This document shows positions 1 to 64,000 of a DNA stretch of 64,000 nucleotides, in pieces. The DNA is taken from positions 1 through 64,000 of the forward strand of contig CALWMN010000010.1 in assembly GCA_944381935.1 (NCBI GenBank). Reading direction: 5' to 3'. The notes beneath the pieces were generated by a model, which saw only the letters and a list, made by a program, of their open reading frames with translations, ran no database searches and was not told where the DNA came from. This DNA is from an uncultured Mediterraneibacter sp. (lineage in GTDB: Bacteria; Bacillota; Clostridia; Lachnospirales; Lachnospiraceae). The position numbers were made by a program, and so were the translations under genes. Every line of letters begins with the position of its first letter. The first letter of the stretch is position 1.

Positions 1-434
1 GCCATCTTGTGCATATCTTCTTTTCTCTTCACAGCGCCGCCTGTGTTGTTCGCTGCGTCAAGAATCTCATTTGCCAGTCTTTCTTCCATTGTCTTCTCGC
101 CTCTCTGACGGGAATACATGGTCAGCCAGCGAAGAGCAAGCGCCTGCCTTCTGTCAGCTCTGACCTCAATCGGCACCTGGTATGTTGCACCGCCGATACG
201 TCTCGCCTTTACTTCCAGAACCGGCATCATATTGTTCATCGCTTCCTCGAACACCTCGATTGCCGGCTTGCCTGCCTTCTCTTCTACCCTCTCAAATGCC
301 CCGTATACAATCTTCTGTGCTACGCCCTTCTTACCATCCAGCATGATATTGTTGATAAGTTTGGTGACAACTTTGTTGTTGTATATCGGATCGGCTAATA
401 CATCTCTTTTCTGAGTATGTCCTTTACGTGGCAC
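1..434 (-). CDS. rpsG: 30S ribosomal protein S7 (3' end cut by window edge)
   Basis: Primary 16S rRNA-binding protein that nucleates assembly of the small-subunit head. The minus-strand translation starts with the typical S7 opening [16 protein letters not shown] and continues through [10 protein letters not shown] and [15 protein letters not shown]. The start is a GTG at 432-434 behind a strong Shine-Dalgarno (TAAGGAGGGA, 439-448). About 144 codons are present of a usual ~156, so only the last dozen residues are missing beyond position 1. It follows rpsL as in the str operon, but after an unusually long 406-bp gap that carries its own promoter and several hairpins. In E. coli S7 represses its operon translationally; whether that applies here is inference. 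Confidence 0.96.
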
Positions 435-558
435 GGTCCTTCCCTCCTTAATCATATTTTCCGGTCATCCCGGGATTAATTCATCGGTACTCACATGTGT
501 CTTTCTATGGAATCGCATTTCATGTGCTCGCGGCCGCGGGACTCTATCTGTGAAAGAT

Positions 559-686
559 GTCCGGCACACTAACCTCTGCCGGACCAAGCCTGCACCTGAC
601 TCAACACATTCCGTCAGGTGCACTGCTCATCCGCAACCTGTGCTTATTGAACTGCTGATGTTCAACAAGACTACGATAATCATAGT
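559..686 (-). promoter_or_regulatory. Structured leader of rpsG: four successive perfect hairpins
   Basis: In transcription order on the minus strand there are four stem-loops. 670-686 has a 7-bp stem with a 3-nt loop, 647-665 pairs TTGAAC with GTTCAA, 591-622 pairs TGCACCTGAC with GTCAGGTGCA (10 bp), and 559-584 pairs GTCCGGCA with TGCCGGAC (8 bp). None is followed by a T-run, so they are unlikely to be terminators. They lie between a promoter at 702-729 and the rpsG start. A ribosomal-protein-responsive leader is a reasonable guess, unproven. Apart from these elements and the palindrome CGCGGCCGCG near 529-538, I see nothing else in the 435-840 gap. Confidence 0.55.
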
Positions 687-701
687 TCTGTTTGTGATAC
701 G

Positions 702-729
702 ATTTAACACTCTAGTTACATTACGTCAA
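702..729 (-). promoter_or_regulatory. Sigma-A-type promoter for rpsG
   Basis: Minus strand: TTGACG (724-729), 16-bp spacer, TTAAAT (702-707). It lies in the rpsL-rpsG gap about 270 bp upstream of the rpsG start, so rpsG can be transcribed apart from rpsL with a long 5' leader. Confidence 0.6.
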
Positions 730-840
730 TTTGATAATGCGGTTCTTCTCGCCAGGCCTGTAAAACACTCCGCCCGGTTCCAAAGAACGGTACTCACACT
801 AAATTTGTTCTGCACAATGCATGAACTCATTGAGTGTTCA

Positions 841-1263
841 TTACTTTTTCGCATCTTTCGGTCTTTTAGCGCCGTATTTGGAACGCGCCTGACGTCTGTT
901 TGCGACACCTGCTGTATCCAACGTACCACGGATGATGTGGTATCTTGTACCAGGCAGATCCTTTACCCTTCCTCCACGGATCATAACAACGCTATGCTCC
1001 TGAAGGTTATGTCCTTCACCCGGGATATAGCTTGTCACTTCGATTCCGTTAGAAAGACGAACTCTGGCGATCTTTCTCAGAGCCGAGTTAGGCTTCTTCG
1101 GTGTGGCAGTCTTAACTGCTGTGCACACGCCTCTCTTCTGCGGAGAAGATGTGTTTGTCGCACGTTTCCTCAGAGAGTTATATCCTTTCTGAAGTGCCGG
1201 TGCTGTAGATTTCTTCTCGGAAGTCTGACGTCCTTTTCTAACTAACTGGTTAAATGTTGGCAT
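841..1263 (-). CDS. rpsL: 30S ribosomal protein S12
   Basis: Decoding-centre protein of the small subunit; the streptomycin-resistance locus. The translation is a full 140-residue S12: [12 protein letters not shown] at the start, the conserved [17 protein letters not shown] segment with its functional lysine, [13 protein letters not shown] and [11 protein letters not shown], and a basic tail. The ATG at 1261-1263 is chosen over an in-frame GTG at 1270-1272 because that GTG overlaps the Shine-Dalgarno AGGAGGTG. It has its own promoter and a leader with a perfect 8-bp hairpin. In most Clostridia rpsL follows rpoC closely; here about 17 kb of other genes separate them. Confidence 0.97.
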
Positions 1264-1293
1264 TCTTTTCACCTCCTATGAATTATTCGTTTC

Positions 1294-1340
1294 TTCACGG
1301 CTTATGCCGTGAATGGCTGCGGATAACCTTATCATTATCC
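1294..1340 (-). promoter_or_regulatory. Hairpins in the rpsL leader
   Basis: A perfect 8-bp stem with a 4-nt loop (TTCACGGC / GCCGTGAA, 1294-1313) lies about 17 nt upstream of the rpsL Shine-Dalgarno. A second 6-bp stem (GGATAA / TTATCC, 1321-1340) precedes it in the transcript. There is no T-run, so regulation of translation or stability is more likely than termination. Confidence 0.4.
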
Positions 1341-1393
1341 AATTTGCAATTTGGCGCACGAAAAAAATACTGCATTTTCATGCACGCTAAATC

Positions 1394-1422
1394 AGTTTAT
1401 TACGTTTATCTTAGAAAGTCAA
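1394..1422 (-). promoter_or_regulatory. Promoter of rpsL
   Basis: Minus strand: TTGACT (1417-1422), 17-bp spacer, TAAACT (1394-1399), leaving a leader of about 125 nt before rpsL. Confidence 0.7.
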
Positions 1423-1460
1423 GGGATTTTATAAGATTTTCCAATGTTTCTGAGGACATT

Positions 1461-1490
1461 CCCATCTCCGGCCTTCTGCCGGGAGATGGG
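1461..1490 (-). terminator. Possible terminator-like hairpin after proS
   Basis: A 12-bp GC-rich stem with one bulge (CCCATCTCC arm at 1461-1469, GAGATGGG arm at 1483-1490) lies 24 bp beyond the proS stop. A U-tract is missing on both strands, so it may be a 3'-end stabiliser rather than an intrinsic terminator. Confidence 0.4.
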
Positions 1491-1513
1491 ATCTGCTCCG
1501 CACAGATATGCTC

Positions 1514-2956
1514 TTAATATGCTCTTCCCCAATATACCATATGCTTTGCCGGCTTGCCGCAGCATACACACACATCACTGAGGTGTTCTTCTTCCATTGG
1601 GATGCATCTGGATGTGACTCCCCCTGCCTGCGCTTTGATCTCATCTTCGCAGGCTTCCTCGCCGCACCACATTGCCTTGACAAAACCTTTCTTATTCTGC
1701 ACGGCGTCTTTCATCTCCTCGATTGTCGTCGCCGTGCTGATGTGTGCATCGAGGAATGACTTCGCCTTTGCATAAAGGTCTTTTTGGATCGTCTCAAGGA
1801 TCTCTCCCAGTTTTTCTGTAATTTCATCCACGGGCACAACAATCTTCTCGCGGGTATCTCTGCGCACTACCACGACCTGTCCGTTCTCGATATCCTTTGG
1901 TCCGATCTCGATTCGGGTCGGGATCCCGAGCATTTCCTGCTCACTGAACTTCCATCCGGGACTCTTTTCCGAATCATCGACCTTCGCCCGGTAACCTGCT
2001 GCCCTCAGCACATCCAGAAGCTCGTTCGCTTTATCCAGCACTCCCTCTTTATGCTGCGCAATCGGGATCACCCTTGTCTGCACAGGAGCAATCCTGGGCG
2101 GAAGGACAAGACCGCTGTCGTCGCCGTGGACCATGATGATCGCTCCGATAATTCTTGTGGACAATCCCCATGACGTCTCATACACGCTGTGAAGCTCATT
2201 GTTCTTATCCGCATATTTGATATTGAATGCATCTGGAAAGGCATTCCCGAAGAAATGGCTCGTAGCAGACTGCAGCGCCTGGCCGTCATGCATCAGCGCC
2301 TCGATCGTATAGGTGTCCTGGGCCCCTGCAAATTTCTCACTTTCTGTCTTTCTTCCTGCTATAACCGGGATCGCCAGGTCTTCCTCCACAAAGCTCTTGT
2401 ACACTTCCCACATCATTTTCGTGCGTTCTTCAGCTTCCTCGTATGTGGCGTGGATCGTGTGCCCCTCCTGCCACAGGAACTCTCTGGAGCGCAGGAAAGG
2501 CCGTGTGGTCTTCTCCCACCTAAGAACCGAACACCACTGGTTCCACACCTTTGGCAGGTCGCGGTAGGACTGGACCGTCTTGCTCCATACATCGCAGAAC
2601 AACGTCTCTGAAGTCGGGCGGATGCAGAAACGCTCCTGCAGCTCTTCCATGCCGCCGTGCGTCACCCACGCTACCTCCGGCGCAAATCCCTCAATATGGT
2701 CCTTCTCCTTCTGGAGCAGGCTTTCTGGGATCAACACGGGCAGATACACATTCTCCACCCCCGTCTCCTTGAACCTTTTGTCCAAATCCGCCTGAATATT
2801 CTCCCAGAGGGCATACCCGTTCGGAAGGTAATTCAGGCATCCCTTTACCCCTGAGTAATCGCACAGCTTCGCCTCACGGACTACATCTGTGTACCACTGT
2901 GCAAAGTCTTCGTCTCTTGACGTGATTGACTGTACCAGCTTCTTTTCCTTTGCCAT
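1514..2956 (-). CDS. proS: Prolyl-tRNA synthetase, short archaeal/eukaryal-type
   Basis: Charges tRNA-Pro in the cytoplasm. 480 residues, the length of the ProS type-3 form that lacks the editing insertion of the long bacterial enzyme. Class II motifs are visible: [14 protein letters not shown], then the motif-2 region [18 protein letters not shown], and motif 3 near [16 protein letters not shown]. The C-terminal ~80 residues carry the cysteine-rich extension typical of this type ([10 protein letters not shown], then CVCCGKPA). The start [18 protein letters not shown] follows an AAGGAG-like site. It stands alone behind a T-box leader, so expression should rise when uncharged tRNA-Pro accumulates. 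Confidence 0.96.
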
Positions 2957-2984
2957 TTTTTCTTCTCCTTTATCTTCTTCCTTT

Positions 2985-3302
2985 GCTGCGTTCCTTCACG
3001 ATCCCCGTGTCATACAGACCGGAAAACAATTACAAAAAACGCCGGGACATCTCGTCCCCTGCAACAAGGGACCGGATATCCCGGCGGTACCACCCTAATT
3101 AACTGTGCCCTTCTGTGACGCTCTCTTCCAGACAGACGCGTCATTCCCGCACAGTTCACTCTTTTGCCTCTAACGCAGGACTGCGCTGCACTTTCATGCA
3201 GTGGCTCCCGGACCGGTTCTATACATTCCTGCAGGGGCTTTCACCAGCCGCCCCCTCTCTGTGACATTCCTGCATATACTATTCCCGTTCATCGCCGTCG
3301 TA
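2985..3302 (-). promoter_or_regulatory. T-box riboswitch upstream of proS
   Basis: The minus-strand leader contains the T-box core AGGGTGGTACCGCCGGG (3080-3096), which pairs with the 5' side of the adjacent terminator to form the antiterminator. Upstream lies a stem I with an AGTA element (around 3277-3280) and a distal GGCTGGTGAAAGCC segment (around 3237-3250). The specifier is probably CCG within AGAACCGG (around 3215), matching proline, but I cannot fold it with certainty. The gene downstream, proS, agrees with a proline specifier. Confidence 0.92.
3034..3086 (-). terminator. T-box terminator of proS leader
   Basis: Long GC-rich hairpin: CGCCGGGATATCC arm near 3074-3086 and GATGTCCCGGCG arm at 3040-3051, followed by TTTTTT. 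It is mutually exclusive with the T-box antiterminator. Confidence 0.85.
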
Positions 3303-3308
3303 ACTGTG

Positions 3309-3337
3309 ATTTTAGCGAAAAAGCCCCCTGTTGTCAA
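3309..3337 (-). promoter_or_regulatory. Promoter of the proS T-box transcript
   Basis: Minus strand: consensus TTGACA (3332-3337), 17-bp spacer, TAAAAT (3309-3314). The TGA stop codon of telA (3334-3336) is the TGA of the -35 box, so the two transcription units touch. Confidence 0.85.
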
Positions 3338-4473
3338 CCCTGTATCTGCAGCAGCTTTGTCTTCAGCTCATTCTCCATTGTCCTGAGCTCCGCCTCGGCT
3401 TCTGCCCTCTTCTGGCGGCCTTCCTTCTGGATGTTCATCACCTCGTCCAGTGTCGAGATCAGCGACTCATTTGTCGCCTTGAGTGTTTCGATATCCACGA
3501 TTCCTCTCTCAGACTCTTTCGCTGTGTCTATGGTAGCCATCTTGAGTTTCTCCGCGTTTTTCCTTAGCAGCTCGTTCGTCATATCTGTCACTTCCCTCTG
3601 TGCCGCCGCTGCCTGCGTGGAATGTTCCACACCCAGCGCGAGGACCATCTGGCTCTTCCACAGAGGGATCGTATTGACGATCGTGGACTGGATCTTCTCC
3701 ACCATCAGAGTATCATTGTTCTGGACAAGGCGGATCTGAGGCGCCGTCTGAATCGAGATCATCCTGGTCAGTTCCAGGTCGTGGATCTTCTTCTCAAACC
3801 TGTTGCACATGGAATCCAGATCCTTTGCCGCCTGTGCATCCTCCGGGAGCCCCGACGCCTGCGCCTTTGCCGTAAGCTGTGCAAGCTCGCCGTCCCTGAC
3901 TTCCTGGAGCTTTTTCTTTCCCGCCAGGATATACATTGACAGCTCTTTGAAATAAGTCAGGTTCAGGTCGTACATTTTATCCAGCAGAGCAGTGTCTTTT
4001 AAAAGCTGGACCTGATGTTTTTCCAGCACTTTGATGATCTCATTGACATTCGTCTCCGCCTTCGCATACTTCGCCTTCATACTCTCGATCTTATTAGAAG
4101 CCTTTTTGAAAATACCGAAAAAGCCTTTCTCTTCCTCTTCGTCAAAGCTTTTCAGCTCTCTCACCACCCCGGAGAGGAGGTCTCCGACTTCCCCCAGGTC
4201 CTTGGACCGGACGTTTTCCAGCGCAGATTCCGAGAAATCTGCCATCTTTTTCTGTGTCCCCGCTCCGTACTGAAGAACCAGCGAGGAGTTCGTCAGGTCG
4301 ATCTGCTTTGCAAAGGCGTCAACTGTACGCCGTTCTTCCTCTGTCAAAATACTGTCATCCAATGCCGGTTCCTGTTTTTCCTGCTGCATCAGCGGTTTCT
4401 TTTCCTCCTGACTCTGGAACGGATCCAGCGTCAGTGTCGGCGCGGTGCTCATGTCCTGAAAATCGTTGCCCAT
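3334..4473 (-). CDS. telA: TelA/KlaA-family toxic-anion-resistance-like protein
   Basis: About 379 residues, of the TelA (YaaN in Bacillus) family, named for tellurite resistance on plasmids; the chromosomal role is unclear and probably concerns the envelope or stress. The sequence is largely helical and coiled-coil, with an acidic N-terminus, the central NKIESMKAKYAKAE stretch and the family-typical TAPQIRLVQNNDTLMVEKIQ and IPLWKSQMVLAL segments. I prefer the ATG at 4471-4473 (MGNDFQDM) because a GGAGG sits 8 nt before it; an ATG 15 bp upstream lacks a ribosome site. It lies just after xpaC, the same pairing as xpaC-yaaN in Bacillus subtilis, and probably shares its promoter. Confidence 0.87.
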   Translation of the reverse strand: MGNDFQDMSTAPTLTLDPFQSQEEKKPLMQQEKQEPALDDSILTEEERRTVDAFAKQIDLTNSSLVLQYGAGTQKKMADFSESALENVRSKDLGEVGDLLSGVVRELKSFDEEEEKGFFGIFKKASNKIESMKAKYAKAETNVNEIIKVLEKHQVQLLKDTALLDKMYDLNLTYFKELSMYILAGKKKLQEVRDGELAQLTAKAQASGLPEDAQAAKDLDSMCNRFEKKIHDLELTRMISIQTAPQIRLVQNNDTLMVEKIQSTIVNTIPLWKSQMVLALGVEHSTQAAAAQREVTDMTNELLRKNAEKLKMATIDTAKESERGIVDIETLKATNESLISTLDEVMNIQKEGRQKRAEAEAELRTMENELKTKLLQIQG

Positions 4474-4495
4474 AATCTCATCCTCCATTGTCCAT

Positions 4496-5704
4496 TTATT
4501 TCATCTTTTTCATGCCGTCCTCTGTGAGCCCCTCCTGCGCGAGCATAGTGTGCAGCACAGAAATATCGGATGACACGTCCCAGGCTGTGTCCTGGAACAG
4601 GTCGTCGAGCAGCTTCTCAAAAGCCATATTCAACGTATCAAGCGTTCCCTCAATCTCTTTTTTAGAAGAAAGGATATTCTCTCCCTGTACCGGCTGCGCA
4701 TCCAGCTCCCTGTACGCGTCCAGAAGTTTAATGGTAGTCGGAAGATAATACTCCATCAACCGCCGGATATCATCTACAGACTCGGGGTTCTGCTCCACCC
4801 TGTCAAAAATCCGGTCGACCAGAGTCTCCATACGGGAGATCTTGCCGGAGATTTCCTCCCCCGGTATCGCGTCGTTCGCTTCCCGGATCTTGCTTACATA
4901 TGCATCGCCTTCCTTTACAATCTTCTGCACTTCCGGCGACAGTTTTGCATATTCCTGCTTTTCACGTTTTGCCTTTGCCTCTTGTTCCGCCTTTTCCCGG
5001 TGCATACGCTCCATCAGGGCAGTGTAATCCCGGTAGGCTGTGTCGCTCGTCATCAGGCAGGTTCCCTTTTCATCCAGATGCCCCTGCCGGAACCATCCTT
5101 TTTTGATCATCTTTCTCAGGTCTCTTAACACCTGCTTTGCCGATCTTCCCGTTCTCTCCGCCAGTTCCTTCACGTCACAGTATTCCCTTGCCTGCAGGAC
5201 ATTCACGTATTTCTTAAACCTGCCCACACTGCACACCATACCGGTTCCCGTGGCTGCCATCCAGATGAAAATGGCCAGAAACAGCGTCAGCGCCGCCGCC
5301 CCTGCGCCAAGCGCAACTCCCCATCCGGCTGCGGCTGCGCCGACACAGACTGCCAGGAGCATCATAAGTGTCCCGGCGCCAAATACATATCCGGTTGCCG
5401 CAAGAAAAGCGCCGCCTACCTTTGCGGCGGTGCCTCTCAGATACAGTTCACTGCTTTTGGGACGGTCCTGGGATTGGAACGGCTGCGCTACGGGAGAGCC
5501 TGACGGCTGCCCATGCCAGTCCGCTTTCTTCGGATTCTCCCTGTACCATCCGCCATTCTTAAGCCCCCGCGAAATATGATCCATAGCCTGTCCGACCGTA
5601 TTTGACACCGTTTGATTCAACCTGCTGAAATCCCGGGAATCCACGGCGTCCTGTACCGTTCTGCGTATTTCATCCCCGAATCGCTCCCAATCGTTATTGA
5701 TCAT
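4496..5704 (-). CDS. xpaC: XpaC-family protein (5-bromo-4-chloroindolyl phosphate hydrolysis family)
   Basis: 402 residues. The N-terminal ~90 residues are hydrophilic. A hydrophobic block of two or three membrane segments follows (about 90-160, rich in Gly/Ala). The cytoplasmic C-terminal part resembles the XpaC family, named for X-phos hydrolysis though the enzymatic role is doubtful. A short helix-turn-helix-like stretch (DVKELAERTGRSAKQVLRDL) and a charged helical segment (REKAEQEAKAKREKQ) are visible. The start ATG follows TAAGGAGGAAATCC. It is first in an operon with telA, 22 bp away, behind a good sigma-A promoter. Confidence 0.8.
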   Translation of the reverse strand: MINNDWERFGDEIRRTVQDAVDSRDFSRLNQTVSNTVGQAMDHISRGLKNGGWYRENPKKADWHGQPSGSPVAQPFQSQDRPKSSELYLRGTAAKVGGAFLAATGYVFGAGTLMMLLAVCVGAAAAGWGVALGAGAAALTLFLAIFIWMAATGTGMVCSVGRFKKYVNVLQAREYCDVKELAERTGRSAKQVLRDLRKMIKKGWFRQGHLDEKGTCLMTSDTAYRDYTALMERMHREKAEQEAKAKREKQEYAKLSPEVQKIVKEGDAYVSKIREANDAIPGEEISGKISRMETLVDRIFDRVEQNPESVDDIRRLMEYYLPTTIKLLDAYRELDAQPVQGENILSSKKEIEGTLDTLNMAFEKLLDDLFQDTAWDVSSDISVLHTMLAQEGLTEDGMKKMK

Positions 5705-5723
5705 GGATTTCCTCCTTAAATGC

Positions 5724-5752
5724 TTGACCTGAAAAATCTTTTATATGATAAT
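5724..5752 (+). promoter_or_regulatory. Candidate promoter of the pseudouridine synthase gene
   Basis: Plus strand: TTGACC (5724-5729), 17-bp spacer, GATAAT (5747-5752), 58 bp before the start codon. It overlaps the divergent xpaC promoter region. Confidence 0.5.
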
Positions 5753-5753
5753 C

Positions 5754-5782
5754 AGTTTAGTCGCATCACCCTTAAAAGTCAA
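5754..5782 (-). promoter_or_regulatory. Promoter of xpaC-telA
   Basis: Minus strand: TTGACT (5777-5782), 17-bp spacer, TAAACT (5754-5759). Its -10 box lies 1 bp from the -10 box of the oppositely directed promoter, so the two promoters should compete. Confidence 0.7.
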
Positions 5783-5810
5783 GAAAACGAAAAGAGAAAG
5801 GAACATAAAA

Positions 5811-6479
5811 ATGAATCCTCAGATATTATATGAAGATGATTCCATCATCGTATGCCGCAAACCCGCCGGAATCCCCACGCAGACCCGCAAAATCGGCACC
5901 CCGGATCTGGTCAGCATCCTGAAAAACCATCTCGCCGGGGAAGCCTCGCCCTTGCGCAGGGCAGCAAAGGAGCCTTATCTTGCCGTTATCCACCGTCTCG
6001 ACCAGCCGGTTGAGGGCCTGCTCGTCTTTGCCAAAACCCCTGGCGCTGCAAAAGAACTGAACCGGCAGCTTACCGGCGCCGGGTTCGGGAAATATTACCA
6101 TGCGATGGTTCATGGCATCCCTTCCCCTCAGGAAGGGACTCTTAAGGATTATATGGTCAAAGACAGCCGGACCAATTCTTCAGCCGTCTGTCCCGAAGGG
6201 ACGCCCGGCAGCAAGCTTGCATGTCTGCACTATAAGGTAATCACACCATATCCCGGCCGGTCCCTTTTGGACATCCGTCTGGATACCGGACGCCATCATC
6301 AGATACGGGTTCAGCTGGCGCATGCGGGCTGCCCCATCATCGGCGACAGGAAGTATGGCAGCAGAAAGGATCCCGGTACACTCATGCTCTGTGCATACAG
6401 ACTCCAGTTCTGCCACCCCGGAGACGAGCGCCTGTTGACTTTTGATCTTCCGCAGCAAAACATGGGGCATGTCGTCTGA
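5811..6479 (+). CDS. RluA-family pseudouridine synthase
   Basis: 222 residues. It isomerises uridine to pseudouridine in rRNA or tRNA; the substrate cannot be told from sequence. The catalytic motif is HRLDQPVEGLLVFAKT (about residues 60-75), where the Asp is the nucleophile. Conserved RLDTGRHHQIRVQLAHAGCPIIGDRKYG follows. The opening ILYEDDSIIVCRKPAGIPTQ is typical of the catalytic domain; no S4 RNA-binding domain precedes it. The ATG at 5811 has an AAAGGA site 8 nt upstream; an in-frame upstream start at 5745 has none and would extend over the divergent promoter region. It is a single plus-strand gene. Confidence 0.9.
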   Translation: MNPQILYEDDSIIVCRKPAGIPTQTRKIGTPDLVSILKNHLAGEASPLRRAAKEPYLAVIHRLDQPVEGLLVFAKTPGAAKELNRQLTGAGFGKYYHAMVHGIPSPQEGTLKDYMVKDSRTNSSAVCPEGTPGSKLACLHYKVITPYPGRSLLDIRLDTGRHHQIRVQLAHAGCPIIGDRKYGSRKDPGTLMLCAYRLQFCHPGDERLLTFDLPQQNMGHVV

Positions 6480-6500
6480 CACGCCCCATGACATTTTTCC
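6461..6500 (+). terminator. Terminator of the pseudouridine synthase gene
   Basis: CATGGGGC arm (6461-6468) and GCCCCATG arm (6483-6490), extended by a TGTC/GACA pairing next to the loop and followed by ATTTTT. The stem begins inside the last codons of the gene, whose stop is at 6477-6479. Confidence 0.7.
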
Positions 6501-6518
6501 TGTCCCGAATTATGGCTG

Positions 6519-6806
6519 TTACATTTCGCCGATTTCTACTTCCGGCTCTTCCTCAAGGGACTCGGCATATTTGTCCAGGATCGTTGTCTGGATCCTTTCT
6601 CTTGTCCCTGAATTGATCGGATGTGCAATGTCCCGATACTCGCCGTCAAGAGCCTTCTTGCTTGGCATTGCGATAAACAGACCTTTCTCGCCTTCTATCA
6701 CTTTGATGTCATGAACCACAAATTCATCATCAATCGTGATCGATACTACCGCCTTAAGTTTTCCCTCTTTTGCGACTTTTCGCACACGTACATCTGTGAT
6801 TTGCAT
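6519..6806 (-). CDS. spoVG: Septation/sporulation regulator SpoVG
   Basis: 95 residues with the full SpoVG core: [34 protein letters not shown] and [10 protein letters not shown]...RDIAHPI. SpoVG is a small nucleic-acid-binding protein that affects septum formation, sporulation and virulence or exoprotein genes in Firmicutes. The start ATG at 6804-6806 matches the family start; an upstream ATG would add ten residues not found in the family. The C-terminus is acidic ([11 protein letters not shown]). It lies downstream of glgCD with a 99-bp gap; I could not find a convincing sigma-H promoter there. Confidence 0.95.
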
Positions 6807-6905
6807 ACCCTTCAGGTCTCCTTTCTCCGTATGCATTATTCGTTTCTCCGGTGTAAAAGCATATTCTCTTTTGTTTGGTCCGAAGCCTCATACCCTTCCT
6901 GTAAC

Positions 6906-8024
6906 CTATAATGCATATCGTTCGTTCTTTTCAACTACTATTTTCACACCATTTTCCCCTACATGCCTTGTATTCGCCCTTATGGTATCACGGCTTTCCA
7001 CAATACAGTTTTCAATGTACGTGTTGTCCCCAAGATACACATCATTCAGAATAATGGAATTTTTGATCACGCAGTTATTTCCGACAAAAACTTTCTTGAA
7101 AACAACAGAGTTCTCAACCGTGCCGTTAATAATGCTCCCGCTTCCCACAAGGCTGTTTTTCACGACCGCGCCCGGATTATATTTTGCCGGCGGCTGATCG
7201 CTCACCTTCGAGAAGACGCTTGGCAGTTCACGGAAGAAATAATCCCGCACATCCTGCCTCAGGAAATCCATATTCGTCCGATAATATGCGTCTACAGTTG
7301 ATATGTTACTCCAGTAGCTGTTTATTTTATAACCATATATCTTTTTGAGATTCTTATAGCGAATCAGGATATCGGTTACAAAATCATGTCTTTCCTCTTC
7401 CGCACAATGCTCCACGAGGTCAATAAGCTGTCTCCTCCGAATCACATAAATCCCGGTGGATACTGTCTGCGAATGTGCCACCATCGGCTTCTCTTCAAAC
7501 TCTTCAATCCTGGCCGCCTCATTCATCCGGATCGTACCGAACCGGGTCGCGTCATCGCCGGGCGCCAGTTCCTTGCAGACCACGGTGATGTCCGCCTTTT
7601 TTGCAATATGGTATTCCAGAACTTTATTGTAATCCATCTTGTACACTGCATCCCCGGAAGTGATGATCACATACGGCTCATGGCACTTCCTGAGAAAGTC
7701 CAGGTTCTGATAAATCGCATCCGCCGTCCCTCTGTACCAGTATCCATTATCCGCAGTGATCGTCGGCGTGAACACGAACAGCCCTCCCTGCTTCCGTCCG
7801 AAATCCCACCATTTGGAAGAATTGAGATGCTCATTCAGTGACCGGGCATTGTACTGGGTCAGGACCGCAACCTTCTGAATATGAGAATTTGTCATATTGC
7901 TCAGCGCAAAGTCAATCGCCCTGTAGCTCCCCGCGATCGGCATCGCCGCGACCGCACGCCTTGCCGTAAGCTCCTGCATCTTCCTGCTGTTGCCCCCTGC
8001 TAAAATAATACCTACCGCCCTCAT
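6906..8024 (-). CDS. glgD: Glucose-1-phosphate adenylyltransferase subunit GlgD (copy 1)
   Basis: 372 residues, partner of GlgC in ADP-glucose synthesis for glycogen. It has an N-terminal nucleotidyltransferase domain and a C-terminal left-handed beta-helix of hexapeptide repeats ([20 protein letters not shown] and on). The nucleotide-binding loop is altered ([10 protein letters not shown] instead of LAGGxGxRL), but the [10 protein letters not shown] block is kept, so some catalytic features remain. The start overlaps the glgC stop by 4 bp (ATGA), implying coupled translation and a heteromeric enzyme. In Firmicutes GlgD is known to modulate GlgC rather than work alone. A second, more divergent glgD is at 38.8 kb. 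Confidence 0.93.
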
Positions 8025-9295
8025 ACTCTGTCACCTGCCTTTATCAATGTCTCGCCGCTTGACAGCACGCCATCGCTGTAATCCTCTGCCGTTGTCACAC
8101 CGCTGATGGCCGTATTCTTTCCGATCTGCACTCCTGCCGGAATCACGGAATTTTCACCGATCGTCGCCAGACCTCCGCTGTATATGTTCGGTTTCGTTCT
8201 GTTCGGAACCTCGCTTCCGATTCCGATCACCACGTTGTCTCCGATCACGGTATCCTCCGCAATAATCGCTTTATCGATTACACAGTTTTCTCCTATTCTG
8301 ACCCCCTGCATGATAATGGAATCCCGGATCACGCTTCCCTTTCCTACCATGACGCTTCCGCCGAGCACGGAACTGTGGACTTCTCCGTAAATCTCCGAAC
8401 CGTTACTTATGATACACCTGTCTACCACTCCCTGCTCCGCGATATACTGAGGTGGGATATTCGCGCTGTTCGTGTAGATCTTCCAAAATTCTTCATACAG
8501 GTTAAACTCCGGGATGATATCAATCAGTTCCATGTTGGCTTCCCAGTAGGAACTGAGTGTCCCGACATCCTTCCAGTAGCCGTTATACTCGTAAGCAAAC
8601 AGCCTGTCCCCTTTTTCATGGCAGTAGGGAATGATATGCTTTCCGAAATCACAGTTGGGCTGGTCCTTAAGCTGTATGAGCGCTTCCTTGAGAACCTGCC
8701 AGCTGAAGATATATATTCCCATAGACGCCAGGTTGCTGCTCGGCTTCTCCGGTTTTTCCTCAAAGTCTTTAATCTTGCCGTCATTGTCCGCCACCACGAT
8801 TCCGAACCGGCTTGCCTCCTCCATCGGGACCGGCATGGCTGCTATCGTCACATCCGCTTTGTTGGCTTTGTGGAAATCCAGCATGACTTCATAATCCATT
8901 TTATAGATATGGTCGCCCGAGAGTATCAGCACATAATCAGGATTATATGTCTCCATATAATTCATATTCTGGTAGATCGCATTCGCCGTTCCCGTATACC
9001 ATTCGCTGTTGGAGCTTTTCTCATAGGGCGGCAGGATTGAAACTCCTCCCACGTTGCGGTCCAGATCCCACGGAATCCCGATTCCGATATGTGTATTCAA
9101 ACGCAAAGGCTGATACTGCGTCAGGACACCTACAGTATCAATACCTGAATTAATACAGTTGCTGAGCGGAAAATCGATAATGCGGTATTTCCCGCCGAAC
9201 GCCACCGCCGGCTTTGCAACTTTTGCCGTCAGAACCCCCAGTCGACTGCCCTGTCCGCCAGCCAGCAGCATGGCAATCATTTCCTTTTTAAACAT
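8021..9295 (-). CDS. glgC: Glucose-1-phosphate adenylyltransferase GlgC (copy 1)
   Basis: 424 residues. Makes ADP-glucose from glucose-1-phosphate and ATP, the first committed step of glycogen synthesis. Motifs: [14 protein letters not shown] (nucleotide loop), [30 protein letters not shown] with the catalytic aspartate, [20 protein letters not shown], and a beta-helix C-terminus with repeated hexapeptides ending in a tail about 20 residues longer than copy 2. The Shine-Dalgarno GAGGTGA precedes the ATG. It is transcribed first in the glgC-glgD pair from a promoter at 9327-9354; a motif shared with the second glgC lies about 180 bp upstream. Confidence 0.96.
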
Positions 9296-9326
9296 TGCGT
9301 CACCTCATTTCTAGTTGGTTTCATTT

Positions 9327-9354
9327 ATTATACCATAGATTTGTCTTTAGCCAA
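9327..9354 (-). promoter_or_regulatory. Promoter of glgC1-glgD1
   Basis: Minus strand: TTGGCT (9349-9354), 16-bp spacer, consensus TATAAT (9327-9332), about 30 bp before the glgC start. Confidence 0.7.
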
Positions 9355-9441
9355 TAATAATTTACAAATTTTTTTTGTTTTTTTGTCCCTTTTTGTGAAA
9401 TTCAGACAAAAAGAACTACTTTTAATTTTAGTTATATATAG

Positions 9442-9447
9442 TATAAT
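9442..9447 (+). promoter_or_regulatory. Possible -10 box for murC
   Basis: A TATAAT lies in the AT-rich gap about 100 bp upstream of murC, but no good -35 box is placed before it (the best is TTTTAA at 9420-9425, 16 bp away). Weak support. Confidence 0.35.
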
Positions 9448-9473
9448 ATAGTAGATAAAGGGATTTTATTACC

Positions 9474-9495
9474 AGATCATGATATTTTTCCAAAA
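9474..9495. repeat. Motif shared with the second glgC upstream region (copy A)
   Basis: AGATCATGATATTTTTCC followed by AAAA. 20 of 22 bases match a site at 41337-41358. Both sites lie 150-200 bp upstream of a glgC start and both contain the near-palindrome ATCRYGAT. A shared operator is the simplest reading. Confidence 0.55.
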
Positions 9496-9549
9496 ATTGT
9501 TACTGTCCGCAGTAATAAAAATAACCGTTTCTAAAAGGGGACTATTCTA

Positions 9550-10926
9550 ATGTATAAAATTGATTTTCAGAAACCGATCCACATCCATTTCATCGGTATA
9601 GGGGGCATCAGCATGAGCGGTCTTGCAGAAATCCTTCTCAAGGAAGGGTTCACGGTATCCGGCTCTGACTCCAAAGAGTCTCCCCTGACCCAAAAGCTGG
9701 AATCGGAAGGGGCCCACATCTTCTATGGGCAGCGCGCAGAAAATATCACGGACGGGATTGACTGTGTCGTATATACCGCTGCAATCAGCAGAAGCAATCC
9801 TGAGCTTATCGAGGCTGTCGCGCGCAAAATTCCCATGCTGACCCGCGCTGAGCTTCTCGGACAGCTTATGAAGAATTATGAAACACCTATCGCTGTTTCC
9901 GGGACACACGGGAAAACCACCACCACCTCTATGATCTCCCATATCCTGTTGGAAGGGCAGCTTGACCCGACCATATCCGTAGGCGGGATACTGCAGGCGA
10001 TCGGCGGAAATATCCGGGTGGGTAATTCCGGTACCTTCATTACTGAGGCATGCGAGTATACCAACAGCTTCCTCCATTTTTTCCCGAAGATCGGGGTAAT
10101 CCTCAACATAGAGGAAGATCATCTTGACTTTTTCAAGGATCTGGAGGATATCCGCCATTCCTTTCATCAGTTTGCAGAGCTGCTTCCCCCTGACGGGACG
10201 CTTGTCATCAACGGGGAGATCAAGGATTACCTGGCGATCTGCCAGAATTTAAGCTGCCGGGTCGTCACGTATGGTCCTTCCGGGGATTTTGATTACCGTG
10301 CGGAGCATATTTCCTATGATGAAGAAGGACATGTCTCCTTTGATCTTTACAGACACGGTGAGATGTCCGGGCGGATCGCTCTTTCTGTCCCGGGGGACCA
10401 CAATGTCTCCAATGCGCTTGCCTCCATTGCAGTGGCAGATCTTCTTGACCTGCCGATGGATGTGATAAAGAGCGGCCTTTTGTCTTTCCACGGTACGGAC
10501 CGCCGCTTTGAATACAAGGGGATCTTTAACGGGGTAACGGTCGTGGATGACTATGCACATCATCCGACAGAGATCACCGCGACGCTGAAGGCGGCACGCC
10601 ATTATCCCCATCATGAACTGTGGTGTGTTTTCCAGCCGCACACATACACGCGCACAAAAGCATTTTTCCGCGAATTTGCCGAGGCGCTGTCGCACACGGA
10701 CCATCTGATCCTTGCCGACATCTATGCGGCAAGGGAAACGGATACCCTTGGCATATCTTCTGCCGACCTCGCCGTGGAAGCAAAGCAGCTTGGAACCGAT
10801 TCTCATTATTTCCCGAGCTTTGCCGAGATCGAAGCATTTCTAAGAGAGAACTGTAAATCCGGGGATCTGCTGATAACAATGGGCGCCGGTGATATTGTAA
10901 CAGTCGGAGAAGATTTGCTCCGCTGA
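9550..10926 (+). CDS. murC: UDP-N-acetylmuramate--L-alanine ligase
   Basis: 458 residues. Adds L-Ala to UDP-MurNAc, the first peptide-forming step of peptidoglycan synthesis, in the cytoplasm. It has the N-terminal Rossmann GIGGISMSGLAEIL, the ATP loop SGTHGKTTTTSMI (about 118-130), the central HFFPKIGVILNIEEDHLDFF metal/substrate region, and the C-terminal GTDRRFEYKG and DDYAHHPTEI motifs specific to MurC. The start ATG follows AAGGGGAC. It stands as a single plus-strand gene divergent from glgC1, with the DnaD-domain gene 141 bp downstream. Confidence 0.97.
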   Translation: MYKIDFQKPIHIHFIGIGGISMSGLAEILLKEGFTVSGSDSKESPLTQKLESEGAHIFYGQRAENITDGIDCVVYTAAISRSNPELIEAVARKIPMLTRAELLGQLMKNYETPIAVSGTHGKTTTTSMISHILLEGQLDPTISVGGILQAIGGNIRVGNSGTFITEACEYTNSFLHFFPKIGVILNIEEDHLDFFKDLEDIRHSFHQFAELLPPDGTLVINGEIKDYLAICQNLSCRVVTYGPSGDFDYRAEHISYDEEGHVSFDLYRHGEMSGRIALSVPGDHNVSNALASIAVADLLDLPMDVIKSGLLSFHGTDRRFEYKGIFNGVTVVDDYAHHPTEITATLKAARHYPHHELWCVFQPHTYTRTKAFFREFAEALSHTDHLILADIYAARETDTLGISSADLAVEAKQLGTDSHYFPSFAEIEAFLRENCKSGDLLITMGAGDIVTVGEDLLR

Positions 10927-10938
10927 TATTTTCACAAC

Positions 10939-10991
10939 TTATCCACATTTTCTGCACAGAGTTATCTACAAAAAAGCCGGGTTTACCCACA
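10939..10991 (+). promoter_or_regulatory. Three DnaA-box-like sites upstream of the DnaD-domain gene
   Basis: TTATCCACA (10939-10947, a perfect consensus box), TTATCTACA (10962-10970) and TTACCCACA (10983-10991), all in the same direction and spaced 23 and 21 bp apart, about two helical turns. They lie just upstream of the promoter of the replication gene pair. DnaA-controlled transcription is an inference. Confidence 0.5.
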
Positions 10992-11020
10992 AGAAAATAC
11001 TTTTTTACGTTGTTCTGAGG

Positions 11021-11029
11021 TGATATAAT
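11021..11029 (+). promoter_or_regulatory. Extended -10 promoter of dnaD-dnaC-prs
   Basis: TGATATAAT: an extended -10 element (TGn followed by TATAAT at 11024-11029) with no good -35 box, 39 bp upstream of the start codon. Confidence 0.55.
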
Positions 11030-11067
11030 GAGCACACGATTAGCAAGGGAAAGTGGGATAAGACAAG

Positions 11068-12072
11068 ATGAAAACATTAACATTAAAAAACAAATTTCAG
11101 ACAAATGCAACGTTACTGTCCAACGACTTTATTGATAATCACATGGTAAATGCGAACGGGGAATTTGTAAAGGTATATCTCTTTCTTCTGAGACATCTGG
11201 ACGACCCCTGCACTTCTCTTACCATACCTATGATTGCAGACTGCCTGAACAATACGGAGAATGATATCCTCCGCGCGTTTCGCTATTGGGAGTCTGCCGG
11301 ACTTCTTCGCCTTGAGCGGGACACAGAAGGAAAGATTACCGGACTGGAGTTGCAGAAGACCGCCTTCTCCCAGAATCCGTCCGGGAAAAATCCCGCTCCC
11401 CCGAAAGCTAAAGCTGTCCCGATCGACAGCTTCAAGGCGCAAAAAGAGATCAAATCCCTTCTCTTTATTGCAGAGCAGTATCTCGGGAAAACACTGACTC
11501 GCTCAGATATGGAAACGATTACTTATTTCTATGACAATCTGCACATGTCCGCAGATCTGATCGAATATCTGATCGAGACATGCGTGGAGAACGGGCATAA
11601 GAGTATGCACTACATCCAGAAAGTTGCCCTCTCCTGGTCTGACAGCGGAATCGAGACTGTCTCACAGGCCAAGGAGCAGTCTATGGTCTACAGCAAGAAC
11701 TGTTTTGCCGTTCTCAATTCCTTTGGGATCAAGAACCGTGGCCCGGCGGCATCTGAGCTTACATACATCCGGAAATGGACGGAAAATTACGGTTTCACGA
11801 CAGATATTATCCAGGAGGCATGCCGCCGCACAATCTCGGCGACCCATCAGCCCAGCTTTGAATATGCGGACACGATTTTGACAAAATGGCATGAGAATAA
11901 TATTCACTACCTTTCGGATATCGCCTCCCTCGACGAAGCGTACCTGAAAGAGAAGGCGGCGCACAAGCCGGTTCCTGCCAAATCCCGGACCGCTGCCAGG
12001 AACCTGAATAATTTTGAACGGCGCAATTACGATATGGATTCTCTGGAAGAGCAGTTATTAAACAGTAATTAG
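11068..12072 (+). CDS. dnaD: DnaD-domain replication-initiation protein
   Basis: 334 residues. DnaD-like proteins remodel origin DNA and help load the replicative helicase in Firmicutes. The N-terminal part (about 1-90) forms a winged-helix-like domain (FVKVYLFLLRHL, LTIPMIADCLNNTENDILRAFRYWESAGLL). Two DnaB_2-type helical repeats follow, around 120-200 and 205-280, the second ending in the typical YADTILTKWHENNI. A basic linker and an acidic tail close it. It is directly followed by a DnaC/DnaI-type ATPase, so the two probably act together. No strong Shine-Dalgarno is seen before the ATG. Confidence 0.88.
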   Translation: MKTLTLKNKFQTNATLLSNDFIDNHMVNANGEFVKVYLFLLRHLDDPCTSLTIPMIADCLNNTENDILRAFRYWESAGLLRLERDTEGKITGLELQKTAFSQNPSGKNPAPPKAKAVPIDSFKAQKEIKSLLFIAEQYLGKTLTRSDMETITYFYDNLHMSADLIEYLIETCVENGHKSMHYIQKVALSWSDSGIETVSQAKEQSMVYSKNCFAVLNSFGIKNRGPAASELTYIRKWTENYGFTTDIIQEACRRTISATHQPSFEYADTILTKWHENNIHYLSDIASLDEAYLKEKAAHKPVPAKSRTAARNLNNFERRNYDMDSLEEQLLNSN

Positions 12073-12086
12073 AAGGAGTTTGCTTC

Positions 12087-13112
12087 ATGGGACTTAAAAT
12101 CTCTCAATATAACGCTGTCATGCGGGAATATGAAAAAAAGCGGCTCAAAAGCCATGATATTCAGGTCTCACGCTATGAAGAGGTCTGTAAAAAGATCCCT
12201 GAATTCAAATCCCTGGACGACTCTATCTCCATCCTTTCTGTGCAATATGGCAGAAGGCTGTTAAACGGAGACGAACGTGCAGTCTCTTCCCTCAAGGAGG
12301 AACTTTCCATCCTGCGCAGCAGCAAACAAAGCCTCTTAATTTCTGCCGGTTTTCCAGAAGATTATCTGGAGCCGGTATATGAATGCAAAGACTGCAAAGA
12401 TACCGGTTATATCGGGAACGAGAAGTGCCACTGCTTCAAGAGAGCTGCCATCCGGCTGCTCTATGAACAGTCAAATATGACGGAGCTGCCATCCGATGCC
12501 GATTTTGAAAATTTCAGGCTTGATTTTTATTCCGGTACTTATTATGATAAAAAGACTGGGCGTTCCGCGCGTGCTGTTATGGAGGACACGCTGAAGACAT
12601 GCCGTCAGTTTATTGATACTTTCGGGGAGGAATTTCGCAATCTCTTTTTCTTCGGCAATGTGGGGGTCGGAAAAACATATCTTTCCATCTGCATTGCCCG
12701 GGAAATCATGGAGAAAGAATTTTCCGTCCTTTATTTTTCTGCCCCACAGTTGTTTAACACGCTTGCTCAGACAGCTTTCGATAAAAAAGACATCGACTCT
12801 CGCAATCTGTCTGAGTTTATCTTTGACTGCGACCTTCTGATCATAGATGATCTGGGCAGCGAATACACAAACGCCTTCATTGCATCACAGTTTTTCACAT
12901 GCGTCAACGAAAGGCTCATACACAGGAAATCAACGATTATCTCGACGAATCTCTCACTTGAGTCTCTCGCTGACCTGTACACGGAGCGTTCCTTCTCCAG
13001 AATTACAAGCAGCTATACTCTGTTGAAAATAATCGGTGATGATATACGTATTAAAAAGAAATTAGAGCACAGGGAGGATCATTCATGCTACGTCGAACAG
13101 AACGAATCTTAG
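12087..13112 (+). CDS. DnaC/DnaI-type helicase-loader ATPase
   Basis: 341 residues. AAA+ ATPase expected to load the replicative helicase at the origin or at restart sites. The N-terminal region carries a helical domain and a four-cysteine knuckle (Cys100, 103, 114, 116: CKDCKDTGYIGNEKCHC) typical of DnaI-like loaders. The ATPase domain has Walker A GNVGVGKT (190-197), Walker B LLIIDDLGSE and a sensor-1-like TIISTNLS. A clean AGAAGGAG precedes the ATG, and only 14 bp separate it from the DnaD gene. Its end overlaps prs by 28 bp. Confidence 0.9.
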   Translation: MGLKISQYNAVMREYEKKRLKSHDIQVSRYEEVCKKIPEFKSLDDSISILSVQYGRRLLNGDERAVSSLKEELSILRSSKQSLLISAGFPEDYLEPVYECKDCKDTGYIGNEKCHCFKRAAIRLLYEQSNMTELPSDADFENFRLDFYSGTYYDKKTGRSARAVMEDTLKTCRQFIDTFGEEFRNLFFFGNVGVGKTYLSICIAREIMEKEFSVLYFSAPQLFNTLAQTAFDKKDIDSRNLSEFIFDCDLLIIDDLGSEYTNAFIASQFFTCVNERLIHRKSTIISTNLSLESLADLYTERSFSRITSSYTLLKIIGDDIRIKKKLEHREDHSCYVEQNES

Positions 13113-14269
13113 AAAATATTCCAGTTGGAAGTCTGGGGCTGATTGCCCTGACAGGATGCGAGGAACTGGGGAAAAAAGTTAATGATTATCTCGTTAAATG
13201 GCGTCACGAAAGTGCGCACGAGTACAGGGAGGATGTCGCATTTTCCGGCTATGAGAAAGACAGCTTCCTTATAAACGCCAGGGTTCCCCGCTTTGGCTCA
13301 GGGGAGGCAAAGGGTATCATCGGTGAGTCTGTCCGGGGTAAAGACCTCTATCTGATGGTTGACGTATGCAATTACAGCGTAACGTATTCGTTGACTGGAA
13401 ATCTCAACCGTATGTCTCCTGACGATCATTTTCAGAATCTGAAGAGAATCATTGCTGCCATCGGCGGAAAAGGACGGCGGATTAATGTCATTATGCCTTT
13501 CCTCTATGAAAGCCGCCAGCATAAGAGAAGTTCCCGCGAATCTCTCGACTGTGCCCTTGCCCTTCAGGAGCTTGTTCGCATGGGGGTTGATAATATTATT
13601 ACTTTTGACGCCCATGATCCAAGAGTACAGAACGCAATTCCTTTAAGCGGTTTTGAGACAGTTCCTTCCACTTACCAGTTTATCAAAGGTCTGCTGCGTA
13701 CTGTGAAAGATCTCAGGATCGACAGCCAGCATATGATGGCAATCAGCCCTGACGAGGGCGGGACGAACCGCGCAGTATATCTGGCGAATGTACTGGGACT
13801 GGATATGGGAATGTTCTACAAGAGACGTGACTATACACAGATCGTAAACGGGCGCAATCCGATCGTTGCACATGAATTTCTCGGGAGCTCGGTCGAGGGC
13901 AAAGACGTCATCATCATTGACGATATGATCTCTTCCGGGGACAGCATAATTGACGTTGCCACAGAACTGAAACACAGAAAGGCAAAGCGGATCTTTGCCG
14001 CTGCGACCTTCGGGCTGTTCACAAACGGTATGGAAAAGTTTGATAAAGCGTATGCCGACGGAATCATCGACGGTATCCTGACGACCAATCTGATCTATCA
14101 GACGCCGGAGCTTCTATCCAAGCCATATTACATCAACTGCGATATGAGCAAATATATTGCCCTCATTATTGACACGCTGAATCACGACGGTTCCATTAAT
14201 TCGATCTTAAGCCCGAACGAGAGGATTCAGAATGTTGTCCGCAAATACAAAAACGGGGAGGATATTTAG
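13085..14269 (+). CDS. prs: Ribose-phosphate pyrophosphokinase, long variant
   Basis: 394 residues; makes PRPP from ribose-5-phosphate and ATP for nucleotide, His and Trp synthesis. The C-terminal phosphoribosyltransferase loop DVIIIDDMISSGDSIIDVA is clear, as are the ATP-site segment MPFLYESRQHKRSSRESL and FDAHDPRVQNAIP. It is about 75 residues longer than the common ~315-residue enzyme, with an extra N-terminal and insert region. The start at 13085, behind GGGAGGATCATTC, lies within the end of the ATPase gene, suggesting coupled translation. Confidence 0.92.
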   Translation: MLRRTERILENIPVGSLGLIALTGCEELGKKVNDYLVKWRHESAHEYREDVAFSGYEKDSFLINARVPRFGSGEAKGIIGESVRGKDLYLMVDVCNYSVTYSLTGNLNRMSPDDHFQNLKRIIAAIGGKGRRINVIMPFLYESRQHKRSSRESLDCALALQELVRMGVDNIITFDAHDPRVQNAIPLSGFETVPSTYQFIKGLLRTVKDLRIDSQHMMAISPDEGGTNRAVYLANVLGLDMGMFYKRRDYTQIVNGRNPIVAHEFLGSSVEGKDVIIIDDMISSGDSIIDVATELKHRKAKRIFAAATFGLFTNGMEKFDKAYADGIIDGILTTNLIYQTPELLSKPYYINCDMSKYIALIIDTLNHDGSINSILSPNERIQNVVRKYKNGEDI

Positions 14270-14303
14270 ACAATAGCCGCCTGTGTTTACCGCTTATGAT
14301 TGT

Positions 14304-15377
14304 ATGCGTATGAAAAAACACATTATTTCTGATCTTATTTTTACTGCACTGCTGCTGATGGCAGCAACTGCACTGTCGTTTTGTTTCTTTTATTTTGGGA
14401 ACAAGAATCTGGCGAATATTACTGTAATCTATATACTGGCACTTATCCTGATCGCATTAAAGACAACCGGATATCTGTATGGGACCGCGGCTGCGCTGTT
14501 CTGTGTAATTGCGGTGAATTACTTTTTCTCTTATCCCTATTTTAAGCTGAATTTTTCGCTTGCAGGATATCCGGTCACCTTTCTCGGGATGCTCGCAACC
14601 TCGCTGATCACGAGCGCAACTACGACAACGCTGAAAAAGCAGCGACTCGCGATCGCGGAGAGAGAAAAGGCACTATTTGAAGCGGACCGTGAAAAGCTGC
14701 GTGCGAATCTTCTCCGTGCAGTTTCCCACGACCTGAGGACTCCCCTGACCAGTATTATCGGTTCTTCCTCCTCCTACCTCGAAAACTATCAGGATCTCTC
14801 GGAAAACGAAAGGCTGGAGCTTGTCACGAATATTAAAGAGGATTCTGAATGGCTTTTAAATATGGTGGAAAACCTTCTGACCGTAACACGGATCAAGGAC
14901 CATGCAGATGACAAAGTCCGAAAATCCCAGGAGGTCGTAGAAGAAGTAGTCTCAGAGGCGATTCAGAGGCTCCAGCGCCGGCGTCCCAACGCGCGCATCC
15001 GGGTCACAATGCCGAATGATTTTCTCATGCTTGCGATGGACCCGACACTGATTGAGCAGGTGTTGATTAACCTGATGGAAAACGCAGTCATCCATTCCGG
15101 CAGTATAGAGCCCATTGATCTTCTCATAGATGAGGGCGAAGATGTTGTTTCATTTTCTGTCCGGGATTACGGAAAAGGAATAAAGGAAGAACAGCTCCCT
15201 CACATATTTGATGGCCAGCAGCTCTCTTCGGAAACTGCCGACGGAAATCGCGGGATCGGGATCGGTCTTTCGATCTGCCGGACGATTATCCAGGCCCACG
15301 GCGGACAGATCCATGCTGCAAATCTTGACAGAGGAGCTGTTTTTACCTTTACGCTTCCCATGGAAAAGGAGAACTGA
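14304..15377 (+). CDS. KdpD-like sensor histidine kinase without the N-terminal KdpD/Usp domains
   Basis: About 357 residues. Four membrane segments fill the first ~110 residues (DUF4118-type, as in the KdpD membrane core). A HisKA domain follows with the phospho-accepting His in RAVSHDLRTPLTSIIGSS, then an HATPase domain with NLMENAVIH, VRDYGKGI and GIGIGLSIC. The large cytoplasmic KdpD and Usp domains that precede the membrane core in classical KdpD (about 400 residues) are absent. The start is uncertain: ATG at 14304 or 14310, or a GTG at 14283; none has a good ribosome site. It is coupled to the response regulator 4 bp downstream. No kdpFABC pump genes lie nearby. Confidence 0.83.
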   Translation: MRMKKHIISDLIFTALLLMAATALSFCFFYFGNKNLANITVIYILALILIALKTTGYLYGTAAALFCVIAVNYFFSYPYFKLNFSLAGYPVTFLGMLATSLITSATTTTLKKQRLAIAEREKALFEADREKLRANLLRAVSHDLRTPLTSIIGSSSSYLENYQDLSENERLELVTNIKEDSEWLLNMVENLLTVTRIKDHADDKVRKSQEVVEEVVSEAIQRLQRRRPNARIRVTMPNDFLMLAMDPTLIEQVLINLMENAVIHSGSIEPIDLLIDEGEDVVSFSVRDYGKGIKEEQLPHIFDGQQLSSETADGNRGIGIGLSICRTIIQAHGGQIHAANLDRGAVFTFTLPMEKEN

Positions 15378-15381
15378 CAGT

Positions 15382-16092
15382 ATGCCGAAATTTACCGTTC
15401 TGATTATTGAAGACGAAAAAAATATCCAGACGTTTATGGGGAAAATTTTAAAGCGCCATGAATACCGGGTGCTCTGTGCGGATACGGGTTCCCAGGGACT
15501 TGATATCATCCGTTCCCAGTGCCCCGATCTTATCCTGTTGGACCTGGGGCTCCCGGATATAAACGGCAATGAGATCATCCGGGAGGTCCGCACATGGACA
15601 AGCACGCCTATCATCGTAATCTCTGCCCGCAGCGCAGAGCGCGAGAAGGTCCAGGCACTCGATCTTGGAGCGGATGATTATATCACGAAGCCTTTCGGCA
15701 CATCCGAACTGCTTGCAAGGATACGTGCCTCGCTCAGGCACAGCAACAGGCTGAACACGGACAGCAGCGTTTATATCCGTTCCTATAGATGCGGCGCAAT
15801 GGTCCTCGACTTTTCCAGGCGTCTTCTGACAATAGACGGCAGGGAAGTGCATCTTACCCCTATCGAGTATAAAATAGTTGCCTATCTTGCCCAAAATTCC
15901 GGGAAGGTTGTCACATATTCCTCCATTCTTTCCAATGTATGGGGGCCTTACACAGATGGAGACAACAAAATCCTTCGTGTCAATATGGCGAACATCCGCC
16001 GCAAGATCGAGCAGGATCCTGCCCAGCCACAGTATATTTTCACAGAAGTCGGCGTCGGTTATCGCATGGCGGAAGATGAAGAAGAGACGTAG
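15382..16092 (+). CDS. KdpE-like OmpR-family response regulator
   Basis: 236 residues. The receiver domain has the acidic pocket IIEDE, phospho-acceptor Asp54 in LILLDLGLPD, and the KPFG lysine. A C-terminal winged-helix DNA-binding domain follows (LTPIEYKIVAYLAQNSGKVVTYSSILSNVWG, NMANIRRKIEQDP, GVGYRM). This is the KdpE layout. The ATG at 15382 has a GGAG site and lies 4 bp after the kinase stop. The regulated genes are unknown; in other bacteria the pair controls K+ uptake. Confidence 0.88.
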   Translation: MPKFTVLIIEDEKNIQTFMGKILKRHEYRVLCADTGSQGLDIIRSQCPDLILLDLGLPDINGNEIIREVRTWTSTPIIVISARSAEREKVQALDLGADDYITKPFGTSELLARIRASLRHSNRLNTDSSVYIRSYRCGAMVLDFSRRLLTIDGREVHLTPIEYKIVAYLAQNSGKVVTYSSILSNVWGPYTDGDNKILRVNMANIRRKIEQDPAQPQYIFTEVGVGYRMAEDEEET

Positions 16093-16244
16093 GATACGGC
16101 AGATGTTAAGATTGTGCTAAAATATCCGGGGTTCCATTTCTTTGCGCACAGATTTCTTTTAAAATAGATAACAGTTCAGGTTTTTATGATCCGATATTAT
16201 TGATAAAAATACTGAATATATCAGCAGAAGGAGTGTGCAAAAGT

Positions 16245-16388
16245 ATGAATATCGGTTTACTTTTACTTATGGTCGTGGGCGGCGTTGCCGGAGTGTTCTC
16301 AACGCTCTACATTCTGATCAGCCTTCCTTACATGATCATCAGGAAGATCTACAGAAAAGCACGTTTTGGCATTTCCCTTATGGATTGA
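16245..16388 (+). CDS. Small single-pass membrane protein (47 aa)
   Basis: Hypothetical. It starts MNIGLLLLMVVGGVAGVFST, with one hydrophobic helix of about 25-30 residues and a basic cytoplasmic tail (IIRKIYRKARF). AGAAGGAG lies 11 nt upstream of the ATG. It sits 152 bp after the KdpE-like gene and before a strong terminator, so it probably ends that transcript. It is not similar enough to KdpF for me to call it so. A partner for the sensor kinase or an envelope-stress peptide are open options. Confidence 0.6.
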   Translation: MNIGLLLLMVVGGVAGVFSTLYILISLPYMIIRKIYRKARFGISLMD

Positions 16389-16442
16389 CCGTATCTGTCT
16401 ATTTCTTACATAGGAACGCCGGACGAGGTTTGTAAACGAGTG

Positions 16443-16484
16443 AATGAGTACTCGGTGTGAAAGCCGGGTACTCATTATTTTTTA
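16443..16484 (+). terminator. Intrinsic terminator before the radical SAM pair
   Basis: AATGAGTACTCGG arm (16443-16455) and CCGGGTACTCATT arm (16464-16476), 13 bp with one mismatch, 8-nt loop, followed by ATTTTTTAT. It ends the upstream plus-strand transcript and rules out coding starts upstream of 16525 for the next gene. Confidence 0.88.
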
Positions 16485-16524
16485 TCCGTTTTTAGAAGCA
16501 ATCGGAAAGAAGGCGGGAAATAAT

Positions 16525-17427
16525 ATGAAGGCTTCTTCATTTATATATTTTGCCGGTTATGGTATCAGGACAATTCTGTTCGGGAAAAGAGAGCCTGTCC
16601 TTGGCACGGTTATCGTCACAGACAAGTGCAATTTGAAATGCAGGCACTGTTCGGTCAACAATATAACGGCAGTTGTCCACCCATATTTACAGATCCGAAA
16701 TGAGATGAGGCAGCTTTATGATATGGGCGTACGCATCCTGTTTTTCTGCGGGGGCGAAACATTCCTCTGGAGAGATGGTACGCGCACCTTGCGGGATTTG
16801 GTGGTGGAAGCAAAAAAGATAGGATTTCTCATTGTAAATGTAGTCACAAACGGGACCTTCCCCATAGATTTACCGGAAGCAGATTTAATTTTGCTCAGCC
16901 TTGACGGTGACAGGGACTGCCATAACGCAATTCGCGGCGATACATACGACACCATCATGGAAAACATAAAAAATGCGACTGCTGATAATATCTGCCTTTA
17001 TATGGCAATCAACAGGATCAACAAAGACGCTGTGCAGGATGTCTGCATCGCTGCCCGTGACACAAAAAATATACGGGCCGTCTCTTTTAATTTTCACACC
17101 CCTTATCCAGACACAAAGGACCTTGCTCTTTCTAAGGAGGAAAAAGCAAACTGCTGTGAGGCCATAAAAAAGATGATGAAAGCGGGAGCTCCTGTATTCA
17201 ACTTGCAGAGTGCATTTCCATATCTGATTAACAACAGCTTCCCTACGCCATGCCATCAATGCGTAGTCATTGAAAACGGAAAGGTTTCAACCTGCGGACG
17301 CTGTATCGATGTGCCGGGGCTTTGCAGCAAATGCGGCTACTTCTTTGTTGCCGAATACACGCTTTTATTCCGAGGAAACCCAAAGATTATTATCGAGATG
17401 TTAAAGACTTATCTGAAATATATTTAG
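16525..17427 (+). CDS. Radical SAM protein with a C-terminal cysteine cluster
   Basis: About 300 residues; substrate unknown. The radical SAM iron-sulphur motif is CNLKCRHC (about residues 36-43), with a GGE motif (FFCGGETFLW) for SAM binding and a NGT/SLDG barrel. The C-terminus has six cysteines in three CxxC pairs (CHQC, CGRC, CSKC), a SPASM-like auxiliary cluster site. Hydrophobic stretches at both ends suggest membrane contact. It starts at the ATG at 16525, after a terminator, with AAGGCGGG upstream. Seven bp separate it from the second radical SAM gene, whose Shine-Dalgarno overlaps its stop. I see no clear promoter for the pair. Confidence 0.82.
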   Translation: MKASSFIYFAGYGIRTILFGKREPVLGTVIVTDKCNLKCRHCSVNNITAVVHPYLQIRNEMRQLYDMGVRILFFCGGETFLWRDGTRTLRDLVVEAKKIGFLIVNVVTNGTFPIDLPEADLILLSLDGDRDCHNAIRGDTYDTIMENIKNATADNICLYMAINRINKDAVQDVCIAARDTKNIRAVSFNFHTPYPDTKDLALSKEEKANCCEAIKKMMKAGAPVFNLQSAFPYLINNSFPTPCHQCVVIENGKVSTCGRCIDVPGLCSKCGYFFVAEYTLLFRGNPKIIIEMLKTYLKYI

Positions 17428-17434
17428 GAGTAAT

Positions 17435-18688
17435 ATGAGTATCATTACAAACCTTACAAGAATGTGGCTGACCCGTTCGTCCAAACCGTTTGTCTTTAAA
17501 AATGAGTACGACCAACAGCTTCCCTATGCAGACTGTGACAGCCTGGGACTGTATGTACATATTCCTTTTTGCGAAAATATCTGCAGCTTTTGTCCTTATT
17601 GTAAAGTCAGATATTCAAAGGAATTATGTGACCGGTATATAGATGCCCTAATCCGGGAAATCCACGTTGTCGGCAGTCAGCATACCGGCAAGAAAGAAAC
17701 TACCAGCCTGTATTTTGGCGGCGGTACTCCGGCTCTTGCCGCGAACCGTCTCAAAGAAATCATTGACGCTGTCCGGGAGCATTTTGTTGTCACTGAAGGC
17801 ATCGGAGCAGAATTACATCCGGATAATATATCTCCATCGGTTCTGCACACCATCAAAGATGCAGGAGTAACTAAAATCAGTATTGGTATTCAGTCGTTTC
17901 AGCGGAAGTTCCAGGGCATTTTGGGCAGGACGGATGTTGATGCTCCGGCAATCAGGAAAGCATTGTCCGAAATCCCGTTTGAAACGGTTTCAATGGATTT
18001 TATTTTTGCGCTGCCGGGCCAGACCTTCCATGATTTGAAAGCTGATATTGACACGGCTTTCCAGAGCGGTGCAAATCATGTTGCGATTTATCCATTCATT
18101 GATTTTACTTTTACTTCAAGTACAGTAACGGCTATGCCAAAAAAAGAGAAGCATGCGCTTCTCAATGCAATTACGCAATACTGTCTGGACAAAGGGTATA
18201 CCCGCAGTTCTATCTGGACCTTCTCAAGCGAAAAGGAAGCAAAGTATTCGTCTATGACCAGAGATTATTTTTTAGGTTTTGGATGTTCAGCGACAACTCT
18301 GTTGAAAGACCAGTTCAAAATCAACACTTTCTCCGTAGACGATTATTGTAAAAGGATTGGGGAAGGAAAACTCCCGACCTCGCTGACGACCCGATTCTCT
18401 GTACGCCAGCGAATGGTTTATTATTTGTTCTGGACTGCTTACAGTACGAAAGTCGATGCCGGAGATTTTGAAAAATTCTTCGGCGTACCATTGAAACGCA
18501 TGTACGGTATGGAGTTAAAAGCGGCAAAGCTATTCGGTCTAATTACCGGGGAAAACGGAGTATACAGCATGACGCTGAAAGGAGCCTTTTACTATCATTA
18601 TTACGAAAGCTTCTACACGCTTGCCTATATTGACAAAATGTGGGGAATCATGAGGAAGGAAGCGTTCCCGGAAAAAATAGAGTTATAG
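17435..18688 (+). CDS. HemN/HemW-like radical SAM protein
   Basis: 417 residues. The N-terminal catalytic half has YVHIPFCENICSFCPYCK, with the CxxxCxxC cluster plus a fourth cysteine, then LYFGGGTPAL, SIGIQSF and MDFIFALPGQT, all hallmarks of the HemN/HemW branch. This branch also holds haem-degrading (ChuW/HutW) and class C methyltransferase enzymes, so coproporphyrinogen oxidation should not be assumed. The C-terminal part (about 300-417) is a HemN-type helical domain, with aromatic-rich FYYHYYESFYTL near the end. It is translated together with the preceding radical SAM gene. No haem genes lie nearby. Confidence 0.82.
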   Translation: MSIITNLTRMWLTRSSKPFVFKNEYDQQLPYADCDSLGLYVHIPFCENICSFCPYCKVRYSKELCDRYIDALIREIHVVGSQHTGKKETTSLYFGGGTPALAANRLKEIIDAVREHFVVTEGIGAELHPDNISPSVLHTIKDAGVTKISIGIQSFQRKFQGILGRTDVDAPAIRKALSEIPFETVSMDFIFALPGQTFHDLKADIDTAFQSGANHVAIYPFIDFTFTSSTVTAMPKKEKHALLNAITQYCLDKGYTRSSIWTFSSEKEAKYSSMTRDYFLGFGCSATTLLKDQFKINTFSVDDYCKRIGEGKLPTSLTTRFSVRQRMVYYLFWTAYSTKVDAGDFEKFFGVPLKRMYGMELKAAKLFGLITGENGVYSMTLKGAFYYHYYESFYTLAYIDKMWGIMRKEAFPEKIEL

Positions 18689-18694
18689 AAAAAT

Positions 18695-18732
18695 GCGGGG
18701 AACGGCATGGCCAAAGCCATGCCGTTCCCCGC
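18695..18732 (-). terminator. Terminator of the rpoBC transcript
   Basis: Perfect 17-bp stem (GCGGGGAACGGCATGGC and its complement) with a 4-nt loop. On the minus strand it is followed by ATTTTT; on the plus strand the T-run is weak. It separates rpoC from the converging radical SAM gene and may serve both. Confidence 0.88.
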
Positions 18733-18748
18733 AAAAGTAATATTTTCT

Positions 18749-21700
18749 CTATTCTTCATCAAGGACAACTTCCTCATCAAGAGTCAGTTCTTCCTCCATA
18801 TCCAGCTCATCGTCCATCTCCATCATGTCTGTATTGAGCCTTACGTCACGGTACTTCTTCATACCTGTACCTGCCGGAATATGTTTTCCGATAATGACAT
18901 TCTCCTTGAGTCCTACAAGATGGTCAACCTTTCCTTTGATCGCCGCCTCTGTGAGAACCTTAGTCGTCTCCTGGAAGGACGCCGCCGACAGGAAGGAATC
19001 TGTGGCAAGGGAAGCCTTTGTGATCCCCAGCATAATCTGCTCGCCGACAGCGGGCTCTTTCTCCTCCGCCCGAAGCTGCTCATTGACCTCTTCAAATTCC
19101 AGCACATCCACCATAGTGCCCGGAAGGAAATCGGAATCTCCTTTTTCCTCAACCCTGACTTTCTTCAGCATCTGGCGCACGATCACCTCGATATGCTTGT
19201 CATTGATATCCACACCCTGCAGCCGGTATACTCTCTGAACCTCCTGGAGCATATAATCCTGCACGGCGCGAAGTCCTTTGATCTTCAGGATATCATGCGG
19301 GTTGACGCTTCCTTCTGTCAGCTCGTCGCCAGCCTCCAGCATATCTCCGTCATGCACTTTGATCCTGGAACCGTACGGGATAAGGTACGCCTTGGATTCT
19401 CCGGTCTCCTCGTTTGTCACGATAACCTCTCGTTTCTTCTTTGTATCACTCAGCGTTGCTTTTCCTGCAAATTCTGTGATAATCGCAAGACCTTTCGGTT
19501 TTCTCGCCTCAAAGAGCTCTTCGACACGGGGAAGACCCTGTGTGATGTCATCTCCGGCAACTCCGCCTGTATGGAACGTACGCATGGTAAGCTGGGTACC
19601 CGGCTCGCCGATAGACTGGGCAGCGACAATACCGACCGCTTCGCCGACCTGTACTGCCTCACCTGTGGCCATGTTTGCGCCGTAGCACTTGGCGCAAACG
19701 CCATTCTTGCATTTGCAGGAAAGTATGGTACGGATTTTCACCTTCTTGATCGGCTCGCCATTCTCATCTACGCCGCGTTTCATCACTCTTTCCGCACGGT
19801 GCGGTGTAATCATATGGTTTGCCTTTACAAGCACATTTCCATCCTTATCCGTAATATCCTCACAGGAGAATCTTCCTGTAATGCGTTCCTGCAGGCTCTC
19901 GATCTCCTCGTTGTGATCCATAAATGCATGCACATACATGCCTGGGATCTCCTGCCCCGGCTCGACGCAGTCTGCATCATGGATAATCAGCTCCTGCGAT
20001 ACATCGACAAGCCTTCTGGTCAGGTATCCTGAATCGGCGGTACGCAGAGCTGTATCGGACAGGCCTTTACGCGCCCCATGCGCTGACATGAAATACTCCA
20101 GGACGTCCAGGCCTTCACGGAAGTTGGACTTAATCGGCAGCTCGATGGTACGTCCTGTCGTATCAGCCATAAGCCCGCGCATACCGGCAAGCTGCTTGAT
20201 CTGCTTATCAGAACCCCGGGCTCCCGAGTCAGCCATCATATAAATGTTGTTGTATCTGTCAAGGCCTCCAAGCAGCGCTTCTGTCAGCCTGTCATCCGTC
20301 GCTTTCCAAGTCTCGACAACCTCTTTGTAGCGCTCTTCCTCCGTGATAAGTCCGCGCTTGTAGTTCTTCGTAATACGGTCTACTGTATTCTGCGCTTCTT
20401 CGATCATCTGCGGCTTCTCCGGAGGCACTGTCATATCGGAAATCGAAACGGTCATCGCCGCTCTTGTAGAGAACTTATAGCCGATCGCTTTCACATCGTC
20501 GAGAACCTCGGCCGTCTGGGTTGCCCCGTGTGTGTTGATGACCTTTTCCAGGATCTGCTTCAACTGTTTTTTGCCGACATGGAAGTTGACCTCCATAAGA
20601 AGTTCATTTCCCTCCACCTCTCTGTCGACAAACCCGAGGTCCTGCGGAATGATCTCATTAAAGAGCAGCCTACCGAGAGTAGCATCAATCGTTCCGCTCT
20701 TGGCTGTCCCGTCAGGCATTGTTCTGGAAACGCGCACCTTAATCTGCGAGTGAAGCGTAATATACCCATTCTCATAAGCCAGAATCGCCTCGCTTACACT
20801 CTTAAAGGACATGCCCTCTCCCTTTGCTCCCGGCCTTACCTGCGTCAGATAGTAGATTCCGAGGACCATATCCTGGGAAGGCACTGCAACAGGACCTCCG
20901 TCGGAAGGCTTGAGCAGGTTGTTCGGTGAGAGCAGCAGGAAACGGCACTCAGCCTGTGCCTCGACAGAAAGCGGTACGTGCACAGCCATCTGGTCTCCAT
21001 CGAAATCCGCGTTATATGCGGTACAAACAAGGGGATGAAGCTTAATCGCCTTTCCTTCCACAAGGATTGGCTCAAACGCCTGGATACCGAGCCTGTGCAG
21101 CGTGGGGGCGCGGTTGAGCATGACCGGGTGCTCCTTGATCACTTCCTCGAGCACATCCCACACCTCCGGCTGTAGACGCTCTACCATCTTCTTCGCATTC
21201 TTTATATTATGGGCCGTACCGTTCGCCACAAGTTCTTTCATGACAAAGGGTTTGAACAGCTCGATCGCCATCTCTTTTGGCAGACCGCACTGATAGATCT
21301 TCAGTTCCGGTCCCACGACGATAACCGAACGCCCTGAGTAGTCCACACGTTTTCCGAGCAGGTTCTGGCGGAAACGCCCTGACTTTCCTTTCAGCATGTC
21401 GGACAGCGATTTCAGCGCCCTGTTTCCGGGACCGGTCACCGGGCGGCCCCGGCGTCCATTATCAATCAGCGCGTCGACTGCTTCCTGGAGCATGCGCTTC
21501 TCATTTCTCACAATGATATCCGGTGCGCCCAGCTCCAACAGTCTTTTCAGACGGTTATTCCTGTTTATAATTCTTCTGTAAAGATCGTTCAGGTCAGAGG
21601 TTGCAAAGCGTCCGCCGTCAAGCTGTACCATCGGGCGCAGATCCGGAGGGATCACCGGAATCGCCGTGAGTATCATCCACTCCGGTCTGTTGCCCGACTC

Positions 21701-22372
21701 ACGGAATGCCTCCACGACCTCCAGTCTTTTCACGATCCTTGCGCGCTTCTGCCCTGTCGAGTTCTCCAGCGCTTTCTGCAGCTCCTGAAATTCTTTTTCA
21801 AGGTCAATTGCTTCCAGGAGCTCCTTGATCGCCTCGGCGCCCATCCCGACACGGAACGCGCCGCCCCATTTCTCTCTCTGCTCCTGATATTCCGCCTCGG
21901 AGAGGATCTGCTTGTTCTGCAGATCCGTCTCCCCCTTATCCAGAACGATATAGGAGGCAAAATACAGCACTCTCTCCAGAGTCCTCGGCGAGATATCAAG
22001 AATCAGTCCCATACGGCTCGGGATCCCCTTAAAATACCAGATATGGGATACCGGCGCAGCCAGGGCAATATGGCCCATCCTCTCACGCCGTACGCTTGAC
22101 TTCGTCACCTCAACGCCGCATCGGTCACATACCACTCCTTTATAGCGGATCTTCTTATACTTTCCGCAGTGGCACTCCCAGTCTTTGCTGGGTCCAAATA
22201 TTCTCTCACAGAACAATCCGTCCTTCTCAGGCTTTAAGGTCCTGTAATTGATGGTTTCCGGCTTTGTCACTTCACCCCTTGACCACTCCAGGATTTTTTC
22301 CGGTGAAGCCAGGCCGATCTTAATCGCATCAAAAGTTAACGGTTGATATTGTTGTTCATTATTATTTGGCAT
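18749..22372 (-). CDS. rpoC: DNA-directed RNA polymerase subunit beta'
   Basis: 1207 residues, catalytic large subunit. The N-terminal zinc ribbon uses Cys67, Cys69, Cys82 and Cys85. The active-site Mg motif NADFDGD is at 454-460. The bridge-helix/trigger-loop region is seen around [21 protein letters not shown] and [28 protein letters not shown]. The C-terminal ~25 residues are very acidic. Length and layout are those of Firmicutes beta'. It follows rpoB by 14 bp with its own AGGAGGAG site and ends at a strong terminator, so rpsL is not in this transcript. Confidence 0.98.
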
Positions 22373-22386
22373 AGAATTGGCTCCTC

Positions 22387-25300
22387 CTATTCTTCCTCAT
22401 CATCCAGGTATTCCTCAAACTCAATGTCATCATCGCCAAAGTCATCTTCGGAATCCTCCTCAGGCTCCACATCCTCAAGCTCTTCCCCGACAAATTCCTG
22501 TTCGGTAAACCCATGATCGCCAAACGACTCGTTCTGATCCCTGTACTTTCTGTCCCCCTCAATGATATGGCGCAGATCTGTTTCACCATAATCCACATTT
22601 TCCATGATCTCAACTTCTGTATTGTCATCGCGCAGCACACGGACATCCAGAGCCAGTGACTGAAGTTCCTTTAAAAGTACCTTGAATGACTCGGGAACTC
22701 CTGGTTCCGGTATATTCTCACCCTTGATAATCGCCTCATATGTCTTCACACGTCCCACGACATCATCGGATTTCACAGTCAGGATCTCCTGCAGTGTGTA
22801 GGATGCGCCGTACGCCTCAAGCGCCCACACCTCCATCTCTCCGAAACGCTGTCCGCCAAACTGAGCCTTACCGCCCAGGGGCTGCTGTGTAACAAGGGAG
22901 TATGGCCCGGTAGAGCGGGCATGGATCTTATCGTCTACCAGATGATGCAGCTTCAGGTAATGCATGTGCCCGATCGTAACCGGGCTGTCAAAGAATTCTC
23001 CCGTCCTTCCGTCCCGGAGGCGCACCTTACCGTCTCTGGAAAGCGGCACGCCCTTCCACAACTTCCTGTGTTCCCTGTTGTCAGACAGATACTGGAGTAC
23101 TTCCGGGAGCAGCTCCTCGCCATGCTTTTTCTCAAACTCATCCCATTCGAGATTCACATAGTCATTCGCCAGGTCAAGGGTATCCATGATATCCACCTCG
23201 TTCGCCCCGTCGAATACCGGTGTGGAAATATTGAATCCAAGCGCTTTTGCGGCAAGGCTTAAGTGGATCTCCAACACCTGCCCGATATTCATACGGGACG
23301 GCACACCCAGAGGATTGAGCACGATGTCCAGCGGACGTCCGTTGGGAAGGAACGGCATATCCTCCACCGGAAGCACGCGGGAAACGACACCTTTGTTGCC
23401 GTGGCGTCCTGCCATCTTGTCTCCCACAGAAATCTTTCTCTTCTGCGCAATATAGATTCGGACCGCCTCATTCACTCCGGGTGAAAGCTCATCCCCGTTC
23501 TCTCTTGTGAAGACTTTGGCGTCTACTACGATTCCGTATTCCCCGTGAGGCACCTTCAGGGAAGTATCCCTCACCTCGCGCGCTTTCTCTCCAAAGATCG
23601 CACGGAGAAGGCGTTCCTCTGCCGTCAGCTCCGTCTCGCCCTTCGGCGTCACTTTGCCGACAAGGATATCCCCTGCCCTGACCTCTGCTCCGATACGGAT
23701 AATACCTCTCTCATCCAGATCCTTAAGCGCGTCGTCTCCGACTCCCGGAATGTCCCTTGTGATCTCTTCCGGTCCAAGCTTCGTGTCTCTCGCTTCCGCC
23801 TCATATTCTTCGATATGGACAGAAGTATATACATCATCCTGGACCAGCCTCTCGCTTAAAAGAACGGCATCCTCATAATTGTATCCTTCCCATGTCATGA
23901 AACCGATCAGCGGGTTCTTACCCAGCGCCATCTCTCCGCCTGAGGTGGACGGACCGTCAACAATCACCTGGCCTGCCTCCACCCTCTCGCCTTTGTCGAC
24001 GATGGGTCTCTGGTTATAGCAGTTGCTCTGGTTGCTTCTCTGGAATTTGGTCAGTTTATATGTCTTCTTTGTCCCGTCATCATGACGGATCACGATCTCT
24101 GTGGATGTGGAACTCTCAACCACACCTGCCTGTTCTGCCACCTCACATACCCCGGAGTCGACAGCCGCCTTCACTTCCATACCGGTTCCCACGACCGGTG
24201 CTTCCGTTGTGAGAAGAGGCACGGCCTGGCGCTGCATGTTGGATCCCATCAGGGCGCGGTTTGCATCGTCATTCTGGAGGAAAGGGATAAGCGCTGTCGC
24301 GACGGAGAACACCATCTTCGGTGAAACGTCCATGTAGTCAAACTTGTTTCTCTCGTATTCCTGTGTCTCTTCACGATAACGTCCAGACACGTTTTTGTGT
24401 ACAAAGTGCCCCTCTTCATCCAACGGTGTGTTGGCCTGAGCCACATGGTAGTTATCCTCTTCATCTGCCGTCATGTATACGACTTCGTCCGTAACACGCG
24501 GATTGTTCGGATCTGTTTTGTCAACCTTGCGGTATGGCGCCTCAATAAAACCATACTCATTAATCCTTGCATATGTCGCAAGAGAGTTGATCAGACCGAT
24601 ATTCGGACCTTCAGGCGTCTCAATCGGGCACATTCTCCCGTAATGGGAATAATGTACGTCGCGGACCTCAAAACCGGCGCGGTCCCTGGACAAACCGCCA
24701 GGTCCCAGGGCAGACAGACGTCTCTTGTGTGTCAGCTCACCAAGCGGGTTGTTCTGATCCATGAACTGTGAGAGCTGGGAGGAGCCGAAGAACTCCTTCA
24801 CCGCCGCAGTCACCGGTTTGATATTAATCAGGGACTGTGGGGAAATCCCCTCCTGATCCTGTGTCGTCATACGCTCACGGACCACTCTTTCCAGCCTGGA
24901 AAGGCCGATCCGATACTGGTTCTGGAGAAGCTCTCCGACTGCACGGATACGTCTGTTTCCAAGATGGTCGATATCATCATCATTTCCTATTCCATACTCA
25001 AGATGGATATTATAGTTAATGGATGCAAGAATGTCTTCCTTTGTGATATGCTTCGGAATCAGGTCATGGATATCGCGCCTGATCATTCTCTTCATCTCAT
25101 CGATATCTCCTGCCGCTTCCTCAATGATGCCGGCAAGGACCGGATAGTAAACCTGCTCCTTTACTCCGACTTCCTTCGGGCCAATGCCGCAGGCCGCCTC
25201 AAGGTCCACCATCATATTGGAAAGGATCTTGATGTTTCTGGACTCGTCCTCTCCCTCTACCCATAAATACGGCACCGCACTGTTCTGGATCGCATCCGCG

Positions 25301-26253
25301 ATCTCAGCCGTCAGCCTCGTGCCTTTTTCCGCCACGGTTTCTCCCGTAAGGGGGCTTACCACATCCTCCGCCAGAACACAGCCTCTCACACGGTTTCTGA
25401 GCATCAGCTTTTTGTTGAATTTATAGCGCCCGACCTTCGCCAGGTCATAGCGCCTTGCGTCAAAGAACATGCTGGTAATCAGGCTCTCCGCACTGTCAAC
25501 TGCAAGCGGCTCGCCCGGACGGATTTTCTTGTATAACTCTAACAGACCCTCCTGATAGTTCTCAGCAGTGTCCTTCCCAAAGCTTGCAAGAATCTTTGGC
25601 TCCTCACCGAAAAGATCGATAATCTCCGCATTTGTACCGATCCCAAGGGCACGGATAAGAACGGTGATCGGAACCTTTCTTGTTCTGTCAACACGCACAT
25701 AAAAAACGTCATTGGAGTCTGTCTCATACTCAAGCCATGCCCCCCTGTTCGGGATCACTGTAGCTGAGTAAAGCTTTTTCCCGAGCTTGTCATGGGCGAT
25801 CCCATAATAAATTCCCGGAGAGCGTACAAGCTGGCTGACGATGACACGCTCAGCCCCATTGATCACGAAGGTTCCTGTCTTCGTCATCAAAGGGAGGTCT
25901 CCCATGAAAATCTCATGTTCATTTATCTCGTCATTTTCCTTATTATAAAGCCGCACTCTGACCTTCAGCGGTGCCGCATAAGTCGCGTCACGTTCTTTAC
26001 ACTCATCAATCGTATACTTCACATCATCTTCACAGAGTGTGAAATCTACAAATTCCAGGCTGAGATGGCCGCTGTAATCAGCGATTGGGGAAATATCATC
26101 AAATACCTCTTTGAGCCCTTCATCAAGGAACCACTGGTAAGAATCTTTCTGAACTTCAATGAGGTTTGGCATCTCCAAAACTTCTTTCTGCCTGGAATAG
26201 CTCATGCGGAAGCTCTTTCCGGTTTTAATGGGACGAATTCTGTTTTTCTCCAT
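22387..26253 (-). CDS. rpoB: DNA-directed RNA polymerase subunit beta
   Basis: 1288 residues. Typical beta features: the rifampicin region [58 protein letters not shown] (partially quoted as [20 protein letters not shown]), the MKKGLVLNGKQ-equivalent [16 protein letters not shown], and the C-terminal switch region [24 protein letters not shown]. The C-terminus is acidic. I use the ATG at 26251-26253 ([10 protein letters not shown]) with GGAG ten nt upstream, not an in-frame start six codons earlier. Confidence 0.97.
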
Positions 26254-26392
26254 TGACGTTTCACTCCTCATATATTTTTTTCAACCGCCCGGTTATAAAG
26301 CCGGACGCCTTGAACATCTGCTTATGAATGAAATTTGCCGGGCGCCCTTTCCGCCGCCATATGGCATACCTCTCCATAATAGAGCATCTTAT

Positions 26393-26422
26393 ACTATATC
26401 ACAGTGCCCTTTTTCTTGTCAA
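26393..26422 (-). promoter_or_regulatory. Promoter of rpoB-rpoC
   Basis: Minus strand: TTGACA (26417-26422), 18-bp spacer, TATAGT (26393-26398). The leader of about 135 nt contains a long-range CGCCCGG/CCGGGCG pairing. With the terminator at 26487-26523 it makes rpoBC a separate unit from rplJL. Confidence 0.75.
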
Positions 26423-26486
26423 CAAGATTTTCAGGATTTTTCTTGACTTTTCCCGATATATGTGATATCATTCTATCTCTTAAATC

Positions 26487-26523
26487 AAAAAGACCGCAGA
26501 AGGTATTTTATCTTCTGCGGTCG
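26487..26523 (-). terminator. Terminator of rplJ-rplL
   Basis: GACCGCAGAAG stem (11 bp, arms at 26492-26502 and 26513-26523), loop GATAAAATACC-like, followed on the minus strand by TTTTTGATTT. Confidence 0.85.
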
Positions 26524-26543
26524 CTGCATCATTATGAAAATGA

Positions 26544-26921
26544 TTATTTCATGTTCACTTCTGCACCCTGCTCTTCCAGTTTTGCCTTGATCTCCTCAGC
26601 CTCTGCCTTGGATACGCCCTCTTTCAGTACCTTCGGAGCGTTGTCAACAAGCTCTTTTGCCTCTTTCAGCCCAAGACCTGTGATCTCACGTACAGCCTTG
26701 ATAACTTTAACCTTGGAAGCTCCTGCAGAAACAAGCTCTACATCAAACTCATCCTTCTCATCTGCTGCTGCAGCTCCGTCTCCGCCTGCTGCTGCAACTA
26801 CAACGCCTGCTGCTGCAGATACGCCGAACTCTTCTTCACAAGCCTTTACAAGCTCATTTAACTCTAATACTGATAACTCTTTGATCGCATCGATCATTTC
26901 AGCCGTTGTCAATTTAGCCAT
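26544..26921 (-). CDS. rplL: 50S ribosomal protein L7/L12
   Basis: 125 residues; the acidic stalk protein that recruits translational GTPases. N-terminal dimerisation domain ([36 protein letters not shown]), an Ala/Gly-rich hinge (about 36-55) and the C-terminal factor-binding domain ([26 protein letters not shown]). It follows rplJ by 74 bp and ends at a terminator. Confidence 0.98.
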
Positions 26922-26995
26922 TTTTCATATCCTCCATTTTCTTGATTATAATTTCGTTTTAAATGTAAATCTTCCGAAACAGAAACTCTGTCTCC

Positions 26996-27532
26996 CTATT
27001 CTGCCGCCGGTGCTTCCGCTGCCTCTGCAGCTTCTGCCGGAGCAGCCTCGCCGCCTTTCTCTGCGATCTGTTTGATAACACGCGCAAAGTTTGTAATCGG
27101 CGACTGCATGCTTCCAAGAAGTCTTGAAAGAAGTTCCTCCCTTGAAGGAATCTTGGAAAGCTCTGTCAGTCCTGCGATGTCATAGACATTGCCCTCAACA
27201 ACTCCGCCTTTCAGCTCAAGTGCCGGAGTGTCTTTTGCAAATTTGCAGAGAATCCTTGCCGGTGCCGTCGCGTCATCCTTGGAAATCGCAACAGCGCTCG
27301 GTCCTTCCAGACAGCTCTCAAGTCCCTCAAACTCAGTTCCCTCAAAAGCTCTCTTCATCATCGTGTTCTTGTATACTTTATAAACGACACCTGCTTCTCT
27401 GAGCTGCTTACGAAGCTCTGTATCCTGAGCAACTGTCAGTCCGCGGTAGTCGACAAGAACAACTGACTGAGCGTCTTTGATCTCTTCTGCGATCGCCTGA
27501 ACGATCGGCTGTTTCAATTCAACTTTTGCCAC
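26996..27532 (-). CDS. rplJ: 50S ribosomal protein L10
   Basis: 178 residues; anchors L7/L12 dimers to 23S rRNA and represses its own operon by binding the L10 leader. The start is GTG at 27530-27532 (MAKVELKQPIVQ) with AAGGAGGTG upstream; an earlier in-frame GTG at 27542-27544 lies inside the Shine-Dalgarno. Typical SVVLVDYRGLTVAQDTELRKQLREAG and YKVYKNTMMKRA. The Ala/Glu-rich tail (EAAPAEAAEAAEAPAAE) is longer than usual. It is preceded by an L10 leader and, unusually, by the Wadjet operon instead of rplA. Confidence 0.96.
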   Translation of the reverse strand: MAKVELKQPIVQAIAEEIKDAQSVVLVDYRGLTVAQDTELRKQLREAGVVYKVYKNTMMKRAFEGTEFEGLESCLEGPSAVAISKDDATAPARILCKFAKDTPALELKGGVVEGNVYDIAGLTELSKIPSREELLSRLLGSMQSPITNFARVIKQIAEKGGEAAPAEAAEAAEAPAAE

Positions 27533-27589
27533 TTTCGGGTACACCTCCTTATTTTATTCTGCGTGTACTGCCAAAGTATATATTCTACA

Positions 27590-27736
27590 GGGAGCCTTTC
27601 ACCCCATGTAAAACAAAACCCCCGTGCGCAAAGACACAGAGGTTCGCAAATTCATACTCACGTAATAAATCCCACTTTCCTCGGTAGGCGTTTTCATCCT
27701 TACGCTTCTCAGCACCTACTGTCTTCGGCAGTTGCT
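27590..27736 (-). promoter_or_regulatory. Ribosomal protein L10 leader with attenuator
   Basis: The minus-strand leader contains the conserved GAAGACAGTAGGTGC... / CCTACCGAGGA pairing (27685-27725) known from L10 leaders in Firmicutes. It is followed by an intrinsic-terminator-like hairpin (arms around 27617-27624 and 27634-27644: CCTCTGTG / CACGGGGG, then TTTTGTTTT). Excess L10 (or L10-L12) is known to bind such leaders and lower expression. Confidence 0.85.
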
Positions 27737-27741
27737 CATAT

Positions 27742-27770
27742 AAAATAACATATCCGCAAAAATGTGTCAA
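27742..27770 (-). promoter_or_regulatory. Promoter of rplJ-rplL
   Basis: Minus strand: TTGACA (27765-27770), 17-bp spacer, TATTTT (27742-27747). The -35 box begins 18 bp after the jetD stop codon; no terminator is visible between them, so the L10 attenuator is what would stop read-through from the Wadjet operon. Confidence 0.82.
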
Positions 27771-27787
27771 GGTTTTCTTTCGCTTTT

Positions 27788-29029
27788 TCAGATATCGGCG
27801 GACTCATTTTCTCCTGCCAGAAGGATTTCCTGTTCGATCTCCATTCCGCTCTCAAGAATACAGTTCTTTAATTCCTCCAGTTCTCCGGCATCCAGTTTCT
27901 CCAGCCTCTCTCTTTTTAAGTCCCCTTTTTTTCCGCTGCCGACTTCACCATCCAGCGGGATTCCCGCTCCCTGGCCCAGCGCCCTGTAAAAGGTTTCTTT
28001 GTCCATTTTACAGGGTTTTAACTGCGGGAAAATATTCTTCTTGTTGAATTGGAAGATGCGGATCCCTCCCAGGTCCATATCACCCCAGTGAAGATACTCT
28101 GTCCCATCCTCCGCCACCGCGGCGATCCCCTTTAAAAATGCCATCTCCTTCGGAGAAAAGAATCCATGGCAGAACAGATACAGGGTATCCGGGCGGTATT
28201 CCATATCTTCATAGTTTGCCTTATTCTCTATGATGAGGACTCTCCTGACGCCGGGAAGCGCTGCGGGAACCGCGTGCTCCAGTGTCTGTGCATTGATGAC
28301 TGTGCCATAGAGGGAATCCGACGTGTCTACAGATATGCCCTCCCCTATGTGATAGCGCAGGGGCCCTTTCCACTCCAGGGTCTGTGAGTAGGTGAGGATG
28401 CCGTGTACCTTCAGAAGCTCCGCATCTGTCATCCCCTCTTCGCAGAAGGGAGAGTATTGTCTGAGAACCGATAAAATCCTGGACTGATACTCCTGTTCAA
28501 AAGCTTTCGTCTTCCCGAAAACCATCGCGCTGAACACGCGGCGCCAGACAGGTTTTTCCAAATAGAGCATCCTGTCCAGGCATCTGAAAAAGAGTTCATC
28601 TTCAAAGTCAACACTCTTTATTTCATCTCCCCTTTCCAGCCGGTCAAGATTCCTCTCATAATAGGGGGACAGCCACGTTCCTTTTGCCCGGGCGAGCCAT
28701 CCTTTTGTCTGCCTGATATACCGCTTCTGCCTGTGTCTCGGATCTTCTATTCCTTCCCTCTCGCACAGCGCCGGCATGATATCCACCGAATAGTGTATCT
28801 GTTTGATATCTGCCCCCAGATCCTCTTTCCTGAACTGGAGAAGCCCTTCACGCTTCAACTGATCCGCCTGTTCAATCAGCGCGCCCCGTCCCCCGACAGC
28901 CTCAAACACGCCAGAATCTATCTTCGTGTGCTTCATGCCCTTCAGCGTGCCCGCCCGGTACGCATTTCCGTCAATCTGCCCGATCAGATACCGGACCAGC
29001 GTCGTCTCCCGGTTCTTCACTTTTCCCAT
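27788..29029 (-). CDS. jetD: Wadjet system nuclease subunit JetD
   Basis: 413 residues. JetD is the topoisomerase-VI/Spo11-like nuclease that cuts small circular DNA after loop extrusion by JetABC. The N-terminal half (to about 230) is the arm/winged-helix region of the DUF3322 type. The C-terminal TOPRIM (DUF2220-type) domain shows the metal-binding Glu268 in LIIENKANYE and the DxD pair Asp317/Asp319 in HWGDMDLGG, all intact. It lies 3 bp after jetC and ends the operon. All key residues are present, so it should be active. Confidence 0.9.
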   Translation of the reverse strand: MGKVKNRETTLVRYLIGQIDGNAYRAGTLKGMKHTKIDSGVFEAVGGRGALIEQADQLKREGLLQFRKEDLGADIKQIHYSVDIMPALCEREGIEDPRHRQKRYIRQTKGWLARAKGTWLSPYYERNLDRLERGDEIKSVDFEDELFFRCLDRMLYLEKPVWRRVFSAMVFGKTKAFEQEYQSRILSVLRQYSPFCEEGMTDAELLKVHGILTYSQTLEWKGPLRYHIGEGISVDTSDSLYGTVINAQTLEHAVPAALPGVRRVLIIENKANYEDMEYRPDTLYLFCHGFFSPKEMAFLKGIAAVAEDGTEYLHWGDMDLGGIRIFQFNKKNIFPQLKPCKMDKETFYRALGQGAGIPLDGEVGSGKKGDLKRERLEKLDAGELEELKNCILESGMEIEQEILLAGENESADI

Positions 29030-29032
29030 CGG

Positions 29033-32000
29033 TCAGCCTTCCTCCCCCTCCAGCATATTCAGGTAATCTCCTTTGTCAATATGCATCATCGTGATCTGGT
29101 TCTTAAACCGGCGGAAGCCGTATACGCTGTCTACATTTCGGATCAGCGACTGCAGCCTTTCGTCCGGCACGCAGACGATAAGCTGCAGCTCCAGCTCCCT
29201 CGCGTATTTCAGGCACACTTCGCTCCGTTCCTTATCCATCTTGGAGAAGGCTTCGTCCAGGAGCACAAGGCGTATCCTGGAATCGCGGTTGCTCTGCTGC
29301 ATATACAGCATGGCAAACCCCGCCAGAAGGGCGACATATTTGGGGTTCTGCCCCTCGCCCCCGGAATCCACGCCTGCCATGTCATCCACATAGTTCTTCT
29401 TCTCATTTCCGTCCTCGTCCACAGTCCGCTCATACATGCTGAAAGTCAGGTAGTTCCGGTAATCGGCAAAGCGGTCCATATCCTGTCTGTGGCGCTCCCG
29501 TCCCGTGGTGTCCTCATCCCTCGGCGGCATGAATTTCCGGGTCAGAAGCTGTATTTTCTGCTCGTATTTCTGGAAAAACTCATCTTCCATCAGGCTCATC
29601 TGCCCCTCCACGCCGCCATGATGAATCACTTTGCTGTCCAGCTCTTCCGCCATCAGCATATCGTAGAACTGGCCGTTTTCATTCTTTGCCGGGAGAATGT
29701 CGATCTGATAGATACTGTCCGAAAAGCGTATTCTGGAAAGCATCTGGTTGATCTGCCTCCTGTGCCGGTATGCCGCCTTGATCTCTCCATGAATCGTGGC
29801 GATCACATTGTCCCGCAGGGAATGGTAGACCAGTTCATACTGCTTCTGGAACTCTTCCTTGTACCGGGGTTCAAAGTCCTTCCTGCATCGCTCGAGCACT
29901 TTGTCGTATACATCATTCTCGTGCTCATATCCGTCAAATCCATAGGAAGGATACGCCTTGTTGAACTCTCCTCTCGCCCGTCCTCTCTCATCTTGTGCCT
30001 CTGCCTCCTGCTCCCGGAGACGTTCAAGCTGCACCCTCTTCTCCTGGCGGTATGTTCCTTCGCTTTTCTTTTCCAGGGTCTGCCGCACCTGGGCAAGCAG
30101 AGTCTCATCCGGCGTATATCCCTCTCTTAGGGCAGACAGCCTCTCCTCCAGATCCCTGATGTCCCTCTGAGCTTTTCCCTTCGCCTCTCCGATGCGGATC
30201 TGCTCTTTCTGGAGGCTCCGCGCCTTTGCATCTTTCTCATCAATCTGCCCGTTCAGCTCTTCCACACGCGCTCTTAATCCTGCTGCCAGTGTCCCGTCTT
30301 TTAACTTTGCCAGCTCTTCCCTGAGCTTATCCTGTCTTCTGTAATATTCTTCCAGCTCCTCCGACGCCCTGGCAAGCCGGATCAGCTGGCCTGTCCCCTG
30401 GCTCAGCCGCTCATACTGCTGCGCCTCTTTCAGTGCAGTTTCCATCTGACGCTCTGAGATCATCTTTTGCTGAAGATCCGTAATCTCTTCCTCAAGCTCT
30501 CTGAGCTTTGCCCGGGAAACCCTTGTGCCGATGCAGGCATTTTTCGTATAATCTTTCTTTCTCAAGTGACGGAACATATAGCCGCTGTAGGAATAGCAGT
30601 CCGGCGTCACTCCGTCCTGCACCCCGTCCAGTTCCTCCACAGTCTCACATTTTTGTATCCTTCCAAGATATCGCTTCAGACACCAGTCCACATAGGAGAA
30701 CTCTGTGTGAACTGCCTCGTACAGAGAATTATGATCTGACGCGGGAGAATCTCTCTGTATCGCCGCACTGTTGATCAGGTCCGCTTCTTCAAAATTCTTC
30801 ATGCGCCGGAAAATCTTTGCCGCGTCAAGCGCATACGCGGGCTCGGTGATCATGCTGCGTTTTATCCTGCCAAGCCTCCCCTCCACGGCATCCTTCCATT
30901 TCTCGTCCGTGATATCAAAAAGATCCGCCAGAATGTGCACCTGGATCGTTCTTCCATACCTGTCGCCCAAAGCACTCTGCAGCTCCTGACGCGCCTTTTT
31001 CAGATCTGCCGGATACGGTTTCCTGTCATTGCGCATATCCTCCACTGCATCCGACTTCTCCTTAAACTCCCGCTCCATCTCTTTTATATTGCTTTGCAGC
31101 TCTGACAGCTCGTTCGTAATATTGTCCAGGGCCGAACTGAGATGCCGCTTCAATTCCCCGCAGGCAGCCTCCGTCACTTCTCCGGCGCAAAAATCCTGGA
31201 TGAGCTGCAGGGCACGGTTGCTCACATAGTCTGTCACCAGTTCTTCCTCTTCCCATCGCTTCAGCCCCTGCACGATCATGCGCCACTGGGCAGAATTATC
31301 CGCAAGGAGACGCACGGTCCTTTCAAGCTCAGCCAGCTCCTGCTCCTTCCTTCCGTAGTCGCTCTCCCTTAACTCAGCCTTTACATCCACCAGTTCGCTG
31401 CGCGCGTTGCTCAGCTCATCCTGAAGGCGGTTCTGTTCCTCTTCTGCCTTGCGCGCCGCGTCTTCCAGAGATTCCAGGTCACTTTTCCGCGACCCAAGAC
31501 GCTGCGTGCATCCCTCAATGTCGATATACTTAAGCTCAGTTTCTGTTCGCAGCTTATCCGCCCGCACATTTGCCAGTTCCCGGTCCCGGCTCTGAACCTG
31601 GTCGAGCAGAGATATCCTCTTCTCAAGATCTTCCACCCGTTCCTTAATCTCCCGGTACGCCCCGAGCTGCTCACTGATGGTGGCAACCGTATCCTCCTTG
31701 CTCTTCGGGAACATATAGTCCCGGATAAACTGTCCCGTCCCGCTTGTCATTTTTAGGGCAATGGCGCTTTTCTCCATTGTGATCATACGCCCCGGCTCCA
31801 CATAGCCGAAGATCACGTCGTAAAGCGTGTTGAGATAGGCTTCCCGGGACGGATAGACACGGTTAACATCACCGTGCCCGCGGTTGTCCTCACTCCTGCT
31901 CCTAGCCTCTGTCAGTTTTCTGATCTGCGCAACAGAATAGGGGACTCCATCCTTTAAATATTCATCCTCCGGTATTCTCCCCGAATGGCTGAAGAAATTA

Positions 32001-32386
32001 TATTTCCTCAGATCCTGGTCCCCTTTCCCGACCTCAAATACCGCGCCGATGCATGTCACGATATGAGTGCCGGTATCCTCGATCTCCAGCACGATCTGAG
32101 AACAGAAATCTATGCCGCCGCGGTTCGCGCTTCCGTCCTTCTGTGCGCCTCGCAGATAACTGAGGACACTCCGTTTGTTTTTCGCATCGTCAGCAGCTTT
32201 ATTCAGGAAATTCGCAGAGATACTGCCGTAGAGGACAACCTGGATTGCGTCCATGACCGTAGACTTCCCCGAACCGCTCTTGCCGCTGAACAGATTCACA
32301 TGCTCGTGGAACTTAAGTATCTTATGGCTGATGCCTCCCCAATTATTGATCAGCATCCGGGTAAATAGTTTCTTCGGCTGTCTCAA
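29033..32386 (-). CDS. jetC: Wadjet system SMC-like ATPase JetC
   Basis: About 1117 residues; MukB/SMC-like motor that extrudes loops on plasmid DNA. Walker A GKSGSGKST is at 35-43. Long coiled coils follow, with a hinge in the middle (around EKWKDAVEGRLGRI). The signature loop GGEGQNPKYVALLAGFAML and Walker B RLVLLDEAFSKMD lie near the C-terminus. I choose a TTG start at 32384-32386 because AGGAG lies 8 nt before it; an ATG at 32356 (MLINNWGG) or a TTG at 32416 are alternatives. It overlaps jetB by 44 bp. Confidence 0.9.
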   Translation of the reverse strand: MRQPKKLFTRMLINNWGGISHKILKFHEHVNLFSGKSGSGKSTVMDAIQVVLYGSISANFLNKAADDAKNKRSVLSYLRGAQKDGSANRGGIDFCSQIVLEIEDTGTHIVTCIGAVFEVGKGDQDLRKYNFFSHSGRIPEDEYLKDGVPYSVAQIRKLTEARSRSEDNRGHGDVNRVYPSREAYLNTLYDVIFGYVEPGRMITMEKSAIALKMTSGTGQFIRDYMFPKSKEDTVATISEQLGAYREIKERVEDLEKRISLLDQVQSRDRELANVRADKLRTETELKYIDIEGCTQRLGSRKSDLESLEDAARKAEEEQNRLQDELSNARSELVDVKAELRESDYGRKEQELAELERTVRLLADNSAQWRMIVQGLKRWEEEELVTDYVSNRALQLIQDFCAGEVTEAACGELKRHLSSALDNITNELSELQSNIKEMEREFKEKSDAVEDMRNDRKPYPADLKKARQELQSALGDRYGRTIQVHILADLFDITDEKWKDAVEGRLGRIKRSMITEPAYALDAAKIFRRMKNFEEADLINSAAIQRDSPASDHNSLYEAVHTEFSYVDWCLKRYLGRIQKCETVEELDGVQDGVTPDCYSYSGYMFRHLRKKDYTKNACIGTRVSRAKLRELEEEITDLQQKMISERQMETALKEAQQYERLSQGTGQLIRLARASEELEEYYRRQDKLREELAKLKDGTLAAGLRARVEELNGQIDEKDAKARSLQKEQIRIGEAKGKAQRDIRDLEERLSALREGYTPDETLLAQVRQTLEKKSEGTYRQEKRVQLERLREQEAEAQDERGRARGEFNKAYPSYGFDGYEHENDVYDKVLERCRKDFEPRYKEEFQKQYELVYHSLRDNVIATIHGEIKAAYRHRRQINQMLSRIRFSDSIYQIDILPAKNENGQFYDMLMAEELDSKVIHHGGVEGQMSLMEDEFFQKYEQKIQLLTRKFMPPRDEDTTGRERHRQDMDRFADYRNYLTFSMYERTVDEDGNEKKNYVDDMAGVDSGGEGQNPKYVALLAGFAMLYMQQSNRDSRIRLVLLDEAFSKMDKERSEVCLKYARELELQLIVCVPDERLQSLIRNVDSVYGFRRFKNQITMMHIDKGDYLNMLEGEEG

Positions 32387-32981
32387 TCTCTTCCGTCTCC
32401 TCTCTGTATTCTTCAATTAACGCATTGATGTCTCCCGCCGCCACGTACAGGTTCACTGTACTGTAAATGTAGACAGGTGTGCTGTCGTCCACATCGCGGA
32501 CTGCCCCCGGCACATCAATCACCTGGTGGACGCGCATCACAGACAGCGCCTCGCGCCACTCTGCCACGGTCAGCTTCTGCGTAATCAGGTTCGTATTCTT
32601 CCCGTATTCACGTATTTCCGAAAGGGTCGTGACCGGTGCGTTTAATCCCTCTCCCATGATCTTATCCCGGTAGATCAGCTTCATGAGGACCAGGATTATG
32701 GTTGACGTCACGCTCAGTTTCTCCGGCATGACGCCGTCCCCTGTCAGCCGGAAGATATGTTCCTGGGCATCGTGCACCAGCTCGCACCCCAGCACAGATA
32801 CATAATCCTCAATAAAGTTCCTGTGCCGCGCACATGTCGCATACAGCGGATTATCCCGGGGAGTGAGCGTCGCCGGGTCATATTTTACCTGAAGGATGCA
32901 GGTGTGACGGAACAGCGTCTGTACCGCCCTTTTTATCTGCTCCGCTTCTGTGACAGATACTTCTTCTAAATATGTAAACAT
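32343..32981 (-). CDS. jetB: Wadjet system KITE-like subunit JetB (DUF4194)
   Basis: 212 residues. The MukE-like partner that links the kleisin JetA to JetC. Visible: winged-helix-type segments (TLFRHTCILQVKYD, TLSEIREYGKNTNLITQKLT, EWREALSVMRVHQVIDVPG) and the YIYSTVNLYV strand common in DUF4194 proteins, then an acidic tail. AAGGAG lies 6 nt before the ATG. It starts 27 bp after jetA and its end overlaps jetC. Confidence 0.87.
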   Translation of the reverse strand: MFTYLEEVSVTEAEQIKRAVQTLFRHTCILQVKYDPATLTPRDNPLYATCARHRNFIEDYVSVLGCELVHDAQEHIFRLTGDGVMPEKLSVTSTIILVLMKLIYRDKIMGEGLNAPVTTLSEIREYGKNTNLITQKLTVAEWREALSVMRVHQVIDVPGAVRDVDDSTPVYIYSTVNLYVAAGDINALIEEYREETEEIETAEETIYPDADQ

Positions 32982-33008
32982 GTCTTCTCCTTTTCTTTTG
33001 CCGCTTTT

Positions 33009-34406
33009 TTATTCTTCCCGTATTTCCAGGGCAGAGAAGCTGAACCCCTGGGCGTTCTTCCTGTCTTCCCCGACCGTGATCTCATTTTCGCTGTGGGCGT
33101 TCTCTGTCGCCTCCTGCCACACAAAGAACAGTTTTTCCAGGTCTTCCACCGAGTTCACCGTACTGTCATCAACACGGAACACTCCGTCCTTCTCGTTCTT
33201 CCTTTTAAATCGCTGCAGCTCCTTTTGGGTATACAGAGGCTTTAAGATGAATGAGTCCAGCTCCCCTTCCGTCTGCTCTTCCTGTCTGACAGCCTGGGGA
33301 ATAAATTCCTCCCGTTCATTCTCCCTGCGCCTGCGCAGGCTGCTCTCCTTCATAACAGAATACTGCCGGGTCATATGTATCTTCGCTGTGAGCGCCTGCA
33401 GCAATTCCTCCTTCTTTCCGCTCCTGCCCAGCATATCTACAAGGACAACCGTCCGGTCTTCTTCCGCCCCTTCCCGGAGGACATATCGTATCCTTGCCGC
33501 CGCCCGGCTTGCAAATATCGTCTTCTGTTCGATCAGCTTATTATACCTGCGCTCAATCGCATCAAACTGGCGCTCAATGCGCAGCAGCGTATCCGATGCC
33601 TCGCCGCACAGAGAGACTGCCCTCTGGGCGCGGAGGAATTTCGGCGTGCCTCTCTCCAGCGTGTTCATCTCTTCATCAAGTTTCTGTCTGCGCACATCAT
33701 TTTCCCGCAGATTTTTGTCGATTAGCTCTTTTACCGCCTCTTTATAACGGTAAAAGCTGTCTGTTGTAGTCAATATCGCATACTTCCGGCTGTCGCTATT
33801 ATTGATTTCATTGACCAGGACCTCCTGGATTCCACGGAAATCTTTCTGCCTGGACAGCTCGTCAAAATACCCCCTCATCCCATCCTGCATATTCACCAGC
33901 ATCTGCACAAGCTTTTTGGAGACATTGAGCGCGCTTTTGAGAATATCGTTGTTCTTCTCCGTATCCGCGCTGTAAGTGTATAGATGGCTGTATATGGTCA
34001 TCACGCTTTCCCGCTCTTCGCTTTCACTCTCGTCAAGCAGGCGCCTGAAAAGTTCGACATACATCTGGCTGTACTCCGGGAACGTCACCACATAGCTGTT
34101 GAGCGTCTCGTCGTAATCCCGCCTCAGCCATCCCCATTCCTCAAAATGCTTCAGGCAGACTGACGCCATATTAGAACGGGTCAGAAAATTTCCCTCCTCG
34201 TCGTAATTTTCCTCATCCCAGAGAAGTGTCGCTGAGGCGATCTTTTCATTCATCACTGCACGGCACTCCTTCTCCGTCAGTCCGAGCACAGAATAAGACA
34301 GGCCCATTTCCTCATGGATCGCTGCCAGAAACAGGATGTATTGTTCTGTATATTTGCTTGCAAACAGTTTATAGAAATCCCCGGGTATCCTGCTCATAAG
34401 ATTCAT
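33009..34406 (-). CDS. jetA: Wadjet system kleisin-like subunit JetA (DUF5716-like)
   Basis: 465 residues. The MukF-like kleisin of the complex. The N-terminal winged-helix part ([61 protein letters not shown]), a long helical middle, and a C-terminal [17 protein letters not shown] segment with an acidic tail fit the JetA family of Clostridia. It is first in jetABCD. GAAGGAG lies 13 nt before the ATG, so a start three codons later (MSRIPGD) is possible. It has its own promoter 60-90 bp upstream. Assignment rests mostly on the neighbourhood plus recognition. Confidence 0.85.
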
Positions 34407-34464
34407 ATGTTTCCGTATTCTCCTTCATCGCCCCGCGTACAGGGCAGATTTGTGTCTCAACATC

Positions 34465-34493
34465 ATTATAGTATCATCCGGCACGGCACGCAA
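34465..34493 (-). promoter_or_regulatory. Promoter of jetABCD
   Basis: Minus strand: TTGCGT (34488-34493), 17-bp spacer, consensus TATAAT (34465-34470). It lies after the rplA terminator, so Wadjet is transcribed separately from rplKA. Confidence 0.72.
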
Positions 34494-34561
34494 CTCTCTT
34501 TCCCTTTCCTGCGCCTGCTTTTCCGGCGTTTTTCCTGGAATTTGCAGTCATTTTGCAGACG

Positions 34562-34608
34562 AAAAATCCCCGGAGGGACAGGAAAATTCCTGAAAATCCT
34601 CCGGGGAA
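34562..34608 (-). terminator. Terminator of the rpmG-secE-nusG-rplK-rplA transcript
   Basis: CCCCGGAGG / CCTCCGGGG stem (9 bp; arms at 34568-34576 and 34598-34606), followed on the minus strand by ATTTTT; 20 bp after the rplA stop. Confidence 0.87.
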
Positions 34609-34627
34609 ATATTCTCTCTTCTATATT

Positions 34628-35320
34628 CTATGCAAGCTTCATCGGGTTAACCTTTACGCCAGGACCCATTGTTGATGTAAGAGTCACACTCTTCAAGAAC
34701 TGTCCTTTTACGGCCGCCGGTCTTGCCTTGTTGATTGCATCGATAAGCGTCTGGAAGTTGTCCGCTAACTGCTCCTCAGTAAAGGAAGCCTTCCCGATCG
34801 GCACATGGATAATATTTGTCTTATCCAGCCTGTACTCGATCTTACCAGCCTTGATGTCGTTGATCGCTTTTGTCACGTCCATTGTAACAGTCCCGGCTTT
34901 CGGGTTAGGCATAAGCCCTTTCGGTCCAAGGACACGTCCGAGACGGCCCACGATACCCATCATATCAGGAGTTGCCACAACTGCATCAAACTCAAGCCAT
35001 CCCTCGTTCTGGATCTTCGGGATCATATCGTCGCCGCCTACATAATCAGCTCCTGCCGCCTTTGCCTCTTCTGCTTTTGCATCCTTTGCAAACACAAGAA
35101 TACGTACTTTCTTGCCTGTCCCGTGGGGAAGTACCACGGCGCCGCGGATCTGCTGGTCTGCATGGCGTCCGTCACACCCTGTCCTGATGTGAGCCTCGAT
35201 TGTCTCATCAAACTTTGCTGTTGCCGCTTTCTTTACCAATGCTACTGCTTCCTCTTTATCATAGAGATTACCCCTCTCGATCAGTTTTGAAGCTTCAATA
35301 TATTTTTTTCCTCGTTTCAT
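34628..35320 (-). CDS. rplA: 50S ribosomal protein L1
   Basis: 230 residues; forms the mobile L1 stalk at the tRNA exit site and represses its own operon in E. coli. Typical sequence: [48 protein letters not shown] and [23 protein letters not shown]. It follows rplK by 126 bp. The translation-initiation region is nearly the same as that of rplK. A terminator comes next rather than rplJ. Confidence 0.97.
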
Positions 35321-35329
35321 ATTAAAATA

Positions 35330-35368
35330 ACCTCCTTGTGGTATTGGCGGGATCTTGCCCCTCCCACT
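35330..35368 (-). repeat. Hairpin plus Shine-Dalgarno leader element, copy before rplA
   Basis: Minus strand: AGTGGGAGGGGC, then GATCCCGCCAATACCACA and AGGAGGT. The GTGG/CCAC and GGGA/TCCC pairings make a stem-loop directly before the ribosome site. 26 consecutive bases match the copy before rplK. Confidence 0.7.
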
Positions 35369-35446
35369 GAATTAACTATAAGGTAAATGCACCAGGCTCC
35401 AAAGAGGATACGTCCTCGCCAAGTGTTCAGCGCATTGCCAAGTGCT

Positions 35447-35872
35447 CTACTCTTCTACAACAACGCCCATAGAGCGGCATGTTCCTGCTACCATGCTCAT
35501 AGCCGCCTCTACAGTCGCAGCATTGAGATCCGGCATCTTTGTCTCAGCGATCTCTCTGAGCTGGTCTTTTGTGATCGTTGCCACTTTGTTTTTGTTCGGC
35601 ACGCCTGAACCGGACTGGATCTTGCACGCTTTCTTGATCAGAACCGCTGCCGGCGGTGTCTTTGTGATAAAGCTGAAACTTCTGTCATTGTATACCGTGA
35701 TCACGACAGGGATAAGCACGTCCCCCTGATCCGCTGTCCTTGCATTGAACTGCTTTGTGAACTCAACGATGTTCACACCGTGCTGTCCAAGCGCGGGTCC
35801 AACCGGCGGTGCCGGGGTTGCCTTACCGGCAGGAATCTGTAATTTGATATAACCTTCTACTTTTTTTGCCAT
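35447..35872 (-). CDS. rplK: 50S ribosomal protein L11
   Basis: 141 residues; GTPase-centre protein and thiostrepton site. It begins [35 protein letters not shown], with the proline-rich N-domain, and continues to the rRNA-binding C-domain ([23 protein letters not shown]). It starts after AAGGAGGT, 51 bp beyond the nusG stop. Confidence 0.98.
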
Positions 35873-35880
35873 TTTAAATT

Positions 35881-35918
35881 ACCTCCTTGTGGTATTGGCG
35901 GGATCTCTCCCTCCCACT
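35881..35918 (-). repeat. Hairpin plus Shine-Dalgarno leader element, copy before rplK
   Basis: Minus strand: AGTGGGAGGGAGAG, then GATCCCGCCAATACCACA and AGGAGGT; nearly identical to the element at 35330-35368. Both sit immediately upstream of a ribosomal-protein start. Confidence 0.7.
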
Positions 35919-35923
35919 CATCA

Positions 35924-36442
35924 TTAATCCATTTTTTTCACTTCTGAAAAACCAAGTTCAACCGGAGTCTCACGGCCAAACAGCTCTACATTGATGGACA
36001 GGCTCTTTTTCTGCTCATTCATGCTCTGCACGACGCCTACGGTGCCTTCCCACGCTCCGCTTAAGACGGTAACGGTATCTCCGACGCCAAAGTCCACGAC
36101 AACATCCTCGCGCCTGATGCCGAGGTTCGCCATCTCACTCTCCTCCAGCGGAACAGGTTTGGAACCCGGTCCCACAAAACCTGTCACACCGCGGGTATTC
36201 CTCACAACATACCAGGTGTCGTCATTCATGATCATATGGATCATGACATACCCCGGAAACATCTTGCGCTGAACCGCTTTCTGCACGCCGTTCTTGAGTT
36301 CCACCACTTCCTCCATAGGGACGCGGACTTCAAGGATCTGGTCTTCCAGATGACGGTTCTCGATCGTTTTATCAATGTTCGCTTTTACTTTGTTCTCATA
36401 CCCGGAATAAGTATGAACTACATACCATTTTGCCTCTGACAT
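35924..36442 (-). CDS. nusG: Transcription termination/antitermination protein NusG
   Basis: 172 residues. The NGN domain (MSEAKWYVVHTYSGYENKVKANI, FPGYVMIHMIMNDDTWYVVRNTRGVTGFVGPG) is followed by a C-terminal KOW domain (FGVGDTVTVLSGAWEGTVGVVQSMN). It binds RNA polymerase and affects pausing, and couples transcription to translation. It lies 25 bp after secE in the usual secE-nusG-rplK order. Confidence 0.97.
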   Translation of the reverse strand: MSEAKWYVVHTYSGYENKVKANIDKTIENRHLEDQILEVRVPMEEVVELKNGVQKAVQRKMFPGYVMIHMIMNDDTWYVVRNTRGVTGFVGPGSKPVPLEESEMANLGIRREDVVVDFGVGDTVTVLSGAWEGTVGVVQSMNEQKKSLSINVELFGRETPVELGFSEVKKMD

Positions 36443-36467
36443 AAAATCACCTTTCTGCTGCGGTCAA

Positions 36468-36665
36468 CTATTTTACCAATAGGTCAATCCCGTATTTCAG
36501 GATCGCATCGATCACTGCGATCACTGCTCCGAGAACTACGGAAACTGCAACAACTGCCGTGGTCTGCCTTGCAAGTGTTTTTTTGTCTGGCCAAATAATC
36601 TTCTTAAATTCTGCCTGAAGTCCTTTGAACCAGCTCTTCTTCTGAGTTTTTGCCTTTTCACTCAT
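36468..36665 (-). CDS. secE: Preprotein translocase subunit SecE
   Basis: 65 residues, the short single-span form of most Gram-positive bacteria. A basic amphipathic start (MSEKAKTQKKSWFKGLQAEFKKIIWPDKKTLARQ) is followed by one membrane helix (TTAVVAVSVVLGAVIAVIDAIL). It clamps SecY in the translocon. It lies between rpmG (23 bp) and nusG. Confidence 0.95.
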   Translation of the reverse strand: MSEKAKTQKKSWFKGLQAEFKKIIWPDKKTLARQTTAVVAVSVVLGAVIAVIDAILKYGIDLLVK

Positions 36666-36688
36666 GATCGTCCACTTCCTTCCAGCGA

Positions 36689-36838
36689 CTACTTCGTTTC
36701 CTTGTGCAGTGTATGTGATTTACAGAATCTGCAGTACTTCTTAGTCTCCATGCGGTCCGGATGCGTTTTCTTATCCTTCGTCATATTGTAGTTACGTCTT
36801 TTACACTCCGTACACTCTAAAGTAATTCTTGTGCGCAC
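36689..36838 (-). CDS. rpmG: 50S ribosomal protein L33
   Basis: 49 residues, read directly from the minus strand: [18 protein letters not shown], then [20 protein letters not shown] and [10 protein letters not shown]. Two CxxC pairs (CTEC and CRFC) make this the zinc-binding (C+) form. The start is GTG at 36836-36838 with a GAGGTGG site upstream. First gene of the rpmG-secE-nusG-rplK-rplA operon. No tRNA-Trp is present between rpmG and secE. Confidence 0.93.
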
Positions 36839-36910
36839 AACTTCCACCTCGCTTTTTACTTATTCACCTACGTGTTGCTGATGGTTGCGAAGCCATCGAT
36901 TTTTAGGCAT

Positions 36911-36979
36911 AAAAAAAAGACCTACTTCCATTCGCCCCGCTATTGTACCACGCCGGGCAGGAGTCCGTCAAGGTCTTTT
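36911..36979 (-). terminator. Terminator whose loop contains the rpmG promoter
   Basis: Perfect 9-bp inverted repeat AAAAGACCT / AGGTCTTTT (36915-36923 and 36971-36979), extended to eight T residues on the minus-strand 3' side. The 47-bp loop has further GC pairing (GCCC/GGGC) and holds the -10 box. RNA coming from upstream can form it; RNA started at the internal promoter cannot. Confidence 0.6.
36942..36971 (-). promoter_or_regulatory. Promoter of rpmG-secE-nusG-rplK-rplA
   Basis: Minus strand: TTGACG (36966-36971), 18-bp spacer, TACAAT (36942-36947), about 100 bp upstream of rpmG. Confidence 0.75.
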
Positions 36980-37002
36980 CTTTAAATCGTACATATTCCC
37001 CA

Positions 37003-37284
37003 TTACGTGCTCAGGCTGTTTTTGGTGGATATACCCAGTTCATCCAGGCCTTCATTCTGCCCGTCTTCCCACGCAGCCTCTGCGATAGGCATCTCCTTTG
37101 CATACTTCCTTACCCTGCTCGTGTACTGCGCGTACTCCCACAAAGTGTGGCTGGCTCCCATTAGGTCCGGGTCCTTGTACTGTTTTTAGCTTACTGCATT
37201 GTACAGTTCCAACAGGTTCTTTTTGTCCTCAAAGATCATGACGAATAGCCGTGACTTATACAGACGGTTCGGTTTCTTTTCCAT
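37003..37284 (-). pseudogene. Remnant of an Rpn-family (PD-(D/E)XK) transposase/nuclease
   Basis: The minus strand starts with ATG behind a perfect AAAGGAGGAA site and reads MEKKPNRLYKSRLFVMIFED, then KKNLLELYNAVS, then a TAA stop. In the same frame it resumes KQYKDPDLMG and then LWEYAQYTSRVRKYAKEMPI, which matches the C-terminal part of the same family. About 200 middle residues are missing, and the tail is out of register. This pattern (head, stop, deletion, tail) marks a decayed gene. Members are abundant in Lachnospiraceae and related to Rpn recombination nucleases. The rest of the gap 37285-37496 holds nothing I recognise. Confidence 0.72.
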
Positions 37285-37496
37285 ATGGGTTCCTCCTTTT
37301 GAATGGTACGCAGGAGGTCCCCTTTCAATGGAAACCTCACTGCATTATCTGATTGGGATCAGAGCATTGAGATTTCGTTTGACATGTTATTCAGAAGATC
37401 CGGCGCGGCGGGTGCCGCCATAGATTTGGGCTGTCAGAAACGTAAATGCTTCATATATGGTAACATGACATATGCAAAGAACCAGACAAATCTGAT

Positions 37497-38699
37497 TTAA
37501 ATTTTCACATTGTTCGTTTCCGTTTCCTTGTCCGTTTCTTTTTCCGCCGTCCTGATATCTCTGTGTTTTTTTCTGAGCCGCTTATATACGCTTGCCCTGA
37601 ACAGATTGTACACCACTGACACAATCGGAATAAAGATCAGCATACCCACGACCCCCATCAGGCTTCCGCCAATGGTCACTGCCGCCAGCACCCATATGGA
37701 GGGAAGTCCGACAGAGCTGCCCACCACTTTGGGATAAATAAAGTTTCCCTCGATCTGCTGGAGGACCAGGAACATAACCACAAACCCAAGCGCCTGCAGC
37801 GGATCCACCATCAAGATCAGAAAAGCTCCCACAATGCAGCCGATAAAGGCGCCAAAGATCGGGATCAGCGCCGTGAACGCGATCAGAACGCCAACCAGAA
37901 GCGCATAGGGCATATTAAAAATATTCATGGCAATGAAGAACATCATTCCCAGGATCAGCGCCTCCACACACTGTCCGGTCAGGAAACTGGAAAACGATTT
38001 CGCAGTGAGTGAGCTGACCTCCAGGCACCATTCCACTCTTTTTTCAGAGAGAAATGCATACATCACTTTTGTCACCTGGACAGTAAGCTTTTCCTTCTGC
38101 AGAAGTACATAGCAGGCAAATACAAACGCAATTACAAACGTAGTAACGCCGCTTACGATAGAGCCGATGGCAGACATTGTAGAATTAAGGATATTACCGG
38201 CGCCGCTCTGGAAAAAAGAAACGGAATTATTTAAAACCCTGTCCACATCAATATTCAGATTTTCAAGCCATGCCCTCACTTCACTGTTGTTCGTAAACAA
38301 TTCCTCCAGAAACTGCTGTGCCACAGGCACAAATTCCTGTATCGTTTTCCCCAGCGAAAGGAGCGTTGTCCCAAGCTCCGGGATCACAACAAACATGACA
38401 AGAACCACGATCCCTATCACAATAAGCAGGGTCAGAATAAGGCTCAAAGGGCGCGCAAGCTTCTGCGCCACCCTATTATCCTCCAGATAACGGTTGTGGA
38501 ATATTTTTTCTTCCAGGAATTTCATCGGCACATTCAGCACGAACGCGATCGCACCGCCCAGAAGAAACGGGAATATAATCCCGAAAACGAATCGGATTCC
38601 CTGAAAAATCAGCAGATAATTCCACAGGGCAATCAGAATGATGATCGTAAAGACAATCAGTTCTTTGATTTTTTTCATGTTTTCTTTATCAAGCTTCAT
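37497..38699 (-). CDS. AI-2E family (PerM/YtvI-like) membrane transporter
   Basis: About 400 residues with seven or eight membrane segments: two N-terminal hydrophobic pairs, a soluble middle (about 110-190: IPELGTTLLSLGKTIQEFVP), and four to five C-terminal spans including LIAFTALIPIFGAFIGCIVGAFLIL and the family-typical QQIEGNFIYPKVVGSSVGLPSIWVL. Family members export AI-2, act as permeases or as Na+/H+ antiporters; the substrate cannot be told here. The start is the ATG at 38697-38699 (MKLDKEN), preceded by GGAGG, rather than one six codons earlier. The tail is charged. Confidence 0.87.
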   Translation of the reverse strand: MKLDKENMKKIKELIVFTIIILIALWNYLLIFQGIRFVFGIIFPFLLGGAIAFVLNVPMKFLEEKIFHNRYLEDNRVAQKLARPLSLILTLLIVIGIVVLVMFVVIPELGTTLLSLGKTIQEFVPVAQQFLEELFTNNSEVRAWLENLNIDVDRVLNNSVSFFQSGAGNILNSTMSAIGSIVSGVTTFVIAFVFACYVLLQKEKLTVQVTKVMYAFLSEKRVEWCLEVSSLTAKSFSSFLTGQCVEALILGMMFFIAMNIFNMPYALLVGVLIAFTALIPIFGAFIGCIVGAFLILMVDPLQALGFVVMFLVLQQIEGNFIYPKVVGSSVGLPSIWVLAAVTIGGSLMGVVGMLIFIPIVSVVYNLFRASVYKRLRKKHRDIRTAEKETDKETETNNVKI

Positions 38700-38778
38700 A
38701 ATTCCTCCATATTTCACCGGTATTGTGCAAGAGTATCCCCGGTCTGTGTTTCCTTATTCTACCACGACACAGGAAGCA

Positions 38779-38828
38779 CAACAAGGCTGCCGGAAGATTT
38801 TTAAGAAAATCTCAAACGGCAGCCCTGT
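38779..38828 (-). terminator. Probable terminator of glgC2-glgD2
   Basis: GGCTGCCG / CGGCAGCC stem (38785-38792 and 38817-38824) with a nested AGATTTTC/GAAAATCT pairing in the loop; only a poor T-run (TTGTTGTG) follows on the minus strand. Confidence 0.5.
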
Positions 38829-38844
38829 TAAATTCATAAATTCT

Positions 38845-39987
38845 TTATACAGTCTTTCCTTTTTCAACAAATACCTGGAAGGTATCTGTTCCTTTCAATT
38901 CTTTCCCTTCTGTGACCACCACATTTTTGTCCGTGATCACATACTCAAGGTTTGCCCCCGACTCTACTGTCGTATCCTGCATAAGAACGCAGTTTTTCAC
39001 CACAGCGCCCTTTGCTACCCTGACGCCCCGGAAGAGGATAGAGTTCTCCACGTTCCCCTCAATCACGCATCCGTCCGCCGCCATCACATTCCTGACAGCG
39101 GATCCGGTGATATAACGGGTCGGGTTGTCATCGCGGATCTTTGTGTATATCTGGCTATTACGGAAAAGCGCATCCAGATTTTCATCATCAAGCAGCTTCA
39201 TATTCTCCGTATAGTAGCTCCTCATATCCGTGATGCGCGCACAGTATCCTTCATATTTATATCCCTGCACATTCAGCGTCACAAGATGCGGCGACAGGAT
39301 GTCCCTCTCATAAAATACATAGCCCCGCACAAACGCCTGGCTGATCTGGTCGATCAGCAGCTCCCTCTCAATTGCATAGATGTTCATGGAAAGGTTCTGT
39401 ACACCGGACGCCTTGGAATTAATCCTGATATTGCTCACCCGGGTATCCTCAAGCTCCAGCGTGTAGTAAAGCGATTTGTTGTCCGTCCCCTCCTCGCCAA
39501 AACTCTCCGGCAGCGTCTCCTGCGTATATGCCACCGTCACATCCGCGCCGCTTGCAATATGAAATTCCAGGAATCTGCCGAAATCGAAATTCACCGCAAT
39601 GTTCGTATCTGCCATCACGACATATTGTTCCTTCTGGCTCTTTAAGAATCCGAGTATGCTTGCCAGAGCCTCCACACGCCCGTTATATACTTTTACCGTC
39701 TTCTCCGCAAAGGGAGGTACGATGTTAAGCCCGCCGTTCTTGCGGGTGAGATCCCATTCACGCCCCGCTCCCAGATGGTCCAGCAGAGAATGATAATTCT
39801 TCCGCACGATGACAGAGACATTGTCTATCCCGCAGTTCACCATACTGGACAGGATAAAATCGATCATGCGATAACGCCCCGCAAACGGGATGGAAGCCAT
39901 CAGGCGGTCCGCCACCAGTTCAGGGACCAGGTCATCATAACTGTTCGGGAAAATAATACCCAATGCATCTATGTTTGAATTTATCAT
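38845..39987 (-). CDS. glgD: GlgD-like subunit (copy 2), probably non-catalytic
   Basis: 380 residues. Same fold as GlgC/GlgD: nucleotidyltransferase domain, then a hexapeptide beta-helix ([26 protein letters not shown]). Catalytic landmarks are lost: the nucleotide loop LAGGxGxRL is replaced by [10 protein letters not shown], and the GDxIYxxDY block reads [11 protein letters not shown]. It should therefore be a regulatory subunit. Its ATG overlaps the glgC2 stop by 4 bp. It is much more divergent from the standard motif than GlgD of the first pair. Confidence 0.88.
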
Positions 39988-41189
39988 CGCTCTTCCCCCT
40001 CCTTTACATCCGTGCTGATCATGGCAGCCGGCCCGATCTTCGCCCCGGCTCCTACCTTCACGCCGCTCCCCACTGTCGCCACGCCCTTGCTGTCGCCTTC
40101 CGGCATGGCTCCTACCACAGCGTTTTCTCCAATGGTCACTTTCTCAGCTACGATGCAGTGTTTGACCACAGCTCCGGCCTTGATCGTCGTGCCGCCCATG
40201 ACAACCGCATCCTCCACTTCCGCGCCTTCCTCGACCCTGACGCCTGCAAACAGGATCGAGTGCTTCACATGCCCGTTGATGCGGCATCCGTCTGTGATCA
40301 TGGAGTTCTCCACAACACCCGTCTCACCGATCTTATGCCCCGTCATGCCGCTGTTGCGGCTGTAGATCTTCCATTCCTCGTCAAACAGGTCGATACCGCT
40401 GTGTTCCGGGTCTAGGACTTCCATATTCGCTTCCCACAGAGAAGAGATCGTTCCGACGTCTTTCCAGTATCCGCTGAAATGATACGCATACATGTTCCTC
40501 TCATCGCGGAGCAGGTTCGGAATGATATTGTTTCCAAAATCATTTTCCGAGTTCGGATCCGCTTCGTCTTCTTCCAGATATTTTTTCAGGACATCCCAGT
40601 TAAAGATGTAAATCCCCATAGATGCAAGATTCGACTTCGGCTCTGCCGGCTTCTCTTGGAACTCTGTAATCTTGTCGTTCTCGTCCGTCACCATAAGTCC
40701 GAAGCGGGAAGCTTCCTCCCACGGCACTTCCATGACCGCCACACTGAACTCAGCTCCCTTTTCCTTGTGGAATTTCAGGAAATCGCTGTAGTCCTGCTTG
40801 CAGATCTGGTCGCCCGAGAGAATAATCACATATTCCGGGTCATAGCGGTCAATAAAGGAAATATTCTGATAGATTGCATTGGCGGTTCCCTTGTACCAGT
40901 CCGAACCAGACGCCTGCTGGTACGGAGGGAGCACATGCACGCCGCCATGAAGGCGGTCGAGATCCCAGGGCTGTCCGTTGCCTATGTACTCATTCAACAC
41001 AAGCGGCTGATACTGCGTCAGAATACCCACAGTATCAATACCGGAATTTACGCAGTTCGACAGCGGGAAATCAATGATCCGATATTTCCCGCCGAAAGGA
41101 ACTGCAGGTTTTGCCAGATTCTGTGTCAGCGCATACAGGCGTGACCCCTGTCCTCCGGCAAGAAGCATTGCAATCATTTCTTTTGCCAT
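39984..41189 (-). CDS. glgC: Glucose-1-phosphate adenylyltransferase GlgC (copy 2)
   Basis: 401 residues. Nucleotide loop [35 protein letters not shown] and [20 protein letters not shown] are intact, so catalysis is likely. The catalytic block reads [10 protein letters not shown] instead of [10 protein letters not shown] in copy 1. It lacks the ~20-residue C-terminal tail of copy 1. It is translated together with glgD2, from a promoter at 41277-41305; a motif shared with the glgC1 upstream region lies 150-170 bp upstream. Confidence 0.94.
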
Positions 41190-41276
41190 AATTCTTCCCC
41201 TATTCTATCATATTTTGCACAGATCCAGCAGACGGACAGGATGCCCCCTTCTGGAAGCGCAATACTTTATGTACAA

Positions 41277-41305
41277 ATTGTACCTCAAATCCAGAAAAAG
41301 GTGAA
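41277..41305 (-). promoter_or_regulatory. Promoter of glgC2-glgD2
   Basis: Minus strand: TTCACC (41300-41305), 17-bp spacer, TACAAT (41277-41282). Confidence 0.55.
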
Positions 41306-41336
41306 GGTTTTTATGCAATGAACACAAAAATACATA

Positions 41337-41358
41337 AGATCGTGATATTTTTCCATAA
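41337..41358. repeat. Motif shared with the first glgC upstream region (copy B)
   Basis: AGATCGTGATATTTTTCC followed by ATAA; 20 of 22 bases as at 9474-9495. It lies about 30 bp upstream of the glgC2 -35 box. An 11-base ATAATATAGTA (41355-41365) next to it also occurs at 9443-9453. Confidence 0.55.
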
Positions 41359-41375
41359 TATAGTAAGCGCAGAAT

Positions 41376-41414
41376 GGCAAACCCCCGGAAGGATCTGAAA
41401 TCCTCCGGGGGTCC
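41376..41414 (-). terminator. Terminator of the V-ATPase operon
   Basis: ACCCCCGGAAGGAT / ATCCTCCGGGGGT stem (arms at 41381-41394 and 41400-41412, one mismatch), 5-nt loop. Only TTTG follows on the minus strand, so it may rely on stem strength. Confidence 0.65.
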
Positions 41415-41426
41415 TGTTTTGACACT

Positions 41427-42083
41427 CTATTTCTCGCTGTAATGATGCGCCTCTTCCAGCATCATATCCTTTACCTTCATCAGGCGGATCTGTGTGCTTC
41501 TCTCGTTCTCATCCAGCTTCATCGTAATGTATTTGATGTTTTCCTCCGTCTCCGGAATAATGACATGCTCCAGCGCATTCACACGCCGCCTCGTCTTTTC
41601 GATCTCTGCAGCCATAAGCTGGCACGCCTTCTCACACTCTGCCAGACGTATCATGGCCGGCAGGATATCGGCGAGTGATTTGACCGCTCCATCCAGGTCG
41701 CCGGATGTAAACGCGAAACCATACGAGTAGATATCATTCTCATCTGCCGTCCTCGTCTTATACTCAAACGTCGGAATGTCCACGCTCATCACATTTTTTT
41801 CTCCGGTATCCAGGCTGACCTCCTGTTTCGGCGCCATCAGGGCGGTGTTCAGCGCCGCCTCCGACATCCCCGCCTTGGCAATGACGAAGTTTTTGTTCAC
41901 TGACAGGATTCCCGCCTCTACCTTCTTACGCACTTCCATGTTCTCACGGACAAGATCCAGATACTGGCGCATCAGCTCGTCACGTTTGTCCTTGAGGAGC
42001 TTATGGCCGCGAATCGCGGTAATACGCTTCTTTTTAAGCCTGGTCAGCTCCATCCGGGTGGGATTCACATGTTTCGCCGCCAA
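41427..42083 (-). CDS. ntpD: V-type ATP synthase subunit D
   Basis: 218 residues; the coiled-coil rotor shaft turning inside the A3B3 head. It starts with the family motif NPTRMELTRLKKKRITAIRGHKLLKDKRDEL, with a long helical hairpin over the whole length. Last gene of the operon, 11 bp after subunit B. Confidence 0.95.
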   Translation of the reverse strand: MAAKHVNPTRMELTRLKKKRITAIRGHKLLKDKRDELMRQYLDLVRENMEVRKKVEAGILSVNKNFVIAKAGMSEAALNTALMAPKQEVSLDTGEKNVMSVDIPTFEYKTRTADENDIYSYGFAFTSGDLDGAVKSLADILPAMIRLAECEKACQLMAAEIEKTRRRVNALEHVIIPETEENIKYITMKLDENERSTQIRLMKVKDMMLEEAHHYSEK

Positions 42084-42094
42084 AACGTCACCTC

Positions 42095-43465
42095 CTATGC
42101 ATCATAATATTCATCCAGATACTTATCGTCGATTCGTTTCAGCTCGGTTCTCGGCAGCATCCGAAGCAGTTTCCAACCGATATCCAGAGTTTCCTCAATG
42201 CTACGGTCTGCACTATATCCCTGGGACACATACTCCTGCTCAAAAGCGTCCGCGAATTTGGCGTACATCAGGTCGATCTCGGTCAGAGCCGCCTCCCCTA
42301 AGATTACCATGAGCTCTTTTGCGTCTTTTCCTCTTGCGTATGCAGAGAAGAGCTGGTTCATGGTATTGGAGTGGTCCGCCCTTGTCTTGCCCTCGCCGAT
42401 TCCCTTATCCTTCAGACGGGACAGGGACGGCAGTACATCGATCGGCGGCGTTACGCCTTTTCTGTAGAGCTCACGGCTTAAGATAATCTGTCCTTCTGTG
42501 ATATATCCGGTAAGGTCGGGGATCGGATGGGTCTTGTCGTCCTCCGGCATAGTCAGGATCGGAATCATCGTGATACTTCCCGCCTTGCCGTTCTGGCGTC
42601 CCGCTCTCTCATAAATGGACGCCAGGTCTGTGTACATGTAACCCGGATATCCACGGCGTCCCGGAACTTCCTTACGTGCAGCGGACACCTCTCGAAGCGC
42701 ATCCGCATAGTTTGTGATATCTGTCAGGATGACCAGCACGTGCATCCCTTTCTCAAAGGCAAGATACTCGGCTGCAGTCAAAGCCATCTTCGGCGTTGCA
42801 ATACGCTCGATGGCAGGGTCGTTCGCCAGGTTCACGAACAGGACGGTTCGGTCCAGCGCGCCCGTCTCACGGAAGCTCTCAATGAAGAAATTGGACTCCT
42901 CGAATGTAATACCCATTGCTGCAAATACAACTGCAAAGTTTTCATCCTTCCCCAGCACCTTCGCCTGTCTTGCGATCTGTGCCGCAAGCTGGGCGTGGGG
43001 CAGGCCTGATGCAGAGAAGATCGGCAGCTTCTGTCCCCGGACAAGTGTGTTCAGTCCGTCTATCGCAGACACGCCTGTCTGGATGAACTCTTCGGGGTAG
43101 CTTCTCGCTGCCGGGTTCATCGGCAGGCCGTTGATATCCCTGCGCTCATCCGGCAGAATCTCCGGTCCGTCGTCAATGGGGCGCCCCAGTCCGTCAAAAA
43201 CCCGTCCCAGCATGTCCTCCGACACGCCCAGCTCCATGCTTCTTCCCAGAAAACGCACTTTGCTGTTGGAAAGGTTGATTCCGGTTGAGCTCTCAAAGAG
43301 CTGGACCAGCACATCACTTCCGTTTACCTCAAGGACTTTACACCGTCTTGTCTCCCCGTTGGCGAGCTCTATCTCTCCCAGCTCATCATAAGTTACACCT
43401 TCTACGCCGCGCACCAGCATCAGCGGGCCGGCTACTTCCTGTATAGTTCTGTACTCTTTCGGCAT
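42095..43465 (-). CDS. ntpB: V-type ATP synthase subunit B
   Basis: 456 residues; the non-catalytic nucleotide-site subunit of the A3B3 head. It has the [24 protein letters not shown] beta-barrel start, [35 protein letters not shown] (no Walker A, as normal for B), and [22 protein letters not shown]. It begins right after the subunit A stop. Confidence 0.97.
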
Positions 43466-45232
43466 TTAGCGGTCCTCCTTTTCAAATGCGCTGGCAATTT
43501 CAGCGTTCAGGTTCTCGTCTACTTCCTTATACTCTTCGTCAAGCGCATCCTCCGTTACATACTTGAAACGTCCGATCTGCTCTCTTACGGGCATGGAGAT
43601 CAGCTTCTGGAGGGAAGCTCCGTTTGAAAGCGCCTCCGCCGACCTGTCGTAGAACGCATTTACAAGCTGCATCATCATATGCTGCTTCTTGAGCGACGTG
43701 TATGTGTCTACCTCATGGAAGGAGTTCTGATGCAGGAAATCCTCGCGTATGGAGCGCGCTGCTTCCATCTTCAGCCTGTCAGTTGGGGAAAGCGCATCCA
43801 TTCCGACCATTTTCACGATCTCCTCAAGCTCCGCCTCTTCCTGAAGGAGCGTCATCATCTTCTGGCGTCCTGCCATCCAGTCCGAAGCCACCTCGCCATT
43901 GAACCATTTCTCCATATCATCCAGATACAGGGAATAGCTGTTCAGCCAGTTGATCGCCGGGAAATGTCTCTTATACGCCAGCTCGGAATCCAATCCCCAG
44001 AACACTTTCACAATACGCAGTGTCGCCTGTGACACCGGCTCGGAAGTATCTCCTCCCGGTGGCGATACGGCTCCGATTACAGACAGGGCTCCCTCCCGGC
44101 CTTCTTTGCCTAGGGAGGTCACATGTCCAGCACGCTCGTAGAACTGCGCCAGACGGCTTCCAAGGTATGCCGGATAACCTTCCTCGCCCGGCATCTCCTC
44201 CAGGCGTCCCGACATCTCTCTTAGCGCCTCTGCCCAGCGTGAAGTGGAATCTGCCATCAACGCGACAGAATATCCCATGTCGCGGAAATATTCCGCAATC
44301 GTGATTCCTGTGTAGATGGATGCCTCGCGGGCAGCCACCGGCATGTCCGAAGTATTCGCGATCAGGACCGTCCTCTGCATCAGAGGCTGCCCTGTCTTCG
44401 GGTCCTTCAGCTCCGGGAACTCGTTCAATACGTCCGTCATCTCATTGCCGCGCTCTCCGCAGCCGATATAGACGACGATATCTGCCTCTGCCCACTTTGC
44501 GAGCTGATGCTGGATCACGGTCTTGCCGCTTCCGAAAGGTCCCGGAACTGCTGCAACACCGCCCTTTGCGATCGGGAAAAAGGTGTCAATGACACGCTGT
44601 CCCGTCACAAGCGGCATCTCCGGCGGCAGTTTCTTCTTATAAGGACGCCCCCGGCGCACCGGCCACTTCTGCATGAGAGTCAGCTCTTTCTCCCCATTGT
44701 CTGTTTCAACGACAGCGACAACTTCCTCAACGGTAAATTCTCCTGCCCTGATCTCTTTGACCGTTCCCTTTATCCCGTAGGGAACCATGATCTTCTGCTG
44801 TACGAGCACAGTCTCCTGCACCGTACCGATCACATCTCCGGACTCCACTTCATCGCCCGCCTTTACCGTGGGAACGAACTCCCATTTCAGGTCGCGCTTC
44901 AGGGACGGAACCTCCACCCCTCTCTTTAAGTTATTTCCGGAGATCTTCATAATATCATCCAGAGGCCTCTGGATTCCGTCGTAAATGCTGGTGATAAGTC
45001 CCGGTCCCAGCTCAACGGACATCGGAACCTCCATAGATTCCACCGGTTCGCCCGGTCCCAGGCCAGAGGTCTCCTCATATACCTGGATCGACGCCTCGTC
45101 CCCGTGCATCTCAATGATCTCGCCGATCAGGCGCTGATTCGACACACGGACCACGTCAAACATATTTGCATCCCGCATCCCCTCTGCTATAACGAGAGGT
45201 CCTGCGACTTTTTTGATTACTCCTGTGCTCAT
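43466..45232 (-). CDS. ntpA: V-type ATP synthase subunit A (catalytic)
   Basis: 588 residues. Walker [10 protein letters not shown] (about residues 231-239), the A-type non-homologous insertion before it, catalytic [11 protein letters not shown] and [33 protein letters not shown]. The start ATG overlaps the preceding stop by one base (TAATG). Hydrolysis drives ion transport outward, or ATP synthesis in reverse. Confidence 0.97.
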
Positions 45233-45555
45233 TAGCTTACTCCTCCAAACAGAATATCTGACCCGACTGCCTGCTCTACGGTCTTTCTCACGCCTTCTAC
45301 CCCGGCTCCTGTATTGCCGGATACACCCGGTATCCGAATAACAGCCGGAAGCGTTTTCTCCCGATACCGCTCTATCTCATCCTCCAGCTCCGCGGCAGCC
45401 GCCTCTGTGATATAAATGATCCCGTAATCACTCTCTGCAAGCTGCTTAAACTTGTCGCGTGCCTCCTCCCGGGTCTTAACAGGGCAGATGCTAAGGCCTA
45501 ACGTGGCGAATCCGTAAATACTGTCATAATCGCCGATTACTGCAATCTTATACAT
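45232..45555 (-). CDS. V-type ATP synthase subunit F
   Basis: 107 residues; rotor subunit bound to D. Typical [20 protein letters not shown] start and the [12 protein letters not shown] strand-helix pattern. It overlaps the end of subunit C by 8 bp and A by 1 bp. Confidence 0.93.
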
Positions 45556-46519
45556 ACATCTCCCTTATCCTTTCCCGGATCGCATTGTCCGGAAAATGGT
45601 TTTGCTTTCCGGTCAGAATGATCCGAACTGTCTTGATCTCATTCTCTCTTGCGATCAAATACCCCAACAGGGGACCTACAGAAAATGTTTCATATTTCTG
45701 TGGTTTCATTGTCTCTATCATACGGTTGTCGCACCAGCGCTCAAAGGCTGACGGTGACTCGCGAAGAGCGTCCGCCCCGCCCGCATAGGAAGTGCCCTCC
45801 AGATACTGGGCGATCTCATCCATGCCGGATAACGCCGCCTTGATAAGCTGGTCAACACTGATCCCGGAACACTGTGCCATTGCGCTTCTCATGAACTCAG
45901 CGGATTTCCCCGTCTTCTGGGAGCGCACCGCAATCCTGATATCTGCGATCGCCACTGTAGTGTCCGCGTAGTCCTCTATGATCTTTTCTCCTGAACGCTT
46001 TCCCGCCTCAGATATGGCTTCCAGCGCCGCTTTATCGATCAGGATATCGCAGAGCTGCCCGTCTCCTGTATGGAGCAGCGTATCAAGCGCCTCCGCCGCT
46101 GTCTGGGACATCTTCCCCGGAAGACGGGAGAAGTCCTTGTTCTCCACGATCCGGAGCATCTCTTCCCCGGATATGGGGCAGTCATCATAGAAAAGATGCC
46201 CGTTTTGCGTCTGCGTACAAACTGCCTTGACGGCAGCCTTCAGGTTATGGTACAGCTTCGGATAAGAAAGCACATCAAAGACGCTCATATCCGGAGCCAC
46301 ATCCCGGATCACACGCCAGGTCTTCTCTTCTTCCGCCTCCAGCACCTTATCCATATCCTGCCCGGAGGACGCGCCGCCCCAGCCTTTCTCGACAAGGAAC
46401 TGCAATGCCTGTTCCACTGTCTTGCACGCCAGAAGCTGCTCGATCGACGCGTCGGTCAGCAGAGACGTTTCCAGCGCCCGGATGCGCGCAACCGCGTAAG
46501 TATACTTTGTATTGCTCAA
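45548..46519 (-). CDS. ntpC: V-type ATP synthase subunit C (V0 d/AC39 family)
   Basis: 323 residues; the funnel-shaped socket linking the rotor shaft to the K ring. The start YTYAVARIRALETSLLTDASIEQLL and the end [31 protein letters not shown] are typical of the family. 26 bp after subunit E. Confidence 0.93.
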   Translation of the reverse strand: MSNTKYTYAVARIRALETSLLTDASIEQLLACKTVEQALQFLVEKGWGGASSGQDMDKVLEAEEEKTWRVIRDVAPDMSVFDVLSYPKLYHNLKAAVKAVCTQTQNGHLFYDDCPISGEEMLRIVENKDFSRLPGKMSQTAAEALDTLLHTGDGQLCDILIDKAALEAISEAGKRSGEKIIEDYADTTVAIADIRIAVRSQKTGKSAEFMRSAMAQCSGISVDQLIKAALSGMDEIAQYLEGTSYAGGADALRESPSAFERWCDNRMIETMKPQKYETFSVGPLLGYLIARENEIKTVRIILTGKQNHFPDNAIRERIREMYV

Positions 46520-46545
46520 AACAAACCCTCCTTGCCGGCTGCGCC

Positions 46546-47139
46546 CTATCCGAACAGCATCCTGTTCACTTTATCTGACAGTTCTTCCCTCTTTGAGTCG
46601 AACACTGCCTTTATCGTACAGTTTTCCTCAATGCCTCCATAGACAAGCAGGAATCCCCCGTCTGTCTCCTTCGGTTCATCGGACAGCGCCAGGCTTCCGC
46701 CCTTCGCTGCGGCAATTGTCTTAATCTTCCCCGAAAATCCTTCGGGCATCCGCTTAAGATCCTTTTCCGAGAAACAGATCACCCCGTCCTCCGGGAGTGC
46801 ATATCTCTCAAGCAGCTTCTCAAGCAGGTCAAAATATTGCTCATCGCCCAGATCCATCACTTTGTCATATGCCTTGCCAAGCACTTCCCGTATGGCATCC
46901 TGCTTCGCGGAGAGGATTGCCTGCTTCCTGCGCATATCGGATGCGGACTTCGCACGGCCGGCATAGTCCTCTGCTTCACGGCATGCCTTTGCCCGGATTT
47001 CTGCGGCCTCTTTGCCCGCTTCTTCCCGCGCCTTTTCCAGCACGCTGTCCGCCTCTCCTTTCGCCCGGTCCAGGATCTCCTGTGCAGACTGCTCTGCTTC
47101 TTTGAGAATCTGGGTTTTCATTTTATCCAGTCCACTCAT
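46546..47139 (-). CDS. ntpE: V-type ATP synthase subunit E
   Basis: 197 residues; peripheral stalk. The N-terminal ~90 residues are one long charged helix (AEQSAQEILDRAKGEADSVLEKAREEAGKEAAEI), which pairs with the small H/G subunit. The C-terminal globular part contacts subunit B. 15 bp after subunit K. Confidence 0.92.
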   Translation of the reverse strand: MSGLDKMKTQILKEAEQSAQEILDRAKGEADSVLEKAREEAGKEAAEIRAKACREAEDYAGRAKSASDMRRKQAILSAKQDAIREVLGKAYDKVMDLGDEQYFDLLEKLLERYALPEDGVICFSEKDLKRMPEGFSGKIKTIAAAKGGSLALSDEPKETDGGFLLVYGGIEENCTIKAVFDSKREELSDKVNRMLFG

Positions 47140-47154
47140 GTTTCCGCACTCCTT

Positions 47155-49646
<2,492 letters not shown>

Positions 49647-49685
49647 AGTCTTATCCCCTCCTTTTCTGTCTGGTTCTTCATACTC

Positions 49686-49994
49686 TTACACAAGATTTGA
49701 AACAACAAGGTCAACTGCTTCCGCTTCCATCCCTGCCGCCCTGGCCTTCAAATCCCGGATCATCCCTTCCTGTTCCTTTCGCGCAGCCTCTTCTTCCTTT
49801 GCCGCATCTTTTTTCGCCTGCTCCAGCCGGTCGGCTCTCTCCTGCTGCGCCGCCTTAAGTATCTCTGTCTTTACTTCGGATGCTTTACGCTCCGCGGCTT
49901 CACAGAGCCGCTTTCCCTCTTCCTGCGCGTCTCTGATTACAGAATCCGCCTTTCCTTCTGTTTCCCGAATCGACTGGATCGTCTCTTCTACCAT
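49686..49994 (-). CDS. V-type ATP synthase small stalk subunit (G/H type)
   Basis: 102 residues, almost entirely charged coiled coil (EETIQSIRETEGKADSVIRDAQEEGKRL and on), ending in AVDLVVSNLV. First gene in the operon, the position of ntpF/ahaH, which forms the peripheral stalk with E. Identification rests on shape and position. Confidence 0.85.
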   Translation of the reverse strand: MVEETIQSIRETEGKADSVIRDAQEEGKRLCEAAERKASEVKTEILKAAQQERADRLEQAKKDAAKEEEAARKEQEGMIRDLKARAAGMEAEAVDLVVSNLV

Positions 49995-50120
49995 AACTTT
50001 TCCACCACCTTTCCCTCCTTTTTCTTATGTCATGTTATCTTTTGTCAATTATCTTTTCCAATCCTCCCGGTTCCATACAAAAAGTCTTTTTGACACAATT
50101 TTAACATTTGACATAGGCTC

Positions 50121-50149
50121 ATTATATACTACGCTGGTAAATATTTCAA
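50121..50149 (-). promoter_or_regulatory. Promoter of the V-ATPase operon
   Basis: Minus strand: TTGAAA (50144-50149), 17-bp spacer, consensus TATAAT (50121-50126), with a leader of about 120 nt. Confidence 0.78.
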
Positions 50150-50155
50150 AACATT

Positions 50156-50680
50156 TTATCTATTTTTCGCCCTGCTTTCGACAGTCCCCTGCCATTTCAG
50201 CCTGTGGAGCTCCCCTTCTGTCCTCATTCCCCCGAACTCTCCCTGCCGCAGCGCTTCGTACAGAATGACTGCCACAGAGTTTCCCAGGTTCAGGGAACGG
50301 ATATCCCCGACCATAGGGATCCTCACGCAGTTTTCCTGATTTTCAAGGAGGATTTCCTCGGGAATCCCGGCGCTTTCCTTGCCAAACATAATGTAGCAGT
50401 CTTCCTCATATGAGATTTCCGTATAGACTTTCTGCGCTTTGGTCGTCGCCATATAAACCTTCGCCCCGGGATTTTTCTCCTGAAAATCCGCATAGTCGGC
50501 ATATGTGGTCACGTCAAGGTCTTTCCAGTAATCCATCCCGGCACGCCGGAGTGCCTTTTCACTCAGTTTGAACCCGAGCGGCTCGATCAGGTGAAGCCGG
50601 GTTCCCGTTGCCACACAGGTCCTGCCGATGTTCCCCGTATTCGCCGGGATCTCCGGCTCTAACAAAACGATATTTAACAT
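50156..50680 (-). CDS. trmL: tRNA (cytidine(34)-2'-O)-methyltransferase
   Basis: 174 residues. SPOUT-class enzyme that 2'-O-methylates the wobble base of tRNA-Leu. It has the start MLNIVLLEPEIPANTGNIGRTCVATGTRLHLIEPLGF, the FGKESAGIPEEIL loop, and the knot motif IPMVGDIRSLNLGNSVAVILYEALRQ. Nine bp after the aminotransferase; last gene of the operon. Confidence 0.95.
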   Translation of the reverse strand: MLNIVLLEPEIPANTGNIGRTCVATGTRLHLIEPLGFKLSEKALRRAGMDYWKDLDVTTYADYADFQEKNPGAKVYMATTKAQKVYTEISYEEDCYIMFGKESAGIPEEILLENQENCVRIPMVGDIRSLNLGNSVAVILYEALRQGEFGGMRTEGELHRLKWQGTVESRAKNR

Positions 50681-50689
50681 AGTCTCTCC

Positions 50690-51862
50690 CTACTGCTCAT
50701 TTCTCAGACGCTGTATAAAGCTGCCCACTCTTCCCAGCGCTTCTTTCAGGTCCTCCAGGGAATATGCGTAGGAAATCCTCAGAAACCCTTCCCCACATTC
50801 TCCAAATGCTGTCCCCGGAACGACCGCAACCTTTTCTTCCTGCAGGAGCCTCGTAGCGAACTCATCCGACGGCATCTTAAATTCCTGTATGCTCGGAAAT
50901 ACATAGAATGCCCCGTAAGGCTCAAAACATTCCAGTCCCATCCTTGCAAATTCATGCATCAGGAAGCGTCTCCTCTGATTATAGGATCTGCGCATCTCTT
51001 CCACTTCATTCTCACAGTTCCTCAGTCCTTCCACCGCCGCATACTGGCTGGTCGTCGGGGCACACATGATCGCGAACTGGTGCAGCTTGATCATCTGCTC
51101 GATGATAACTTCCGGGCCGCAGCAGTAACCGAGCCGCCATCCGGTCATCGCAAAACCTTTGGAAAACCCGTTGATGACGACCGTTCTCTCCCTCATTCCG
51201 GGGAGCGAGGCAATGGAGACATGCCCTCCTTTATAGGTCAGCTCCGAATAGATCTCGTCAGAAATAACATACAGGTCATGCTCCCGGATGAACTCTGCGA
51301 CCGGTTCCAGGTCTTCTTCTGTCATGATTGACCCCGTAGGATTGTTCGGGAACGGCATAATAAGTACTTTTGTTTTCGGCGTCGTATACTTCTCAAGGTC
51401 TTCCACAGTCAGCTTAAACTCGTTCTCATACTGGAGGGGGATCACAACCGGGACTCCGTCCGCCATCACCGCACACGGAACATAGGACACGTAGCTTGGC
51501 TGGGGAACCAGCACCTCATCCCCAGGATCAAGCATGCAGCGAAGCCCTATGTCGATTGCCTCGCTTCCTCCTACTGTGACCAGAGTCTCCTTATGCGGAT
51601 CATAGGAAACATGTATTTTCCGCTCCAGATACTTGCAGATCTCGTCTCTCAGCTCCTGAAGCCCCGCGTTGGATGTATAAAATGTGCGCCCTCTCTCGAG
51701 CGAAAAGATTCCTTCCTCCCGTATCCTCCAGGGGGTATCAAAATCCGGTTCTCCCACTCCAAGCGAGATGGCGTCCTCCATCTCGTTTGCAACATCAAAA
51801 AATTTCCGGATCCCGGAAGGTTCTATCCCTGTGATCTTCTTTGATAATGGATTTCTCATCAC
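50690..51862 (-). CDS. PLP-dependent aminotransferase, class I/II
   Basis: 390 residues; cytoplasmic transaminase. The PLP lysine sits in GFSKGFAMTGWRLGY. Other fold-type-I marks are PNNPTGS, ISDEIYSELTY and the C-terminal FLRISYAYSLEDL with the substrate-carboxylate Arg. It resembles the aromatic/alanine-type aminotransferases that are often next to an Lrp regulator. The start overlaps the upstream Lrp gene by 4 bp (ATGA), so the regulator probably senses an amino acid handled here. The exact substrate is unknown. Confidence 0.9.
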   Translation of the reverse strand: MMRNPLSKKITGIEPSGIRKFFDVANEMEDAISLGVGEPDFDTPWRIREEGIFSLERGRTFYTSNAGLQELRDEICKYLERKIHVSYDPHKETLVTVGGSEAIDIGLRCMLDPGDEVLVPQPSYVSYVPCAVMADGVPVVIPLQYENEFKLTVEDLEKYTTPKTKVLIMPFPNNPTGSIMTEEDLEPVAEFIREHDLYVISDEIYSELTYKGGHVSIASLPGMRERTVVINGFSKGFAMTGWRLGYCCGPEVIIEQMIKLHQFAIMCAPTTSQYAAVEGLRNCENEVEEMRRSYNQRRRFLMHEFARMGLECFEPYGAFYVFPSIQEFKMPSDEFATRLLQEEKVAVVPGTAFGECGEGFLRISYAYSLEDLKEALGRVGSFIQRLRNEQ

Positions 51863-52362
51863 GGCGTCACCAGCATCCTTTCCGACTCTTTGCGCGGAAC
51901 CATAACAGTCCCGTGGTCTTTGTATTTTTTCAGGATAAAGTGTGTCGCTGTGCTGATCACCTCATCGATCGGGGACAGCTTTTCCGACACGAATTTAGAC
52001 ACTTCCTTGAGGGTTTTTCCTTCCAGCGTGACAAGAAGGTCATAGCTTCCGGATATCAGATAAACGGCATAGACCTCCGGATAGTTATATATCCTCTCCG
52101 CAATCCTGTCAAACCCCCTGTTCCTCTGCGGCGTCACGCGCACTTCAATCAATGCCGTAACCTTCTCCACTCCCGCCTTGTCCCAGTCGATCAGTGTATG
52201 ATATCCGCAGATGATCTTTTCCTGTTCCATTTCCGCTATCTCATTTGCCACGTCTGTCTGGCCGACTCCCAGCAGGACAGCCAGCTCTCCCAGATCGATC
52301 CGGCTTTTCCCCTCCAGCGTTTTCAATATTTCCAGTCTCAGAGTTTCTTTTTTCTCATGCAT
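51859..52362 (-). CDS. Lrp/AsnC-family transcriptional regulator
   Basis: 167 residues. An N-terminal winged helix (RLEILKTLEGKSRIDLGELAVLLGVGQTDVANEIAEMEQEKIICGY) and a C-terminal RAM ligand domain (EVYAVYLISGSYDLLVTLEGKTLKEVSKFV). Amino-acid-responsive control of the operon or the adjoining aminotransferase is the usual pattern. GGAGGT precedes the ATG by 9 nt. Confidence 0.92.
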   Translation of the reverse strand: MHEKKETLRLEILKTLEGKSRIDLGELAVLLGVGQTDVANEIAEMEQEKIICGYHTLIDWDKAGVEKVTALIEVRVTPQRNRGFDRIAERIYNYPEVYAVYLISGSYDLLVTLEGKTLKEVSKFVSEKLSPIDEVISTATHFILKKYKDHGTVMVPRKESERMLVTP

Positions 52363-52390
52363 GATATTTTACCTCCCAATCTGCTATGAT

Positions 52391-53419
52391 TCACTCTACA
52401 GCAGTGCGCGCTGCCTGCCATCTTGCCAGCTCATCCGGAGCCGGCTTTTCCAGATACCTGATTTCCTCTCCGCTTGTGACCGTCCGCACATTCTGCGCCT
52501 TTACGACCCCAAGCCTGCCGGCTCGTGCGCCGGCCCCCTTAAGAATATCCAGGACATCCTCTGCGCAGTCTGTCACAAGCAGGAAGCTCCCGGCAGACGT
52601 CATCTGATATGGATTCAGCTGGAAGAACTCGCAGATCTCCACCGTCTCCTGTTTCAATGCCATAGACGCCAGATCTGCTTCCACACCCACATTCGACGCT
52701 TCCGCCAGCTCCCACAGCGCGGCGAAAATCCCGCCGCTTCCGATCTGCTGCACAGCCGACACCATATCCCTTTGCCCGCCTGTTCCATTCCCGGCACACA
52801 CTTTCCAGATGGTATCCGGCATCACAAGCGCTCTCTTAAGCGCTTTCGCACCGGCAAGAAACGAGGGCACAAACCGTTTGGAGAGTTCTTCTTCCTCTTC
52901 TTCCATGATTCTCAGCATGCCTTCCAGTCCCGTATAGCCGCAAAGTAGTATCTCCTGTCCCGGTCTCGCCCCGCCGACCCAGATCCCCGGGGATTCTGCT
53001 GCTGTCCCCACTGCCTGGACAACAACCGTAATGCATATGACAGACGGTATGACCTCCGCCTGGACGCCTGCAATGTGCAGCCCCATTTCCTCTGCCGCAT
53101 CCCGCAGCCCCTGTACGGCCGCTCTCAGGGTTCCCTCCTCTTCTTCCGGCGGCATCAGGACAGTAGCCGAGAGCGCCTCAGGCATGTATCCTGCCGCAGC
53201 CACATGCCCTGCCGCCTCAAGCGCGGCATAGTACCCGACCCTTCCTGTCCTTCCGTATGCCTGCGCCTGCGCACAGCTAAGAAAGCTTCTGCCTCTGCCT
53301 TCCAGAACAGAATATTTCTGCTCGCCGGAAGGAGTGAACACATCCTGTGCTTTCTTTATATGAAGTTCCCTTCCCACATTCCTGCGCCATACGGTCTGTG
53401 TAACTTTTCCCGGTTTCAT
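52391..53419 (-). CDS. AIR synthase-related (PurM/HypE-like) protein
   Basis: 342 residues. The middle and C-terminal sequence resembles the PurM/HypE/ThiL/SelD fold: AAEEMGLHIAGVQAEVIPS, then GQEILLCGYTGLEGMLRI and RDMVSAVQQIGSGGIFAALWELAEASNVGVEADL. The N-terminal ATP-binding Asp/Gly cluster typical of PurM (GVGTD-like) is not evident, and a run of eight acidic residues (EEEEEELS-like) is present instead. No hyp or pur genes lie nearby, so the substrate is unknown. It overlaps the VanW gene by 4 bp. Moderately sure of the fold only. Confidence 0.7.
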   Translation of the reverse strand: MKPGKVTQTVWRRNVGRELHIKKAQDVFTPSGEQKYSVLEGRGRSFLSCAQAQAYGRTGRVGYYAALEAAGHVAAAGYMPEALSATVLMPPEEEEGTLRAAVQGLRDAAEEMGLHIAGVQAEVIPSVICITVVVQAVGTAAESPGIWVGGARPGQEILLCGYTGLEGMLRIMEEEEEELSKRFVPSFLAGAKALKRALVMPDTIWKVCAGNGTGGQRDMVSAVQQIGSGGIFAALWELAEASNVGVEADLASMALKQETVEICEFFQLNPYQMTSAGSFLLVTDCAEDVLDILKGAGARAGRLGVVKAQNVRTVTSGEEIRYLEKPAPDELARWQAARTAVE

Positions 53420-54948
53420 TCTTCATCGTCCCCTGTGATCTCTGCGATCGTCTCACGGATCACGTCCTCATCCTGTGTCACGATCGCGTCGTTCATTCTC
53501 TGTGTATCTTCTTCATTGTCCGACGCCGTACCCACGGCAATTGTCTCCCCGCTGGCATTGTACTGGCTGTAATTTACCGTATCACGGCTGACCTCTTCCC
53601 CGTTTTCGTATACGATTTTCCACAGTTGGGCAGTAAGGCCCTCCCTTCCTGAGCTTCTCGTATACATTTCCCCGATACTGTCATCCGTGGCGACATATCT
53701 CGGCTCGTCGGATTCTGTCGTTTCGATCGTCTCGCTCTCAAACTCAATGGTACGGTTCTCATCCCGCGTTTCCCTGCCGTATATGTTGAACCGGATGTTC
53801 CCGTCCGCCAGCACTGCTTCTATATAGACCGGGTCCTCCTTATTATTCTTGAACTTAAGATCCTTCACGTCATCCGCAATTGCGGCGTCCATAGAAGGTT
53901 CCACATATGACACGGTCATGGAGTGTGCATATCTCTCCGTGATCTCCAGTTCTGCCAGGAGAAGCGCATCATACAGTGTTGTCGACACCTGGCAGATGCC
54001 TCCGCCCATAGAATCGACCACTTCTCCGTTCTCATAGGACGCTGCCATAGCATAGCCGTTCTCCTCTGTATACGGCTCCATCAGGGCATTGACCGAGACC
54101 TCCTCTCCCGGCTGGACAAGATTCCCGCCTACATGGCGCGCCCCTGACTCTACATTCTTTCTGCGGCCCTCACCGCTGTCCCCATAATACGTGCTGTATG
54201 TGCCGAGGATATCCGTGATCCCGCTTAAATCCTCCGCCGTGATATCCGCATCCTCATAGCTGACTTCCGCCTGGACACTTCCGCCTTTCTTATTCCAATC
54301 TCCGCTGATCAGGCTGTTAATATTTGCCACTGTCTTTTCCATGTCAAGGACTTCGCCCTGTTCATCCTCCGTCACAGTGGAAGCTCCATCCTCCTGGGTC
54401 AGCGTGGCGTTGACCGGACTTTTCAGGAGGCTGCCAAGCTGCTTTGTAAGTTCTTCCCCTGCCGATTCCTCCGTAACCTGATATTCAATCGGAAAATTTT
54501 TACTGTTCTCGTTCTTCTCTGCGCGTTTGAGTATCTTGTAACATTCGACGGCATCTCCCTTCTTCCCGTAGTCCACAGCCTCCTGTACGATGCTGTCGAG
54601 ATCTTTTACAGACATGCCAAGCGCCTGCAGCGTCGTCACTGCCTGGGTTCCGTTCTTCAGCGTGAGGGTGATCTCCTCCCCGCCATATGCCTGCATTGCC
54701 GCGTTCACTGCATCTGCCGCTTCCCCGGCAGTCATCCCGGACACGTCCGTCTCTCCGATCGAGATGCCGCTTATAATGATATCCGGGTCATAGCTGTCAA
54801 TCGTTCTCCTGATCATGGTCTGTATGGCTGCTATCACTGCGAGGGCGCATACGACAACGGCAGCCAGTACCAAGGCTGTTCTTTTCTGTGATTTCTTTAT
54901 GTCCTTCTTATTCCCGGCTCTTTTATCCTGCCTTTTCCTATTCGTCAT
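53416..54948 (-). CDS. VanW family surface protein
   Basis: 510 residues. Lys/Arg-rich cytoplasmic start, one membrane anchor (about 27-46), then extracellular parts: two putative peptidoglycan-binding-like domains (about 60-250) and the VanW domain (GARHVGGNLVQPGEEVSVNALM, SMGGGICQVSTTLYDALLLAELEITERYAHSMTV). A G5-like C-terminal region (LWKIVYENGEEVSRDTVNYS) and an acidic tail close it. VanW occurs in some vancomycin clusters but is widespread in Clostridia with a cell-wall role of unknown nature. Confidence 0.9.
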   Translation of the reverse strand: MTNRKRQDKRAGNKKDIKKSQKRTALVLAAVVVCALAVIAAIQTMIRRTIDSYDPDIIISGISIGETDVSGMTAGEAADAVNAAMQAYGGEEITLTLKNGTQAVTTLQALGMSVKDLDSIVQEAVDYGKKGDAVECYKILKRAEKNENSKNFPIEYQVTEESAGEELTKQLGSLLKSPVNATLTQEDGASTVTEDEQGEVLDMEKTVANINSLISGDWNKKGGSVQAEVSYEDADITAEDLSGITDILGTYSTYYGDSGEGRRKNVESGARHVGGNLVQPGEEVSVNALMEPYTEENGYAMAASYENGEVVDSMGGGICQVSTTLYDALLLAELEITERYAHSMTVSYVEPSMDAAIADDVKDLKFKNNKEDPVYIEAVLADGNIRFNIYGRETRDENRTIEFESETIETTESDEPRYVATDDSIGEMYTRSSGREGLTAQLWKIVYENGEEVSRDTVNYSQYNASGETIAVGTASDNEEDTQRMNDAIVTQDEDVIRETIAEITGDDEE

Positions 54949-54973
54949 TCATATCAGCTCCAGACACTTCCTG

Positions 54974-55075
54974 TTATACCAGATATGGTATTACCATCGT
55001 TGCTACCATTGCAATGATCACGACCATAATGATAATAGATATGATCCTTCTCACTTTTTTATCATAAAAATTCAT
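54974..55075 (-). CDS. 33-residue membrane miniprotein (Prli42/DUF4044-like)
   Basis: Reads MNFYDKKVRRIISIIIMVVI, then IAMVATMVIPYLV. A short basic cytoplasmic start is followed by one membrane helix, the shape of the Prli42 stressosome-anchoring miniprotein and of DUF4044 peptides in Firmicutes. Its ATG overlaps the TGA of the upstream radical SAM gene (ATGA), which supports real translation. Similarity is by pattern only; I could not run a search. Confidence 0.65.
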   Translation of the reverse strand: MNFYDKKVRRIISIIIMVVIIAMVATMVIPYLV

Positions 55076-56799
55076 CCGTCTTCGTTCCTTTCTGTGCATC
55101 CTGCCCAGGACTGCACCTCATAGACCGCCGCGTCAGAAGTCAGCGGATCCCGGTTCCTGTAATCGAAGAGCAGAAGCCTGTCTCCGATTCGTTCCAGATG
55201 CGTCATTTTGCGCATCTGCCTGCTGTCATATTTCTCATATCCCCTGAGATACCAGTGCTCATCTGCTTCCCTTTTATAAAACGCGGAAGCCTCCTCCTTT
55301 GTCACCCTGCTCTCCCCCAGGAAATCCGGGCGGTTTCTCACATTATCTCTCAAATACATATCCAATGTCAACCATTCCCGGTACTGATCTGCATTTTCCG
55401 CCCTGGTCCCACAGATAAACCCAAAGAGAATCTCGTAGCGCGCGATCCTGGAATGATTCACCTTAAAATATCCTTTTTGCTCATAATATCCGGCAAGGCT
55501 GCGGTACATGTCAAATGCGTCCGGAAATTCCTGCTCCAGATGTTCCAGCGTATTTCTGAACTGGGCGCTGTTATAATAGACTTCCACCATCTCCTCAATC
55601 TGTTTCAGGCGGATGATCTCACCGTAGGAAAGCCATTTTGTCCTGAGCACCTCATACGGGGGCCTGTCCTGCCAGACAATACCGTATTCCCCTGCCCTCT
55701 CATACATCTCGGACCCTTTGAGCACTTTCAGGAACCCAAGCTGAAGCTGCTGCGGCTTCAGCGCATAGACGTCGTTAAAGGACCGCCGGAAGCTCCCGTA
55801 ATCTTCCAGGGGAAGCCCCGCGATCAGATCAAGGTGCTGATGGACATTTCCCTTCTCCCTGATGCGCGCGACCGCGCTTCTTACCCGGTCGAAGCGCATC
55901 GTCCTGTTAATCCTGCGTATCGTCTGTTCATTGGTGGACTGCACCCCGATCTCAAGCTGGACCAGCCCCGGACGCATACTGTTGATGAGCCGTATCTCCT
56001 CATCCGTCAGCAGATCCGCCGAAATTTCAAAATGAAAATTCGTAACCCCCCTGTCATGCTCCATGATATACTGCCAGATCTCCCTGGCATGATCGTGCCT
56101 GCAGTTAAATGTCCGGTCTACAAATTTCACCTGCGGCACCCCGTGGTCGATGAAGAACTGCAGCTCCTCCTTCACAAGTTCCACGTCCCGGAAACGCAGG
56201 CACCGGTCAATGGAAGACAGGCAGTAACTGCACGCGAAAGGACATCCCCGGCTGGACTCATAGTAGAGGATTCTGTTCTGGAAGTCCCCTTCCTGCCTGT
56301 ACACGAAAGGCACGGTACTCAGGTCAATGGGCGGTCTTGCAGGGTTTTCTCTCACCACTCCTTCCCCGTCCCGGTAAACGATCCCTTTGATCTCTTCCAC
56401 CGGCTTTCCGTTTCCCGACCAGCACTGCACAAGCTCCAGAAAGGTCTCCTCCCCCTCTCCGCACATGACGCCCGAAACCATAGGATACCGGGAGAGAATA
56501 TCCAGCGCATTGTAGGAGACTTCCGGTCCCCCCACCCACACCTTCACCGCCGGCAGAACCTTCACGATCTCCACCATAATCTGGCTCACGTAAGAGATGT
56601 TCCAAAGATAGCAGGAAAAGCAGAGGATATCCGGCCGGTGTTTATACAAGTCCATCAGGATCACATCCAGAGGCTGATTGACCGTATATTCCACGATCCC
56701 GATCTCCTCACCGGAGCAACCGGCGTACGCCTTTAAGCTGTATACCGCAAGATTGGAATGGATATATTTGGCGTTTACTGCCACAAGCAAAACCTTCAT
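55072..56799 (-). CDS. B12-binding-domain radical SAM protein (DUF4080-type)
   Basis: 575 residues. An N-terminal cobalamin-binding-like Rossmann domain (MKVLLVAVNAKYIHSNLAVYSLKAYAG, DVILMDLYKHRPDILCFSCYLWN, VWVGGPEVSY). The radical SAM core has the iron-sulphur motif SSRGCPFACSYC (near residue 180), then KFVDRTFNCR and LEIGVQSTNEQT. The C-terminal DUF4080-like region is about 170 residues. Function unknown; such proteins are thought to modify tRNA or other large substrates. The start ATG at 56797-56799 has AAGGAG 7 nt upstream. First gene of a seven-gene operon. Confidence 0.9.
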   Translation of the reverse strand: MKVLLVAVNAKYIHSNLAVYSLKAYAGCSGEEIGIVEYTVNQPLDVILMDLYKHRPDILCFSCYLWNISYVSQIMVEIVKVLPAVKVWVGGPEVSYNALDILSRYPMVSGVMCGEGEETFLELVQCWSGNGKPVEEIKGIVYRDGEGVVRENPARPPIDLSTVPFVYRQEGDFQNRILYYESSRGCPFACSYCLSSIDRCLRFRDVELVKEELQFFIDHGVPQVKFVDRTFNCRHDHAREIWQYIMEHDRGVTNFHFEISADLLTDEEIRLINSMRPGLVQLEIGVQSTNEQTIRRINRTMRFDRVRSAVARIREKGNVHQHLDLIAGLPLEDYGSFRRSFNDVYALKPQQLQLGFLKVLKGSEMYERAGEYGIVWQDRPPYEVLRTKWLSYGEIIRLKQIEEMVEVYYNSAQFRNTLEHLEQEFPDAFDMYRSLAGYYEQKGYFKVNHSRIARYEILFGFICGTRAENADQYREWLTLDMYLRDNVRNRPDFLGESRVTKEEASAFYKREADEHWYLRGYEKYDSRQMRKMTHLERIGDRLLLFDYRNRDPLTSDAAVYEVQSWAGCTERNEDG

Positions 56800-56855
56800 A
56801 AAAAACTCCTTAACGATATTTTTTCCGGCAGGGAAACAAAAACACTCTCTATCCG

Positions 56856-56884
56856 TTGACATTTCCTTCAAAACCATGTAAAAT
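56856..56884 (+). promoter_or_regulatory. Promoter of the SRP RNA gene
   Basis: TTGACA (56856-56861), 17-bp spacer, TAAAAT (56879-56884), placing the RNA start at about 56891-56893. Confidence 0.85.
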
Positions 56885-56892
56885 TATGACTC

Positions 56893-57150
56893 GTGCAGCC
56901 GGGGTGTTAGCGGTACCTTGTACCTGCAATCCGCTATAGCAGGGGTGATATTGCGCAGAGGGCGGCAGCCGGCAGGGCTGCCCCCGGTAAGTGACGCTGA
57001 GGTTCGGGTCTTACGCGACGGAAATCTGTGAACCGTGTCAGGCCGGGAACGGAGCAGCACTAAGCAGAACCTTCCGGGTGCCGTGAGGGCGCCTGGACTG
57101 AGTTTACTGCCGGGGTAACGTCTGTTGGCCAGGCTCGAAGCGCAATGCAC
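56893..57150 (+). ncRNA. ffs: Signal recognition particle RNA, long Gram-positive type
   Basis: The S-domain signature GTCAGGCCGGGAACGGAGCAGC (57039-57060; only part quoted as GTCAGGCCGGGAACGGAGCA) binds Ffh. The 5' end GTGCAGCCGGGGTG and 3' end CAATGCAC can close the Alu-side helix, giving about 258 nt, the size of the Bacillus/Clostridium large SRP RNA with an Alu domain rather than the 4.5S type. It is followed by an intrinsic terminator. It targets membrane and secreted proteins together with Ffh and FtsY. Confidence 0.93.
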
Positions 57151-57164
57151 GCAAAAAGAAGAAT

Positions 57165-57219
57165 CCTCCGGAGTTATGTCTCTGGCGTATCTGCCGCGGC
57201 ATGATCCGGAGTTTTTTTA
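57165..57219 (+). terminator. Terminator of the SRP RNA gene, inside the tadA 3' end
   Basis: CTCCGGA (57166-57172) and TCCGGAG (57205-57211) arms enclosing a 32-nt loop, then TTTTTTT (57212-57218). It spans the tadA stop (57174), so the converging genes overlap here. Confidence 0.8.
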
Positions 57220-57716
57220 TTGCACTTTTCCTGCTTTTTCTTCTCTCTGAGTTCCCGGAAAAACTGTTTCATCATATCGCTGCACTCCTGTTCCAGCACA
57301 CCTGTTGTAAGATCCGCCTGATGATTGAACTGTTCGATCTTAAGCAGGTTTAAAACAGAACCGGCGCATCCCGCTTTCGGGTTCATGCACCCGATCACTA
57401 CCCGGGAAATCCGTGCCTGTATGATCGCGCCCGCGCACATCTGGCACGGCTCCAGCGTCACATACAGGGTGCAGTCTTCCAGCCGCCAGTCTCCCATCTT
57501 CCGGCTTGCCTTCCTGATCGCGGCAATCTCTGCATGGGCAAGCGGATTTCTCTCCGTATTCCTCCGGTTGTATCCCCTTCCGATGATCTTTCCCCCGTGG
57601 GTGATCACACAGCCAATCGGCGTCTCATTTATGGCGTACGCTTTTTTTGCCTGCCGCAGCGCTTCTCTCATGAACTTCTCGTCTGTCCTGCCGGTTTCCG
57701 GCGTCCTGTCATTCAT
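57174..57716 (-). CDS. tadA: tRNA-specific adenosine deaminase
   Basis: About 180 residues. Deaminates A34 to inosine in tRNA-Arg(ACG). Catalytic zinc motif HAEIAA (His61/Glu63) with PCQMC (Cys91, Cys94), and the tRNA-binding RISRVVIGCMNPKAGCAGSVLNLL loop. The ATG at 57714-57716 has AAAGGA upstream; an earlier in-frame start would add 12 basic residues. The C-terminal tail (after about 155) is longer and Lys-rich compared with E. coli TadA and overlaps the SRP terminator. Confidence 0.95.
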   Translation of the reverse strand: MNDRTPETGRTDEKFMREALRQAKKAYAINETPIGCVITHGGKIIGRGYNRRNTERNPLAHAEIAAIRKASRKMGDWRLEDCTLYVTLEPCQMCAGAIIQARISRVVIGCMNPKAGCAGSVLNLLKIEQFNHQADLTTGVLEQECSDMMKQFFRELREKKKQEKCNKKTPDHAAADTPET

Positions 57717-57826
57717 CGTTCTTTCCTTTCCCCGCTGTTTTGCCCTTCCCACATCCTAACATGGTTCTTTTTCCCCCTCTCTCTGAATAGACTAGACATA
57801 AAAGAGACAAGATCAGAGGTAAACTT

Positions 57827-58834
57827 ATGCACCCAGGTATATGTTATCTATATGAGTATGAGAAAAAACAGCGAAAACGAAACGTAGGTTTTATAAAAGT
57901 TTCCCGGCATTATCAGTCCTGTATCTTCCAGATCCACGCCCGGGGTATTCCGGTCGGAAACGGAGCTTCTTTAGAGCTGTATGCCTTCTATCTGGAGAAC
58001 GGGTTCCTTGCCAGCTCTAAAATTGCAGACCTGGCCTGTTACAGCCGGACAGTTTCCATGCGCTTTTCTGTGTCAGAAACACACTTTCCCGGCAATCACA
58101 GCCTGGATGGAATTGACGGTTTTCTCATCATGCTGCCGGGCAGGAACACTTCTCTGTACTGGATCGCCTCGGAAAATATGCTCCAGGCAGATCCCTCCGA
58201 CATGCGCTCTCCCGAAGAGCTGAACCAGCCGCAGGACAGCGAAGCCGAAGAAACTGCAGAACCAGCCCCTGAAGAGGAAGAGCTCCTGCCACAGGACAAT
58301 GGGCCTGAAGAAGCGCCCGCCCCCGGAGAGGAAGAGTTCCCGTCACAGGACAATGGGCCTGAAGAAGCGCCCGCCCCCGGAGAGGAGGAGTTCCTGCCAC
58401 AGGACAATGGGCCTGAAGAAGCGCCTGCCCCCGGAGAGGAAGAGCTCCTGCCACAGGACAGTGGGCTTTCTTCACAGGATGAGGGGCCACAAGAACGCGA
58501 AGACGATGCCGGAAGCAAAGTAACTGCCAGAAAAATCCAGCGTTCTGATCTATCCCAGCTTCCAAGACGTTTCTGGTTCCTTGCAAATAACAGTTTTCTG
58601 CTTCACGGATATCATAATTATAACCATCTCCTTCTTGTGGAAGAAGATGGCCATATGTGGCTCGGAGTACCCGGAATCTATGACAGGCGCGAGGCACGGG
58701 CTGCCGATCTGTTCGGTTTCCCCCAGTTTACCCGCTCTTATGTCTCCCTGCTTGACCTGACAGAAGATGAGCGAAACGATGAAGCCGATTTCGGGCATTG
58801 GTGCCGTTACATTGACCCGGCAGATCCTAAATAA
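57827..58834 (+). CDS. Hypothetical protein with an acidic repeat linker (DUF6128-like)
   Basis: 335 residues. An N-terminal domain (about 1-125: YEYEKKQRKRNVGFIKVSRHYQ) and a C-terminal domain (about 235-335: RFWFLANNSFLLHGYHNYNHLLLVEEDG, MWLGVPGIYD) are joined by an acidic Pro/Glu-rich linker of 18-residue repeats. The pattern resembles Lachnospiraceae proteins carried as DUF6128; I am not certain of that name. There are no signal peptide or membrane segments. GAGGT precedes the ATG. Its last 8 bp overlap the end of the converging dGTPase gene. Function unknown. Confidence 0.65.
   Translation: MHPGICYLYEYEKKQRKRNVGFIKVSRHYQSCIFQIHARGIPVGNGASLELYAFYLENGFLASSKIADLACYSRTVSMRFSVSETHFPGNHSLDGIDGFLIMLPGRNTSLYWIASENMLQADPSDMRSPEELNQPQDSEAEETAEPAPEEEELLPQDNGPEEAPAPGEEEFPSQDNGPEEAPAPGEEEFLPQDNGPEEAPAPGEEELLPQDSGLSSQDEGPQEREDDAGSKVTARKIQRSDLSQLPRRFWFLANNSFLLHGYHNYNHLLLVEEDGHMWLGVPGIYDRREARAADLFGFPQFTRSYVSLLDLTEDERNDEADFGHWCRYIDPADPK
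58274..58465 (+). repeat. 54-bp tandem repeat, about 3.5 copies, in the linker
   Basis: Units start at 58274, 58328, 58382 and 58436 (last one partial). Each codes EEELLPQDNGPEEAPAPG or a near variant (EEEFPSQ..., EEEFLPQ...). Bases are almost identical between units, which points to recent expansion and likely length variation between strains. Confidence 0.9.
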
Positions 58835-60242
58835 TACCATTCATCTCCTGGTAGAGCCTTTTCGCATAACTGTCTGTCATTCCACAGACATAATCTGTGA
58901 CAAGAAGCAGGCGGAGATACAGCTTTTCCGCCTCGCTTCTGCCCTCTGCCTGAATCCTGTAGGCATTTTTATAATTGTCAGAAATAAAAGCTACAATACG
59001 CCGGTCTATGGAATCCTGCTTCTGGTCCGTATCATAGTAGAGCACCGCCTGCACAAGGCGGTCCATAAGAAAGTTGAGGATAGTGGACTCTGTCAGCTCC
59101 ATCTTATAGATCGCCCTTGATGAGAAGACATGGCGGTATGCCATATCTCCGAGCAGATCCATCAGCTTTTCCCCGTATGTACCGCTGAAAAGGTCCTTCC
59201 CGTATGTCCCCTCCATAATGGCGTCATAGTGGGATGTAAAGCCGAAGGTGGCGCAGCTTATCAGAAATCCCTGCGCACTCACGATCCAGTTCTTGACCGC
59301 GTAAGCCTCTGGGCTGTCCACTGTCTTTTTCTTCCCGCGCTCATAGAGCTGATGCAGTTTCTCAAGCGGTTGAAAAGCAGAACCTTCATAGTCCCCGCCC
59401 AGGGCAGAGAGCTCCTTCTCCAGCGTATAATAGGTAATAAAGCCTTTTACAAAGGCATCCTCAATATCCGCCGTCTTATACGCCAGGTCGTCCGCCGCTT
59501 CCAGTATGAACGTCAACGGATGCCGCCTGTTTCCGGCTCCGGTCGCTTCGGTTATCTTCCGGAAAGTCTCCCGGTCTGCATAATAATACCCCATTTTCTT
59601 ATCCCTGATGCTGCCGCTTTTCGTGTTGATCCCCGTAGATGGGACGGGATATTTGATAATCGTATTGAGCAGCGCATAGGTAAGGTTCATCCCGTGTTCG
59701 TCCACAAGATAGTGGAGCCTGGTCACAAGCCTGAGCGCCTGGGCATTTCCTTCAAAATGATAGAAATCCCCTTTCATCTGGTCGTCCAAAAGCTGCTCTA
59801 CCGGCTGTCCCAGGAAGGTAAGCTCCGGCAGATTTTTCTCAAACCAGCCTCTTATCGCCGTCTCACCGAAATGGCCAAACGGCGGATTCCCGATATCATG
59901 AATCAGGCCAGCACATTCCAGTATATGGGAGATATCCTCCCTCATCTTTGGCGTAAACCCTGAATTTTTCCGGTATTTCAAAATATTTTCACCGATATTC
60001 TGCCCGAGAGATTTCCCGAGAGAAGAAACCTCCAGGGAATGTGTCAGCCTCGTTCTGATAAAATCGCTCTTGTCGAGAGGGAATACCTGCGTCTTATCCT
60101 GAAGCCGCCGGAATGATGCGCTTCCGATAATCCTGTGATAATCCTTCTCAAATTCACTTCTTAGATCTGCCGATCTGTTGCGTCCCTGGCTTTCGCGCTC
60201 CCTCTTCCCGGACAGCAGCCTTGTCCATTCCATTCTTTCCAT
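58827..60242 (-). CDS. dgt: Deoxyguanosinetriphosphate triphosphohydrolase-like protein
   Basis: 471 residues. HD-domain dNTPase: RTRLTHSLEVSSLGKSLG gives the first His, ECAGLIHDIGNPPFGHFGE the HD pair, and FILEAADDLAYKTADIEDAF the third metal ligand. Removes triphosphate from dGTP or other dNTPs and thus shapes the dNTP pool. The length matches the Dgt type 1/2 family. Start MERMEWTRLL. Confidence 0.92.
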   Translation of the reverse strand: MERMEWTRLLSGKRERESQGRNRSADLRSEFEKDYHRIIGSASFRRLQDKTQVFPLDKSDFIRTRLTHSLEVSSLGKSLGQNIGENILKYRKNSGFTPKMREDISHILECAGLIHDIGNPPFGHFGETAIRGWFEKNLPELTFLGQPVEQLLDDQMKGDFYHFEGNAQALRLVTRLHYLVDEHGMNLTYALLNTIIKYPVPSTGINTKSGSIRDKKMGYYYADRETFRKITEATGAGNRRHPLTFILEAADDLAYKTADIEDAFVKGFITYYTLEKELSALGGDYEGSAFQPLEKLHQLYERGKKKTVDSPEAYAVKNWIVSAQGFLISCATFGFTSHYDAIMEGTYGKDLFSGTYGEKLMDLLGDMAYRHVFSSRAIYKMELTESTILNFLMDRLVQAVLYYDTDQKQDSIDRRIVAFISDNYKNAYRIQAEGRSEAEKLYLRLLLVTDYVCGMTDSYAKRLYQEMNGII

Positions 60243-60306
60243 TTTTTTCTTTCCTGCTCCGTAAGGTCAGCCTAAGCCTTCCCTATAATCCTGTCCCTAC
60301 TCCCGG

Positions 60307-61149
60307 TCAGTCAAGATAGATCGGGGGCACATACGCTGTCCCGAGAAGCGCCTTCTTCCTCTCCTGATAGCCGAGAAACGCCCACTCCGTCATATCCGTC
60401 CATTTATGTATCTTCCTGTCATACACCTGGACATACCCGATTCTGCTGGGATGCATCCTGACACTGTTAGACTGGTATTCTCTTCCCGTATATGGGTTAA
60501 TCTCTCCATTCACCCTGTCTTCTTCCAGGTCATTTTCGGGAATAACAGGCTCAAAGCCTTCCTGCTTTTCATCCCGCTCTTTATCCGGGATATCCTTTGC
60601 CGGCTCATCCTGATGTTTCTCCGGCTTTTCTGCATCCTCCTCCAGCTTGGAAAGCTCTCTGTGTATGTCATAGAGTTCCCCGATCGTTATATCCCGTTCC
60701 TCTGAGTGCTCCGTCTCCCCCGCCTGCGCGCTCTCTTTTATGGAAATCCCTTCTTCCTCAGCCTGCACGCTCTCCTTTATGGAGATTTCCTTTTCCTCAA
60801 CCCGCATGTTCTCCTTTATGGAAGCATCTTCTTTCTCCCGAAGGTCTTCGCCCTGTATCTGCTCATCCTGCACATCTCCGTGAACTTTCTCCGCAGGGCT
60901 CTGGGTCTCCTCCTTCTTCTGCATCATTTCACCCGACATGATACTCAGGTGGAACGGGCACCCCAGTATCTCTGCGATCATTCTCATATCCTGCTCCTGG
61001 AAATTATCGCGCCCCAGCCTCTGGGTAAGATTCTGCCTGGACATCTTTTTCCCGGTTTTTTCTTCTATGCTCTCGGCAAGTTCTTTGATCGTCATGCCTT
61101 TTCTGCCGAGGATAATCTTAACCTGTTCGCCAAATGTTAAATCTTCCAT
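60307..61149 (-). CDS. Helix-turn-helix protein with a repeat linker
   Basis: 280 residues. The N-terminal ~75 residues look like an XRE/Cro-type HTH (FGEQVKIILGRKGMTIKELAESIEEKTGKKMSRQNLTQRLGRDNF). A charged Glu/Lys linker follows (75-205). The C-terminal segment (about 215-280: NPYTGREYQSNSVRMHPSRIGYVQVYDRKIHKWTDMTEWAFLGYQERKKALL) is conserved-looking but unknown to me. The linker has 13-residue repeats. AAGGAGG precedes the ATG, with a TATAAT 15-20 bp further upstream. Target genes unknown. Confidence 0.7.
   Translation of the reverse strand: MEDLTFGEQVKIILGRKGMTIKELAESIEEKTGKKMSRQNLTQRLGRDNFQEQDMRMIAEILGCPFHLSIMSGEMMQKKEETQSPAEKVHGDVQDEQIQGEDLREKEDASIKENMRVEEKEISIKESVQAEEEGISIKESAQAGETEHSEERDITIGELYDIHRELSKLEEDAEKPEKHQDEPAKDIPDKERDEKQEGFEPVIPENDLEEDRVNGEINPYTGREYQSNSVRMHPSRIGYVQVYDRKIHKWTDMTEWAFLGYQERKKALLGTAYVPPIYLD
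60706..60822 (-). repeat. 39-bp tandem repeat (3 copies) in the HTH protein linker
   Basis: Residues 110-148 read SIKENMRVEEKEI, SIKESVQAEEEGI and SIKESAQAGETEH: three 13-residue units, coding repeats of 39 bp. Confidence 0.7.
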
Positions 61150-61216
61150 GTTCTTCCTCCTTATGTATATTATACTCCTTTTATCCCCTGCCCTCTCACT
61201 TCCGGTCTGCGTTTGC

Positions 61217-62017
61217 TCACTGTTCCAGGATATATTCTTCCAGAGTGATATCCTGCTGTGTTATCTCCTTTGCCACATCTTTTCCGACATATCTGTAATG
61301 CCAAGGCTCATAAATGATCCCGGTTATATCCGCTTTGTCCTGTGGGTATCTCAGGATAAAGCCATACTCCCAGCAGTGTTCCATCAGCCATTTCTGTTCG
61401 TCCGTATCCCCCTGACGGTCGTCCAGCGCTTCATAGTCTGACGAAATGATATCCACCGCAAGCCCGGATGCATGTTCGCTTGTTCCCGGCACTGCAACGG
61501 ATTTTCTCGTCTCGTCATAGGCGTCCAGCGGACCATATCCCTGTTCGATCCAGTCCTGCATTGTAGAATTAAACACTTCCCGCTGTTTGTCGTAGGCGCG
61601 GTAAGCGGAAGCCACATACATGCTCAGTCCTGCCTTCTGCGCATCATCCAGCATGTCCTGAAGATCCTGCGCGATGCGGGAGTCCACCGAGCGCTCCGGC
61701 TCGATCTCCGTAAGCTCTGCCGGTTCATATTCTGTATCCAGCGGATAATTTTCATTGATCAGCGCAAGTGCCCAGCCGTCTTCACTGCTTGCTAAAAGCT
61801 CCGCACTGTTTTTTACCGCACTGCTTCTAAGCGCCACGGTGCGAAGCTCTTCCATCTCGCTTTGAAGCTGCTCATTTTCTGCGGTCAGGGTAGCCTCATG
61901 CTCCTTCACGACTGCTCTTGCCGCAAAGACTGTAAGCAAAATGCCGACCGCAAGGCCTGCCGTACCTCCAGTCAGTAAAATTCTTCTTGTTTTTGCCTTC
62001 CTGCTTTCCCGTCTCAT
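61217..62017 (-). CDS. VanY-type D-alanyl-D-alanine carboxypeptidase
   Basis: 266 residues. One N-terminal membrane anchor (about 14-36), a short coiled-coil stretch (EHEATLTAENEQLQSEMEEL), then an M15B peptidase domain: SAYRAYDKQREVFN, zinc motif SEHASGLAVDI and the catalytic EPWHYRYVG. Trims the terminal D-Ala of peptidoglycan stems outside the membrane. The ATG at 62015-62017 overlaps the stop of the upstream gene by one base. Confidence 0.92.
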   Translation of the reverse strand: MRRESRKAKTRRILLTGGTAGLAVGILLTVFAARAVVKEHEATLTAENEQLQSEMEELRTVALRSSAVKNSAELLASSEDGWALALINENYPLDTEYEPAELTEIEPERSVDSRIAQDLQDMLDDAQKAGLSMYVASAYRAYDKQREVFNSTMQDWIEQGYGPLDAYDETRKSVAVPGTSEHASGLAVDIISSDYEALDDRQGDTDEQKWLMEHCWEYGFILRYPQDKADITGIIYEPWHYRYVGKDVAKEITQQDITLEEYILEQ

Positions 62018-62643
62018 TATAATCTTAACTCCGTGTGTATCTCTGAATCGATCTCTTTGTCCGTTGTGCACACTGCCATCCTGTACGGCAGTCCGCTTAT
62101 CCCAAATTCTCTGTAATAGTAGATAGCTGTGTACTCCCCCGGCTGTTTTATGAGCACCGGAGGATTGCCCAGCTGTATAGAAAACGCATCCAGCGGCATT
62201 GCCATCCCCTGTCTGGTTGCCTTCATAAAGCTCTCTTTGAGGACCCAGTACCGGTAAAAAAGATCTCTGCGCTCCTCATCCTCTTTTGCTCCCTCAATCG
62301 TACGGTACTCCTCCTCACAGAAGAACCGGCGCGCGATTTTAAGCCTTATGTCCTTCATTCTTTCAATGTCGCATCCGACCTGTGCCTCCCCCGGGTCCAG
62401 CTTCGCCGCGCACATCACGTAGTCTCCGGAATGGGAGAGATTATATACAGAAGATTCAGGCAGATGATATTCTGCCCGAATCTTTTCCCATAAAATCCAC
62501 ACTCCCGCACTCTGCGCCCTGCCCTGGACGGACCTGGCTGCATCTGCCTTTTTCCTGCGGAAAGGCGGAAGTCCCTCATAATATCCTTTATAACATTCCT
62601 CCTGGTAAAGCGGACTGACGTCCGCAATCCATGCTCTTACCAT
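62017..62643 (-). CDS. 4'-phosphopantetheinyl transferase (Sfp type)
   Basis: 208 residues. Moves phosphopantetheine from CoA to carrier proteins. Motifs: NLSHSGDYVMCA, VGCDIERM and FYRYWVLKESFMKATRQGM, with the Mg-binding Asp and Glu in place. Longer than AcpS (~120 residues), so Sfp type with wider range. No NRPS or PKS lies nearby. 4 bp after the GGDEF-EAL gene. Confidence 0.92.
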   Translation of the reverse strand: MVRAWIADVSPLYQEECYKGYYEGLPPFRRKKADAARSVQGRAQSAGVWILWEKIRAEYHLPESSVYNLSHSGDYVMCAAKLDPGEAQVGCDIERMKDIRLKIARRFFCEEEYRTIEGAKEDEERRDLFYRYWVLKESFMKATRQGMAMPLDAFSIQLGNPPVLIKQPGEYTAIYYYREFGISGLPYRMAVCTTDKEIDSEIHTELRL

Positions 62644-62647
62644 CCCT

Positions 62648-64000
62648 CTATTCCTTCAGATAGCGCACTTCAAAAGTATCGATCGTAATCGGCTTATTAA
62701 AGAGCGTCCCCTGGGCATAATCACACCTCAGCTCCTCCAGCACATTGAGCTGGTCCTGCGTCTCCACGCCGGATGCCAGCACATACGCCCCAAGCTGTCT
62801 GCATATGTCAATGACCGCCTTCGCCACAATCCGGCTGCGGCTGTTCCCTACGATGTTTGTGATCAGGCTTTTGTCCAGCTTCAGACCGTCAAACTCCATG
62901 ACAGAAAGGATGGAAAAGCTGGAATCCTTTGCCCCGAAATGATCCAGGATGACCCGGACATTTGCCTTTCGGATCTTGCTGCTCGTCTCTGCCAGCATCT
63001 CCTGGTTCATATCATGATATGACTCCGAGACCTCAACCTCCAGGTACTCGCAGAATACATGATACTTCTCGATCAGATGGAGCATCTTGTCCGCAATGCT
63101 TTCCTGCCGGAGAGTCGCTCCTGCGAAATTAACGGACACCGGCATCATCGGAAGTCCCTGTACGTCCCATCTGTGCAGGGTCTTGCAGACTTCCTCAAAC
63201 ACATACAGATCAAGGTAATGGGACAGCCTTGTCTCTTCCAGAAGATTGATATATTTTGCCGGGTTCATAATGCCCAGGTCTTTATGCTGATAACGTACGA
63301 CGGCCTCTGCACCTGCCACATTCCCTGTCCTCACATCAATTTTCGGGACGAAACAGACAATAAAATTGCCGCTTTCAATGTCATGGAGCAGATCCTCTTT
63401 AATGATCGGTTCATGATGCCCTTTCTTCAGATTCTTGTAGTACTTCCTCTTTTCCTCCCGCATCATGTTTTCCGCCGCCACCACAAGGCTGTTCGCATCA
63501 ATATCCAGCTTCTCCCATGCGTATCCGATGGAAGCGAGTCCAAGGCTGATATGATCCAGCTTCCTGTGCACGGCATGAACCTGCTTTGTAAAATTCTCAT
63601 AAGAACTGTTCTCAACTAAAACGAGGTACTCGTCGCCTGTCATACGGTAAACCTGTCCGCTGTGGAAATACTCTTCCAGGACCTCTCCTACGCGCATCAC
63701 GACCTCGTCGCCGTAATCACGACCGAACTCCCTGTTAAAATTCTTAAGGCCATTGATATCGAGCGACATTGCCCCGAGGGACTTCAGCTTTTTTTCCTCC
63801 ACCTCATCCATGTAGGCCACAAAGCTGTTCCGGTTCAAAAGGCCTGTAAGGTTGTCGTGATAGCTTAAATACTCCTGTTGCTTCTGCGTCTTCTGCAGCG
63901 CAATAACCTGAGGAATATATGGGAGAAGCGCCCTCATCATATTCAGGTCGCAGCCTCCACGGTGCACGCCCACAACCGCAAGAACTGCCGTTGTGTCCGT
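62648..64000 (-). CDS. GGDEF-EAL protein with degenerate motifs (5' end beyond window)
   Basis: At least 450 residues; the reading frame stays open to the right edge. A GAF-like or other sensory end (residues before LSYHDNLTGLLNR) precedes a GGDEF domain whose signature reads TGDEY instead of GGDEF, then an EAL domain with EAV for EAL, DHFGAKDSSF for the usual DDFG, KLDKSLI, GVET and QGTLFNKPI. Loss of both signatures suggests a c-di-GMP sensor or allosteric protein rather than an active enzyme. It is translated just ahead of the Sfp gene. Confidence 0.85.
   Translation of the reverse strand, partial: TDTTAVLAVVGVHRGGCDLNMMRALLPYIPQVIALQKTQKQQEYLSYHDNLTGLLNRNSFVAYMDEVEEKKLKSLGAMSLDINGLKNFNREFGRDYGDEVVMRVGEVLEEYFHSGQVYRMTGDEYLVLVENSSYENFTKQVHAVHRKLDHISLGLASIGYAWEKLDIDANSLVVAAENMMREEKRKYYKNLKKGHHEPIIKEDLLHDIESGNFIVCFVPKIDVRTGNVAGAEAVVRYQHKDLGIMNPAKYINLLEETRLSHYLDLYVFEEVCKTLHRWDVQGLPMMPVSVNFAGATLRQESIADKMLHLIEKYHVFCEYLEVEVSESYHDMNQEMLAETSSKIRKANVRVILDHFGAKDSSFSILSVMEFDGLKLDKSLITNIVGNSRSRIVAKAVIDICRQLGAYVLASGVETQDQLNVLEELRCDYAQGTLFNKPITIDTFEVRYLKE

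Follow-up and report, generated by a model that had tools for sequence, protein, structure and literature searches.

Type I Wadjet systems (JetABCD, known as MksBEFG in C. glutamicum and EptABCD in M. smegmatis) are sets of four genes in the order A-B-C-D whose products carry ATPase and TOPRIM motifs. The MksBEF and MukBEF condensins have three kinds of subunit, and MksBEF occurs without a nuclease gene. Published speculation has defence SMC complexes turning into chromosome condensins; related literature includes PMC10586767 (with its section 7), PMC10123090 and PMC12287153. Chromosomal insertion hotspots and defence islands recurrently receive varied cargo at one core-gene junction. The leader of the B. 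subtilis rplJL unit is described as an L10-controlled attenuator (PMC4538822).

We considered 64,000 nucleotides of DNA from an uncultured Mediterraneibacter sp. (the whole stretch is called the window below), in which jetA, jetB, jetC and jetD lie directly between rplA and rplJ in the open reading frame list, all on the minus strand. The four genes, their order and their ATPase and TOPRIM motifs are those of type I Wadjet, while the position inside the rplKA-rplJL cluster and a history of JetD unlike that of JetABC are different. We found nothing in the literature searched joining Wadjet with rplJ, or Wadjet with Mediterraneibacter, and among the matches listed no title or abstract opening on rplA/rplJ hotspots, orphan JetABC, MksBEF without MksG or Wadjet hotspots described the arrangement. 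The novelty lies in where the Wadjet operon sits and in the way motor and nuclease come apart within one slot. We consider it very likely that the window carries a complete type I Wadjet in an insulated and recurrently used slot, reached by JetABC probably once, and that its JetD is exchangeable. Genomes and loci are cited below by our own G and L numbers.

A complete type I Wadjet operon

The preliminary description of this DNA placed a complete jetABCD precisely in the gap from rplA to rplJ, with all genes on one strand, and the coordinates and the PADLOC and Pfam matches agree with it (Table 1). The top PADLOC matches of the four proteins are JetA1, JetB1, JetC1 and JetD1, almost end to end, and the Pfam assignments concur, which answers the concern that these might not be Jet homologues; all four components of a type I Wadjet are present in one operon. 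The matches to the JetA1, JetB1 and JetC1 models, and the presence of JetD, also distinguish the window from MksBEF and MukBEF. An NCBIfam scan of the window proteins gave no Jet family above its cut-off, and PDB sequence searches at the thresholds used gave no match for JetD, JetC or JetA singly, nor for a JetD profile. The start of jetC is an uncertain TTG, which makes it overlap jetB by 74 nt. We presume the rpl and rpoB gene names on the strength of their sequences; those of rplA and rplJ are borne out by homologue searches. Elsewhere in the window, at 16444-18688 on the plus strand, two neighbouring radical SAM proteins are encoded downstream of a two-component pair.

Table 1. Features of the Jet operon and the neighbouring ribosomal protein genes in the window.
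Feature	Position	Strand	Basis
rplK	35447-35872	minus	ORF
rplA (L1), left slot border	34628-35320	minus	ORF; own-genome match and family-wide homologues
rplA terminator hairpin and U-run	34555-34625	minus	folding: -32.9 kcal/mol, z -5.2, 0/200 shuffles
jetA promoter-like site TTGCGT-17-TATAAT	34465-34493	minus	direct reading
jetA, kleisin, 465 aa	33009-34406	minus	Pfam PF18982 1e-80; PADLOC JetA1 7.9e-222
jetB, KITE-like, 212 aa	32343-32981	minus	Pfam DUF4194 2.2e-9; PADLOC JetB1 2.8e-106
jetC, SMC-like ATPase, 1127 aa	29033-32416	minus	PADLOC JetC1 E=0; motifs
jetD, TOPRIM-type nuclease, 413 aa	27788-29029	minus	PADLOC JetD1 2.6e-138; triad; predicted fold
rplJ promoter-like site TTGACA-17-TATTTT	27742-27770	minus	promoter scan; same kind in congeners
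L10 leader RNA	27604-27746	minus	RF00557, 71.9 bits; fold z -2.3
terminator-like hairpin inside L10 leader	27616-27645	minus	terminator scan
rplJ (L10), GTG start, right slot border	26996-27544	minus	ORF; homologue search
rplL	26544-26921	minus	ORF
rpoB	22387-26271	minus	ORF

The catalytic residues are intact, as had been claimed. JetC keeps GKSGSGKS, SGGEG and LVLLDEA, which we take to serve as its Walker A, signature-like and Walker B motifs, and JetD residues E268, D317 and D319 are invariant across 23 aligned JetD sequences. A structure model of JetD (pLDDT 85.8, pTM 0.56) has as its best fold matches the C. glutamicum nuclease MksG (8b7f, E 1e-9) and P. aeruginosa JetD (7til, E 3e-8), followed by topoisomerase VI-A and Spo11, so that both the acidic TOPRIM residues and the fold are those of a type I JetD. 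Because TM-scores are low (about 0.3 for 8b7f and 7til, about 0.3-0.5 over all matches), we draw the fold relation from the E-values and the order of the matches. The window's genome has a single JetC match in a search of 200 family genomes, and a single JetD_C gene. This is an ordinary, complete type I Wadjet operon, and it is probably active. By analogy with published Wadjet work, JetABC, with its intact motor motifs and signs of purifying selection, would be an SMC motor that extrudes DNA loops, while JetD, given its fold and acidic triad, would cut small circular plasmids once they are fully extruded.

The operon region does not stand out as foreign in base composition, with a GC content of 0.523 against 0.503 in the rest of the window, in keeping with the preliminary description. 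An assembly artefact, the other concern raised there, can be dismissed because 15 other congeneric genomes carry Jet in the same slot, among them those of M. catenae SW178 and R. turbiniformis CLA-AA-H200, both of which are isolates.

A recurrent insertion slot between rplA and rplJ

A comparison of the rplA-rplJ gap across the Lachnospiraceae, which the preliminary description had proposed, revealed a recurrent insertion slot. Of the 58 congeneric genomes, 38 supplied the 39 loci that we compared within the genus (window included, G213 counted twice). Many of the congeneric genomes are metagenome assemblies; G213 carries two Jet copies and is perhaps a mixture of genomes, and G250 has only a fragment of rplJ. 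The gap exceeds 1 kb in 26 of these loci, 17 with JetC and 9 with other cargo, and the remaining 13 are empty, with 206-452 bp between rplA and rplJ. With one genome per genus, the gap exceeds 1 kb in 29 of 106 genera of the family, window included, among the matches listed (150 of 186 rplJ and of 187 rplA places, with 119 genomes common to both, 13 of which were dropped for having the two genes on different contigs or strands). Among these same listed matches the median distance is 308 bp and 105 of 106 distances are under 50 kb; G171, where the genes are 195 kb apart, is counted in the 106 and excluded from the 29. Outside the family, 5 of 58 genomes of the order have a gap above 1 kb. All eight genomes drawn from family f11 of the order have rplA on one contig and rplJ on another, and the rplKA-rplJL order is for that reason probably broken there.

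The neighbouring junctions never opened by more than 1 kb, either between rplK and rplA (0/76, maximum 292 bp) or between rplJ and rplL (0/76, maximum 213 bp), in loci that had already been retrieved and were not a random draw. One junction thus takes up unrelated cargo repeatedly while those beside it stay closed, as at an insertion hotspot, and we dropped the idea of a one-off insertion since the slot is occupied repeatedly in both genus and family. No integrase is found in the window's slot; single transposase-type genes are present in slot loci L109 and L048.

JetABC is the commonest slot cargo in Mediterraneibacter. The other cargo in the genus comprises surface proteins with Big_2, GA and FIVAR domains, glycosidases, and PTS, MFS and amino-acid permease genes; in other genera it comprises ABC transporters, regulators, PGA_cap proteins, amidohydrolases and surface proteins. 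The 49-kb rplA-rplJ interval of G244 (L110/L111), the middle of which was not covered, holds JetABC together with an O-antigen ligase, a kinase-TPR protein and others. A PGA_cap-family protein is the commonest single cargo among the other genera fetched, with carriers at the slot in eight of them (L037, L038, L043, L052, L054-L057) and 41-61% identity between genera; perhaps it is an older resident of the slot. A second defence-like type of cargo is a 1295-aa NACHT protein (NNH7) at L039:4995-8882 in G141.

PADLOC, run at 1e-10 on 95 non-Jet cargo proteins, matched 16 families with one to four proteins each, there being no background set for comparison. The 95 comprise 66 of the 93 open reading frames of the other-genera slots and 29 from eight of the nine non-Jet slots of the genus; the G250 slot and extra genes beside Jet are excluded. 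Among the matches were NACHT-type PDC-S03, Cas12f-like models fitting a TnpB, mad1/3/8, Csx1 and CARF. We take the slot to be general and not defensive because its cargo is varied and the PADLOC matches are few; a defence-specific island was dropped as an explanation, as defence-like proteins are few among the 95 and enrichment of defence genes was not found. The slot differs from described hotspots and defence islands in that its cargo is mostly metabolic or surface-related, with few defence genes, and in the lack of an integrase in the window's copy. The suggestion that this arrangement ties defence, specifically, to an essential locus is not supported, as the same slot also admits transporters, glycosidases, surface and polysaccharide genes, defence-like proteins are few, and the slot looks insulated.

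Probable transcriptional insulation of the slot

Both borders carry signals of their own. The terminator that the preliminary description placed after rplA, ahead of the operon, is recovered by folding, and a promoter-like TTGCGT-17-TATAAT upstream of jetA agrees with its proposal of a separate jet promoter; the TATAAT (34465-34470) is perfect and lies 17 bp from a weak TTGCGT, and the site falls below the threshold of an automated scan. At the other end no terminator separates jetD from the rplJ promoter, as had been noted, although the promoter-like TTGACA begins 17 bp past the jetD stop and not 18 bp. Because the leader itself contains a terminator-like hairpin, read-through from jetD would meet it ahead of rplJ.

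These features recur. The leader core was recognisable in 39 of 40 congeneric regions before rplJ (it was not found in one), and in all 39 a TTGACA-16/17-TAnnnT immediately precedes it. In 18 of the 26 occupied congeneric loci, no more than 60 bp lie between the end of the last cargo reading frame (150 aa or longer) and the rplJ promoter, or the frame overlaps the promoter by at most 14 bp; in the remaining eight it ends 88-883 bp short. By a simple scan, rplA is followed by a terminator in 44 of the 52 gaps above 1 kb (the eight misses include the window, whose hairpin was detected by folding), in 1/1 of 600-1000 bp, in 13/18 of 260-600 bp and in 0/6 below 260 bp, where room scarcely exists; for the leader terminator the corresponding counts are 47/52, 1/1, 15/18 and 6/6. 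The L10 leader and terminator-like hairpin before rplJ are as in B. subtilis (PMC4538822); different here is that unrelated cargo abuts the leader promoter.

Alternatively, the position of Jet might be fixed for regulatory reasons: transcripts running on from jetABCD would feed rplJL and couple defence to the supply of ribosomes or RNA polymerase. Jet does share the strand of rplJ in 17 of 17 slot loci, and the spacing in the window is only those 17 terminator-free base pairs. We nevertheless think this very improbable, given that 13 of the 39 genus slots are empty and 9 hold other genes, that the leader has retained a promoter of its own and, in most loci, the terminator hairpin, and that the B. 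subtilis leader is an attenuator under L10 control (PMC4538822). To us the slot looks insulated and not coupled, lying between an rplKA unit that would end at its own terminator and an rplJL unit that would start from its own promoter and L10 leader. Because a terminator follows rplA, and a promoter and hairpin-bearing leader precede rplJ, insertion would be tolerated and would disturb neither neighbouring unit. In the Lachnospiraceae the site is opened repeatedly and takes up varied cargo.

History of JetABC in the genus

Scanning the genomes for JetC gave 62 loci, 19 of which have Jet beside rplA or rplJ, and all 19 belong to the window's genus (Mediterraneibacter, Ruminococcus turbiniformis and uncultured relatives). 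For the remaining 43, the flank examined (up to 9 kb on each side) contains no rpl gene, and Jet was absent from all 40 rplA-rplJ regions fetched from other genera. In L175, L176, L184, L186, L191 and L202, part of a Roseburia/Agathobacter branch, the gene order is jetD-A-B-C and not A-B-C-D.

The JetC tree that the preliminary description had called for, built from 59 sequences without the partial genes of L122, L142, L177, L190, L192 and L197, unites 23 Mediterraneibacter copies in one clade, 19 of them in the slot or next to rplA where a contig ends, and 4 elsewhere; the broken JetC of G209 (L141) falls outside. Its view of an old, fixed arrangement is therefore half right: the single clade makes Jet old in the genus, but with 17 of 39 loci occupied it is not fixed. 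JetABC probably reached the slot once, early in the genus.

Two or more independent arrivals are also possible, though we would not favour them; the window's copy would then stem from the lineage that G246, G230, G219 and G254 carry elsewhere. The window's JetC groups (SH-aLRT 99) with these four copies, which lie outside the slot or are not tied to it (in G254, rplA and rplJ are on different contigs), and since its closest relatives (82-83%) sit elsewhere in the chromosome in three species with an empty slot, a second arrival could have occurred in the window's lineage. Against this, the site label requires at least two changes on the JetC tree, and one arrival with one move out fits the same tree with the same two changes; moreover, the window's JetD matches that of a slot species.

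JetD as a separate module

The history of JetD is a separate one, and the gene is frequently absent, neither of which could have been seen in the preliminary description, drawn up from the letters of the window. JetD of the window and of G237 are 84% identical, as against 73% for JetC; in DNA, jetD is 85% identical, jetA, jetB and jetC 69-73%, and rplK, rplA and rplJ 87-89%. The JetC data reject a clade of the window and G237 (AU 3e-43, quick tree), whereas the JetD data join the two (100/100) and reject the grouping of the window with L139 and L140 (AU 4.6e-6). Between G237 and its sister G222, identity in 200-bp steps is 90-100% from rplA through jetABC and 98-100% in leader and rplJ, yet G222 has no jetD despite these near-identical flanks.

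Among the 17 slot loci with Jet, JetD is full-length in 10, decayed in 1 (G213, L103) and lacking in 6 (G206, G221, G222, G224, G233, G244); outside the slot, G230 (L138) has a 46-residue JetD scar. Of the cultured carriers, M. catenae SW178 has JetABC but no type I JetD, and R. turbiniformis CLA-AA-H200 has JetD. At 53 informative loci a JetD match lies beside JetABC in 29, the decayed one included, and none in 24, counts that are not of independent events because near relatives are among the rows; presence and absence require at least 18 changes on the 59-row JetC tree. From these comparisons, JetD behaves as a detachable, exchangeable module with a history separate from that of JetABC: the window has its JetD in common with G237, a species with JetABC of a different lineage, while other species keep JetABC without it. 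Exchange probably proceeds through homologous recombination, with the conserved rpl genes and the leader as anchors.

A JetD overlooked through divergence was considered and rejected, as a JetD HMM found 10/10 positive controls, distant ones included, and nothing at 30 JetD-less loci, pieces below 50 aa such as the L138 scar being invisible to it; nor did it find JetD at the loci of G145, G191 and G171. A substitute effector was likewise rejected, with no clear candidate among neighbour families. If rpl genes, JetD, JetB and a single gene next to rplK are set aside, none of these is shared by more than five loci, and three 3-locus families occur only beside JetABC without a JetD match (L160/L162/L183, twice, and L163/L164/L195), partly in close relatives.

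JetABC without JetD

The JetD-less loci could be decaying remnants on their way to loss. The decayed jetD of G213, the scar in G230 and the broken jetC of G209 are what such a process would leave, and the G237-G222 pair, with few changes, has dN/dS of 0.24 for JetA and 0.76 for JetB, which goes against strong constraint there. The rest of the evidence makes decay improbable as a general account. All intact JetD-less JetC keep their ATPase motifs (a GMSGSGKS variant of Walker A occurs in the JetD-less L187 and L188, and also in L191, which has JetD). Fourteen pairs in which a member has no JetD match give JetC dN/dS of 0.028-0.081 (0.053-0.076 where both surely lack one), as against 0.037-0.070 in five pairs with JetD, a sixth being saturated; JetD itself gives 0.097-0.145. 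A seven-row JetC clade outside the genus has no adjacent JetD in the six rows with enough flank.

Loss of a surface that touches JetD was another idea considered for JetD-less JetABC and dropped. Relaxed columns are not in excess in JetD-less JetB or JetC, where 32/60 and 14/60 label shuffles reach the observed count; JetA has 8 against a shuffle mean of 1.0 (0/60 reach it), with shuffles that ignore relatedness. This comparison left out L162, L163, L181 and L182, whose contigs end soon past jetC, L188, whose contig starts shortly before jetA, L141 with its broken jetC, and the partial-gene rows omitted from the tree. JetABC without JetD is not visibly decaying, and in being under selection without a nuclease gene, with three kinds of subunit and no adjacent nuclease, it resembles MksBEF and MukBEF.

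Another explanation, rather unlikely in our judgment, is that JetD-less JetABC still defends by borrowing JetD from a second Wadjet locus of the same genome. A JetD_C (PF09983) match, in several cases weak, lies elsewhere in 16 of 27 JetD-less genomes (G009, at a contig end, and G209 were searched and left out of the 27). The other 11, some of them incomplete assemblies, have no match: 6/11 in a first set (G222, G221, G244, G246, G230 and G145, completeness 79-99%) and 5/16 in a second. In addition, all 11 matches of the second set (L220-L230) lie within about 2.5 kb of a reading frame of 1088-1512 aa, which may be the nuclease's own JetC; three of these frames match the JetC model and eight are JetC-like by length alone. 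Other Lachnospiraceae genomes may thus hold a further Wadjet-like locus. Three matches in the genus are DUF3323+DUF2399 proteins, which we take to be type II-like JetD, and further matches lie in G191 and G171.

The role of JetABC without JetD may be chromosome organisation, non-cleaving plasmid silencing, or partnership with the JetD of another locus. Going beyond the exchangeable JetD that we favour, we tentatively raise, without leaning towards it, the idea that Lachnospiraceae JetABC is a self-standing SMC motor, chromosomal or non-cleaving, and JetD an optional cartridge that is lost and regained through recombination anchored in the rplJ leader.

Conclusions

A gene order that is among the best conserved in bacteria can, as the slot shows, admit foreign genes if it is insulated on both sides. 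The published speculation that defence SMC complexes gave rise to condensins becomes testable because JetABC persists without JetD, with motifs and low dN/dS kept, and G237 and G222, with near-identical JetABC but with and without JetD, are a natural test of a nuclease-free motor. If the idea of a motor with an optional cartridge is true, Mediterraneibacter would offer a view of the proposed transition between plasmid defence and chromosome condensin while it is under way, and the insulated rplA-rplJ slot would be the place where cartridges are swapped.
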